Shown here piece after piece: positions 1 through 37,013 of a stretch of 37,013 nt of DNA. The position numbers were made by a program, and so were the translations under genes. Location of the stretch: positions 1 through 37,013 of IMG/VR virus record IMGVR_UViG_3300024054_000172, one strand, 5' to 3'. The notes under the pieces are model-generated. The model made no database searches. It was given only the letters and a program-made list of their open reading frames with translations, and was not told where the DNA came from. Source of the DNA: a virus. The first letter of the stretch is position 1. Each line of letters starts with the position of its first letter.

Positions 1-142
1 TCCCGATTTTGACAAAGATCGTGGTGAGGTAATCGCCTACTACGCAGCGGCAACAATGAAAAACGGAGGTCGTGCCGTTAAGGTCATGTCCAAAAAAGAA
101 GTCGAAGCGTTCGCCAAGCGTTTCTCCAAATGTTGGGACCGT
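1..142. repeat. Left copy of terminal direct overlap (circularity)
   Basis: Bases 1-126 are identical to 36872-36997. The similarity continues to base 142 with mismatches at 127 (C/G), 130 (A/G) and 142 (T/A). Both copies lie in the same reading frame of recT, so joining the ends restores one uninterrupted gene. This indicates a circular map of about 36,871 bp, either a circularly permuted genome or a circular assembly, rather than a functional terminal repeat. Confidence 0.9.
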
Positions 143-415
143 CAAGCTAATAACTTCATGGCCGGAACTCCATGGAAAGAACACTTCGACGCTATGGCCA
201 TGAAAACGGTCTTAAAACAACTTATGAAGCTTGTACCACGTTCTATTGAGATCCAGAAGGCCATTGCCATGGATGAGACTGTGAAAACCTTGGACCCAAA
301 GAAGGCGGTTCTGGAAGGCGTTGTGGATATGGTAGCGATCCCGGATGAGGCCGACCATTCACAGGAGGCATTACCTGAACCGACAGCTTCAAGAGATCCT
401 GGGCAAGACGGCTGA
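2..415 (+). CDS. recT: RecT-family single-strand annealing protein, C-terminal part
   Basis: This is the 3' part of a recT gene that begins at 36426 and crosses the artificial window boundary. The closed gene would encode about 286 residues, close to the usual RecT length (about 270). RecT proteins bind ssDNA in the cytoplasm and anneal complementary strands made by a partner 5'-3' exonuclease, here the YqaJ-type protein at 35383-36243. The visible part carries the typical RecT stretch around VMSKKEVE and the FMAGTPWKEHFDAMAMKT motif (W-x9-M-x2-KT-like), followed by a low-complexity acidic/proline tail with no clear domain. The gene is followed directly by a tRNA-like element and a terminator, so it is probably last in the early operon. 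Confidence 0.93.
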   Translation, partial: PDFDKDRGEVIAYYAAATMKNGGRAVKVMSKKEVEAFAKRFSKCWDRQANNFMAGTPWKEHFDAMAMKTVLKQLMKLVPRSIEIQKAIAMDETVKTLDPKKAVLEGVVDMVAIPDEADHSQEALPEPTASRDPGQDG

Positions 416-424
416 TGTTGTCAC

Positions 425-494
425 ACGCGCTTGGTGTTCGCTACGCATAACCAGACTATAGCTGGCGGGCCAGGTTCAACTCCTGGAGCGCGTG
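425..494 (+). tRNA. tRNA-like element, degenerate (anticodon position reads TAT)
   Basis: The folding is partly tRNA-like. A perfect 7-bp acceptor stem (ACGCGCT 425-431 with AGCGCGT 487-493) directly abuts a perfect 5-bp T arm (CCAGG, loop TTCAACT, CCTGG, 470-486). An anticodon-like hairpin has CCAG 451-454 paired with CTGG 462-465 around a 7-nt loop. Against a working tRNA: position 33 is C instead of U, the D arm (434-448) has only weak GU-rich pairing, the D loop lacks the conserved GG, and no CCA is encoded. It may be a decayed tRNA or a tRNA mimic lying between recT and the terminator. Confidence 0.4.
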
Positions 495-548
495 AAATTT
501 TTTAAGAGAAAAATGAAAAAATAAATGGCACATATAGAACTTCTTGTG

Positions 549-581
549 AAGGCATCCTTAGCGGGTGTGCCTTCTTTTTTT
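549..581 (+). terminator. Intrinsic terminator after recT / tRNA-like element
   Basis: AAGGCA (549-554) pairs with TGCCTT (568-573). The stem can be extended by TCC/GGG with a small bulge, and the hairpin is followed by seven T residues (575-581). It lies 134 bases after the recT stop. The open frame of the next gene extends back into this hairpin, which argues against the upstream GTG at 565 as its start. Confidence 0.72.
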
Positions 582-618
582 GTTTAAAGCATTTCGGAAG
601 TGCTTAAAAGGGCTAAAA

Positions 619-1380
619 GTGGCTTGGATTGAATACCACGAAGCAGTACGTGATCTTTGGAAAATTAGGCGTCTTTCAAAACTATGCTCTGTTCGATACG
701 CCGAGGCCATGGGGTGGATCAGCGCTTTATGGCTTTGGTCTGTTTCAAACGCCAGGGATGGTTCATTAAAGAAATTTTCAGACGATGAAATTTGTGCAGC
801 AAGCTTGTGTGAATCACGTAAAAAAGTGACAAAAAAGATGTTGATTGAATGTGAGCTCCTTGATCATGATGAGAGAATCCATGACTGGAGGAAGCATGGT
901 GTAAGTTATTTAGAATCACATAGAAAGAGCCAAAAAAAATATCGTTCACGAAAGGATAATAGTGATATCACTACGATATCACAGTTCCATATAAACCAAC
1001 CAGACCAACCAACCAGACCAACCAAACCAACCATAGAAAATATCCGAGCCTACTTTTTGGATAAAAAATCTACAAAAGAAGAAGCTGAAAAATTCTTTAA
1101 CTTCTACGAATCCAACGGCTGGAAGGTCGGAAAAAATCCTATGAAAAACTGGCGCGCAGCGGCCTCTGGATGGATCAGCCGTAACAATGATTTTTCAAAA
1201 CAGCAGACTCCAAAAAAACCGGCATTTAAACGCTGCTGGGTATGCACAACGGATATCCCAGAGGCCGAATTTATGACTCATTTTAGAAAACATGAAGCTG
1301 AGCGTGAGCGAAAAAACAATGCCCCACAGTCAGCAGGTTCAATTCTCCAAAGTATGACTCAAAAGAAGGAGGTTGTATGA
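619..1380 (+). CDS. Phage replication initiator / replisome organizer
   Basis: This is probably the replication initiation protein. From the GTG at 619 it begins AWIEYHEAVRDLWKIRRLSK, the usual opening of phage replisome-organizer N-terminal domains (a winged-helix DNA-binding fold). An AAAAGGG ribosome site lies about 6 nt upstream. The longer frame back to 565 would start inside a terminator and is rejected. A Pro/Thr-rich linker (about residues 125-140) separates the N-terminal domain from a C-terminal region with the FFNFYESNGWKVGKNPMKNW signature found in helicase-loader-like phage proteins. The extreme C terminus has a CX2C...HX3H pattern (C206, C209, H221, H225), which looks like a C2H2 zinc finger. 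A candidate origin lies inside the linker-coding DNA. The gene overlaps the next by 4 bp. Confidence 0.8.
   Translation: MAWIEYHEAVRDLWKIRRLSKLCSVRYAEAMGWISALWLWSVSNARDGSLKKFSDDEICAASLCESRKKVTKKMLIECELLDHDERIHDWRKHGVSYLESHRKSQKKYRSRKDNSDITTISQFHINQPDQPTRPTKPTIENIRAYFLDKKSTKEEAEKFFNFYESNGWKVGKNPMKNWRAAASGWISRNNDFSKQQTPKKPAFKRCWVCTTDIPEAEFMTHFRKHEAERERKNNAPQSAGSILQSMTQKKEVV
962..1033 (+). repeat. Candidate replication origin: palindrome plus iteron-like repeats
   Basis: GTGATATC (962-969) and GATATCAC (975-982) form a perfect 8-bp inverted repeat with a 5-bp centre. From 994 to 1033 follows a run of AACCA/ACCAG repeats (units such as ACCAACCAG and ACCAACCA). The tract sits in the linker-coding part of the initiator gene, the same position as the iterons inside lambda O. 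The origin role is inference. The repeat could simply encode the Pro/Thr linker. Confidence 0.45.
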
Positions 1381-1703
1381 GATTTCAGAACGCTCGTTTC
1401 AACGGCTCCGACTACGAATCAAAGTTTGATGATATCAGACTCACAGGTCAGATCCAGCGCGTTTTCGATTTAATGAAAGACGCTCAATGGAGAACGCTTG
1501 ATGAAATCGCTGCCACAACTATGGATCCTCCGGCATCGATTTCGGCTCAACTTAGGCATCTCCGTAAGCCTCGTTTCGGCGGGCACATGGTTTTGAAGAA
1601 AAATCGTGGCGACAGGTCGCATGGCCTTTTTGAATACCGGCTCATGGTTCACCGTAAGAAGTACATTCCAAAACCAAAACAGCAAACCGATTTATTTCAG
1701 TAG
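1377..1703 (+). CDS. Small winged-helix DNA-binding protein
   Basis: A 108-residue basic protein whose start overlaps the initiator stop (ATGA), with an AAGGAGG ribosome site just upstream. Residues about 25-90 read as a winged helix: a helix around QIQRVFDLMKDAQWRTLDEI, a recognition-helix-like stretch PASISAQLRHLRKP, then a wing containing KKNRGDRSHGLFEYRL. Similar small proteins accompany phage replication genes and are usually assigned a regulatory or replication-accessory role, but no specific function can be read here. Confidence 0.68.
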   Translation: MRFQNARFNGSDYESKFDDIRLTGQIQRVFDLMKDAQWRTLDEIAATTMDPPASISAQLRHLRKPRFGGHMVLKKNRGDRSHGLFEYRLMVHRKKYIPKPKQQTDLFQ

Positions 1704-1708
1704 ACTGT

Positions 1709-1846
1709 ATGAGACCAATCAAGTTTAGGGCACAGGTAACCGGAAGCAATGAATGGCAATATTTCACACTTAAAGAAATTTCAAACCGGAGGCTTCGTGA
1801 AATTAAAAAAGGAAAAAAAGTTTTGTGTGAGGTTGATAAGAAATGA
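1709..1846 (+). CDS. 45-residue phage protein (MRPIKFRA-type start)
   Basis: A short ORF encoding 45 residues that starts six bases after the preceding stop. It opens MRPIKFRAQVTGSNEWQYFT, like the N terminus of many small phage proteins (YopX-like openings share the IKFRAW pattern), but it is too short to be a full member. The C-terminal half is lysine/arginine rich. Its stop overlaps the next start as ATGA. Function unknown. Confidence 0.55.
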   Translation: MRPIKFRAQVTGSNEWQYFTLKEISNRRLREIKKGKKVLCEVDKK

Positions 1847-1950
1847 CAAACGACTTCCTAATTTCCACCGACTTCCTAGTTTCCACAGCTGTAATACTGG
1901 CAGCTGGATTTTATTTCTGGATAGGGTTTTCTATTTGGAGGAAGAAATGA
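1843..1950 (+). CDS. 35-residue single-span membrane peptide
   Basis: ATG at 1843 overlaps the previous stop (ATGA), and its own TGA overlaps the next ATG at 1947. The 35-residue product has a short polar N terminus, one hydrophobic segment (about residues 12-31, FLVSTAVILAAGFYFWIGFS) and a basic RKK end, so it is predicted to span the inner membrane once. The double ATGA coupling is the main evidence that it is translated. Function unknown. Confidence 0.5.
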   Translation: MTNDFLISTDFLVSTAVILAAGFYFWIGFSIWRKK

Positions 1951-2126
1951 CCCACGAACAGGCGATTGAGAAGGCAAAAGACTTAGCTATATGGGCTACT
2001 GGCGGTGTTATTCAATTTCAAGGCGAACCAAAAGAAGTTATAGAAGCATGGATTAAATGTTTTGCCAAAGCCCTCCTCACCGTATTTAAGCGGGAAGAAT
2101 TACGAGGCATCGGCCAAGCCGAGTAA
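1947..2126 (+). CDS. 59-residue hypothetical protein
   Basis: The ATG at 1947 has a good GGAGGAAG ribosome site 3-10 nt upstream and overlaps the stop of the membrane peptide by ATGA. The frame stays open back to 1749, but that part overlaps the two small coupled genes and reads as out-of-frame sequence, so the short form is preferred. The product is mostly helical with no recognisable domain. It is the last small gene before the glycan cassette, which begins 43 bases later. Confidence 0.55.
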   Translation: MTHEQAIEKAKDLAIWATGGVIQFQGEPKEVIEAWIKCFAKALLTVFKREELRGIGQAE

Positions 2127-2169
2127 GACCTCGGAAGATTAAAAAGAAAATACCATAAAAGAAAGAAAT

Positions 2170-2586
2170 ATGACCACTGAGATCAAATCACATAACAACG
2201 AAATATACGCCATTCTGGCAAGGATTTTAGATTTGAAAGACGGATCTGAGTGGTTTGGCGAGCCGGCGGAATCTTTGCAAGCGCAAAGGATGAATTATCC
2301 GAATGGAAAGACATTCAAAGCCCACCGTCATATTTTAAACCCGAGAATAATAAAGCGTACCCAAGAAGCCTTTATCGTTATAAGCGGACGGATCGCTGTT
2401 GATGTTTATGACAACAAAGCAAAATTCATGGGGACTCTTGAAGCCGGTCCCGGTGACGCGATTTTTGTTTATCGAGGCGGACATGGGGTTCGTGTGTTGG
2501 AGGATTTTGTTGGTTATGAGGTTAAGGCCGGTTGTTTTTCGCTCGTTTCAGAGGATAAGGAATTTATAAATGATCAGGGTATCTGA
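2170..2586 (+). CDS. Cupin-fold protein, first gene of the glycan cassette
   Basis: A 138-residue single-domain cupin. The core shows the pattern KAHRH...QEAFIVISGRIAVDVYD...LEAGPGDAIFVYRGGHG (about residues 55-118): a G-rich beta-barrel with His residues in the usual metal-binding area. Small cupins in polysaccharide loci often act on nucleotide sugars (isomerisation or epimerisation, as in the FdtA/WxcM type) or are of unknown use. The exact reaction cannot be assigned. It overlaps the aminotransferase by 17 bp, which suggests that the two act on the same amino-sugar route. Confidence 0.72.
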   Translation: MTTEIKSHNNEIYAILARILDLKDGSEWFGEPAESLQAQRMNYPNGKTFKAHRHILNPRIIKRTQEAFIVISGRIAVDVYDNKAKFMGTLEAGPGDAIFVYRGGHGVRVLEDFVGYEVKAGCFSLVSEDKEFINDQGI

Positions 2587-3526
2587 ACCGTTGCTTCAAG
2601 GGAATGAAAAGAAGTATCTGGCCGAGGCCATCGACGCTGGTGAAGTTTCAAGCGGCGGGTCATTCGTAAGGCGATTCGAGGAAGCTTTTGCCAAGTGGTC
2701 TGGAAATGACTACGCCGTGGCTGTATCAAGCGGAACGGCTGCCCTTGAAGTTGCCGCGCGCTCTCTTACCATGACAACGATCACCATCCCTGCGGGTACG
2801 ATCATAAGCTGCTTTATTGCCGCGACTAGGGCAGGAGTGGCAGTCAGTCTGCATGACAACATAACATGGAAGAAAGACGGTGCTGTCATGCGTTGCCACC
2901 TTTTCGGGTGTTTTGATCGTTCCCACGGAAAATTTATCTTGGATGACCTCTCTCAATATTGGAAACCCATCCGAGTGAAGGATGCTGGGTGCTATTCGCT
3001 TTATGCGAATAAACTCATTACGTCTGGCGAGGGCGGGGTAGTCGTAACAAACAACAAAGACGTTTATGAACGCGCGAAGTCTTACAGGGATCTTTGCCAC
3101 AGCAAGGAGCGCTTTGTCCACTATGAGCTTGGGTATAACTTTAGGATGTCTAATCTGCAGGCAGCCGTGGCTCTCGCTCAGCTTGAGCAAATCGAAAAAT
3201 TTATAGAAATCAAGAGGCGGAATAGAGACCTTTACATTAAGTACCTTCCGGCCTCGGTAGAGGCGCTGTTTATGGTGGATGTGCCTTGGATGTATCTTGT
3301 CCAAACGAAACGACCAGCCGGCGAAATCGTCAGTCTCTTGAAAGCGGATGGAATCGAGTGCAGGAGGTTTTTCTACCCACTACATCGGCAGCCATGCATA
3401 GACTTCCCTGGCGAATATCCGATAGCCGACGAGCTTTGGAATTATGCTTTTTATATGCCAAGCGGCCTAACCTTAACGGAAGCGGAGATCATCAATGTTT
3501 GCGAAGCCCTACGCAAAATACTATGA
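2570..3526 (+). CDS. DegT/DnrJ/EryC1-family sugar aminotransferase
   Basis: A PLP-dependent enzyme that would transfer an amino group (normally from glutamate) to a nucleotide keto-sugar in the cytoplasm. Family landmarks are in order: an early SSGGSFVRRFEEAFAKW region, the AVSSGTAALEVAA cofactor-binding loop, LDDLSQ (Asp contacting PLP), YANKLITSGEGG with K148 as the Schiff-base lysine, and YNFRMSNLQAAVALAQL. At 318 residues it is shorter than the usual 360-400. The shortening is largest between the SSGTAA loop and the PLP aspartate. The start overlaps the cupin gene and the end overlaps the methyltransferase gene. No sugar dehydratase is present in the cassette, so the keto-sugar is presumably host derived or made by one of the SDR proteins. 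Confidence 0.9.
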   Translation: MIRVSEPLLQGNEKKYLAEAIDAGEVSSGGSFVRRFEEAFAKWSGNDYAVAVSSGTAALEVAARSLTMTTITIPAGTIISCFIAATRAGVAVSLHDNITWKKDGAVMRCHLFGCFDRSHGKFILDDLSQYWKPIRVKDAGCYSLYANKLITSGEGGVVVTNNKDVYERAKSYRDLCHSKERFVHYELGYNFRMSNLQAAVALAQLEQIEKFIEIKRRNRDLYIKYLPASVEALFMVDVPWMYLVQTKRPAGEIVSLLKADGIECRRFFYPLHRQPCIDFPGEYPIADELWNYAFYMPSGLTLTEAEIINVCEALRKIL

Positions 3527-4136
3527 CCTTCTGAACGGCGATAAGCCATACAAACGTGAGATTGAGTTTATCTACAAGTGGGCCGGCCGGCCAAAATGGA
3601 TATTTGATATCGGTTGCGGCACAGGAAGTTATTGGAAATATTACCCTAAAAGGACTGAAATTCTAGGCATTGATAAGTCACCGGACATGGCCGCTCACCG
3701 GCCAGGATCAATTATTTGCTCCGATATAAGAAGCTACAGGCCAAAGGCCATTTTTGACTGTGCGACGGCACTCTTTGATGTCATAAACTACATTCCAGTT
3801 CATGATTGGTGGAAGAACATTCCGATCGCTAAGGGTGGGTATTTTATTTTCGATATTTGGGATAAAAGAAAAGTGGATAAAGAAAATTTCAGAAGCACTG
3901 TAACGAAAGTAAATGGAGTTTCGAGGCTTATTGTTCCGTTGGGTTATGACGGTAAAAAGGTTGATTTAAAAATAACGGTCTATGAATACGAAGACTTGTC
4001 ATTTGTAGAGACCCACCGAATGTATTTATATAGTCATGAGGACATTCTTGGTTACGCAGAGTTAAACGGTTTTAAATTTATCTGTACAAGACCTACAAGA
4101 AAATGGCAGATATGGTACAAGCTCAGAAAAAAATAG
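3495..4136 (+). CDS. Class I SAM-dependent methyltransferase
   Basis: A 213-residue Rossmann-fold methyltransferase. Motif I is FDIGCGTGSYW (residues 37-47), followed by an acidic end of strand 2 (LGIDKSP) and the TALFDVINYI motif-IV region. It closely resembles the standalone methyltransferases of polysaccharide loci that O- or N-methylate sugars, often amino-sugars made by a neighbouring aminotransferase. It overlaps the aminotransferase by 32 bp and the GT4 gene by 34 bp. Substrate unknown; a sugar is inferred from context. Confidence 0.85.
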   Translation: MFAKPYAKYYDLLNGDKPYKREIEFIYKWAGRPKWIFDIGCGTGSYWKYYPKRTEILGIDKSPDMAAHRPGSIICSDIRSYRPKAIFDCATALFDVINYIPVHDWWKNIPIAKGGYFIFDIWDKRKVDKENFRSTVTKVNGVSRLIVPLGYDGKKVDLKITVYEYEDLSFVETHRMYLYSHEDILGYAELNGFKFICTRPTRKWQIWYKLRKK

Positions 4137-5113
4137 CGCTTCTTCACCGTTATCAAAAAAATAGCATCAAAGAAACGAATGCGGCTTTTCCTTATCTTGA
4201 AGCCAAAGGTATCGATGTTTTAACCTTCAAGCAATTTGACCGCTTGGGAGGATTTGGTAAATTTTGGAAAGGGCTTTTGTGGATCTTCTACGCGCCGCTT
4301 CTTGTAATCGGTCGTGGTTACAATGTTATCTACTGTGATGACTCCTATCCATTTTATCCAGCGCTAGTCAAAATCGCTTCTCCTCGTTCAAAGATCGTAA
4401 TCCGCCTGGGTGATCTCCACCTTCTTTATTATTACAAGGGCTTCGCCTATGAGATTCTTCACTTTTTCGAGGAAATTGGATGGTCGATAGCCGATAGAAT
4501 CATTGTTATATCGGAAGCTATGGCAGAGCGGTTGATAAAAGAGGGCTATGAATGTGAGGTTGTTCCTGACCCCGTGGACCCTAGTGATTTTCCACAAGAG
4601 ATAACACAAGAAGAAGGTAGCGTGATGTTTCATGGCGTCCTCACAAAAAATAAGAACATAGGCATTCTTCTCCAAGCCGCAAGACTGCTACCAAAAGTAA
4701 GATTTTCTATTGTTGGATCTGGCCCAGATCTAAGGAGACTAATGGATGTCGCCCCGAGCAATGTTCATTTTCAAGGTTGGGTACCATTCAAAGATATCCA
4801 TCATCAAATTGGTTCTTGTTCTGTCGGAATCGCTTTGAGGAGCGACAACCCCGGAAACGAATACGTTGTCACCTCTCCATTTCTCCAATACGGCATCATG
4901 GGGAAACCGTGCCTTGTGACGCGCCGGAAGGTCTTTGGAGATTACAAGTGGCAGTTTTCAGACGTCTATCAGCTTGCGACACAGATAAAAGGACTTTTGT
5001 CAGACCCGGATTATTTACGTTCGGAAGGTGAGAAGCTTAGGGAGAACATCTTTAAAAACCATCACGCAAATAAGATCGCGGACCAGATATGGCAAATCCT
5101 TACGCAAGTGTAG
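4103..5113 (+). CDS. GT4-type glycosyltransferase (GT-B fold)
   Basis: A 336-residue protein with two Rossmann-like halves. The N-terminal half contains NVIYCDDSYPFYPALV and an IADRIIVISEAMAERLIKEG element typical of GT4 acceptor domains. The C-terminal half contains VPDPVD, MFHGVLTKNKNIGILLQAA, FSIVGSGPD and FQGWVPFKDI, the donor-binding pattern of GT4. The usual EX7E motif is weak: the region around SPFLQYGIMGKPCLVT replaces the common PxxxxEAMAxGxPVV. It should transfer one sugar to a lipid-linked or nucleotide-linked acceptor at the cytoplasmic face. The first codons (ATG 4103 or 4112) lie inside the preceding gene. Confidence 0.87.
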   Translation: MADMVQAQKKIALLHRYQKNSIKETNAAFPYLEAKGIDVLTFKQFDRLGGFGKFWKGLLWIFYAPLLVIGRGYNVIYCDDSYPFYPALVKIASPRSKIVIRLGDLHLLYYYKGFAYEILHFFEEIGWSIADRIIVISEAMAERLIKEGYECEVVPDPVDPSDFPQEITQEEGSVMFHGVLTKNKNIGILLQAARLLPKVRFSIVGSGPDLRRLMDVAPSNVHFQGWVPFKDIHHQIGSCSVGIALRSDNPGNEYVVTSPFLQYGIMGKPCLVTRRKVFGDYKWQFSDVYQLATQIKGLLSDPDYLRSEGEKLRENIFKNHHANKIADQIWQILTQV

Positions 5114-5880
5114 TTATCTGCACGATTGGCCACCCTGCAGGTGTCTTGGAGGACCTCAAAAAACAAACCTTTCAGGGTTTTGAGGTCATTATTGCTTCTG
5201 AGAAGGGTATCGTGAATGCCATGAATTTGGCATTAGAACGCGCTAGGGGTGAGATTTTCATCCGGGTGGATGATGATGTTGAAATTCCTGAAAAGTGGCT
5301 GGAAAACCTTATAACACCGTTTTTATCGAATCCCATGATAGCAGGGGTTACAGGGCCCACATTTGTGCCAAAAGTGCGCCGGGAATGCCGGGATAGCATC
5401 AAGTTTGCCGAGAATCCCGGGTGGTTTTTAAGATGGCTCTATGACAATGGGGATTTTAATCCCGGAGGGATACGAAAATGTGGATGTCCTTCCTATGATT
5501 CAAACTTTGAAGAAAGATTTTGGAGTTGCGATACGTTTAAGCCGGATCACCTCGAAGGAACAAACTGGGCTATGAGGACGCAACTCATCCGAATGGTTGG
5601 AGGTTTCGATCCTAAATTTGATGGTGTCGCCGAATGGTATGACACTGACGTAGAGGCCAAGATTAAGAAGCTGGGCTATCACCTTCTCTACAACCCAAAG
5701 GCGTATCTTTACCACATGCTTGAGAAGGGGCCACAGTACCACGACCGTTTTGAAGGTTGGGGACGAATAAAAAATTTTCTCAGGTATCACATAAGGCACG
5801 GGAAGTTTCATTACAAGATGGTGGTTTATTTGGCGGTTTGGATAGGGTACTTCATGTGGCGAAGGTTTAGGCGTTTATAA
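5089..5880 (+). CDS. GT2-family glycosyltransferase 1
   Basis: A GT-A fold enzyme of 263 residues. The N-terminal strand ASVVICTIG is followed by RVDDDVE (D61-D63, the metal/nucleotide-binding DxD), then GTNWAMRTQLIRMVGGFDPKF and the acidic EWYDTDVEAKIKKLG stretch that supplies the catalytic base in GT2 enzymes. The C terminus (about residues 240-258) is hydrophobic and ends in an Arg-rich tail, so the enzyme is probably anchored to the inner membrane with its active site in the cytoplasm. It overlaps the GT4 gene by 25 bp. Confidence 0.88.
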   Translation: MANPYASVVICTIGHPAGVLEDLKKQTFQGFEVIIASEKGIVNAMNLALERARGEIFIRVDDDVEIPEKWLENLITPFLSNPMIAGVTGPTFVPKVRRECRDSIKFAENPGWFLRWLYDNGDFNPGGIRKCGCPSYDSNFEERFWSCDTFKPDHLEGTNWAMRTQLIRMVGGFDPKFDGVAEWYDTDVEAKIKKLGYHLLYNPKAYLYHMLEKGPQYHDRFEGWGRIKNFLRYHIRHGKFHYKMVVYLAVWIGYFMWRRFRRL

Positions 5881-5881
5881 A

Positions 5882-6277
5882 ATGAATTTTCGTGTTCACT
5901 TCTCAAGTGTTAGGCAAAATTGGAGAACCCCAAAAGCTTTTTATCAAGCTTTAGATGCAGAATTTGAATTTAATTTCGACCCATGTCCGAAAAAACCAAA
6001 ATACGACGGCCTGAAAATCGAGTGGGGGGGGGTATCATTTGTCAATCCTCCATATCGAGAATGCGCCGCTTGGCTCAGGAAGGGTTTTGAGGAATATACA
6101 AAAGGAAAGACAGTCGTGTTCTTGATTCCTAGCAGAACAGATACGCGATATTGGCACGATTATTGCATGAAAGCATCTGAGATTCGCTTTGTCCGTGGCC
6201 GGCTTCACTTTGACGGCCATAAAAACAGCGCCCCATTCCCAAGTGCGATTGTGATTTTCAAAGGCAAAAAAAAGTGA
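5882..6277 (+). CDS. Phage N6-adenine DNA methyltransferase (Dam-type, small)
   Basis: A 131-residue protein matching the phage 'DNA N-6-adenine-methyltransferase' family: an opening WRTPKAFYQALDAEFEFNFD, then DPCP, then the catalytic NPPY motif (FVNPPYRECAAWL) and FLIPSRTDTRYWHDY, ending in FPSAIVIFK. It would transfer a methyl group from SAM to adenine N6 in DNA, protecting phage DNA from restriction or marking it. It is shorter than many relatives (about 150-180 residues) but keeps the core. It lies between two glycosyltransferase genes, an unusual place. A run of nine G residues precedes the NPPY codons. Confidence 0.87.
   Translation: MNFRVHFSSVRQNWRTPKAFYQALDAEFEFNFDPCPKKPKYDGLKIEWGGVSFVNPPYRECAAWLRKGFEEYTKGKTVVFLIPSRTDTRYWHDYCMKASEIRFVRGRLHFDGHKNSAPFPSAIVIFKGKKK
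6024..6032 (+). repeat. G9 homopolymer inside the DNA methyltransferase gene
   Basis: Nine consecutive G residues encode the W-G-G part of IEWGGVSFVNPPY, a few codons before the catalytic NPPY. A one-base slip would shift the frame and remove the active site. Poly-G tracts of this length are a classic phase-variation substrate in bacterial methyltransferase and surface genes. Its use here is inference. Confidence 0.8.
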
Positions 6278-7095
6278 AAATAAGCGTAATCATCCCGACA
6301 ATGAAAGGCCGCGAACATCTTTTAGATAGGCTTCTGAACTCCCTGCCAAGAGATGTTGAGCGGATCGTTGTGGACGACGAGGACTTGCTTCTGGCGGCGA
6401 AGAGGAATAAGGGCGCAAGATTGGCGAAAGGTGAGTATCTGTTTTTCGTAGATGATGATAACTACTTGGAAGCCGGAGCCATGGAAGCCGCTCTACAATT
6501 ATTAACAAAACCTTTAATAGGCATAGTCGGATTCATGGCCTGCTACGATGACAAGCAAGACTGTGTAGCCGACGGTGGTTCAAAAAGGAATTACCTGACA
6601 GGATTTACACGCGGAATAAACACAAACGCTTTTTGGCCGGATCTTCCTAAGCAACCGTATGAGGTGGACGAGATTGCAAATGCGTTTCTGATGGAATCAC
6701 AGCTATTCTTTGAACTCAACGGTTTCGACGAGCATAACTTTCCTATTGATCTTGACGAGGCCGATTTTTGCAAACGTGCCAAGGACATCGGCCTCAAAAT
6801 AATGATGTGTCCGATGGCACGGGTGTACCACAAGTCAATCACATACAGTCCTATCCCGGACTTTAGGAGGCCTAAAAATGCGTACTTTATGGGTCGGAAT
6901 CGAATTATTTATCAGAGAAAGTTTAATAATCCTTTACGTTACGGCGTGTACCTTGGCGTTTTCATGCCTGTATTTGTTGGTTTTTATACGGTGTCGCTTA
7001 TTTGGCGCCGGAAACCGTTAATGATCTACCACTTTTTAAGGGGGGTTATAGATGGAATACTCGGTCGTCGAGAAAATCCATATCAGAAAAGATAG
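6274..7095 (+). CDS. GT2-family glycosyltransferase 2 (rhamnosyltransferase-like)
   Basis: A 273-residue protein starting at a GTG that overlaps the methyltransferase stop. The GT-A core shows ISVIIPTMKGREHLLDRLL, the AKRNKGARLAKGEYLFFVDDDN block with D60-D62 as the DxD, and NAFLMESQLFFELNGFDE...DLDEADFCKRAKDIG as the acceptor/catalytic region, in the style of bacterial rhamnosyltransferases. Residues about 225-265 carry hydrophobic segments (GVYLGVFMPVFVGFYTVSLI), indicating membrane attachment. It should add a sugar to a lipid-linked intermediate. The sugar specificity cannot be read. Confidence 0.87.
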   Translation: MKISVIIPTMKGREHLLDRLLNSLPRDVERIVVDDEDLLLAAKRNKGARLAKGEYLFFVDDDNYLEAGAMEAALQLLTKPLIGIVGFMACYDDKQDCVADGGSKRNYLTGFTRGINTNAFWPDLPKQPYEVDEIANAFLMESQLFFELNGFDEHNFPIDLDEADFCKRAKDIGLKIMMCPMARVYHKSITYSPIPDFRRPKNAYFMGRNRIIYQRKFNNPLRYGVYLGVFMPVFVGFYTVSLIWRRKPLMIYHFLRGVIDGILGRRENPYQKR

Positions 7096-7855
7096 GTGTC
7101 GAAAGGTCGGTGCGTTTTTGTATGACCATGAAATAGACGGTCTCTATCTTGAAAGTCCGTGGCCATTTCCTGTTCAACTAGGAATCACGCACGGTCTGAC
7201 GAAATGTGAAGTTACGCCTATGTTTCTGCGCTTACCGTTCATCATGAAGGGCTGGATAAACCAGGATATCCTACTGCGCCTTGTCGATGTTTTAAAACTC
7301 GCCATGACCGGAAGAATTTTAATGCATGCTTCGTGCGTGGACGACACCCTTATCGTAGGTTTCCCGAATGCCGGGAAAACCTACGAGACATATCGGCGTG
7401 TGGCCGAAGGCGGTGAGTTGATTTCCGAAGAATACACGATAATCGATAATGGCATGGCCGCGCCATATAAGCGCATCATGCGGACGTGTTTTTCGGCAAA
7501 CTCTCTTAAAGTGGCGAAGCTCGAAACTTCGCTTTACGAAAAACTATGGATGGCTTGCACGACCCTCAGAGCTACGCTTTTCCCTTTCATGTACGAAGCT
7601 GTAATCTGGAAAGAGATACCGGCGAGTGGCAATATCTCAAAGATAAAAAAGATTGTTTATGGATCAACCGGGGAGGAAGTCAAAGACTGGAAGGTTTTTG
7701 CCATTCTCTGCGAGAACGAATTTCCGTTCATGTCGAGTGAGTTTTTACAGGCGTATGCTTTGGCCGCAGGGTTTGATTTGATTGTGGCGCAGGAAACACA
7801 ACGGGAACTTATAAAGGACTTTGTCGAAAGTGTCTATCCTGATAACGGGAAATAG
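7052..7855 (+). CDS. HPr-kinase-like P-loop protein
   Basis: A 267-residue protein that begins within the preceding gene, with a G-rich ribosome site. The centre reads GRILMHASCVDDTLIVGFPNAGKTYETY: a His-Ala-Ser stretch (92-94) directly before a Walker A loop (G103-T110), and ELISEEYTIID about 15 residues later. This order (HxS, P-loop, acidic sensor) is that of the HPr kinase/phosphorylase fold, but the typical HprK N-terminal domain is absent and the acidic motif is EE rather than DD. HprK-like proteins of unknown substrate occur in some glycan and peptide-modification loci. A small-molecule (sugar) or protein kinase role in the cassette is possible. Confidence 0.62.
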   Translation: MEYSVVEKIHIRKDRCRKVGAFLYDHEIDGLYLESPWPFPVQLGITHGLTKCEVTPMFLRLPFIMKGWINQDILLRLVDVLKLAMTGRILMHASCVDDTLIVGFPNAGKTYETYRRVAEGGELISEEYTIIDNGMAAPYKRIMRTCFSANSLKVAKLETSLYEKLWMACTTLRATLFPFMYEAVIWKEIPASGNISKIKKIVYGSTGEEVKDWKVFAILCENEFPFMSSEFLQAYALAAGFDLIVAQETQRELIKDFVESVYPDNGK

Positions 7856-8522
7856 GGGTTTCATCGCAAGCGGGCTTGAAGGAGACGGTATCGATATAAA
7901 AGACGGTATTGATATCGTGACATACAAGGCGCAAAAACAATATGACGTTGTGATCCACGCGGCCGCCTTGACTAGTGTCACTGAGTCAATGAGATCTCCT
8001 AAAGCGTACTACCGAACAAATGTCCAAGGGACCCTGAACATGGTTCAGCAGCATCCCGAAGCTCACTTCATTTATCTTTCTACAGCCGGTATCTACGGGG
8101 AAGGCACAAAGCACACTGTGAAAAGCAGGGTGAACCCAACCTCAGTCTACACAAAAACAAAATTATACGGCGAAAACATAATCAAGGAGTTCGCGAAGTC
8201 TTATGTCATTTTGAGGTTGACAAACGTAGTCGGCGAAGGGGAGAGAGGGGAGCCAAACGTTTATCAAATTTTTGAAAGAGAGGAAGTCCTGCCAATTTAC
8301 GGCGACGGGCTTCAAACGAGAGACTTCGTGACAGTCGAGCACGTGAGAAAGGTCATAATGAAATGCGTCAATTTAAATGGCACGTTTAATGTAGGATCAG
8401 GGGTTTCAAAAACAATCCGTCAGGTGGCGGAGGAATTTAACAAACCGATGAAGTTTCTTCCGGCTAGACCGGAAGAGATCAGACATTCTGGAGTAGCCGA
8501 TGCTTTCAATCTTAATTCCTAG
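7830..8522 (+). CDS. Extended SDR-family NAD-dependent epimerase/dehydratase
   Basis: A sugar-nucleotide SDR enzyme, about 230 residues. It starts VSILITGNRGFIASGL, a GxxGxxG-type dinucleotide loop (TGNRGFI). VVIHAAAL, YLSTAGIYG (catalytic Ser/Thr) and YTKTKLYGENII (catalytic YxxxK) follow, and IYGDGLQTRDFVTVEHV matches the nucleotide-sugar-binding segment. The GTG at 7830 is chosen because it begins exactly at the first beta strand; a TTG at 7821 is the alternative. At about 230 residues it is shorter than the usual 300-330, because the segment after the dinucleotide loop is compressed. It overlaps its neighbours on both sides. The substrate is probably an NDP-hexose. Confidence 0.85.
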   Translation: MSILITGNRGFIASGLEGDGIDIKDGIDIVTYKAQKQYDVVIHAAALTSVTESMRSPKAYYRTNVQGTLNMVQQHPEAHFIYLSTAGIYGEGTKHTVKSRVNPTSVYTKTKLYGENIIKEFAKSYVILRLTNVVGEGERGEPNVYQIFEREEVLPIYGDGLQTRDFVTVEHVRKVIMKCVNLNGTFNVGSGVSKTIRQVAEEFNKPMKFLPARPEEIRHSGVADAFNLNS

Positions 8523-9084
8523 CCGTAACGAGAAATTTATAGATAAGTTCGTGCATGAAGTCGAATCTCTTGGGATCGCTCACGAAATCATTATTTCAAA
8601 AGACAGCGAAAGCAAAGGCAAGGGATGGTGTCTTAGGGAAGCGCTTAAAGAATCAAAGGGCGACTTGATTGCTTTCATAGACGGCGACGGTGATATTCCA
8701 CCGCGTATGTTCCGCCGCTTGTTGCCTTTCTTAGAGGATTTCGACGTAGTCGTAGGGTCAAAAAGGATAACCCACTCACCCCTTCGCCGGAAGATCATGA
8801 CCCATGTGACCCGGATATGGTTCAGGTTTCTTTATGGGGTCCAGGCCGACACCCAAACCGGCATAAAGCTTTTTCGCCGAAAAGCCCTTAAAAGCATTAA
8901 CTGGACATGGGAGGCGAACGGATTCATCTTCGATGCCGAGATTATCGCACGACTCCAAAGAGCTGGCGTCAAAATCGTTGAGGTTCCGATTGAATGCGAG
9001 ATCCGGAGACAGCTTGCGTTTAAAACTATTTTCAGGATAGCGGCGGAGAGCATTTGGCTAAAATGGCGCCTCTTGTTTCGATAA
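8500..9084 (+). CDS. GT2 polyprenyl-phosphate sugar synthase-like (DPM1/GtrB type)
   Basis: A 194-residue GT-A protein. LSILIPSRNE opens the fold; AFIDGDGDIP holds the DxD (D61, D63). VVVGSKRI, DTQTGIKLFRRKAL (the QTGxKxF signature) and FDAEIIARLQRAG are hallmarks of dolichyl-/undecaprenyl-phosphate mannose or glucose synthases. It lacks the C-terminal transmembrane pair of GtrB and resembles soluble DPM1 in length. Such enzymes charge a lipid carrier with one sugar for later use by a membrane GT-C enzyme, and one is encoded at 12127-13578. A GGAG ribosome site lies 7 nt before the start. It overlaps both neighbours. Confidence 0.86.
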   Translation: MLSILIPSRNEKFIDKFVHEVESLGIAHEIIISKDSESKGKGWCLREALKESKGDLIAFIDGDGDIPPRMFRRLLPFLEDFDVVVGSKRITHSPLRRKIMTHVTRIWFRFLYGVQADTQTGIKLFRRKALKSINWTWEANGFIFDAEIIARLQRAGVKIVEVPIECEIRRQLAFKTIFRIAAESIWLKWRLLFR

Positions 9085-9746
9085 TCGTCCCATGCAAGAA
9101 GATAGATGCCTACATAGAGAGGTGTGTTGCTTCTCTTGAAGAGATTGATTACCAAGATAAAGAAATAATTGTGGTTACGGATGAGCTGTGCCCAGGATTC
9201 CCAGCAGGAAAAAGAAACTGGGCCATGCAAAGAGCCAAAGGGAATGTTTTTTGTTTTGTTGATGGGGATGCTTTTGTTTCAAAAGACTGGCTCAAAAACG
9301 CTCTTTATTGGCTCCAATGCTATCCAGCTGTATGCGGGCCAGGGGTTCTTCCTCCAGACGCTCCTTTGTCAGAGCACATTGCGGATCAAGTTCATAAAAT
9401 GGTCTTTTGCCCTTATCGAGTTACTCCGAAAAGCCCAAGAATTGTTTCTTGGTTCCCGACTTTCAATCTCATAGTTAAAAAAGAATCGGCGACGTTATTC
9501 GACAGTTACCTCACTGGCGAGGACGACAAATTCGGCGTGAGTATCAAAGGCGGGATTTTCTACCACCCGGATATCTTGGTCTACCACAATCGCCGTGGGA
9601 TATTTCGACCACTTTGGAAACAGTTTGCGACGTGGGGAAGGCATAAAGGCGCATTTGTTGGGATGGCGTTTGTGGCATGGGTTACGACGATAGTGGTGTA
9701 TGCGGTTAATTGGGTTAAGGGGTTTGTAAGGAGGAAGCCGTTTTGA
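9054..9746 (+). CDS. GT2-family glycosyltransferase 4
   Basis: About 230 residues. PLVSIIVPCKKIDAYIERCV opens a GT-A fold, CFVDGDAF is the DxD motif, and LTGEDDKFGVSIKGG is the ED-type catalytic region. The C terminus (GAFVGMAFVAWVTTIVVYAV) is a membrane segment followed by a basic tail, as in GT2 proteins that work at the inner leaflet on lipid-linked acceptors. Two starts are possible, TTG 9054 (close to a GGAGAG site) and ATG 9063. It overlaps the previous gene by about 30 bp and the next by 4 bp. Confidence 0.85.
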   Translation: MAKMAPLVSIIVPCKKIDAYIERCVASLEEIDYQDKEIIVVTDELCPGFPAGKRNWAMQRAKGNVFCFVDGDAFVSKDWLKNALYWLQCYPAVCGPGVLPPDAPLSEHIADQVHKMVFCPYRVTPKSPRIVSWFPTFNLIVKKESATLFDSYLTGEDDKFGVSIKGGIFYHPDILVYHNRRGIFRPLWKQFATWGRHKGAFVGMAFVAWVTTIVVYAVNWVKGFVRRKPF

Positions 9747-9901
9747 AAAAAGCCATATTCGTATCGCTATGTTTTGGACTTGTGTTAATTTTTGGTCTTG
9801 CTTTTATAGGGTTAAATCACCTCACAGAAGATCATGCTAGGATAGGCTGTTTTATTGGTGGGGTTTTTCTTGGATTATTATTGGCGGCGTGGGCATCATG
9901 A
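9743..9901 (+). CDS. 52-residue membrane protein inside the glycan cassette
   Basis: A short ORF (52 residues) that begins with TTG at 9743, overlapping the stop of the GT2 gene, with a perfect AAGGAGG site (9728-9734) 8 nt upstream. Its TGA overlaps the next ATG at 9898. It encodes two hydrophobic segments (about residues 4-24 and 34-51) joined by a short polar loop NHLTEDHAR. It is too small for a GtrA-type flippase, though a minimal transport or anchoring subunit cannot be excluded. Function unknown. Confidence 0.66.
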   Translation: MKKAIFVSLCFGLVLIFGLAFIGLNHLTEDHARIGCFIGGVFLGLLLAAWAS

Positions 9902-10929
9902 ATATTTTAATCACTGGTTCACTCGGTTTAGTCGGTTCCGCCGCTGTCCGCCACTACCTCAACGAAGCATGCGAAGTCCACGGCGTTGACAACGATATGC
10001 GGAAACACTTTTTTGGAGAGGAGGCTTCGGTATTTAAGAACATGATCGACGACCGTAATTACCACCACTACGGCGTAGACATTTCTAAAATAGAAGGACT
10101 GATTGAATATGAAAAGCCAGATGTTATTATTCATGCGGCGGCACAACCGTCGCACGATTACTCGGCCAAAGAGCCACTTCTTGATTTTGGGATAAATGCT
10201 TACTCGACGCTAATGCTTCTTGAGATGACGCGGAAGCACGCGCCGGATGCGGTGTTCGTGTATCTTTCTACGAATAAGGTTTATGGGGATAACCCAAATT
10301 GGATGATGTTTCGTAACGAAGAGGAAACTCGCTATGAAGTGTATGAAAATATGGCAAGCGAAGATAACGCCAAACACAAATATTTTGGTTTAAGAGCCGG
10401 TTTTGATGAAGGTACTCCGGTTGATTATTGCACCCACTCCCCGTTCGGCGTTTCAAAGCTTGCCGGGGACCTGTATGCACAAGAGTACGCCCGTTACTTC
10501 GGTTTGAAGACAGGTATCTTTCGCTGTGGCTGTATCACTGGCTCCGCACACGCCGGCGCCGAGCTTCACGGCTTTTTGGCATACATGGCTCACTGCAAGA
10601 AAATCAACCGTACCTACAAAGTCTATGGCTACAAAGGCAAACAAGTCCGGGACCAGATCCATGCTTTCGATCTCGTCCGCGCCATCGATTGCTTTGTAAG
10701 AAATCCCAAGCCAGGTGAAGTTTACAACATGGGCGGAGGGAGACATGCGAACGTGTCCGTACTCGAAGCCATGAACATGATGAAGCTCAAGAATTGGGAG
10801 TATGTGGATGAGCCGAGGAAGGGTGATCATGTTTGGTATATTTCGGACGTGTCGAAGTTCAAGAGTCATTACCCAGGGTGGGGATATAAATACAATCTCT
10901 GGGCGATCATGGAGGATTTGATGGGATGA
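9898..10929 (+). CDS. SDR epimerase related to CDP-paratose/tyvelose 2-epimerases
   Basis: A 343-residue extended SDR. MNILITGSLGLVGS is the dinucleotide loop. IIHAAAQPSHDYSAKEP, STNKVYGDNPNW and YGYKGKQVRDQIHAFDLV are the features that set RfbE-like (CDP-paratose/tyvelose 2-epimerase) enzymes apart from UDP-glucose epimerases. The active-site Ser/Thr is in STNK (about residues 124-127), but the YxxxK position reads FGVSK (F183, K187), so the usual catalytic Tyr is replaced by Phe. The ATG at 9898 overlaps the previous stop by ATGA and is preferred over GTG 9889. It may make the sugar nucleotide transferred by the neighbouring glycosyltransferases. Confidence 0.87.
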   Translation: MNILITGSLGLVGSAAVRHYLNEACEVHGVDNDMRKHFFGEEASVFKNMIDDRNYHHYGVDISKIEGLIEYEKPDVIIHAAAQPSHDYSAKEPLLDFGINAYSTLMLLEMTRKHAPDAVFVYLSTNKVYGDNPNWMMFRNEEETRYEVYENMASEDNAKHKYFGLRAGFDEGTPVDYCTHSPFGVSKLAGDLYAQEYARYFGLKTGIFRCGCITGSAHAGAELHGFLAYMAHCKKINRTYKVYGYKGKQVRDQIHAFDLVRAIDCFVRNPKPGEVYNMGGGRHANVSVLEAMNMMKLKNWEYVDEPRKGDHVWYISDVSKFKSHYPGWGYKYNLWAIMEDLMG

Positions 10930-11057
10930 GCGCGTATAACCCAAAATACCATGAGCATAAGACGCCACTTTCGAGAGGTGGGACAAATTACCTACGGAAT
11001 TTAGCTATATCCTGTCAGAGTTGTAATTTAAGCAAAAAAAACAAAACGGAAAAATAA
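10926..11057 (+). CDS. HNH-nuclease C-terminal fragment (43 residues)
   Basis: The ATG at 10926 overlaps the epimerase stop (ATGA). The 43-residue product contains HEHKTPLSRGGTNYLRNLAI followed by SCQSCNLSKKNKT, the second half of an HNH endonuclease motif: the His pair, P-L-S-x-G-G, Asn, and CxxCN with downstream lysines. The N-terminal half of a normal HNH protein, with its first CxxC zinc pair, is missing. It is either a remnant of a homing-type HNH gene that has been cut down, or an unusually small protein. Catalytic activity is doubtful. Confidence 0.65.
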   Translation: MSAYNPKYHEHKTPLSRGGTNYLRNLAISCQSCNLSKKNKTEK

Positions 11058-11070
11058 TATCGGAGATACC

Positions 11071-12117
11071 TTGCGGTACTTGTTCCTGCTTAGCCCAACA
11101 AATCAACAAAGGCAACTGCAAAAATTGGTCTGGGTGTACCCAGCCCACTTGGCGATGTACGCGACTTATTTGAGGAACCAAGGGTATGAGGTTCAGTGGG
11201 GAACAGGGAACATACCAAGTAATCTAATCGCGCATTATTACAATGGAAAACTCTATGAGAATGTTATAAAAGATGACTTCCAAATCGACATTCCATTCGA
11301 CCAGCTTCCATTCCCAAACCGAATATTCACAGACGCAAAAAACAAACGCTGGCAATCCTACGGAAATTACAAATACCACCCAGCAACCCACATGATGGCC
11401 TCGAATCTTTGCTGGTGGGGGAAGTGTGTGTTTTGTGTCGATACTCTCAAACTTCAACAAGGAGAAAAACGTGGGCTTAGATCAGTCAGTCATGTTATTG
11501 AAGAAATTGATAATCTCATATTTTTGGGTTTTAGAGAAGTTTTTGATGATTCTGGTACTTTTCCTGTTGGTGATTGGCTTGATTCTTTTTGCCGTGAGAT
11601 GTTGTCAGGAAATAGGAACAAAAAAATAGTTTGGGGTTGCAACATGAAGCCGATCTCTGAGCGTGTGGTTCCATTCAAATTGATGAAAGAGGCCGGTTGC
11701 CGCTTTATGCTCGTCGGCGTGGAATCAGCGAACCAGGATACTATCGACAAGATCCGGAAAGGCCAAGACAACGAGAAGGTCATCGAGAACATGAAGGCCA
11801 TGAATGATGCCGGGCTTGAGGTTCACTTGACTTCGATGTATGGCTACCCGTGGGAGTCCCATGAGGACAACATGCGAACAGTCCGGCTTGTCCACTACCT
11901 TTTGAAGAAAGGTTACGTCAAGACTGCCCAAGCGTCCGTTTACATGCCGCCGCGCACGGCGCCGGACCCGAACCACAAAGCGCAAAGGTATATCCAAGAG
12001 GTCTACAAGGTTTATCGCCATCCGGTTTATTGGTGGCAGAAGATAAAGGACATCCATTGCTTGGAGGACTTCACTTATCTTTTGAAACGTTTGGGGCATT
12101 TAAAACACGCAGAATAG
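11071..12117 (+). CDS. Radical SAM protein (B12-binding/BchE-HpnJ-like class)
   Basis: A 348-residue protein with a TTG start and a CGGAGA ribosome site. The cluster motif is C114-WWGK-C119-VF-C122, that is CX4CX2C rather than the usual CX3CX2C. A strand-by-strand TIM-barrel pattern follows: GFREVFDDSGTFPVG, WGCNMKPI, CRFMLVGVESANQDTIDKIR (the GxESxxxxxLxxxxK-type motif), VHLTSMYGYPWES. The N-terminal region (about 100 residues) resembles a shortened cobalamin-binding domain, but no DxHxxG motif is seen. Relatives modify lipids, glycans or peptides by radical chemistry (methylation, epimerisation, rearrangement). Its place in the cassette suggests a sugar or lipid substrate; this is inference. 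Confidence 0.82.
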   Translation: MRYLFLLSPTNQQRQLQKLVWVYPAHLAMYATYLRNQGYEVQWGTGNIPSNLIAHYYNGKLYENVIKDDFQIDIPFDQLPFPNRIFTDAKNKRWQSYGNYKYHPATHMMASNLCWWGKCVFCVDTLKLQQGEKRGLRSVSHVIEEIDNLIFLGFREVFDDSGTFPVGDWLDSFCREMLSGNRNKKIVWGCNMKPISERVVPFKLMKEAGCRFMLVGVESANQDTIDKIRKGQDNEKVIENMKAMNDAGLEVHLTSMYGYPWESHEDNMRTVRLVHYLLKKGYVKTAQASVYMPPRTAPDPNHKAQRYIQEVYKVYRHPVYWWQKIKDIHCLEDFTYLLKRLGHLKHAE

Positions 12118-12126
12118 CGAGGATTT

Positions 12127-13578
12127 ATGTTTAAGATACTTATGAGTGGCGAGGTGAATAGTTTTGAATTTGTTGCGTGGATAATCATCGTAAACTTCGC
12201 CATTTACCTCAAAACTCTCCGTTTCAAATTCGTATCTGACGACTTTACAGCTTGGAAGAATCCACCAGTCGCTAAGAACGTCTGGCATAAATGGTGGCTT
12301 AGATTCACCGGGCAACTCAAGAAGCTCTCGCCGAGTGTGCATTTTATATCTGGCAAGTCTATCCTTGAGAAAAGTGGGATGCCGAGCAGTATAAAATCAA
12401 ATCGTTGGTACATGGTGTTCATGAAAACAGAGGAATTTGACCATCTATTTACGCTCTTGATTCACACGAGCATCTGTGTGGCCATCTATTTTGCCTTTGG
12501 CGCGAATTGGGTGTCGTTTGTAGCGGCCATGCTTTATTCAACGAACCCCATGAATAACCAAGCGACCATGTGGCCTAGCGGCCGCGGGTATTCTCTCCCA
12601 ATCTTGAATCTTTTGGTCTCAATCAGCTTGCCCATTTTAGCTCCGGCGCTTCTATTTTTTTGCACCTGGTACACCATTGGATTTTGGCTCCCGCTTACGC
12701 TTGTCGGATCCCCGGTGTGGTATCTTCTCGCCTTTGTTCCTATTTGCTGGTTTTTTCACTCAAGGAAATACAAGAAGGCGATAGATTTTAAGCACAAGAC
12801 TGAGGCATTTAAGGCCGATAGGGAAATGGGTTGGCATAAGTTCGTGGTGTTCTTCAAGACCTACGGCTTTTACCTAGTCCGTTGTATTTTTCCTATCCGG
12901 ATCACGTTTTATCACAATTTCCTGCAGTCAATGGCTGGCAACGAGATGATGAAGCGCCGGGCTAGGAGCATGGATAGGTATTTCTGGATAGGCGCCAGCT
13001 TCTTTTTGTGGACTGTCTATTATGCGTCGACTCACTGGGGTACGTCGTTTACTTGGGCTATCCTTGGGTACTTTTTCGGCATATTTCCGTACTGTAATTT
13101 CGTGAGAGCAAACCAAGAGATTGCCGAGCGGTTTGCGGCGCCGGCAAACGTCTTTCTGATGTATGCCTTGGCCCAGGTTATTTCTCATTCCCCAATCGTC
13201 GTAGTAGCTTTTTTTACTTTTTACGCTACACGGGCATGGTATACGATTAATCTTTACAAGGACGAATATTGGATCACGGAAATGGCTGTTATCGAGGATC
13301 CGAACGCTTGGTGGGCCTGGCATTGTCGGGCCATGAAGAGGTTTGACACTCAAAGTTATAGAGAGGCGCTGATTCTTTGGGTTATGGCGAAACTCATTTC
13401 GCCAAAGGAATTTAAATTACTGATTAATATTGCCACTTGTTTAAGAATACTCGGGAACAATAAAGAGGCCGATGAGCATTTGAGACTGGCGGAACAAAAC
13501 ATCATTCCAGGGCAAGAAGACGTGGCCTATGAGCAGATAAAAAATCATCGTGACGGGAAGCTCCCTATTTTGCTATAA
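12127..13578 (+). CDS. Polytopic GT-C glycosyltransferase, TMTC-like, with C-terminal TPR region
   Basis: A 483-residue inner-membrane protein with roughly 8-10 hydrophobic segments. Features of the TMTC/PMT-like GT-C group are visible: a first-loop acidic pair (FKFVSDDF, D38-D39), LYSTNPMNNQATMWPSGRGY (matching the family's HP...A.W.SGR element), and NQEIAERFAAPANVF (matching the ERYLYLPS element). Residues about 390-465 are soluble and helical, with a TPR-like repeat after DPNAWWAWHCRAMKRF. GT-C enzymes take a sugar from a polyprenyl-phosphate donor and transfer it on the periplasmic side to protein or glycan. The donor could come from the DPM-like GT2 at 8500. It is the last gene of the cassette. 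Confidence 0.73.
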   Translation: MFKILMSGEVNSFEFVAWIIIVNFAIYLKTLRFKFVSDDFTAWKNPPVAKNVWHKWWLRFTGQLKKLSPSVHFISGKSILEKSGMPSSIKSNRWYMVFMKTEEFDHLFTLLIHTSICVAIYFAFGANWVSFVAAMLYSTNPMNNQATMWPSGRGYSLPILNLLVSISLPILAPALLFFCTWYTIGFWLPLTLVGSPVWYLLAFVPICWFFHSRKYKKAIDFKHKTEAFKADREMGWHKFVVFFKTYGFYLVRCIFPIRITFYHNFLQSMAGNEMMKRRARSMDRYFWIGASFFLWTVYYASTHWGTSFTWAILGYFFGIFPYCNFVRANQEIAERFAAPANVFLMYALAQVISHSPIVVVAFFTFYATRAWYTINLYKDEYWITEMAVIEDPNAWWAWHCRAMKRFDTQSYREALILWVMAKLISPKEFKLLINIATCLRILGNNKEADEHLRLAEQNIIPGQEDVAYEQIKNHRDGKLPILL

Positions 13579-13579
13579 T
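13550..13579 (+). promoter_or_regulatory. Candidate sigma70 promoter for the virion operon
   Basis: A perfect TATAAT (13574-13579) is preceded by GTGACG (13550-13555; 4 of 6 to TTGACA) with an 18-bp spacer. The predicted start of transcription (about 13586) falls on the ATG of the next gene, so that transcript would be nearly leaderless. The site lies in the last codons of the GT-C gene, just where the cassette ends and the packaging genes begin. Confidence 0.45.
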
Positions 13580-13585
13580 AATGCC

Positions 13586-13756
13586 ATGGCAGAGTTAAGG
13601 CGCGGTTTCAACGTTTTTTCTTTTCAGGATGAGATACAGATCAATCGGATTGGAAAGAAGGTCCAAGTCAAAGGCCGTGACGGGACTTTTCAGGAAACCG
13701 ATTCGGTCGAGGCGAATCTTTTGTACGAGATTTTAAAGCAGTTGAAGAAAAAATAA
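13586..13756 (+). CDS. 56-residue hypothetical protein before the terminase genes
   Basis: The ATG at 13586 follows a TATAAT box by six bases and has no ribosome-binding site, consistent with leaderless translation. The product is basic: an N-terminal beta-rich stretch (FNVFSFQDEIQINRIGKKVQ) and a short helical C terminus ending in KQLKKK. There is no recognised domain. One base separates it from the following gene, which suggests a shared transcript. Confidence 0.55.
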   Translation: MAELRRGFNVFSFQDEIQINRIGKKVQVKGRDGTFQETDSVEANLLYEILKQLKKK

Positions 13757-13757
13757 T

Positions 13758-14039
13758 ATGCCGGCGATTACCAAAGAAGATACAATCAGTTTTAACGAAC
13801 TTTTCAAAAAATCGTACACTTATTTGAATGATAATTTTCACAAATTTAAGCAGACGAACAAGATACAGATTGCCATTGCTGTTTGTAAAATGGCTGTCAC
13901 ACAAAAATTTGAAGGGATGAATCAAACTATTGTAGTCTCGGCTACGATCCAGAAGCAAATTCCTGGTGAGCCTGAAAATACAAACCGCATCGCGGAGTAT
14001 TTCAAGCGTGGCTCACCTGACTCTCCCACCACAACTTAA
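13758..14039 (+). CDS. Putative small terminase-position protein, unknown
   Basis: A 93-residue protein that ends inside the start of the large terminase gene (32-bp overlap with the GTG at 14008). Its place directly before terL is where a small terminase subunit normally sits, but the sequence does not show a clear HTH. Visible features are a helical N-terminal half (NELFKKSYTYLNDNFHKF), a central IQIAIAVCKMAV helix and a polar C terminus. DNA recognition for packaging is possible by position only. Confidence 0.6.
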   Translation: MPAITKEDTISFNELFKKSYTYLNDNFHKFKQTNKIQIAIAVCKMAVTQKFEGMNQTIVVSATIQKQIPGEPENTNRIAEYFKRGSPDSPTTT

Positions 14040-15366
14040 CCTTCCAGATAAGCTCTTAAAAATACTCGATCCGGAGGTATTTGTTAAGTACAGATACTTC
14101 ATTATCAAAGGCGGACGCGGCGGTGCGAAGTCTCAATCATTCGGCCGTTTTTTTCTCTACCTTTGCGAGAAATATCAACTTCGTGCGGTATGTGGCCGTG
14201 AGACGCAGAACAGCATCCGTGAATCCGTTTACTCTCTCCTAGCAGATTTAATCCGAGAGTTTCAATTACCTTTCGATATTGCAGCTTCAACTATCACGTC
14301 AAAAACGACGAAAACGCCTATTTCATTCAGAGGGTTTAGAGAGCAAGGCGCTTTCAACATCCAAGGAATGGAAGGCGTTGATATTCTTTGGATCGACGAA
14401 GCCCAAGCTATCACCAAGCAAACGCTCGACGTTCTAATCCCTACTATCCGGAAAGAGGATGCCAAGATTATTTTCACGATGAACCCTCACGTTTTCAATG
14501 ACCCTGTGATCGTGATGCTTTCAAAGCGTTCGGACTGCTTGGTTATAGAGATAAACTACGACGAGAACCCGCATTGCACAAATGCCCTAAAAAAAGAAGC
14601 TGAGGAGTGTCGGAAACTCAGTGAGAAGGATTACCGTCATATTTGGCTCGGCGAGCCGCTCGACCAATCCGAGGATGCTCTTTATTCTTTGACAGAGATC
14701 CATGACGCACAAAAGAATAAACATCCTCTCGCCTCGGGTTATGGAATCCGAGTAGCCGGTGTGGATATCGCAAGATTCGGTGATGATAAATGCGTTTACT
14801 ACGTTCTCCAACAAATGGGTGCACTCCATTGGGAGGAAGTCTTTGTGGATGAGTGGGACCAGAAGGATTTGAACTACACAACTGGGCGCATTCTTCTCCA
14901 TACGAATGACCAGAACGTTGACATTTGCGCGATTGACGAGGATGGCTTAGGAGCTGGGCCGTTTGACACGCTCTCGAAAGGTAGAAAGCTTGATTACTTT
15001 GTGGGTTTCAAGAATCCAGCGATCTCATATCAAGAAAATAAAAACTTCGGGAATGCAAGAACTGTCAACGCCTACAAACTTAAAGACTTGATACGAGCCT
15101 GCCATATTTGTATCAAAGACGAGAAAACCATCGAAGAGCTTTTGACGATTAAGTACGAGTTTGACCACAATCAGAGACGCGTTCTTGTCTCAAAAGACAA
15201 AATGAGGAGAGATGGCATCAAGTCCCCTAACCGTGCGGACGCGCTGATTATGGCCGTGAGTTTAATAGGACAAGTGAAAGAAAAGCAGGACCGGCAATAT
15301 GAGCCTGAGCAATATCAACAATACTCGAAAGAGGAGAATCTATTTAAAATAGCGGGGGTGCATTGA
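14008..15366 (+). CDS. terL: Terminase large subunit (PBSX/Terminase_3-like)
   Basis: The packaging motor ATPase and nuclease, 452 residues from the GTG at 14008. That start is preferred over GTG 13966 because a GGAG site lies about 10 nt upstream and the next residues (LTLPPQLNLPDKLLKIL) match the family's N terminus. Walker A is GGRGGAKS (35-42). Walker B is VDILWIDEAQ (about 124-133). The coupling stretch IIFTMNPH follows. The C-terminal RNaseH-like nuclease starts with GVDIARFGDDKC and has a late acidic site near SPNRADALIMAV. It pairs with the portal at 16222. It overlaps the next gene by one base. Confidence 0.95.
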   Translation: MAHLTLPPQLNLPDKLLKILDPEVFVKYRYFIIKGGRGGAKSQSFGRFFLYLCEKYQLRAVCGRETQNSIRESVYSLLADLIREFQLPFDIAASTITSKTTKTPISFRGFREQGAFNIQGMEGVDILWIDEAQAITKQTLDVLIPTIRKEDAKIIFTMNPHVFNDPVIVMLSKRSDCLVIEINYDENPHCTNALKKEAEECRKLSEKDYRHIWLGEPLDQSEDALYSLTEIHDAQKNKHPLASGYGIRVAGVDIARFGDDKCVYYVLQQMGALHWEEVFVDEWDQKDLNYTTGRILLHTNDQNVDICAIDEDGLGAGPFDTLSKGRKLDYFVGFKNPAISYQENKNFGNARTVNAYKLKDLIRACHICIKDEKTIEELLTIKYEFDHNQRRVLVSKDKMRRDGIKSPNRADALIMAVSLIGQVKEKQDRQYEPEQYQQYSKEENLFKIAGVH

Positions 15367-15629
15367 TGGCAGGAACAACGACTACGGCTGTTTTGCTTGG
15401 GCTTGCTGGGGTTGGCGCAGGCTCTGCGTTTTCAAAGATGGCTCAACCAAAAATATCGGTTCCGGAACCACAGCCTTTACCGCAACCGCCATCACCTGAG
15501 GTGGAAGCGAAAAGAGCTGACGAGATGGTCCGAAGGAAAAAAGCAACGCTATCTCAGACGGTCTATACTTCACCGCTAGGTGTGGCCGGTGAGGCGCAAG
15601 TTGCCAGAAAGACGCTCCTTGGACAATGA
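15366..15629 (+). CDS. Small proline-rich virion-module protein
   Basis: The ATG at 15366 overlaps the terminase TGA. The 87-residue product begins with a hydrophobic, glycine-rich segment (VLLGLAGVGAGSAF). A Pro-rich linker (PEPQPLPQPPSPEVEAKRAD) follows, then a basic C-terminal part ending in TLLGQ. Podophages often carry such a protein near the portal gene, with the same layout (Pro linker, RRKKATL-type motif, terminal TLLGQ). It is probably a minor structural or assembly component. No enzymatic feature. Confidence 0.72.
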   Translation: MAGTTTTAVLLGLAGVGAGSAFSKMAQPKISVPEPQPLPQPPSPEVEAKRADEMVRRKKATLSQTVYTSPLGVAGEAQVARKTLLGQ

Positions 15630-16063
15630 GGGTAGAAACATACTCGGACAGATACTTCCAAGACATCCTAAATCTTGTAGAGCATTTCCATGAGGAGGCA
15701 GTAAGTGAATATGCCGGTTTTCCAGAGCCAGTCGTTCTCGCTGATGCAATCAGGAACGCTGACCCAGGAAATTCCTTCCTTATGCTTGAAGATGGAAGGT
15801 GCGAAGGAATTTTATACGGTGTCCGAAGCCTATTTCCATCAAATGGAAAAAAGGTTTTTCAAGAGGTTATTTGGTACGTCAACAAGTCTCACCGTCTAAA
15901 CGGAGTGAGATTACTTAGAGAAGTCGAAAAGATATTGAAATCTCAAGGTACTGAGATTATAATAATGGCTGTTCTTGAGAACTCGAAGACCGAGAAGATA
16001 AAAAGCTTTTACGAAAGGGTAGGATACAAACCGATGGAAACACATTATGTGAGGTCGCTTTAG
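15626..16063 (+). CDS. GNAT-family N-acetyltransferase-like protein
   Basis: A 145-residue protein with a GNAT-like order of elements: N-terminal ILNLVEHFHEEA helix, FLMLEDGRCEGILYGVRS strands, then NKSHRLNGVRLLREVEKILKSQG (motif A position; the QxxGxG/A pyrophosphate loop is reduced) and ENSKTEKIKSFYERVGYKPM as motif B. GNAT genes next to terminase and portal are common in podoviruses, and their target is unknown. It overlaps the previous gene by 4 bp. Confidence 0.75.
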   Translation: MRVETYSDRYFQDILNLVEHFHEEAVSEYAGFPEPVVLADAIRNADPGNSFLMLEDGRCEGILYGVRSLFPSNGKKVFQEVIWYVNKSHRLNGVRLLREVEKILKSQGTEIIIMAVLENSKTEKIKSFYERVGYKPMETHYVRSL

Positions 16064-16282
16064 ATGGGCTGGGCCTCGCGGTTAAATTTAAACAGCCAGA
16101 GAAAGCGGGCTGAGCAATCAGTCCGCGAGAATGCTTCAAAAGAAGTCCAGGCGCAGACCCCTTCAAATGGTGAGCCTGTGGTGATGGTTGAATTAACCCT
16201 ACGAAATATCTGGGAGATTCTATGCCGCAGGTTCAGTCAGACGCGCCCAAGGCCCCTTCAAGACCACGCGCCGACGAGCTAA
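16064..16282 (+). CDS. Small basic protein overlapping the portal start
   Basis: A 72-residue frame that starts directly after the GNAT stop and fills what would otherwise be a 158-base gap before the portal gene, overlapping it by 61 bp. The N-terminal half is polar and basic (RLNLNSQRKRAEQSVREN). The end (RRFSQTRPRPLQDHAPTS) lies within the overlap and may not be conserved. No family recognised. It may be a real small virion-module gene or only leader sequence. Confidence 0.42.
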   Translation: MGWASRLNLNSQRKRAEQSVRENASKEVQAQTPSNGEPVVMVELTLRNIWEILCRRFSQTRPRPLQDHAPTS

Positions 16283-17898
16283 TAAAGCGCTACGAAGAAG
16301 AACTTTCAAAACGTCGCCAGTTTGAAGGCTACTGGCAGACTCTCCACGACTATTTCTATATCGAATCCTCAGAAGTAAATAAAACCTACTCCGAAGGGAA
16401 CGAGCTTAATCCTTCATTCCTTTGGGATTCAACAACCCTGGAATGCGCGGACGTGTTTGCATCAGGGTTCATGAATTATCTCACCCCGCCTTCTTCAAAG
16501 TGGGCGAAGCTCCGCCACCGAGATCCAGAACTTGCAATGAATAAGGCAGTTGCAAAGTTCTTGGAGAACGTAACGGAAGAAGTCAACTACGCCCTCAATC
16601 GCTCGAACTTTTACGACCAGATGTTTCCATCATACAAGGCAAGTGGTGTTTACGGGACAGCCGTTCTTTTTGAGGAGGAAGACCTTGAGAATGACATCCG
16701 GTTTTACAACATGCCGATCAAGCAGGTCGTTATTGTTGAGGATGCAAGAGGTCGCGTTTCTGCTTACTTCATCGAGTTTGAATACACGGCAGAACAGGCC
16801 AAAGACCGGTGGGGAGAGGAAGGATTGTCAACCGAAATGCGCCAGGAAATAAGAGAAGGCAAAGGCCATTCAACAAAACACAAATTTCTTCTTTTCATAG
16901 CAGAACGTTACAAAAGAGACGTACGAAAATATGACAAAAGAAATCTTCCGATTGAGGCCGTTTGGATTGATGTTGCGGCGAAAAGCATCATAGACGAATC
17001 AGGGTATAACGAGTTTCCTGCATTCGCCCATCGATTCGACAAAAGACCGTTTATCTCATGGGGATTCTCGCCGGCAATGAAGGCGCTACCTTTTGCCAGG
17101 CTTTTGAATACAATCGCAAAAACAAATCTCCGCACCATGATGAAACATACAGATCCTCCAATCGCCGTGCCTCACAACGCTTTTATTTCCCCGTTTAACA
17201 TGAATCCTAGGGCAATCAACGCTTATAAAAAGACAGTGATGGATTCCGGAAAAGACATCTTTGCATTTGGGAATTTCGGTGACCCATCTTTAGGAATCCA
17301 GGCCGTTGAGTATTATTCGATGAAAGTCAAAACTCTCATGTACCACGACGTGTTTCTCGCTTTCTCGAATATCACGAAGGACATGAATAACCCAGAAATC
17401 ATGGAGCGCATAAACGAGAAAATGACCATGCTTGGTCCTGCCGTCGGTCGATATCTCGCTGAGGTCATCTCACCTATTTACAGCAGGACAATAGGAATCC
17501 TTGCCAGACGCGGCAGGCTCCCCGATCCTCCTTTTGAGATGCTTATCTATCCTAGCTACGATATTGATTTTGTTGGGATGCTCGCACAATCCCAAAGAAG
17601 GGCTGAGCTAAACACTCTTGTTACCGGACTCACGATGATTGGAAATATGGCGCAGTTTGACCCAACGGTCCTTGACAAAATCAACCCAGACAAAGTGACC
17701 GAAGAGGTTTGGTCCATCACAGGAGCTCCGGTTAAAGTCCTACGTGACGACGACGAGGTTAAACAAATCAGAGAAGGCAGAGCACAACAAGCGGCGGAGC
17801 AAGAGGAGCTGGCCAAAGTTCACGCGGGGTCGGAGATTGCAAAGAATGCGGGTCAAGCGGATGCGGCATTTGCAAAGGCCGGAGAAGCTAAAAGATGA
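16222..17898 (+). CDS. Portal (head-to-tail connecting) protein
   Basis: A 558-residue podovirus portal, matching the 'bacteriophage head to tail connecting protein' type. Residues about 17-100 read RYEEELSKRRQFEGYWQTLH, FLWDSTTLECADVFASGFMN and LTPPSSKWAKL, the usual opening of the family. The middle carries KASGVYGTAVLFEEED and RAINAYKKTVMDSG regions. The C terminus is a charged helix (EGRAQQAAEQEELAKVHAGS). It forms the dodecameric ring through which DNA is packaged by the terminase and to which the tail attaches. GGGAG precedes the ATG. It overlaps the next gene by 4 bp. Confidence 0.93.
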   Translation: MPQVQSDAPKAPSRPRADELIKRYEEELSKRRQFEGYWQTLHDYFYIESSEVNKTYSEGNELNPSFLWDSTTLECADVFASGFMNYLTPPSSKWAKLRHRDPELAMNKAVAKFLENVTEEVNYALNRSNFYDQMFPSYKASGVYGTAVLFEEEDLENDIRFYNMPIKQVVIVEDARGRVSAYFIEFEYTAEQAKDRWGEEGLSTEMRQEIREGKGHSTKHKFLLFIAERYKRDVRKYDKRNLPIEAVWIDVAAKSIIDESGYNEFPAFAHRFDKRPFISWGFSPAMKALPFARLLNTIAKTNLRTMMKHTDPPIAVPHNAFISPFNMNPRAINAYKKTVMDSGKDIFAFGNFGDPSLGIQAVEYYSMKVKTLMYHDVFLAFSNITKDMNNPEIMERINEKMTMLGPAVGRYLAEVISPIYSRTIGILARRGRLPDPPFEMLIYPSYDIDFVGMLAQSQRRAELNTLVTGLTMIGNMAQFDPTVLDKINPDKVTEEVWSITGAPVKVLRDDDEVKQIREGRAQQAAEQEELAKVHAGSEIAKNAGQADAAFAKAGEAKR

Positions 17899-18146
17899 CA
17901 GACCTTAAAGACGTAGAACAAGTCAAAGCTTTACAGTCAAACCTCAGAGCTTCGCTTGATACGCCAGTTGGCAAAGAAGTGATGAAATTCTTAGAGGAAA
18001 TCTGCGGGTGGTATGACTTTGTCGAAATAAATCCTGACATCATTTTAATCAAGCACGGGAAGCGCCAGGTTCTTGCGACGATTAAAACGCTTCTCGAGCT
18101 TAACCCCGACCAAATCGTCGCATACGTAAAAAGGGAGGACATCTAA
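17895..18146 (+). CDS. Small Bbp19-like virion-module protein
   Basis: An 83-residue protein coupled to the portal by an ATGA overlap. It contains SLDTPVGKEVMKFLEEICGW and IKHGKRQVLATIKTLLEL, a pattern resembling the small Bbp19-like proteins found between portal and scaffold genes of Bordetella phage BPP-1-type podoviruses (tPxGxxvL ... GxRxvv..I). Function unknown; probably an assembly or structural accessory. Confidence 0.62.
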   Translation: MTDLKDVEQVKALQSNLRASLDTPVGKEVMKFLEEICGWYDFVEINPDIILIKHGKRQVLATIKTLLELNPDQIVAYVKREDI

Positions 18147-18998
18147 ATGTCGGATACTCCAGACCCGAAGCCATCGGACACTCCGGACCCGAGTGTACCA
18201 CCAGTCGAACCACCAGCGTTTAGCTGGAAGAATCAACTCAGTCCAGACTTCGCCAACAGTCCGACTATGCAGAAGTACGCGGATACGAAGGATGGATTTA
18301 ACGACGCTGTAAAGGCACATCTTGAACTTCAAAAGATGATGGGGCATGACAAGGTGCCTATTCCAAAAGGCCCGGATGACCCGGCGATGGTTTTGTTTAA
18401 AAAAGCCATGAAGATCCCGGATACAGCGGAAGGGTATGGTCTGCCTGATGTTCAGGTACCCGAAAACATGAAGGGTGTGAGCTTCGACAAGGGCAAATTC
18501 GCCGAGGCTCTTCATAAGTTTAACCTCACACCAGACCAAGCCAAAGGGCTTTGGGGCGCCTACACCGAAATGGTGAAACAGCAACACGCCAATATCGTGA
18601 AGGAAACTCAAGATGCAGTGACCAACGCGACTAATCTTTTACGGTCGGAGTGGGGGGATGCCTACCAGTCGAAGGTTGAGCTTGGTCAACTTGTCATCAA
18701 CAAGTTTTCCGATAGTCAGGAGATGAATGACTTCGTTACAGCTGTTCTTGTCAAAGACCCGCGTGGCGTGAAGTTCCTGGCTAAGATTGGTGAGCAATTT
18801 GCTGAAAACAAGATCGGAGATTTCAGGTATCAGCGGCATTCTCAAACACCGGAAGAAATCCAAAGGGAAATCGATTTGATTGTTTCGGATCTAAACCATC
18901 CGTACAACAATCCAAAAGCTCTTCAGTTGGACCATGATCGAGCAGTCGATTATGTTAACACCTTAAGAGCCGCTTTAAACAGAGCCAAGACACGCTAA
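18147..18998 (+). CDS. Capsid scaffolding-like protein
   Basis: A 283-residue protein placed between portal and capsid. It has a low-complexity start (repeats of S-D-T-P-D-P, residues 2-25), an acidic/helical body with KYADTKDGFNDAVKAHLELQ and LTPDQAKGLWGAYTEMVKQQ, and a basic helical C terminus (DYVNTLRAALNRAKTR), as in phage scaffolding proteins that bind coat through a positively charged C-terminal helix. GGGAGG precedes the start. Role assigned from composition and position. Confidence 0.72.
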   Translation: MSDTPDPKPSDTPDPSVPPVEPPAFSWKNQLSPDFANSPTMQKYADTKDGFNDAVKAHLELQKMMGHDKVPIPKGPDDPAMVLFKKAMKIPDTAEGYGLPDVQVPENMKGVSFDKGKFAEALHKFNLTPDQAKGLWGAYTEMVKQQHANIVKETQDAVTNATNLLRSEWGDAYQSKVELGQLVINKFSDSQEMNDFVTAVLVKDPRGVKFLAKIGEQFAENKIGDFRYQRHSQTPEEIQREIDLIVSDLNHPYNNPKALQLDHDRAVDYVNTLRAALNRAKTR

Positions 18999-19161
18999 AA
19001 GCCCTGAAGCTCTGATGTTTTATGGATCGGCCGGATACGCTTAACATGCCCCGGCAAATCAAGGCGTAAGAGGCGACCCTCCTTCAAGAGGACACTCAAA
19101 TCCCAAGCGTAGTAAAGGTTGTTTGGTTTTTAAGTGTACCCATAAAAAAGGAGGGGCCAAA
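18999..19161 (+). promoter_or_regulatory. Structured untranslated leader of the capsid gene
   Basis: 163 bases without a credible gene between scaffold and capsid. Short hairpins are visible (GCCGG with CCGGC around 19031-19057; CCTC/GAGG near 19078-19094). A very strong AAGGAGG site (19148-19154) lies 7 nt before the capsid ATG. There is only a poor promoter-like match (TTGTTT - CATAAA, 16-bp spacer). It probably sets high capsid translation. Confidence 0.35.
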
Positions 19162-20055
19162 ATGGCCGACACACAATCCAATGTATACGCACAAGCGTAC
19201 GCGGCGAATATTATGCAGCTTGCTCAGCAGAAATATTCAAAGCTACTCTCTACCGTATACATCAAGCCGAACGTTAAGGGAAAAACGTTCTTCCAGGACC
19301 AGATCGGAAAATGGTCTATGTCCACGAAGGGCGGCAGGAACGTTCAAACCCCAAACAACGACCCGAACCTCGGTCGAAGGATGGGGACGTTGGTCGATTA
19401 CCACGACAACCGTATGCTGGATCGCGGTGATGAGTTGAGGATGATTTCGGATCCTCGCTCGGCGTACACGATCGCCGCGGCTTCTGCTCTTGGACGTCAG
19501 ATCGATACGGTGATCGCAAATCAAATGAGTGCGATTGCCAAATCAGGCGAGACGGGTTCAACAAACGTCACGCTTGGAACAACGTCAATCGCCGCTCACG
19601 TTGATCCAACCCCGAACATCACCACGCAAGGTACGGCAGCCACTCTTACATTCCAAAGAGTTAGGAATACGAAGAGAGTGCTTGACCTTGAGGACGTGGA
19701 GGCTGAGGACCGCTTTTTCGCCGTAAGCCCTCACGCGATGGATCAGCTCTTAAATACCACCCAGGCGACTTCTTCGGACTATGCGGCCGTCAAAGCCCTT
19801 GTCCGCGGCGAAATCGATACCTGGATGGGCTTTAAGTGGATCGTTTCGACAAACCTGTCGAGCAGTGGGACGGTGACAAGCTGCATGGCTTTTAACCGCT
19901 ATGCGCTTTGCATGGCAATGGGTTCCGAGCCGCTTGTCCGTACCGACGAACGTACTGACTTGTCCTATTCATGGCAGGTCTACTACGAGCTGAACATTGG
20001 CGCGGTGCGCTTGGAAGAAGCTCGTGTCGTTCTCGTCAACTGCACGTCTGAATAA
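19162..20055 (+). CDS. Major capsid protein
   Basis: A 297-residue protein starting at ATG 19162, which has an ideal ribosome site. The longer frame from 19123 lacks one. An N-terminal helical region (AYAANIMQLAQQKYSKLLST) is followed by an extended stretch, then KRVLDLEDVEAEDRFFAVSP and a C-terminal AVRLEEARVVLVNC domain. These are typical of podovirus coat proteins of the HK97-like fold encoded directly after the scaffold gene. The match is by layout, length and position; many identical copies form the icosahedral head. Confidence 0.85.
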   Translation: MADTQSNVYAQAYAANIMQLAQQKYSKLLSTVYIKPNVKGKTFFQDQIGKWSMSTKGGRNVQTPNNDPNLGRRMGTLVDYHDNRMLDRGDELRMISDPRSAYTIAAASALGRQIDTVIANQMSAIAKSGETGSTNVTLGTTSIAAHVDPTPNITTQGTAATLTFQRVRNTKRVLDLEDVEAEDRFFAVSPHAMDQLLNTTQATSSDYAAVKALVRGEIDTWMGFKWIVSTNLSSSGTVTSCMAFNRYALCMAMGSEPLVRTDERTDLSYSWQVYYELNIGAVRLEEARVVLVNCTSE

Positions 20056-20081
20056 TCCCTATAGGGGAAAAGGAGAAAGCA

Positions 20082-20615
20082 ATGGCTAACGTCTCTTCAA
20101 CAATCTCCACATCGGCCGCGAATTTGACTAAATACTACGCGGGCGGTTCTGGAGATAACATCATCGCGGATGGATACATCAAAACAGTCGAAAAGGTGTG
20201 GATTGACAGCTATACCATAGCTTTCACGAACACCTTGACGACCATCCAGATCGCTGAAATTCCGGAAAACAAGAAGCTCACGGGTATCACAGTGGATATT
20301 CTTACCACTGCCTCACAGACCAGCGGAACCATCAGCCTTGGTTTTGTGTGTGATACAACGGACATCTTGGCGGCTACCGGCATTTCGGACATCATGGCAG
20401 CAACGACCATCACGCACAACCTGACAAAGACGAGTATCGTCTTGCCGGGTGGGAGTACACCTGGCGGTACTCCAACGAGTGGTGTGCTGGTGTTCGCTAT
20501 GGTCAATTCAGGGTTTCAGTTTGTTACGACTGGAACTAAAACTACAGTCGCTATCAAGCTGAACAACTGGACGATGACCACCGGTACGATCAAAACGGTA
20601 GTTCGGTATACGTAA
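20082..20615 (+). CDS. Capsid-adjacent structural protein (decoration-like)
   Basis: A 177-residue, Thr/Ser/Ile-rich beta protein with AAAAGGAGAAAG before its ATG. Stretches such as IAFTNTLTTIQIAEIPENKK, VDILTTASQTSGTISLGFV and VAIKLNNWTMTTGTIKTVVR read as a beta sandwich. Its place immediately after the capsid gene suggests a head decoration or minor capsid protein, as in other podoviruses. No motif proves this. Confidence 0.6.
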   Translation: MANVSSTISTSAANLTKYYAGGSGDNIIADGYIKTVEKVWIDSYTIAFTNTLTTIQIAEIPENKKLTGITVDILTTASQTSGTISLGFVCDTTDILAATGISDIMAATTITHNLTKTSIVLPGGSTPGGTPTSGVLVFAMVNSGFQFVTTGTKTTVAIKLNNWTMTTGTIKTVVRYT

Positions 20616-20684
20616 AAAGACGGCGACACCTGCCACTAAGTGGTGCGACAGGAGGGAGAGACCCCAAATTTTTAAGGGGTTTTC
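20616..20684 (+). other. Inter-gene hairpins before the tail tube gene
   Basis: Two inverted repeats: CCACT-A-AGTGG (about 20634-20644) and ACCCC (20661-20665) with GGGGT (20676-20680) followed by TTT. The second could be a weak terminator, but its GGGG also serves as part of the ribosome site (AAGGGG) for the gene at 20685, so its role is unclear. Confidence 0.35.
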
Positions 20685-21296
20685 ATGGCTACATACACAA
20701 CAGTTGGAATTTGCAATCACGCGCTTGTTCTCTGCGGCGCCTCGCCTATCACAGCCTTGACAGAAGATTCTGTTAATGCAAGAGCATTAAATTCCATAAT
20801 CGAAAACGAACGAAAAAGTTTTCTCACTGAGTGTCGGTGGACATTCGCGCTCACAAGGACAACGCTTGCCACTGTCGCTACAACCACAGTCCAATGGCTT
20901 CATAGCGAGGAAGCGTATGTTTATTCCAGACCTACGGATATCCTCCGCATTTGGGAAATGAGCGACATTGAGGCCATCTGGCGCGAGGAGGGAAGTCATA
21001 TTATTTCAGATACGGCCACTCTTGGAACGCTCGCCACAAGGGATCATTCTGAGTACGGTCTGTGGCGTCACAAATCAGTAGAGGCCTTCATAGACAAATT
21101 ATGCGCGGCGATTTGTTTTCATATTCTAAACGACGCAAGAAAAGCTCAGTCGTTTCTTGAAAAATACGAAAAGATATCTCTGCCGAAAGCAATGGCGGAG
21201 GATTCTCAAACCGGCCTGCACCAGGAAGTTCTTGATGACGCCTGGCTCAAAGCCAAATACGGAGCGGGTGGTAATCCAGCGAGGTCATACAGCTAA
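20685..21296 (+). CDS. Tail tubular protein A-like (gp11-like adaptor)
   Basis: A 203-residue protein. The opening TVGICNHALVLCGASPITAL, followed by NARALNSIIENERKSFLTECRWTFALTRTTLA, is the signature of T7 gp11/tail tubular A-type adaptors, which sit under the portal and join the tail nozzle to it. YSRPTDILRIWEM and the C-terminal helix IDKLCAAICFHILNDARKAQ also fit. The stop overlaps the next start as TAATG. Confidence 0.83.
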   Translation: MATYTTVGICNHALVLCGASPITALTEDSVNARALNSIIENERKSFLTECRWTFALTRTTLATVATTTVQWLHSEEAYVYSRPTDILRIWEMSDIEAIWREEGSHIISDTATLGTLATRDHSEYGLWRHKSVEAFIDKLCAAICFHILNDARKAQSFLEKYEKISLPKAMAEDSQTGLHQEVLDDAWLKAKYGAGGNPARSYS

Positions 21297-22243
21297 TGGC
21301 AACCATTGACCCTAGAAGAATAAGTGACGCAAAAGACGCATGGGTAAGCGCTCTTTATGCCAAGACAGTTGGCTCAACGGCAGATGACAGCGTTCTTCCT
21401 ATGGTAATCGATTCAAGCGGATATCTTCTAGTCAACATGACGGTCGGAACGTTGACTCTTAATACGACCGCAACAACCATAACCAACGCAGTAGGCAACC
21501 CAGCAAACGTTTCCCTCACAAACACCAAGGTTACTGTTGAATCGTCTGGTTTGAATGTTACTTTGACTTCGACGAAAGTAACAATTGAAAGCTCAGGGCT
21601 AAACGTAACACTCACCTCCACGGCGGTAACGGCATCCTTGTCGACGACAAAAGTGACAGTCGACAATACGATCACGTCCTCGCTCTCATCGACCATAGTG
21701 ACGGCACATCTATCGCCTTCGGCGTCCCTGGCTACCGTTTCTCTTTCTTCAACAATAGTCACAGCTCACCTTTCTCCATCGGCTTCGCTTGCAACGGTAT
21801 CCCTTGCTTCCACAAGGGTCACGGTCACGCTCATTTCAGGTCAAACTGCAGTTGACGGAAATACAGGAGCGGTAGCGGCGACGACTTTGAGAGTCGTAGA
21901 GGCAAACGAATCTGGAAAGACCCTTACCGGGGCCACAGGGACCATATCCGCGACGTGGACATCGATTTACACACCGAGCAACAAAGCTAAGATTTACGCG
22001 TTCTCGTTTACGACAACATCATCGTCGGAAGTAACGGTATTGATTTGTGATGGAGCTTTCGCTAACGCAAAGGAGAAATGGCGTGTTACGCTCATGGCTC
22101 CATCGGGCGCAAATTCAGGAGCTAACCTTGCGGTTCCGCCGACAGCTTATCTTTTCGCTACCCGGTCGACGTCCGCCGTTACGATCAGTTTAAGCACAGC
22201 TGTTTTAGTCCACTACTCTTTATCTTTTTATGACGAGGCCTAA
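21296..22243 (+). CDS. Ser/Thr/Val-rich repeat tail protein
   Basis: A 315-residue protein in the tail module. Residues about 60-185 consist of short beta-strand repeats with alternating V/L and S/T (for example VTLTSTKVTIESSGLNVTLT). They include a 20-residue unit (LSSTIVTAHLSPSASLATVS) present twice in tandem without a single residue change, and an earlier pair VESSGLNVTLTST / IESSGLNVTLTST. The C-terminal 120 residues are non-repetitive (a GTISATWTSIYTPSN region) and may be a beta sandwich. A tail fibre, tail-attached or surface protein is likely. The very high Ser/Thr content would suit O-glycosylation. Confidence 0.65.
   Translation: MATIDPRRISDAKDAWVSALYAKTVGSTADDSVLPMVIDSSGYLLVNMTVGTLTLNTTATTITNAVGNPANVSLTNTKVTVESSGLNVTLTSTKVTIESSGLNVTLTSTAVTASLSTTKVTVDNTITSSLSSTIVTAHLSPSASLATVSLSSTIVTAHLSPSASLATVSLASTRVTVTLISGQTAVDGNTGAVAATTLRVVEANESGKTLTGATGTISATWTSIYTPSNKAKIYAFSFTTTSSSEVTVLICDGAFANAKEKWRVTLMAPSGANSGANLAVPPTAYLFATRSTSAVTISLSTAVLVHYSLSFYDEA
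21683..21802 (+). repeat. Tandem 20-codon repeat, identical protein, recoded DNA
   Basis: Units 21683-21742 and 21743-21802 encode the same 20 residues, but 18 of 20 codons differ, all synonymously (only ATA for Ile and one TCG for Ser are shared). The repeat is therefore nearly invisible at DNA level. Confidence 0.9.
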
Positions 22244-22954
22244 ATGGCAGAGGCAGCTGCTGATTTTGACGGAAGCGCATCGAATATTTCTTTTACGAAT
22301 GTTGTTACTGGAAGCGGGGCGATTTCGATAGCGGTTTGGGCAAACCTCGACTCGGTCGCCGATAATAAGCCTTTTGTTGAAGTCGGTAATATCCATCTTG
22401 GAATTTATAACGATGGAAGTGTGATTGGTCCAAATTTCCACGTTCCAGGATCCTTCCAAATAAGGGCGAACGATACCAGCACAAACATCTCAACTGGATC
22501 ATACTTTTTTATCGTTGTTACTCACGCCGGAGGTCAAGTCAATACAACCAATACCGCACTGTATGTCAACGCGACTGCTTGTGTTTTAGGCGGGAACGCC
22601 GGAACCCCGACAATTGATAGCTCAGGGTTAATTGGAAAAAGAACCAGTGGGCCTACTTATGCCGATGGTAGGATAACGCACGTCATGCTTTGGAACGACC
22701 AACTAACTTCTTCGGAAGTCACGGCATTATACAATTCAGGAACCGTGCTTTATCCTACGGCAAATTCAGGAAATTACGCTTCCGCGGCTAATCTCCAACA
22801 TTATTTCAAATGCAACGAAGGATCAGGCACGACGATTGATGATACCCAGCAAGTCGCGAACGGCACTTTTAATAATGGTTCTTGGCTAGCTGGAGGTGGC
22901 CCGCCGATTCCTATCGTGGGTGTTCCAAAGATGATGCTCATGGGGATTGGTTAA
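22244..22954 (+). CDS. LamG/concanavalin A-like lectin domain protein
   Basis: A 236-residue protein composed mainly of one LamG-type jelly roll (about residues 5-165): AAADFDGSASNISF, AISIAVWANL, YFFIVVTHAGG, TALYVNATACVLGG and GRITHVMLWNDQLTSSEVTALYNSG. The last is the usual closing 'VRIYNRALSxxEIxxLY' element. The C-terminal part ends in Gly/Pro-rich sequence. Such domains bind glycans. Next to the large tail protein, it is probably a tail-attached receptor-binding component. Confidence 0.78.
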   Translation: MAEAAADFDGSASNISFTNVVTGSGAISIAVWANLDSVADNKPFVEVGNIHLGIYNDGSVIGPNFHVPGSFQIRANDTSTNISTGSYFFIVVTHAGGQVNTTNTALYVNATACVLGGNAGTPTIDSSGLIGKRTSGPTYADGRITHVMLWNDQLTSSEVTALYNSGTVLYPTANSGNYASAANLQHYFKCNEGSGTTIDDTQQVANGTFNNGSWLAGGGPPIPIVGVPKMMLMGIG

Positions 22955-25900
22955 ATGAAAGTAGATGTAATACAAACGAGTTTTAGCGGCGGTGAATTTG
23001 GGCCGTCGCTTTACGGCAGAACGGATATCGCGCAATACGCAAATGCCTGTGAGATCGTTCAAAACATGCTCCCACGTTCCTATGGCCCGGCAATATCTAT
23101 GCCAGGGACTCGTTACGTCGCAACCGCCAGCGATTCCACCCTTAGGACTCGTCTTATAAAATTCGTCTTCAATCGTTCCGATGCTTACGTGATTGAAATG
23201 GGCGACCTTTATATGAGGTTTTATACAAATAGAGGCCAAGTTATAACTCCATCCGGGACTGAGGACTTATCGGCTTTCGGCTCTAATGTAAAAGCACATT
23301 GGAAGTGCAATGACAATACCAATTCAACGACTGTCCTTGACGCCCAAACTACACATAACGGCAGCACTTCGACGATCACTCAATCACTGAGCACGACGGC
23401 GATTGTCAGCACCGGATTTCAACTTAATGGGATATATCATGTCTCGGTAACTGATCATGCAAATTTCACGAGGACAGCCGCCTCCCAACCAATGACCATC
23501 GTCGGATGGGCGTATTATTCAAATAATGGATCAACCCAAGCGATTGTCTCAAAATCCGGCGAATATGAGTTTTCTATTAATTCATCAGACCAACTTTCAT
23601 TTATCGTGAGTTCAGGAACAGCCGATACTAAACTCCTCATTCACGCAGATGGAGCGGATGGATCAACATCTTTTACGGATTCGTCTGCATCAGGACATAC
23701 TATAACGGCCAATGGGAATGCTCAGGTCGACACGGATCAAAAAGAATTTGGAACTGGGTCGCTTCTATGCGATGGAACCGGAGACTACCTTTCGATACCC
23801 GACCATGCAGATTGGGATTTTGGAACAGGCGATTTCACGATTGATTTTTGGGTTAGGTTCAACACTCTAAATCCTACCCAACCTACTATGATCGATATCG
23901 GTGGAACCGCTGCCGGCGTTGCCATCACGTACACAGCCAATCAGCTTTATACTTACGTCGCTGGAAGCGTGATCACTTACAGCTGGACGCCCGTTATCAA
24001 TAATTGGTATCACGTCGCCTATGTGCGCTCATCAGGAACCATCTATGCATTCATCAACGGGACGCAGATAGGGACTACTGCAAATAGCAACGACGTACAA
24101 ACAAGCCAGGGCATTAGGATCGGGTCACATTTTGGGGGTTTAAGTGACTTCGATGGCTGGATGGATGAGATTCGCATTGTAAAAGGAAGCGCTGTTTGGA
24201 CAAGTAACTTCAGTGTTCCTAGCGAACCACATCAGACAAGCGCTTCAAATACATGGCAAGCAAACGATGAAATCACAACAGGATGGCATCTCTTCGCAGT
24301 TGTATTTAAGGGTGACGGCACCGCATCCGGTCATTGCAAAATTTATATCGACGGAGTTTCAAAAAATCTGACTTTTACTCCTGACACAAGTTTCGTAAGG
24401 ATGAGTGATACCACTTCTCTTTTCAGGATAGGGGCAACATCGGCCGCAGGAGCCAAAAACTGGAAAAATAAAGTAGACAATATAGCATTTATTCATTCGG
24501 AACTGACCGCAACTCAAATCGCTTCTTTATACAGCACGGCCGCTTATCAACTTACAACCGTATTTACGCAAAATGAGGTTTTCGACGTTCACTACGTCCA
24601 ACTGAACGACATTATATGGCTTGCTCATCCAAGTCACCCGCCTCAAAAATTAATCAGGACATCAGCGAACGAATGGGCAATTTCAAATCTCTCTTATATC
24701 GGAGGCCCATTCCTTGACTCAAACACGGACACGTCAACGACTCTTTTTGTATCCGCTACGCAAGGGACGATAAATATTACAGCTGCAACAGGTAAAAATG
24801 TTTTCACGCTGTCAGGCAGTACGCTTGGACACCACAATGCTTATTTTTCTATAGGGCCTTTGACAGCCGAAACAAACGCGACCACCGGGCTTAGGGAAGT
24901 GGCCTATGTCAAGATCACCAACGTTATCAACAGCTATACAGCCACAGGTACCGTCATAAAGAATTTGAATGTTGATATATCTACCTCAACTTCAACCTGG
25001 GCTGAGGGAGCATGGAGCGCCGTCAGAGGATACCCAGCTAGGGTTACTTTACATGATTTTCGTCTCTGGTTTGCCAGAACCAATTATGAGCCGCAAAAAG
25101 AATGGGCATCAAAGATTTTTAAATACGAAGACTACGCGCTCGATACAGAAGCTGATGATGACTCCTTGAATCTTCCGTTGAGTTCCACAGAATCCAATGA
25201 GATTCAATGGCTTGCTTCGGCGAATAATTTATTGGCCGGCACGTTTGGTGGCGTATTTGTCACAAGCTCAGGCGGTGACGACGTCGCGATAACCCCGGAT
25301 AATGCCCACGTAAGTGAGGAGGTAGGATACGGATCCGCCTCTATCATGCCACGAAGAATAGGCCATTTTGTTTATTACCTTCAGAGATTCGCTAAAAAAC
25401 TGAGGGAAATGTTTTACTTTTTTGATCTGAATACCTACAAGGCGGTAGACAGGACAATTCTTGCGCCACATATTCTTGGCGACGGCATCATGGACATGGA
25501 CGTTCAGCAAAACCCGGAGAGCATCGTCTATTGCGTCCTTACAAGCGGGACCCTTGCCACGATGACAAGAGAGGTCGATCAAGAGGTAACGGCCTGGGCT
25601 ACACACACGACGAGCGGGACTTATACCTCAATAGCAGTCATTCCGTCTCAATCGGCAAATTATGACGAAGCATGGGTAATCGTCGAGCGATGGGTCAATG
25701 GTACTCAGAGAAAATATATCGAATATTTCGAGAATATTGAAGTGCCGGCAAGACAAGATAAATGTTTGTATCTTCATTCGGCACTCAGCTTCGACGCCTA
25801 TGAGGCGACAAGCACGTCTGCTGTAACCATTTCGCTCTCCGCTTCGTCCGGGTCTGTCACGCTTACTTCTTCAAGCGCCTATTTTATCAATGCGCATGTA

Positions 25901-26527
25901 AACAGAAAAATTAGGGCGATTAACGCGGCTGGAACAACCGTCGGTGAAGGCACAATAACGGCCACATCCTCAACGACAAGCATCACTCTAAGCATCACAA
26001 CGACTTTTAACGCTCTTTCCTACGTAGGTGGTCTTTGGGGCATGTCGGTACGAAGTGTATACAGAATTGATCATCTTGAGGCGAAAACCGTTGGGATACT
26101 GGCAGACGGCCTCGTGGATTCACTTACAAGAACCGTGGCCTCAGGTACCGTAACTTTGACGACGACAGCCTTTGTTATTCACGTCGGGCTTTCTTACGAC
26201 CAGATTATTCAAACGCTTCCAAAGGAGGCTGCCGCTCAAAGGGGAACGGCCCAAGGAAAATGGCAAAGGTTCAGTGACATCGCCTTTAAAGTTAATCGCT
26301 CCACACAGAATTTTAAATACGGCCCGGATTCTGGAAATCTGGACGACATCAATTTAGCTTTCACGCCAACAATAACGACTCTTTATACGGGCATCATTCC
26401 GACGATAGGCACGCTTGCTATGCGAGGGGGGTATTTCCGCGGTGCAAAGATTTATATCAAAAACTCCAATCCGCTTCCTCTTGAGATTTTGAGCATCATG
26501 GGGGCATTGGACACAAATGAGAAGTGA
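22955..26527 (+). CDS. Large tail nozzle/stabilisation protein with nested LamG insertions
   Basis: A 1190-residue protein. Residues 1-97 (FSGGEFGPSLYGRTDIAQYA, PGTRYVATA, LIKFVFNRSDAYVIEMGDLYMRFY) and 530 onward (YQLTTVFTQNEVFDVHYVQL, WLAHPSHPPQKLIR, GPFLDSN) match the two sides of the podovirus stabilisation/tail tubular B-like family. Between them lies inserted LamG material. One LamG begins at about 112 (HWKCNDN, MTIVGWAYYSNNG, YEFSINSSDQLSFIV), breaks at about 223, and resumes at about 429 (TGWHLFAVVFKGDG, CKIYIDGVSK, KVDNIAFIHSELTATQIASLY). A second complete LamG (KLLIHADGADGSTSF to SNFSVPSEPH) occupies the gap. The C terminus has another Ser/Thr-rich beta stretch (STSAVTISLS). Probably the tail tip component facing host glycans. 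Confidence 0.84.
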   Translation: MKVDVIQTSFSGGEFGPSLYGRTDIAQYANACEIVQNMLPRSYGPAISMPGTRYVATASDSTLRTRLIKFVFNRSDAYVIEMGDLYMRFYTNRGQVITPSGTEDLSAFGSNVKAHWKCNDNTNSTTVLDAQTTHNGSTSTITQSLSTTAIVSTGFQLNGIYHVSVTDHANFTRTAASQPMTIVGWAYYSNNGSTQAIVSKSGEYEFSINSSDQLSFIVSSGTADTKLLIHADGADGSTSFTDSSASGHTITANGNAQVDTDQKEFGTGSLLCDGTGDYLSIPDHADWDFGTGDFTIDFWVRFNTLNPTQPTMIDIGGTAAGVAITYTANQLYTYVAGSVITYSWTPVINNWYHVAYVRSSGTIYAFINGTQIGTTANSNDVQTSQGIRIGSHFGGLSDFDGWMDEIRIVKGSAVWTSNFSVPSEPHQTSASNTWQANDEITTGWHLFAVVFKGDGTASGHCKIYIDGVSKNLTFTPDTSFVRMSDTTSLFRIGATSAAGAKNWKNKVDNIAFIHSELTATQIASLYSTAAYQLTTVFTQNEVFDVHYVQLNDIIWLAHPSHPPQKLIRTSANEWAISNLSYIGGPFLDSNTDTSTTLFVSATQGTINITAATGKNVFTLSGSTLGHHNAYFSIGPLTAETNATTGLREVAYVKITNVINSYTATGTVIKNLNVDISTSTSTWAEGAWSAVRGYPARVTLHDFRLWFARTNYEPQKEWASKIFKYEDYALDTEADDDSLNLPLSSTESNEIQWLASANNLLAGTFGGVFVTSSGGDDVAITPDNAHVSEEVGYGSASIMPRRIGHFVYYLQRFAKKLREMFYFFDLNTYKAVDRTILAPHILGDGIMDMDVQQNPESIVYCVLTSGTLATMTREVDQEVTAWATHTTSGTYTSIAVIPSQSANYDEAWVIVERWVNGTQRKYIEYFENIEVPARQDKCLYLHSALSFDAYEATSTSAVTISLSASSGSVTLTSSSAYFINAHVNRKIRAINAAGTTVGEGTITATSSTTSITLSITTTFNALSYVGGLWGMSVRSVYRIDHLEAKTVGILADGLVDSLTRTVASGTVTLTTTAFVIHVGLSYDQIIQTLPKEAAAQRGTAQGKWQRFSDIAFKVNRSTQNFKYGPDSGNLDDINLAFTPTITTLYTGIIPTIGTLAMRGGYFRGAKIYIKNSNPLPLEILSIMGALDTNEK

Positions 26528-26534
26528 GGAATAA

Positions 26535-27035
26535 ATGGCGTTAACGACGGCATCTGCGCTTCTCCTAGCTGGTGGAGCTTTCTCCGCGACCAGTCAAATA
26601 ATGGGTGCCCAGCAACAGGCCAAGGCCATCAAACAACAGGCCGAGTTTAACGCCCAGGTCTATGACCAGCAGGCGGCTATTATCCAGGAAAAGAAGAAAA
26701 TCCAGGATGTCCAGTTTGCCAGAGAGGCAGCCCGGGCCCGCGGATCCATAATCGCAAGGACGGCCGGCAAGGGGCTTTTGCTCTCAGGATCCCCAGCCGC
26801 CATCTTGGCAGATACGGAAAGCCAGATGCTTTTTGATAAGGCGATAGCCGATTACAACCTTGAGATCGATAGAAACTATGCCCTTTCCGGTGCGGGCTAT
26901 TACAGGCGTTCAGGGGCTATTCAGTCTCGGCTTGCGAGGTTTCAAGGGTATACAGGGGCCTTCTCAACGATTTTGAACACGGGGGCGAATATGGCGATGA
27001 TGAATTATTTACCGAAAAGAGCTGGGAAACTCTAA
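26535..27035 (+). CDS. Internal virion / ejection protein (gp14-like)
   Basis: A 166-residue alanine- and glutamine-rich helical protein: ALTTASALLLAGGAFSATSQ (hydrophobic N terminus), then AKAIKQQAEFNAQVYDQQAA, GSIIARTAGKGLLLSGSPAA and NYALSGAGYYRRSGAIQSRL. This layout is that of short podovirus internal virion proteins in the T7 gp14 position, which leave the head first and help build a channel across the host envelope. GAGGA precedes the ATG. TAATG overlap with the next gene. Confidence 0.75.
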   Translation: MALTTASALLLAGGAFSATSQIMGAQQQAKAIKQQAEFNAQVYDQQAAIIQEKKKIQDVQFAREAARARGSIIARTAGKGLLLSGSPAAILADTESQMLFDKAIADYNLEIDRNYALSGAGYYRRSGAIQSRLARFQGYTGAFSTILNTGANMAMMNYLPKRAGKL

Positions 27036-28423
27036 TGCCAGAATTTCCTAGGTACAGTTCAAAGGGTCAAATAAATTCTCAACAGCCGTCTTTCCTTGCT
27101 CCGGAAGACAGGACCGGGGAGGTTATCGCCGAGGCCGGGGCGAACGTTGGGAAAACCGTGCAGGAAATTGGTGTTAAGTGGAATGAGAGCGTCTCAAGGA
27201 TGCAGAAGGCCACTTACGAATCGAATAGAGAAATTGCGGTCGCACAAGCCGTTTCAAAATACCAAGATGATCCAAATTTCAGTACCCCGGATGCTCTGAA
27301 TAAGGCATACCGTGAAATTGATGAGGCGATAAAAGTTAAAGGCGACGGTTTTTCAGACAAAGGCGTTGAAGCCTTGGCGATGATTGAATCCAAAAAAGAC
27401 GCCGAGATAGCCAAGATTCAATTAAAAAATCTTTGGAAAAAAAATCAGATCGCAAATACACAAACGGCTGTAATGAGACGCCTTGATCTAGCCGCCTCAA
27501 AAGGAGATGCAGAAAAAATAAGTTTAGTCATGCGGGAATACGGAGATTCTATTTTCGGCGATAAAAACGCTTATGAACTTGAAAGAAAATACATCAAACA
27601 AGCAAAATATAATTCTTTCTTGAGTGATCTAAACTCGAATCCATCAGAAACACAAAATAAAATTTCTAAGAACGACTATCAATTCGATATTGCAGAGCTA
27701 GAAAAAGCAAAGAATATTTACGCCTCAGAATCAAAAAAAATCCAAGCCATCAATGAAAACGATATGCTTGGTGCGTATTTAAATGGTAGTCCTCCTTCTG
27801 AGATTGAGATTAAACAAGCCATGAAAGAAGGCAAGGTGGACGCAAAGTTTGCGGAGAGCATGATTCATAAAATAAATGACCCGAAGCCTGATAAATTGAG
27901 TCAGGATGTGGCGTATATAGATTTTCAAAAAAGAGACGCTGATTTACTTAGCAAAGGTGATAAGGCTACAACTGAAGAAATTCTTACACTTATGTCAGAT
28001 GCAATGCAAGCTCATTCTAAAGGTCTGTTAGATAAATCGGACGTACAAAGGATTCTTTGGAACAAAGATCGTAATGAGGTTATGAAGCAGAGATTTGAAG
28101 AACTAGCTCAGGGTGTATTATCCAAAACACAGCCGAAAAACTGGCTAGAACATCTCAGCTTTTGGTCTGACGAATACGCAGAAAAAAAGCCTGAAATCAA
28201 AGCTAGGATGTACCGAAAACTGATTGACGGTATTTCTCAAGGACAAGATGGCTACGTTCTCATGAAAAACATTATTGACGATGAAATTGATATCCAAATG
28301 GCCGAGAATATCAAGAAACCAGATCGTCAGTACGCCGTGAACCCTGATACAAGACAAAGGGCTTATTCGGATGATGGCGGAGCCACTTGGTACGACGAAA
28401 AAACCGGGAAGGAAATTAAATAA
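27035..28423 (+). CDS. Internal virion protein, helical (gp15-like position)
   Basis: A 462-residue, Lys/Glu/Asp-rich helical protein with long coiled-coil-like stretches (for example AEAGANVGKTVQEIGVKWNE and KKDAEIAKIQLKNLWKKNQI). Base composition looks more A-rich than in its neighbours. No catalytic motif is recognised. The position between the gp14-like and the large membrane-active protein suggests an inner-core/ejection component. The C-terminal 40 residues (YAVNPDTRQRAYSDDGGATW) are polar and may be a protein-protein contact. Confidence 0.65.
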   Translation: MPEFPRYSSKGQINSQQPSFLAPEDRTGEVIAEAGANVGKTVQEIGVKWNESVSRMQKATYESNREIAVAQAVSKYQDDPNFSTPDALNKAYREIDEAIKVKGDGFSDKGVEALAMIESKKDAEIAKIQLKNLWKKNQIANTQTAVMRRLDLAASKGDAEKISLVMREYGDSIFGDKNAYELERKYIKQAKYNSFLSDLNSNPSETQNKISKNDYQFDIAELEKAKNIYASESKKIQAINENDMLGAYLNGSPPSEIEIKQAMKEGKVDAKFAESMIHKINDPKPDKLSQDVAYIDFQKRDADLLSKGDKATTEEILTLMSDAMQAHSKGLLDKSDVQRILWNKDRNEVMKQRFEELAQGVLSKTQPKNWLEHLSFWSDEYAEKKPEIKARMYRKLIDGISQGQDGYVLMKNIIDDEIDIQMAENIKKPDRQYAVNPDTRQRAYSDDGGATWYDEKTGKEIK

Positions 28424-31197
28424 TGCCACTTCCAGCCGGTTTCGTAGACGAGGATGTTATGAATTTAGAGGCCAAGACAGTCGATCCTAATCTTCCACAA
28501 GGTTTTTTAAGTGAGGGGGAAGTTATCCCAGAAATTAGGCAAGCTCCAGAGAGAGGTATTTTAGACAGAGTAAAAACTTTTTTCAGGGATGATGAAAAGC
28601 ACATTGCCCGCGCCGCCAACATCTATGCTCTTTCGGAAGTAACAGGTTTACCATTGAATGAGGTAAATAAAAACTACGACATTTTGCGCCGATCAACAGA
28701 CGTCATCGGTATCGAGTCAGAGCCAGAGGAAAGAGAAGTCCTACAAGCTTTAATGCTTCCAGGGGTAATCGCTAGTGCCATTGTAAATCCTATAGGTACA
28801 GCCGCAGGCGTCATAGCTTTTGGTGCTCTTGATAAAGCAATACCTACCGAAAAATTCATCGCCAAGATGGAAGAGGAAGGCGTGGATGATGCCGCTATAG
28901 CTACTGTCGAGTTTGCTGATTTCGCAGGAAAAGCCCTGATCGCCGGAGGGGTTTTTAAGAAAACCAAAAGCATTCCAGAGACATTTATGAAACGAAAGAT
29001 TGTTGAATACAAACTCCCTGAGCAATTAACTCTCACACCTGAACAGGTTAGAGATATTTACAAAACAGGAGAATTGACCACGCCTGAGCAAAAATCTCTG
29101 TGGGCGGCTTTGGAGTTAAACAGTTTTGACCGCCGGGCAGCTCTTGATCATGGAATCACAATCAACATCCCATCCGAAAAAATTGTCCGTATTGTCGATA
29201 ATCCACTTTGGGCGAAGGTCAAAAATATGTTTGGCTTGCCAGAAGAAGGAGTAACCGTTGAAGCAACTAAAGCTGGGCAACCAAAAAAATCTCCAGCTGG
29301 TCTTTTGGAAAATCCACCAAACATAATCACTTTATATCATGCCACAATAGGAAAAAATCTAAGTTCTATCCAATCAACGGGGTTGAAACAAAATATTAGG
29401 GTTCCATCTTCAAAATGGTTTCATCTCACCGATTCATTTGAAGGTGCTCAACAATATGCTACTGGGGATAACGCAAAGATTTTAAAAATAAGCATTCCGA
29501 AGGAGGATATTCATAAATATCTCTGGCCTGGGCAGTTATCAAGTTCATTTGGTACTCAATATGCAATTAAGGAAACTATCCCGCCCAAGTATATTTCTGA
29601 AATAGGTCAATCAGAACAAATCAATACCGATCCAGTCAAAAAACTCATAGGCGCTCTTAAAGAAGCCAAAGACGTTCGTTCCAAGCAAGAAACCTTACAC
29701 GCTGAGGGCCGGGCCAAGCAATTTGCAAAGATGAAAGGGGCTCAAGCCATGACCACAGGAGAGAAGGGCTTCTATGCAGAGCTCGGAGCTTTAAAAGGCG
29801 AGCTTCCAAAGGTTGAATTTGAAACTATCCGTGGAAAGATCGGTCAAGCGGATATTGATTCCCTTTTCAACATGATAAAAGAAAGCCCAAAGATCGGGGA
29901 ATGGGAAAAAATTAACGCGCGTACAGGACTCGCGAAAATGTTTGGTGCGGAGGGTGGTCGCGTTCCCACAGAGGGTGAACTATCCTTACTCAACGAAGTG
30001 TTTGGTCAGGAATTTACAAAATCTATTTTGGAAAAGAGGACACTATTCCAGAAGATGTACGATGTCGGAATAGAAATAGCCAACATTCCACGCTCTCTTA
30101 TGGCATCGTTTGATTTGTCAGCACCTGGACGTCAGGGGATATTCTTGATTGGTCGTCAAAAACAATTCTCACCAGCATTTAAAGAAATGTTCAAGCAGTT
30201 TAAAAGCGAATCAGCTTTTAGAAATATTCAAGACGCGATTATTACGCATCCAGATTATATGCTTTCTCGTGATAGTCGCCTTGCTTTGACAGACGTGGGG
30301 GTAATTTTAGGAAATAGGGAGGAACGGTTTTTATCCTCTTGGGCTGAGAAGATTCCATTTGTAGGAAAAGGTGTCAGAGCTTCAAACCGCGCCTACGTTG
30401 GATTCCTCAACAAATTGAGATTCGACACCTTTGTTGACATGCTAAACAAGGCGGAGATTCTTGGCTTGGATCCAAGGAAAGACAGGGATATATCGAAAGC
30501 GATAGCCGATTTTATCAATAATGCGACAGGACGTGGGACACTACCAAAATCTTTTGAAAGATCGGCTCTTATACTTAACTCATTATTTTTCTCGCCCAGG
30601 CTTCTTTTTTCAAGACTCAATCTCCTCAATCCAATTTCCTATATAAAGCAAGAACCTTTTGTCAGGAAAGAAGCTTTCAAGTCATTGTTTAGCTTCTTGG
30701 GACTTGGGTTATCGGTATTGACATTGGCAAAGCTCTCCGGCGCCGAAGTGGGTTCTGACCCAAGGAGTGCCAATTTTGGAAAGGTAAAAATGGGCAATAC
30801 CCGCTTTGATATGTGGGGAGGGTTTCAGCCCCTTGTAAGGGCAACCGCTCAGTTAATTACTGGTAAATACATCAGTTCGACCACAGGTAAGGAAATGACC
30901 CTTGGCGAGGGTTACAAGCCGATGACACGGCTTGATATTGTCCAAAGATTCCTTGAAGGAAAACTGGCCCCGATTCCCTCTTTCGTAATTACGCTCTTAA
31001 AACAACAAGACCAAGCTGGCGAACCTGTAAACGTTCTTAAAGAAATCGCAGAAAGGTTTGTCCCAATGGCGATGCAGGATATGTACGACCTATCCCAAGA
31101 AAACCCTGCTTTGATGCCAGCAGGTCTTTTGACTCTTTTTGGGATTGGCGTGCAGACTTATAAAGGGAAGGGCAGTAATCAAGGTTGGGGTTTTTAG
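28423..31197 (+). CDS. Large ejection/polyvalent virion protein with ADP-ribosyltransferase-like region
   Basis: A 924-residue protein. Residues 106-136 are hydrophobic (LQALMLPGVIASAIVNPIGT), and another hydrophobic segment lies near 745-770. The second half (SFDLSAPGRQGIFLIGRQKQ, then FKEMFKQFKSE) resembles phage polyvalent/ejection proteins delivered into the host. Residues about 303-395 form a separate block, TLYHATIGKNLSSIQSTGL, WFHLTDSFEGAQQYA, ILKISIPKEDIHKYL, like the NAD-binding H-x-T start, the (F/Y)HLT strand and following helix of ADP-ribosyltransferase/RNA phosphotransferase folds (H306 candidate). The last 30 residues end in a Gly-rich tail. It could be injected and modify a host target; the ART assignment is tentative. 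Confidence 0.7.
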   Translation: MPLPAGFVDEDVMNLEAKTVDPNLPQGFLSEGEVIPEIRQAPERGILDRVKTFFRDDEKHIARAANIYALSEVTGLPLNEVNKNYDILRRSTDVIGIESEPEEREVLQALMLPGVIASAIVNPIGTAAGVIAFGALDKAIPTEKFIAKMEEEGVDDAAIATVEFADFAGKALIAGGVFKKTKSIPETFMKRKIVEYKLPEQLTLTPEQVRDIYKTGELTTPEQKSLWAALELNSFDRRAALDHGITINIPSEKIVRIVDNPLWAKVKNMFGLPEEGVTVEATKAGQPKKSPAGLLENPPNIITLYHATIGKNLSSIQSTGLKQNIRVPSSKWFHLTDSFEGAQQYATGDNAKILKISIPKEDIHKYLWPGQLSSSFGTQYAIKETIPPKYISEIGQSEQINTDPVKKLIGALKEAKDVRSKQETLHAEGRAKQFAKMKGAQAMTTGEKGFYAELGALKGELPKVEFETIRGKIGQADIDSLFNMIKESPKIGEWEKINARTGLAKMFGAEGGRVPTEGELSLLNEVFGQEFTKSILEKRTLFQKMYDVGIEIANIPRSLMASFDLSAPGRQGIFLIGRQKQFSPAFKEMFKQFKSESAFRNIQDAIITHPDYMLSRDSRLALTDVGVILGNREERFLSSWAEKIPFVGKGVRASNRAYVGFLNKLRFDTFVDMLNKAEILGLDPRKDRDISKAIADFINNATGRGTLPKSFERSALILNSLFFSPRLLFSRLNLLNPISYIKQEPFVRKEAFKSLFSFLGLGLSVLTLAKLSGAEVGSDPRSANFGKVKMGNTRFDMWGGFQPLVRATAQLITGKYISSTTGKEMTLGEGYKPMTRLDIVQRFLEGKLAPIPSFVITLLKQQDQAGEPVNVLKEIAERFVPMAMQDMYDLSQENPALMPAGLLTLFGIGVQTYKGKGSNQGWGF

Positions 31198-31313
31198 AAT
31201 CCCCACCCAGATACTTTTGGCTGTTCAAAAATTTTTTTTACAGATGGGATAACAACTTGAAAACAAATCAACCCAAACAAAATGAGCGATGCCACGAATA
31301 ACCACTTTTTCAT
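31194..31313 (-). CDS. 39-residue single-span membrane protein
   Basis: Read on the minus strand, an ATG at 31313 starts 4 bases after the stop of the exported-protein gene. The product begins MKKWLFVASLILFGLICFQV (one membrane span) and ends in a short basic/polar tail. The frame is open further upstream, but that part overlaps the other gene and is rejected. It ends tail to tail with the large virion gene (4-bp overlap). Function unknown. Confidence 0.48.
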   Translation of the reverse strand: MKKWLFVASLILFGLICFQVVIPSVKKIFEQPKVSGWGF

Positions 31314-31317
31314 TAGC

Positions 31318-31509
31318 TCAATCGTTCCATCCAAGATAGTTGGCGTTGTTGTAGGGATTTCCATCGTTGGAGGTATCCCGATAATGGCTGGATACATAAG
31401 TTCCATTTTTACGGGTATACCCACCAATGCGCTTGATTTCGGCGTGGGCTGATTCAGAGAGGGCTATCAGAAATGCGGCAACAGACAAGACGAGAGCTAA
31501 TTTCTTCAT
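31318..31509 (-). CDS. Small exported protein with signal peptide
   Basis: A 63-residue minus-strand gene with a perfect AAGGAGG ribosome site and its own promoter. A clear Sec signal peptide (MKKLALVLSVAAFLIALSES followed by AHA, likely cut before E) leads to a mature part of about 40 residues, IKRIGGYTRKNGTYVSSHYR... with Asn/Tyr-rich end. Mature domains with the pattern GYxRKxGTYVxxHYR occur in many small secreted bacterial proteins of unknown function. Expression opposite to the virion operon suggests an independently expressed accessory (moron-like) gene that acts in the periplasm or envelope. Confidence 0.75.
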   Translation of the reverse strand: MKKLALVLSVAAFLIALSESAHAEIKRIGGYTRKNGTYVSSHYRDTSNDGNPYNNANYLGWND

Positions 31510-31546
31510 GGTGTCCTCCTTATAGGTTAGGGCATGAATTGAGGGG

Positions 31547-31577
31547 ATTATACCACCTCACCGGCATTTTTGGACAA
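31547..31577 (-). promoter_or_regulatory. Extended -10 promoter of the exported-protein gene
   Basis: On the minus strand a perfect TATAAT (31552-31547) is preceded by TGG (extended -10). The -35 region is weak: TTGTCC with 19-bp spacing, or GTCCAA with 17. The predicted start lies about 30 nt before the ATG at 31509. Confidence 0.6.
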
Positions 31578-31611
31578 CACATATTTAAGTGAATCTAAAC
31601 GGAGGTGAGTA

Positions 31612-31725
31612 ATGAAGATCAAGATCACAGAGGGTCTAAATGAAAACGGTGATGTTGTATTTTCGAGGGTTGAGATAGTACCAGAGAAATTAACTTTTAC
31701 TGAGAGAATAGTTGAAACTCCATAA
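31612..31725 (+). CDS. 37-residue hypothetical protein
   Basis: The ATG at 31612 has a strong GGAGGTGAG site a few bases upstream. The 37-residue product (MKIKITEGLNENGDVVFSRV...) is a short beta-rich polypeptide with no recognised domain. Its stop overlaps the next ATG (TAATG). It is transcribed away from the divergent minus-strand promoter. Confidence 0.5.
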   Translation: MKIKITEGLNENGDVVFSRVEIVPEKLTFTERIVETP

Positions 31726-31994
31726 TGAAGATTCCTGGAACTTTATACGTCGGTGGTGGAAAAAAAATGGATAAAGCTTTCAAAGATTTGTGCCAGGCCA
31801 CACGATTGGGGGCCCCTCGTAAAGATATTGAACGTCTGGCCAAGGCATTGGCTTTAATTGAGAGGAGTCCAGAGCAACGTAGACGTAGGGAACGCGCTCG
31901 CCGGTCTGGTATACCGACCATTCCAGAACGACGTGCGGGACATCATGGATATAAATCAGGTCGGAATCATAATGTGCGTACTTGCCATCCCTGA
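31725..31994 (+). CDS. Doubtful 89-residue basic protein
   Basis: Coupled by TAATG to the 37-residue gene. The first 50 residues (MKIPGTLYVGGGKKMDKAFK, then CQATRLGAPRKDIERLAKAL) read as plausible protein. The last 40 are an Arg-rich run followed by HHGYKSGRNHN-like sequence, which looks like a shadow of another frame. Either the gene has lost its true end or only the first half is meaningful. Other frames in both directions are open here. Confidence 0.35.
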   Translation: MKIPGTLYVGGGKKMDKAFKDLCQATRLGAPRKDIERLAKALALIERSPEQRRRRERARRSGIPTIPERRAGHHGYKSGRNHNVRTCHP

Positions 31995-32106
31995 AAAGAA
32001 TGTGACGGACTTTTTTGTATTCCGTAGCCGGTTCTCCAAAAGAAAACCCCGCCCGAACCGGCCAAGGTAAGAAGCGGGGTAAAGCGACAAGCGCTTTGAA
32101 AGTTTT
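31780..32106 (-). pseudogene. Start-less open frame on the minus strand, protein-like
   Basis: A 108-codon stop-free frame on the minus strand. It lacks ATG, GTG or TTG near its 5' end, but from about the 20th codon it reads naturally, for example EPATEYKKVRHILFRDGKYA, DLIYIHDVPHVVLEWSVYQT, GERVPYVYVALDS and LYEGPPIVWPGTNL, ending in TGA at 31782-31780. It may be a remnant whose start was lost, or a frameshifted gene. No family recognised. Confidence 0.3.
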
Positions 32107-32123
32107 TCAGTTTTGGCCGGTTC
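32027..32123. other. Three-copy inverted repeat with mutually exclusive pairings
   Basis: GCCGGTTC (32027-32034) and TTGGCCGGTTC (32113-32123) can each pair with the central GAACCGGCCAA (32055-32065), by 8 and 11 bp respectively. Nested inside are ACCCCGC/GCGGGGT (32046-32052 with 32074-32080) and AAAGCG/CGCTTT (32081-32086 with 32092-32097). The tract lies directly before the holin-like gene and may be a terminator or RNA switch. Confidence 0.5.
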
Positions 32124-32140
32124 TTATTTAGGATTATAGC

Positions 32141-32398
32141 ATGGAAAGCAAAACCGATCACGATCTTCTCATTGAACTGAATACGACCGTCTGCCTCATG
32201 TTCAAAGAACAACAGCGGGCGATGGCTGAACACATCGCGGAAGACGCGGCAAACTTCACGGAAGTAAAAAGCATCGCCAAGGCAGCACATAACCGGCTTG
32301 ATAAAGTCTTTTCCGTGAAAGACAAGATTGTCGGCGGTTTCGCTGTTGTCAGTTTCTTTTTCGGAGCGGTAGTAAGTATATTGGCACTTTTAAAATAG
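32141..32398 (+). CDS. Holin-like (XhlA-type) membrane protein
   Basis: An 85-residue protein: a polar helical N-terminal half (LLIELNTTVCLMFKEQQRAM, KSIAKAAHNRLDKVF) followed by one C-terminal membrane span (IVGGFAVVSFFFGAVVSILA, about residues 63-84). This order matches the XhlA/haemolysin-type holin partners. It would act in the inner membrane at the end of infection. It is the first of three membrane-protein genes in a row, a plausible lysis cluster, though no endolysin is adjacent. Confidence 0.62.
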   Translation: MESKTDHDLLIELNTTVCLMFKEQQRAMAEHIAEDAANFTEVKSIAKAAHNRLDKVFSVKDKIVGGFAVVSFFFGAVVSILALLK

Positions 32399-32409
32399 GG
32401 GGCAGAGAT

Positions 32410-32868
32410 ATGGGGAATTTCCTTAAAATAGACGCAAAGATCGATTTCTTCTATGGAGCTATCTTTGGTGCGATCCCGCTTCTTTTAGGAGCTGGTTGGT
32501 TCTCTCTCATTACAATCCCGGCGTGTTCGATTCTATACGCTATGGGAGGGGACGACGACTGGCGATCTGCTTGGAGGGATGTTGGGGTGGCTGCTGTGAA
32601 CTCCGTATGCCTTATTTTGGCGACAGGGAATCTCTTGTTCTTGGGTGCTGGCTTGGCTGTTTACGGACTTTTGACTGTTGGGCTAGGTCTACCGGACCAT
32701 CCTGAAAGGCCAAATGCTGATCCAGGCTCTCTCGTAGGGAGATTCTTTTGGAAGCTTGCAAAGGGCAAGGAATGGGTTGCGAACATCTATACTCATGCGG
32801 CGCAGTATGCTGCGGTTTGGGCGGTTTACTTTACTGCCTCAATTCTTAGAGGAGTGTTTTACCATTGA
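32410..32868 (+). CDS. Polytopic membrane protein, unknown
   Basis: A 152-residue hydrophobic protein with about three to four membrane segments (FYGAIFGAIPLLLGAGWFSL, SVCLILATGNLLFLGAGLAV, a final AAVWAVYFTASILRGVFYH) and loops containing GGDDDWRSAWRD and GLPDHPERPNADPG. There is no known motif. It stands between the holin-like gene and another membrane protein, so a lysis role is possible. Its stop overlaps the TTG start of the next gene by 4 bp. Confidence 0.6.
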   Translation: MGNFLKIDAKIDFFYGAIFGAIPLLLGAGWFSLITIPACSILYAMGGDDDWRSAWRDVGVAAVNSVCLILATGNLLFLGAGLAVYGLLTVGLGLPDHPERPNADPGSLVGRFFWKLAKGKEWVANIYTHAAQYAAVWAVYFTASILRGVFYH

Positions 32869-33398
32869 AAAATAATCGAGGGGAAATAGCGACGGTCACG
32901 GTCATCCTTATAGCCCTGGCAGCAGTAGTCCTGACTCCCTTGGTACTGAAGATCGGAAACCCATTCGACCGTTCGGCTGAACCAGCCAACCGCCGCACAG
33001 CTTCTTCCATATCCGGCAGGGATATCGTGGAGATCACCAATGCCGTCGGAAAGGCCGAGAATCCAGTCACCGTACGCGTTGACAGGTCAGTCGAGGCATC
33101 CAGTGAGGTTACGGACCCAAAACTCACCCTGGGTCAAAAAATAGGGCGTTTCTTCTCAGGTCTTGGAACCTGGTCTATTTTGGGGCTTCTTTTTGCCATA
33201 TTTGTTTTAGGGATATCCCCGGCAGCGATCTTAGGCTGGTCCCGCCATGTCTGGAAGTCGGCTTTCAAAAATACGGTGGCTGGTATCAGGGACATGGAAG
33301 ACGCAGAAGCTTATAAGAAAGCTACAACATCAATCGCAATACAACAGAATAAACGCGACAAGAAACTTGTAGATAAGATTAAATCAGAACTGCATTAA
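32865..33398 (+). CDS. Membrane protein with N-terminal anchor, unknown
   Basis: A TTG start with an AGGAG site; the product has 177 residues. A first span at residues 9-30 (VTVILIALAAVVLTPLVLKI) leads to a polar, probably periplasmic part (residues 31-95). A second span is near 102-122 (TWSILGLLFAIFVLGISPAA), and a basic helical C terminus (IAIQQNKRDKKLVDKIKSEL) follows. The layout does not match a standard spanin. It ends convergently with the minus-strand regulator gene (4-bp overlap). Confidence 0.58.
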   Translation: MKNNRGEIATVTVILIALAAVVLTPLVLKIGNPFDRSAEPANRRTASSISGRDIVEITNAVGKAENPVTVRVDRSVEASSEVTDPKLTLGQKIGRFFSGLGTWSILGLLFAIFVLGISPAAILGWSRHVWKSAFKNTVAGIRDMEDAEAYKKATTSIAIQQNKRDKKLVDKIKSELH

Positions 33399-33853
33399 AC
33401 CGATTCTTCTTCCTCGATATGAGGATTTTCTTCAAGAAATTTCTTTCGGAAAGCGTATGAAGGGGAGTATAGACGATAAGGTTTTCCTTGCCCGTTTAGC
33501 TTCGTCGTATTCCAAGCCGGAGATTGATCTAGCGGGATGTCTCCTTCAAGGCAAACATCGAATAAAGAGGCCCACTCTGTCGGCACTTTCGAGTTACAAC
33601 CAGCAACCTTGATGTACTTCAGCATGAAATAGTCGGTGAGTTTTTCCTGCTCAAGCACCACCCGCCGGCAATAGGAGACAGTGAAACCCATCTCCCTTGC
33701 CAGTGGTGTATAGATCGCCCTCCATCCACGAAAGCGGGCCAGTTCTATCAGTTTTTTCCTGTTTATTTTAAAGCGCATTGGGAAAGGAAGTGTGTCATAA
33801 TCCGACAGAATTTTCAAGTAAAAAATCCTCCGAAAAGTGACGTAATGCGTCAT
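33395..33853 (-). CDS. HTH-containing regulator, divergent to the early operon
   Basis: A 152-residue minus-strand protein. Residues about 33-75 (KKLIELARFRGWRAIYTPLA, REMGFTVSYCRRVVLEQEKL) form an XRE-like helix-turn-helix. The rest is polar with an acidic end (EEEES). An ATG at 33776 (MRFKINRKK) would give a 126-residue protein and is a possible alternative start. It lies back to back with the early promoter at 33922-33950 and is therefore a candidate early-gene repressor, although no integrase is present and lysogeny cannot be concluded. A palindrome covers its start codon. Confidence 0.6.
   Translation of the reverse strand: MTHYVTFRRIFYLKILSDYDTLPFPMRFKINRKKLIELARFRGWRAIYTPLAREMGFTVSYCRRVVLEQEKLTDYFMLKYIKVAGCNSKVPTEWASLFDVCLEGDIPLDQSPAWNTTKLNGQGKPYRLYSPSYAFRKKFLEENPHIEEEESV
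33838..33852. promoter_or_regulatory. Palindrome over the regulator start codon (operator candidate)
   Basis: TGACG-TAATG-CGTCA, a perfect 5-bp inverted repeat with a 5-bp centre, overlaps the minus-strand ATG of the HTH gene. It could be a site for autoregulation. Only one copy was noticed in the control region. Confidence 0.35.
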
Positions 33854-33921
33854 ATTTTCACCGATAATGTATAGGCCTTAAATAAGCCAAAATACGCTCA
33901 AAAATATTTTTTGAAATTCTC

Positions 33922-33950
33922 TTGACACAAAAAGGTTATTCTGGTACTTT
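33922..33950 (+). promoter_or_regulatory. Strong early promoter
   Basis: A perfect -35 TTGACA (33922-33927), a 17-bp spacer and TACTTT (33945-33950) preceded by TGG (extended -10). The predicted transcript starts near 33957. It drives the early/recombination block through a structured leader. Confidence 0.75.
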
Positions 33951-33956
33951 CTCCTT

Positions 33957-34060
33957 ACGGTAACCTAACATAACATACAAAGTCAGAAAAGCCTCATAAT
34001 TTTCTGACTTAGAGCCAAGTGGCTCGTTGGTTACCGCAAAGGTAATCGGCGGGCCTTTTT
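33957..34060 (+). ncRNA. Structured leader / possible small RNA ending in a terminator
   Basis: About 104 nt from the predicted transcript start to a T run. There is a perfect 11-bp hairpin with arms 33980-33990 and 34000-34010 (9-nt loop), then a small GAGCC/GGCTC hairpin (34012-34016 with 34021-34025), then a terminator (34021-34060). CGGTAACC at the 5' end (33958-33965) is complementary to GGTTACCG in the terminator (34029-34036), so an antiterminator fold is possible. It is either an attenuator for the early genes or a discrete small RNA. Confidence 0.6.
34021..34060 (+). terminator. Intrinsic terminator inside the early leader
   Basis: A near-continuous 15-bp stem: GGCTCG-TT-GGTTACC (34021-34035) with GGTAATC-GG-CGGGCC (34041-34055), GCAAA loop, GU pairs at the TT/GG step, then TTTTT (34056-34060). 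It lies between the early promoter and the first early gene at 34099. Confidence 0.78.
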
Positions 34061-34098
34061 AATTCCGCCGCGCTAATTGAAAAAGCAACTCAATCAGG

Positions 34099-34380
34099 AT
34101 GCGGCACGAAGCCACAAACATACAAATAACAAGAATCCAAGAGCAAAACGGACTTTTGGGATTTTGTGACTTTGTAATTGATGGTCACTTCCAATTTAAA
34201 AGCGTCGCGATTTTTAGTCGTCCAGAAGGCGGCATAAGGCTCTCTTGGCCTGAGAAGAAAAGAGGGCTAAAGAAAATCACGACCGCTTTTCCGACCACCC
34301 CACAAGCCGCACTCCATATTGAGAAGCAAATCCACGATGAGTGGATTAAAGATGCGGAGAAGCAAAATGCTAATCAATAA
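34099..34380 (+). CDS. Small SpoVG-like protein
   Basis: A 93-residue protein, first gene after the attenuator-like leader. NIQITRIQEQNGLLGFCDFVI, FQFKSVAIFSRPEGGIRLSW and ALHIEKQIHDEWIK follow the strand-strand-strand-helix order of the SpoVG family (small DNA/RNA-binding regulators) with its P-x-K/W-like core. The resemblance is moderate. Homologues are common in phage early regions. It overlaps the next gene by 14 bp. Confidence 0.5.
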   Translation: MRHEATNIQITRIQEQNGLLGFCDFVIDGHFQFKSVAIFSRPEGGIRLSWPEKKRGLKKITTAFPTTPQAALHIEKQIHDEWIKDAEKQNANQ

Positions 34381-34891
34381 AAAAGCCACGAAAGAATACA
34401 TCCTCGAATACTGCAAACAAAATAGGTCGAAGTTCACCCGCGTATCCGGCCATTTTTTTTCCTACATTGAGGAACGATTAAAGAAAGATATCCGAGAGTA
34501 CCTTCATACCCTTCCTAGCATTGGAAAAACCGTCAAGGTATTAGTTTTCTCTGTCTTTATCTCAACCTCAGCTTATGCGGACACCGCGTCTTGGTACTCA
34601 TTTGATTCATGCCGGAAAGAAGGTACAAATGGATACTTTACTGCCTCAGGTGAGCGTTTCAACGAGAAAGATCTGACAGCCGCTTCTTGGCAATACCCAT
34701 TCCAATCAAAGGTTAAGGTCACAAACCTTAATAACGGAAAATCAATTATCGTTACGATTAATGACCGTGGCCCGTCAAAAAGACTTATAAAAAAAGGCCG
34801 TGTAATTGACCTCTCTCGCGGCTCATTTTCGAGGATTGCGAATCTTTCTGACGGGGTGATCTCTGTAAAAGTCGAGATTTTTGAACCATGA
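34367..34891 (+). CDS. RlpA-like (double-psi barrel) exported protein with helical N-terminal extension
   Basis: 174 residues from the ATG at 34367, which has a GGAG site 7 nt upstream. The last 100 residues form an RlpA-like double-psi beta barrel: ASWYSFDSCRKEG, YFTASGERFNEKDLTAA, FQSKVKVTNLNNGKS, then VTINDRGPSKRLIKKGRVID and LSRGSFSRIANLSDG. NDRGP carries the key Asp of lytic-transglycosylase members. A hydrophobic VLVFSVFISTSAYA (cut after AYA) is a signal peptide, but about 48 residues precede it (KATKEYILEYCKQNRSKFTR ... GKT). They look like a small basic helical DNA-binding domain. It would act on septal or side-wall peptidoglycan. No other peptidoglycan enzyme is seen, so it may be the lysin despite its early position. 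Confidence 0.8.
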   Translation: MLINKKATKEYILEYCKQNRSKFTRVSGHFFSYIEERLKKDIREYLHTLPSIGKTVKVLVFSVFISTSAYADTASWYSFDSCRKEGTNGYFTASGERFNEKDLTAASWQYPFQSKVKVTNLNNGKSIIVTINDRGPSKRLIKKGRVIDLSRGSFSRIANLSDGVISVKVEIFEP

Positions 34892-35172
34892 CAGAAAAAA
34901 TAATTTGTGAAGAAGTGAACGAGATTATGGAAATAAACGGCGTATCGTTCGATGTCTCTTTTGATAGGGATACGACCATTTCTCACGATACGAACTATGG
35001 AGCCGATGCAGATGGTAATCGTGGAACTTCGGTTTATTTTATAGAGGAAGACGTGCCATCGAACGTATTTATCAACGGCAGGCCTATCAAGAGCTATCCA
35101 TTCTCTTTCAGAGAAAAAGCTTTTAGAACGATTTATAAATGGATGGAGGAAAACGATGCGCGCGTGGAATGA
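34888..35172 (+). CDS. 94-residue hypothetical protein
   Basis: Coupled by ATGA to the RlpA-like gene. The product is acidic, with stretches MEINGVSFDVSFDRDTTISH, GNRGTSVYFIEEDVPSNVFI and a helical C terminus FREKAFRTIYKWMEENDARV. No domain recognised. A shorter form from ATG 34927 is possible. It overlaps the next gene by 17 bp, within the early operon. Confidence 0.6.
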   Translation: MTEKIICEEVNEIMEINGVSFDVSFDRDTTISHDTNYGADADGNRGTSVYFIEEDVPSNVFINGRPIKSYPFSFREKAFRTIYKWMEENDARVE

Positions 35173-35386
35173 ATGGACAGCCGAAGAAAGAGCGCTCTTT
35201 ACTCGATTTCATAGGGATACGAAATTGGAGCTTCTATCTATGGAAGAACTTTCTATCCTAAAATCCATTGTGGATATTGAGATGTATTGTCAACCAATAT
35301 CCAAAGACATGATAGATGAAGCCAATTACATCATCGACTGTTTTGACGCAGGAATCTTATCAAGAAAAGCCGAGAGTAGCCAATGA
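35156..35386 (+). CDS. 76-residue hypothetical protein
   Basis: The ATG at 35156 has a GGAGG site 7 nt upstream. An acidic helical protein (EWTAEERALFTRFHRDTKLE, ELSILKSIVDIEMYCQPISK) with no known motif. The stop overlaps the exonuclease start by ATGA, so it is translated together with the recombination genes. Confidence 0.65.
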   Translation: MRAWNEWTAEERALFTRFHRDTKLELLSMEELSILKSIVDIEMYCQPISKDMIDEANYIIDCFDAGILSRKAESSQ

Positions 35387-36243
35387 CGACAGCTATTGAT
35401 CGTAAGACTTTCATAGGTGGTTCCGATATAGCCGCGGTTATGGGTCTTTCCCGTTGGAAAACCCCTCTACGTCTATGGGCTGAAAAAACCGGGAAACTCG
35501 AACCGCCTGACTTGTCCGATATCGAACGTGTTGAGATCGGCGTGGAGCTCGAGGAATACGTCGCAAGGAAGTTTGAGCGAAAGACTGGTTTTAAGGTTCG
35601 TCGTGATAATAGGGATATACGCCATCCTCAATACGGCTATATGCGTGTCCATATCGACCGCCTTGTTCTTGACGGCGAATCCATCCTTGAGTGCAAAACC
35701 ACGTCTGCTTGGATGCTTAAAGATTGGGAGGGTACCGACATACCTCAAGAATATGTCCTCCAAACAATGTGGGGTATGGGGCTTCTCAAGCGTCAGAGAG
35801 GGTTTATCGCTGTATTGATAGGTGGCCAGCGGTTCATGTGGAAAGAGATCGTCTTTGATCAAGGACTTTTTAATCGCATGGTCGTTTCAGCAAAAGACTT
35901 TTGGGAGAACTACGTTGAGGCGGACATTCCCCCGATGGCGATGGCCGACGACAACGAAACCCTATCCGAGCTTTACCCAGAGTCTCACGACAAGGTTATT
36001 CAATTCTCAGGTGCAGACGCTGAAATGCTCGACCACCTTATAGACGACCGGAATAACGGTATCCAAGTCAAGAAAGAGACTGAAAAAGACCTTAAAGAAA
36101 CCGAGGCCAAGATAAAGGCTTACCTCAAAGACGCATCAGCCGGCGAGACAGATAAGTACCGTTTTACCTGGCAAACCGTAGCAAAGAAGGAATACACCGT
36201 CCCAGCATCCAGTTTTAGGGTGTTTAGGACATTTCAAAAATGA
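35383..36243 (+). CDS. YqaJ-family viral recombinase exonuclease
   Basis: A 286-residue PD-(D/E)XK nuclease. The start GGSDIAAVMGLSRWKTPLRL is the YqaJ signature. EIGVELEEYVARKFE, MRVHIDRLV, ILECKTTSAW (the E-x-K catalytic pair) and PQEYVLQTMWGM (the QxxxY-like motif) follow in order. It should degrade 5' ends of dsDNA to give ssDNA for RecT, as in lambda Exo/Bet. The C-terminal third is helical. The pairing with recT (one small gene between) supports this. Confidence 0.92.
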   Translation: MTTAIDRKTFIGGSDIAAVMGLSRWKTPLRLWAEKTGKLEPPDLSDIERVEIGVELEEYVARKFERKTGFKVRRDNRDIRHPQYGYMRVHIDRLVLDGESILECKTTSAWMLKDWEGTDIPQEYVLQTMWGMGLLKRQRGFIAVLIGGQRFMWKEIVFDQGLFNRMVVSAKDFWENYVEADIPPMAMADDNETLSELYPESHDKVIQFSGADAEMLDHLIDDRNNGIQVKKETEKDLKETEAKIKAYLKDASAGETDKYRFTWQTVAKKEYTVPASSFRVFRTFQK

Positions 36244-36401
36244 AGATTGTGTTGGGGAAGCTAACTGTGCATGAGGTTGTCCCCATGCTACGGGAACCTA
36301 ACCAGCCGACCGAGCGCACGAATAGGCGGCTACGATCCAGCCATGTGCTATCTGGACGTTGCGATGAGGGTAGCTATGCAAACTACCAAGAAGGCCGCTA
36401 A
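36240..36401 (+). CDS. 53-residue protein between yqaJ-type gene and recT
   Basis: The ATG at 36240 overlaps the exonuclease stop (ATGA). The product is basic (MKIVLGKLTVHEVVPMLREP, then an Arg-rich TERTNRRLRSS) and is not recognised. It fills most of the 182-base gap before recT. The coupling supports translation but the composition is unremarkable, so it could be a non-functional frame. Confidence 0.42.
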   Translation: MKIVLGKLTVHEVVPMLREPNQPTERTNRRLRSSHVLSGRCDEGSYANYQEGR

Positions 36402-36425
36402 TACTTTAACCGGAGGATAAAAAAA

Positions 36426-37013
36426 ATGACCACATCGAGCGCGGTTCAAAAGGTCAAAGAGAAGGTCGAAAACGGAGCGGCAAAAGTCACTCCTATCCAA
36501 AACATGATCGAGCAGTCCGTCAAGGAGCTTGGTCGGGCACTCCCGTCGCACATGAACGCAGAGCGACTCGTCCGTATCGCTTTGACTACCTTACGGCTTA
36601 ACCCGAAGCTCTACCAGTGCGAGCCAAGGTCTTTCCTCGGGGCACTCTTTCAATGTGCTCAGCTTGGATTAGAGCCAAACATCGAGGGACAGGCGTACAT
36701 CATCCCTTATAACACAAGAGGGGTGCTGGTGGCTCAATTTCAGGTGGGCTACAAGGGCTATGTCGAACTTTTCTTCCGGCATCAAAACGCCGTTTCTCTC
36801 TCAATGGAAAAGGTCTGCCGGAATGATCAGTTCACATACAACCTAGGATCCGGAGAAGTGAGCCACGTTCTTCCCGATTTTGACAAAGATCGTGGTGAGG
36901 TAATCGCCTACTACGCAGCGGCAACAATGAAAAACGGAGGTCGTGCCGTTAAGGTCATGTCCAAAAAAGAAGTCGAAGCGTTCGCCAAGCGTTTCTCGAA
37001 GTGTTGGGACCGA
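36426..37013 (+). CDS. recT: RecT-family annealing protein, N-terminal part (runs off the end)
   Basis: The ATG at 36426 has GGAGG 9 nt upstream. 196 residues are visible: VTPIQNMIEQSVKELGRALP, ERLVRIALTTLRLNPKLYQC, SFLGALFQCAQLGLEPNIEG and FQVGYKGYVELFFRH. These are the diagnostic RecT motifs (the QLGLEP and YKGY blocks form the DNA-binding core). The gene continues at position 2 of the window, giving about 286 residues in total. Partner of the YqaJ-type exonuclease. Confidence 0.95.
   Translation, partial: MTTSSAVQKVKEKVENGAAKVTPIQNMIEQSVKELGRALPSHMNAERLVRIALTTLRLNPKLYQCEPRSFLGALFQCAQLGLEPNIEGQAYIIPYNTRGVLVAQFQVGYKGYVELFFRHQNAVSLSMEKVCRNDQFTYNLGSGEVSHVLPDFDKDRGEVIAYYAAATMKNGGRAVKVMSKKEVEAFAKRFSKCWDR
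36872..37013. repeat. Right copy of terminal direct overlap
   Basis: Matches 1-142 with three mismatches (36998, 37001, 37013). Each falls in a third codon position of recT and leaves the residue unchanged (TCC/TCG, AAA/AAG, CGT/CGA). That pattern points to real sequence variants in the source population rather than read errors. Confidence 0.9.

Follow-up and report, generated by a model that had tools for sequence, protein, structure and literature searches.

Does a tail protein of this phage carry one LamG domain inside another, and if so, what would such a cassette do at the tail? The question was raised by a preliminary description of a 37,013-nt stretch of viral DNA (IMG/VR record IMGVR_UViG_3300024054_000172, positions 1 to 37,013; hereafter the window), in which positions 23288-24540 were flagged as a LamG nested in a LamG, interrupting a tail nozzle protein between residues 97 and 530 and extending receptor binding. 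The flagged interval corresponds to residues 112-529 of a nozzle open reading frame in which residue i begins at nucleotide 22955+3(i-1); the gene and its parts are as follows.

22955..26527, + strand: tail nozzle gene (T7 gp12 / P22 gp10-like, phrog_376), 1190 aa, including the nested LamG cassette
22955..23248, + strand: nozzle scaffold, N-terminal segment, residues 1-98
23249..23623, + strand: outer LamG, first half, residues 99-223
23624..24244, + strand: inner complete LamG, residues 224-430
24245..24544, + strand: outer LamG, second half, residues 431-530
24545..26524, + strand: nozzle scaffold, C-terminal segment, residues 531-1190 (phrog_376 / phrog_15566)

The window nozzle matches phrog_376 (tail protein) with E 3.4e-160 over residues 1-1189 (profile positions 2-711 of 712), both ends included, the profile being about 480 residues shorter than the protein. 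Scaffold profile N stops at residue 98 and scaffold profile C starts at 531, in agreement with the boundaries first proposed, and Pfam finds Laminin_G_3 alone between the two scaffold segments. The insert comprises residues 99-530, with the outer LamG at about 101-223 and 431-530. A nozzle model was predicted with AlphaFold2 from a 25-row alignment (pLDDT 79, pTM 0.71), and its closest folds in VIA-align are podophage nozzles, with Carin-1 first (8ck1_A, Z 39.4, 732 residues aligned), LME-1, and then T7 gp12, the chains of which reach Z 23-26 (8e4g_P, Z 25.6). In the predicted model the protein has a T7 gp12-like nozzle fold of platform, propeller, dock and tip. T7 gp12 is a hexamer with a platform, fibre dock, beta-propeller and tip, and since its propeller follows the platform, which includes the N-terminal 45 residues (PMC6702177), the insertion point at residue 98, here called site A, would lie in the first propeller strands, within a hairpin. 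The hairpin is kept as 4-8 residues in most relatives.

Pfam Laminin_G_3 matches each of the three parts of the insert. Residues 224-430 cover profile positions 1-142 of 151 (72.6 bits, E 5e-20, cut-off 27.6), residues 104-223 cover positions 10-64 (23.7 bits, under the curated cut-off when taken alone), and residues 431-533 cover positions 78-151 (31.1 bits, E 3e-7). The inner LamG, originally drawn at 224-428, is a complete domain from 224 as described, and its end moves to about 430. A single-LamG profile of 235 positions was made from uninterrupted site-A LamGs only, those of relatives L006, L107, L026, L114, L116, L141 and L142. Against it the first outer piece matches positions 1-138 (135.6 bits) and the last 125-234 (84.1 bits), and the two joined give one match over 1-234 of 235 (224 bits, E 8e-70). 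The flanking pieces, earlier given as 112-223 and 429-528, are by these complementary ranges the two halves of one LamG, as had been supposed. The split falls at about h130-139 in the single-LamG profile and at h110/h118 in a second LamG profile, seeded with the inner domain and iterated; in the joined halves, Pfam hmmscan with default filters found no LamG, and both unfiltered home-made profiles matched. The inner and outer LamGs are, by profile score, different LamG subfamilies, since the inner scores just 12 bits with the single-LamG profile. That the inner LamG arose by duplication of the outer one is rejected, the two being 24% identical vs 44-51% identity of the inner to LamGs of several unrelated proteins.

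The predicted structure agrees. Single LamG chains align discontinuously across model residues 104/111-527/532, and the best described of them, 5hon_A (AbnA domain 4 LamG, 206 aa, deposited with an arabino-oligosaccharide), aligns over 189 residues within 111-527 (Z 19.0, rmsd 2.7). Because this 206-residue chain covers 417 model residues, necessarily skipping the inner 207, the outer jelly roll is discontinuous, and in the model both of its halves form one closed jelly-roll sandwich. AlphaFold2 confidence within the inner domain is moderate (blocks mostly 55-83, lower at the domain start). Side-by-side jelly rolls had been named in advance as the structure that would speak against nesting; the predicted structure is nested. 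A tandem of two or three side-by-side LamGs, the flanks being worn remnants of different LamGs, is a very improbable account of the insert. Such tandems do exist, at site A of L008 (two tandem LamGs, 441 aa) and in other phage proteins (L017, L020), but here the flanking pieces correspond to one uninterrupted LamG in L006 and L107, the joined halves run nearly the whole single-LamG profile, and single-LamG folds span the model from 111 to 527. Profiles and model together confirm a whole LamG located between the complementary halves of another LamG, within a nozzle. The window nozzle has the order A1-B1-C-B2-A2, in which an inserted domain is itself interrupted by another whole domain. Near-identical copies occur on two other contigs (L001 and L002) and five more distinct contigs share the layout, so the nesting is not an assembly artefact.

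Relatives were gathered by scanning public viral contigs, and among them all three states that nesting implies, with zero, one and two insertions, are present at site A, so that profiles, predicted structure and natural series all bear out the nested reading. About fifty loci have no insert (4-21 aa). Some have an insert of about 82 aa, mostly alike and mostly FCCH-like; a related longer insert in L082 matches E1_FCCH, L103 has a CBM_5_12-like small domain, and L052 a small domain of no assigned family. One uninterrupted LamG of 232-257 aa occupies the site in the seven relatives used for the single-LamG profile; the window's inner LamG is absent from L006, L107 and L026. The nested LamG-in-LamG, 432-440 aa, occurs in six distinct contigs (the window, L003, L004, L005, L009 and L135). 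L042 and the split in L028 were left out, as both resemble frameshifts. The outer LamG of L006 had no match among 50,697 isolate-phage records. In L005 (4468-7644), the first ~11 positions of the inner LamG are missing and its end runs into the beginning of a further LamG repeat (SDSSTALLLHLN), which gives the impression of a piece excised from a tandem array in shifted register.

The series extends beyond one loop. In L121 (3180-7091, JABMRO010000035.1), at the same nozzle site, the LamG inserted in the outer LamG sits in an earlier, different loop, where its sister L116 and all other singles have a clean gap. The fold model of L121 (pLDDT 58) is too poor to use, and its nesting is read from sequence alone. 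This contig is binned with a Planctomycetota MAG, yet has a phage nozzle gene. A domain of ~150 aa resembling F5/8 type C lies in a third loop of the outer LamG in L147 (4583-7702), the Pfam match being weak (E 0.0027). Nesting thus arose more than once, L121 being independent of the window case, and the double nesting of the window belongs to a wider pattern, a hypervariable insertion site at which LamG is interrupted in at least three different loops. Another scaffold loop, at residue 63, holds a LamG in L033. There (3622-7004) the nozzle is in separate genes, a plain 101-aa N-domain gene, a second N-domain copy with the LamG, and a C part with its own ATG and a ribosome-binding-site-like GGAGAG, split exactly at the insertion site; this could reflect mixed tails or misassembly.

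Clean insertion, repeated in different loops, is also what a selfish or mobile element (intein-like or homing) trapped in the nozzle gene might produce. This account is extremely improbable, as the insert is a complete LamG in which Pfam shows no intein, homing-nuclease or transposase domain, terminal repeats are absent, and the reading frame is open in all relatives. Short direct repeats, which the preliminary description proposed looking for, failed to appear: none beyond chance lie at the window's insertion points, and none around its inner LamG are significant. L004 has the 7-nt AAGCGAG at both inner-LamG junctions, and about a quarter of random places reach as much. The GC content of the window's inner LamG (0.477 vs 0.43-0.47 in the rest of the gene) is not an outlier.

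The origin of the modules is best considered with the neighbouring genes.

20685..21296, + strand: adaptor (gp11-like tail tubular A) gene; phrog_394 tail protein, E 1e-26
22244..22954, + strand: stand-alone LamG gene, 236 aa, C-tail ...KMMLMGIG; Laminin_G_3, 52.8 bits
26535..27035, + strand: gp14-like internal virion protein; phrog_418 E 2.5e-10, T7_gp14 E 0.0016
35383..37013, + strand: RecE-like exonuclease (35383-36243) and RecT-like annealing protein (36426-end); phrog_434 E 3e-76, phrog_148 E 3e-55

The stand-alone LamG gene lies directly upstream of the nozzle gene, and its counterpart in relatives has an inner-type LamG (L004, L107, L033). The counterparts in L004 and L033 have similar short C-tails (..MLMGIS, ..MLMGMG) and quite different LamG modules, with ~27% identity to the window's stand-alone LamG. 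Between the adaptor and LamG genes, 21296-22243 encodes 315 aa with short repeats (..VESSGLNVTLTSTKVTI..) and no family match; this protein may be a repetitive beta fibre. No tail-fibre family was recognised among the ORFs scanned, many of which are matchless. At the ends of the record, positions 36872-37013 repeat 1-142 with three differences and the RecT-like ORF reads through the join; both point to a complete, circularly permuted genome whose overlap varies between strains.

Identity among nested members is 65-83% in the scaffold, 50-78% in the outer halves and 38-55% in the inner LamG, which is the fastest-changing module, the outer being much better conserved. The nested members group together in the tree of the outer LamG (91/98), which rejects placing the window with the singles (p 0.025), whereas the scaffold tree sets the window among the singles (95/98) and rejects a single clade of nested members (p 0.0002). 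Because the two trees conflict, the cassette has moved relative to the scaffold. An origin of the singles by simple deletion of the inner LamG is unlikely, since between singles and nested members the outer LamGs share no more than ~50% identity whereas the scaffolds share ~70-79%; the single LamGs of L006 and L107 are likewise ~50% identical to the joined outer halves of the window. Identical tracts of 82 nt and 41 nt (2034-2127 / 3383-3476 and 2508-2575 / 3857-3924) occur in L004 in both the inner LamG and the stand-alone LamG gene that precedes the nozzle gene, in an alignment that around the 82-nt tract is just 78% identical and for most of the remainder unalignable, suggesting recent gene conversion between the two. 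A gene-conversion tract was not found in the window itself, the inner LamG of which groups with the upstream stand-alone LamG of L004 (97/82). Starred tree branches point to separate origins of the inner LamGs; the AU test is not significant, a single origin of all of them not being rejected (p 0.18). Two papers report recombination of diverged DNA by phage recombinases of the RecE/RecT kind (PMC3945230, PMC2327257), and the RecE/RecT-like pair of the window is a candidate for driving the exchange of modules.

These observations are consistent with the following reading, which taken as a whole we give a probability of about 0.7. The beta-hairpin of site A, near the propeller start, would serve as a plug-in site on a hexameric DNA-exit nozzle; the outer LamG fills it, and a second LamG sits in turn in one of the strand-to-strand loops of the first. 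A structural role for the outer LamG is plausible: as a stalk or adapter, it may position the inner LamG at a greater distance from the tail. With six copies in each tail, the exit would be ringed by lectin-like domains, which may attach to glycans or proteins of the host surface during adsorption. Recombination between related LamG sequences, the adjacent stand-alone gene among them, would swap inner modules as well as whole cassettes, and the phage RecE/RecT may assist in this.

Within this reading, binding of the host surface by the LamG cassette is likely. That the cassette extends receptor binding is suggested by the LamG/ConA-like family, the pattern of swapping and one published nozzle adhesin. 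LamG/ConA-like folds are sugar-binding, and several other module types at site A are likewise of glycan-binding kinds. It is unlikely that the cassette instead braces the tail, contacting fibres or neck or widening the hexamer. Conservation of the outer LamG well above that of the inner is what a contact surface would be expected to show, but about fifty relatives have a short linker in its place, so that the domain is dispensable in the family (and, being absent from most relatives, dispensable for assembly), the inner domain is swapped or fast-changing, and several of the modules (LamG, CBM_5_12-like, F5/8C-like) are of glycan-binding kinds. Tethering by Ig-like domains on virions has been proposed previously, and inner-type LamG modules are widespread on many unrelated phage structural proteins, which would suit LamGs that bind environmental glycans or particles, tethering the phage weakly near cells, and no specific host receptor; this is quite unlikely for domains placed at the cell-facing nozzle rather than all over the capsid. 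Host binding by the displayed LamGs is in keeping with the podophage nozzle TTPB of Vibrio phage OWB, which binds a host receptor and, as free protein, blocks adsorption (PMC7241545).

A wider generalisation is offered tentatively and rated below even odds: nozzle site A, together with the loops of its LamG, may be a recursive dock at which phages insert host-binding modules into existing ones (in three different loops), diversity then coming from RecT-type recombination and from gene conversion with the stand-alone LamG gene next door, which would act as a module store. Since zero, one and two insertions at one site are all represented among living relatives, along with independent nestings and a recombination scar, the stepwise gain of host-binding complexity on a core tail part can be read directly and put to the test. 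The nozzle, besides fibres and spikes, may set host range in these podophages, and host-prediction tools confined to fibres would miss nozzle cassettes.

The scaffold fold of the window nozzle is common to T7 gp12-type nozzles (T7, Carin-1, P-SCSP1u, PhiM1; PHROG 376), as is the gene order of adaptor, nozzle and gp14-like protein. The Carin-1 nozzle has 6 aa at site A and no LamG cassette, whereas the window nozzle has one. By profile and fold, both the inner and outer LamGs resemble the Laminin_G_3 / ConA-like LamG family (PF13385), for example AbnA domain 4 (5hon); ordinary LamGs are contiguous or tandem, but the outer LamG of the window is broken up by a homologous domain seated in one of its loops. 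TTPB of Vibrio phage OWB is a nozzle adhesin mediating adsorption, as proposed for the window nozzle, although its receptor is a membrane protein and no LamG cassette is described for it (PMC7241545). Recursive nested insertions across proteins are already known, as are LamGs on phage structural proteins, where they are common. In an ECOD survey nested insertions are a minority architecture, motifs of the same kind are inserted repeatedly, 65.8% of insertions join different superfamilies, and the A1-B1-C-B2-A2 insertion of cyanobacterial RNA polymerase beta-prime Si3 is recursive, like that of the window nozzle (PMC13114784). The window case differs from the nestings of that survey in being a phage tail protein with the states of zero, one and two insertions alive in one family, which repeats the nesting in different loops and exchanges modules between phages. 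Within the literature searched, no precedent was found for a tail nozzle that carries one LamG within another, for its living zero-one-two series, for nesting that recurs in different loops, or for exchange with an adjacent LamG gene.
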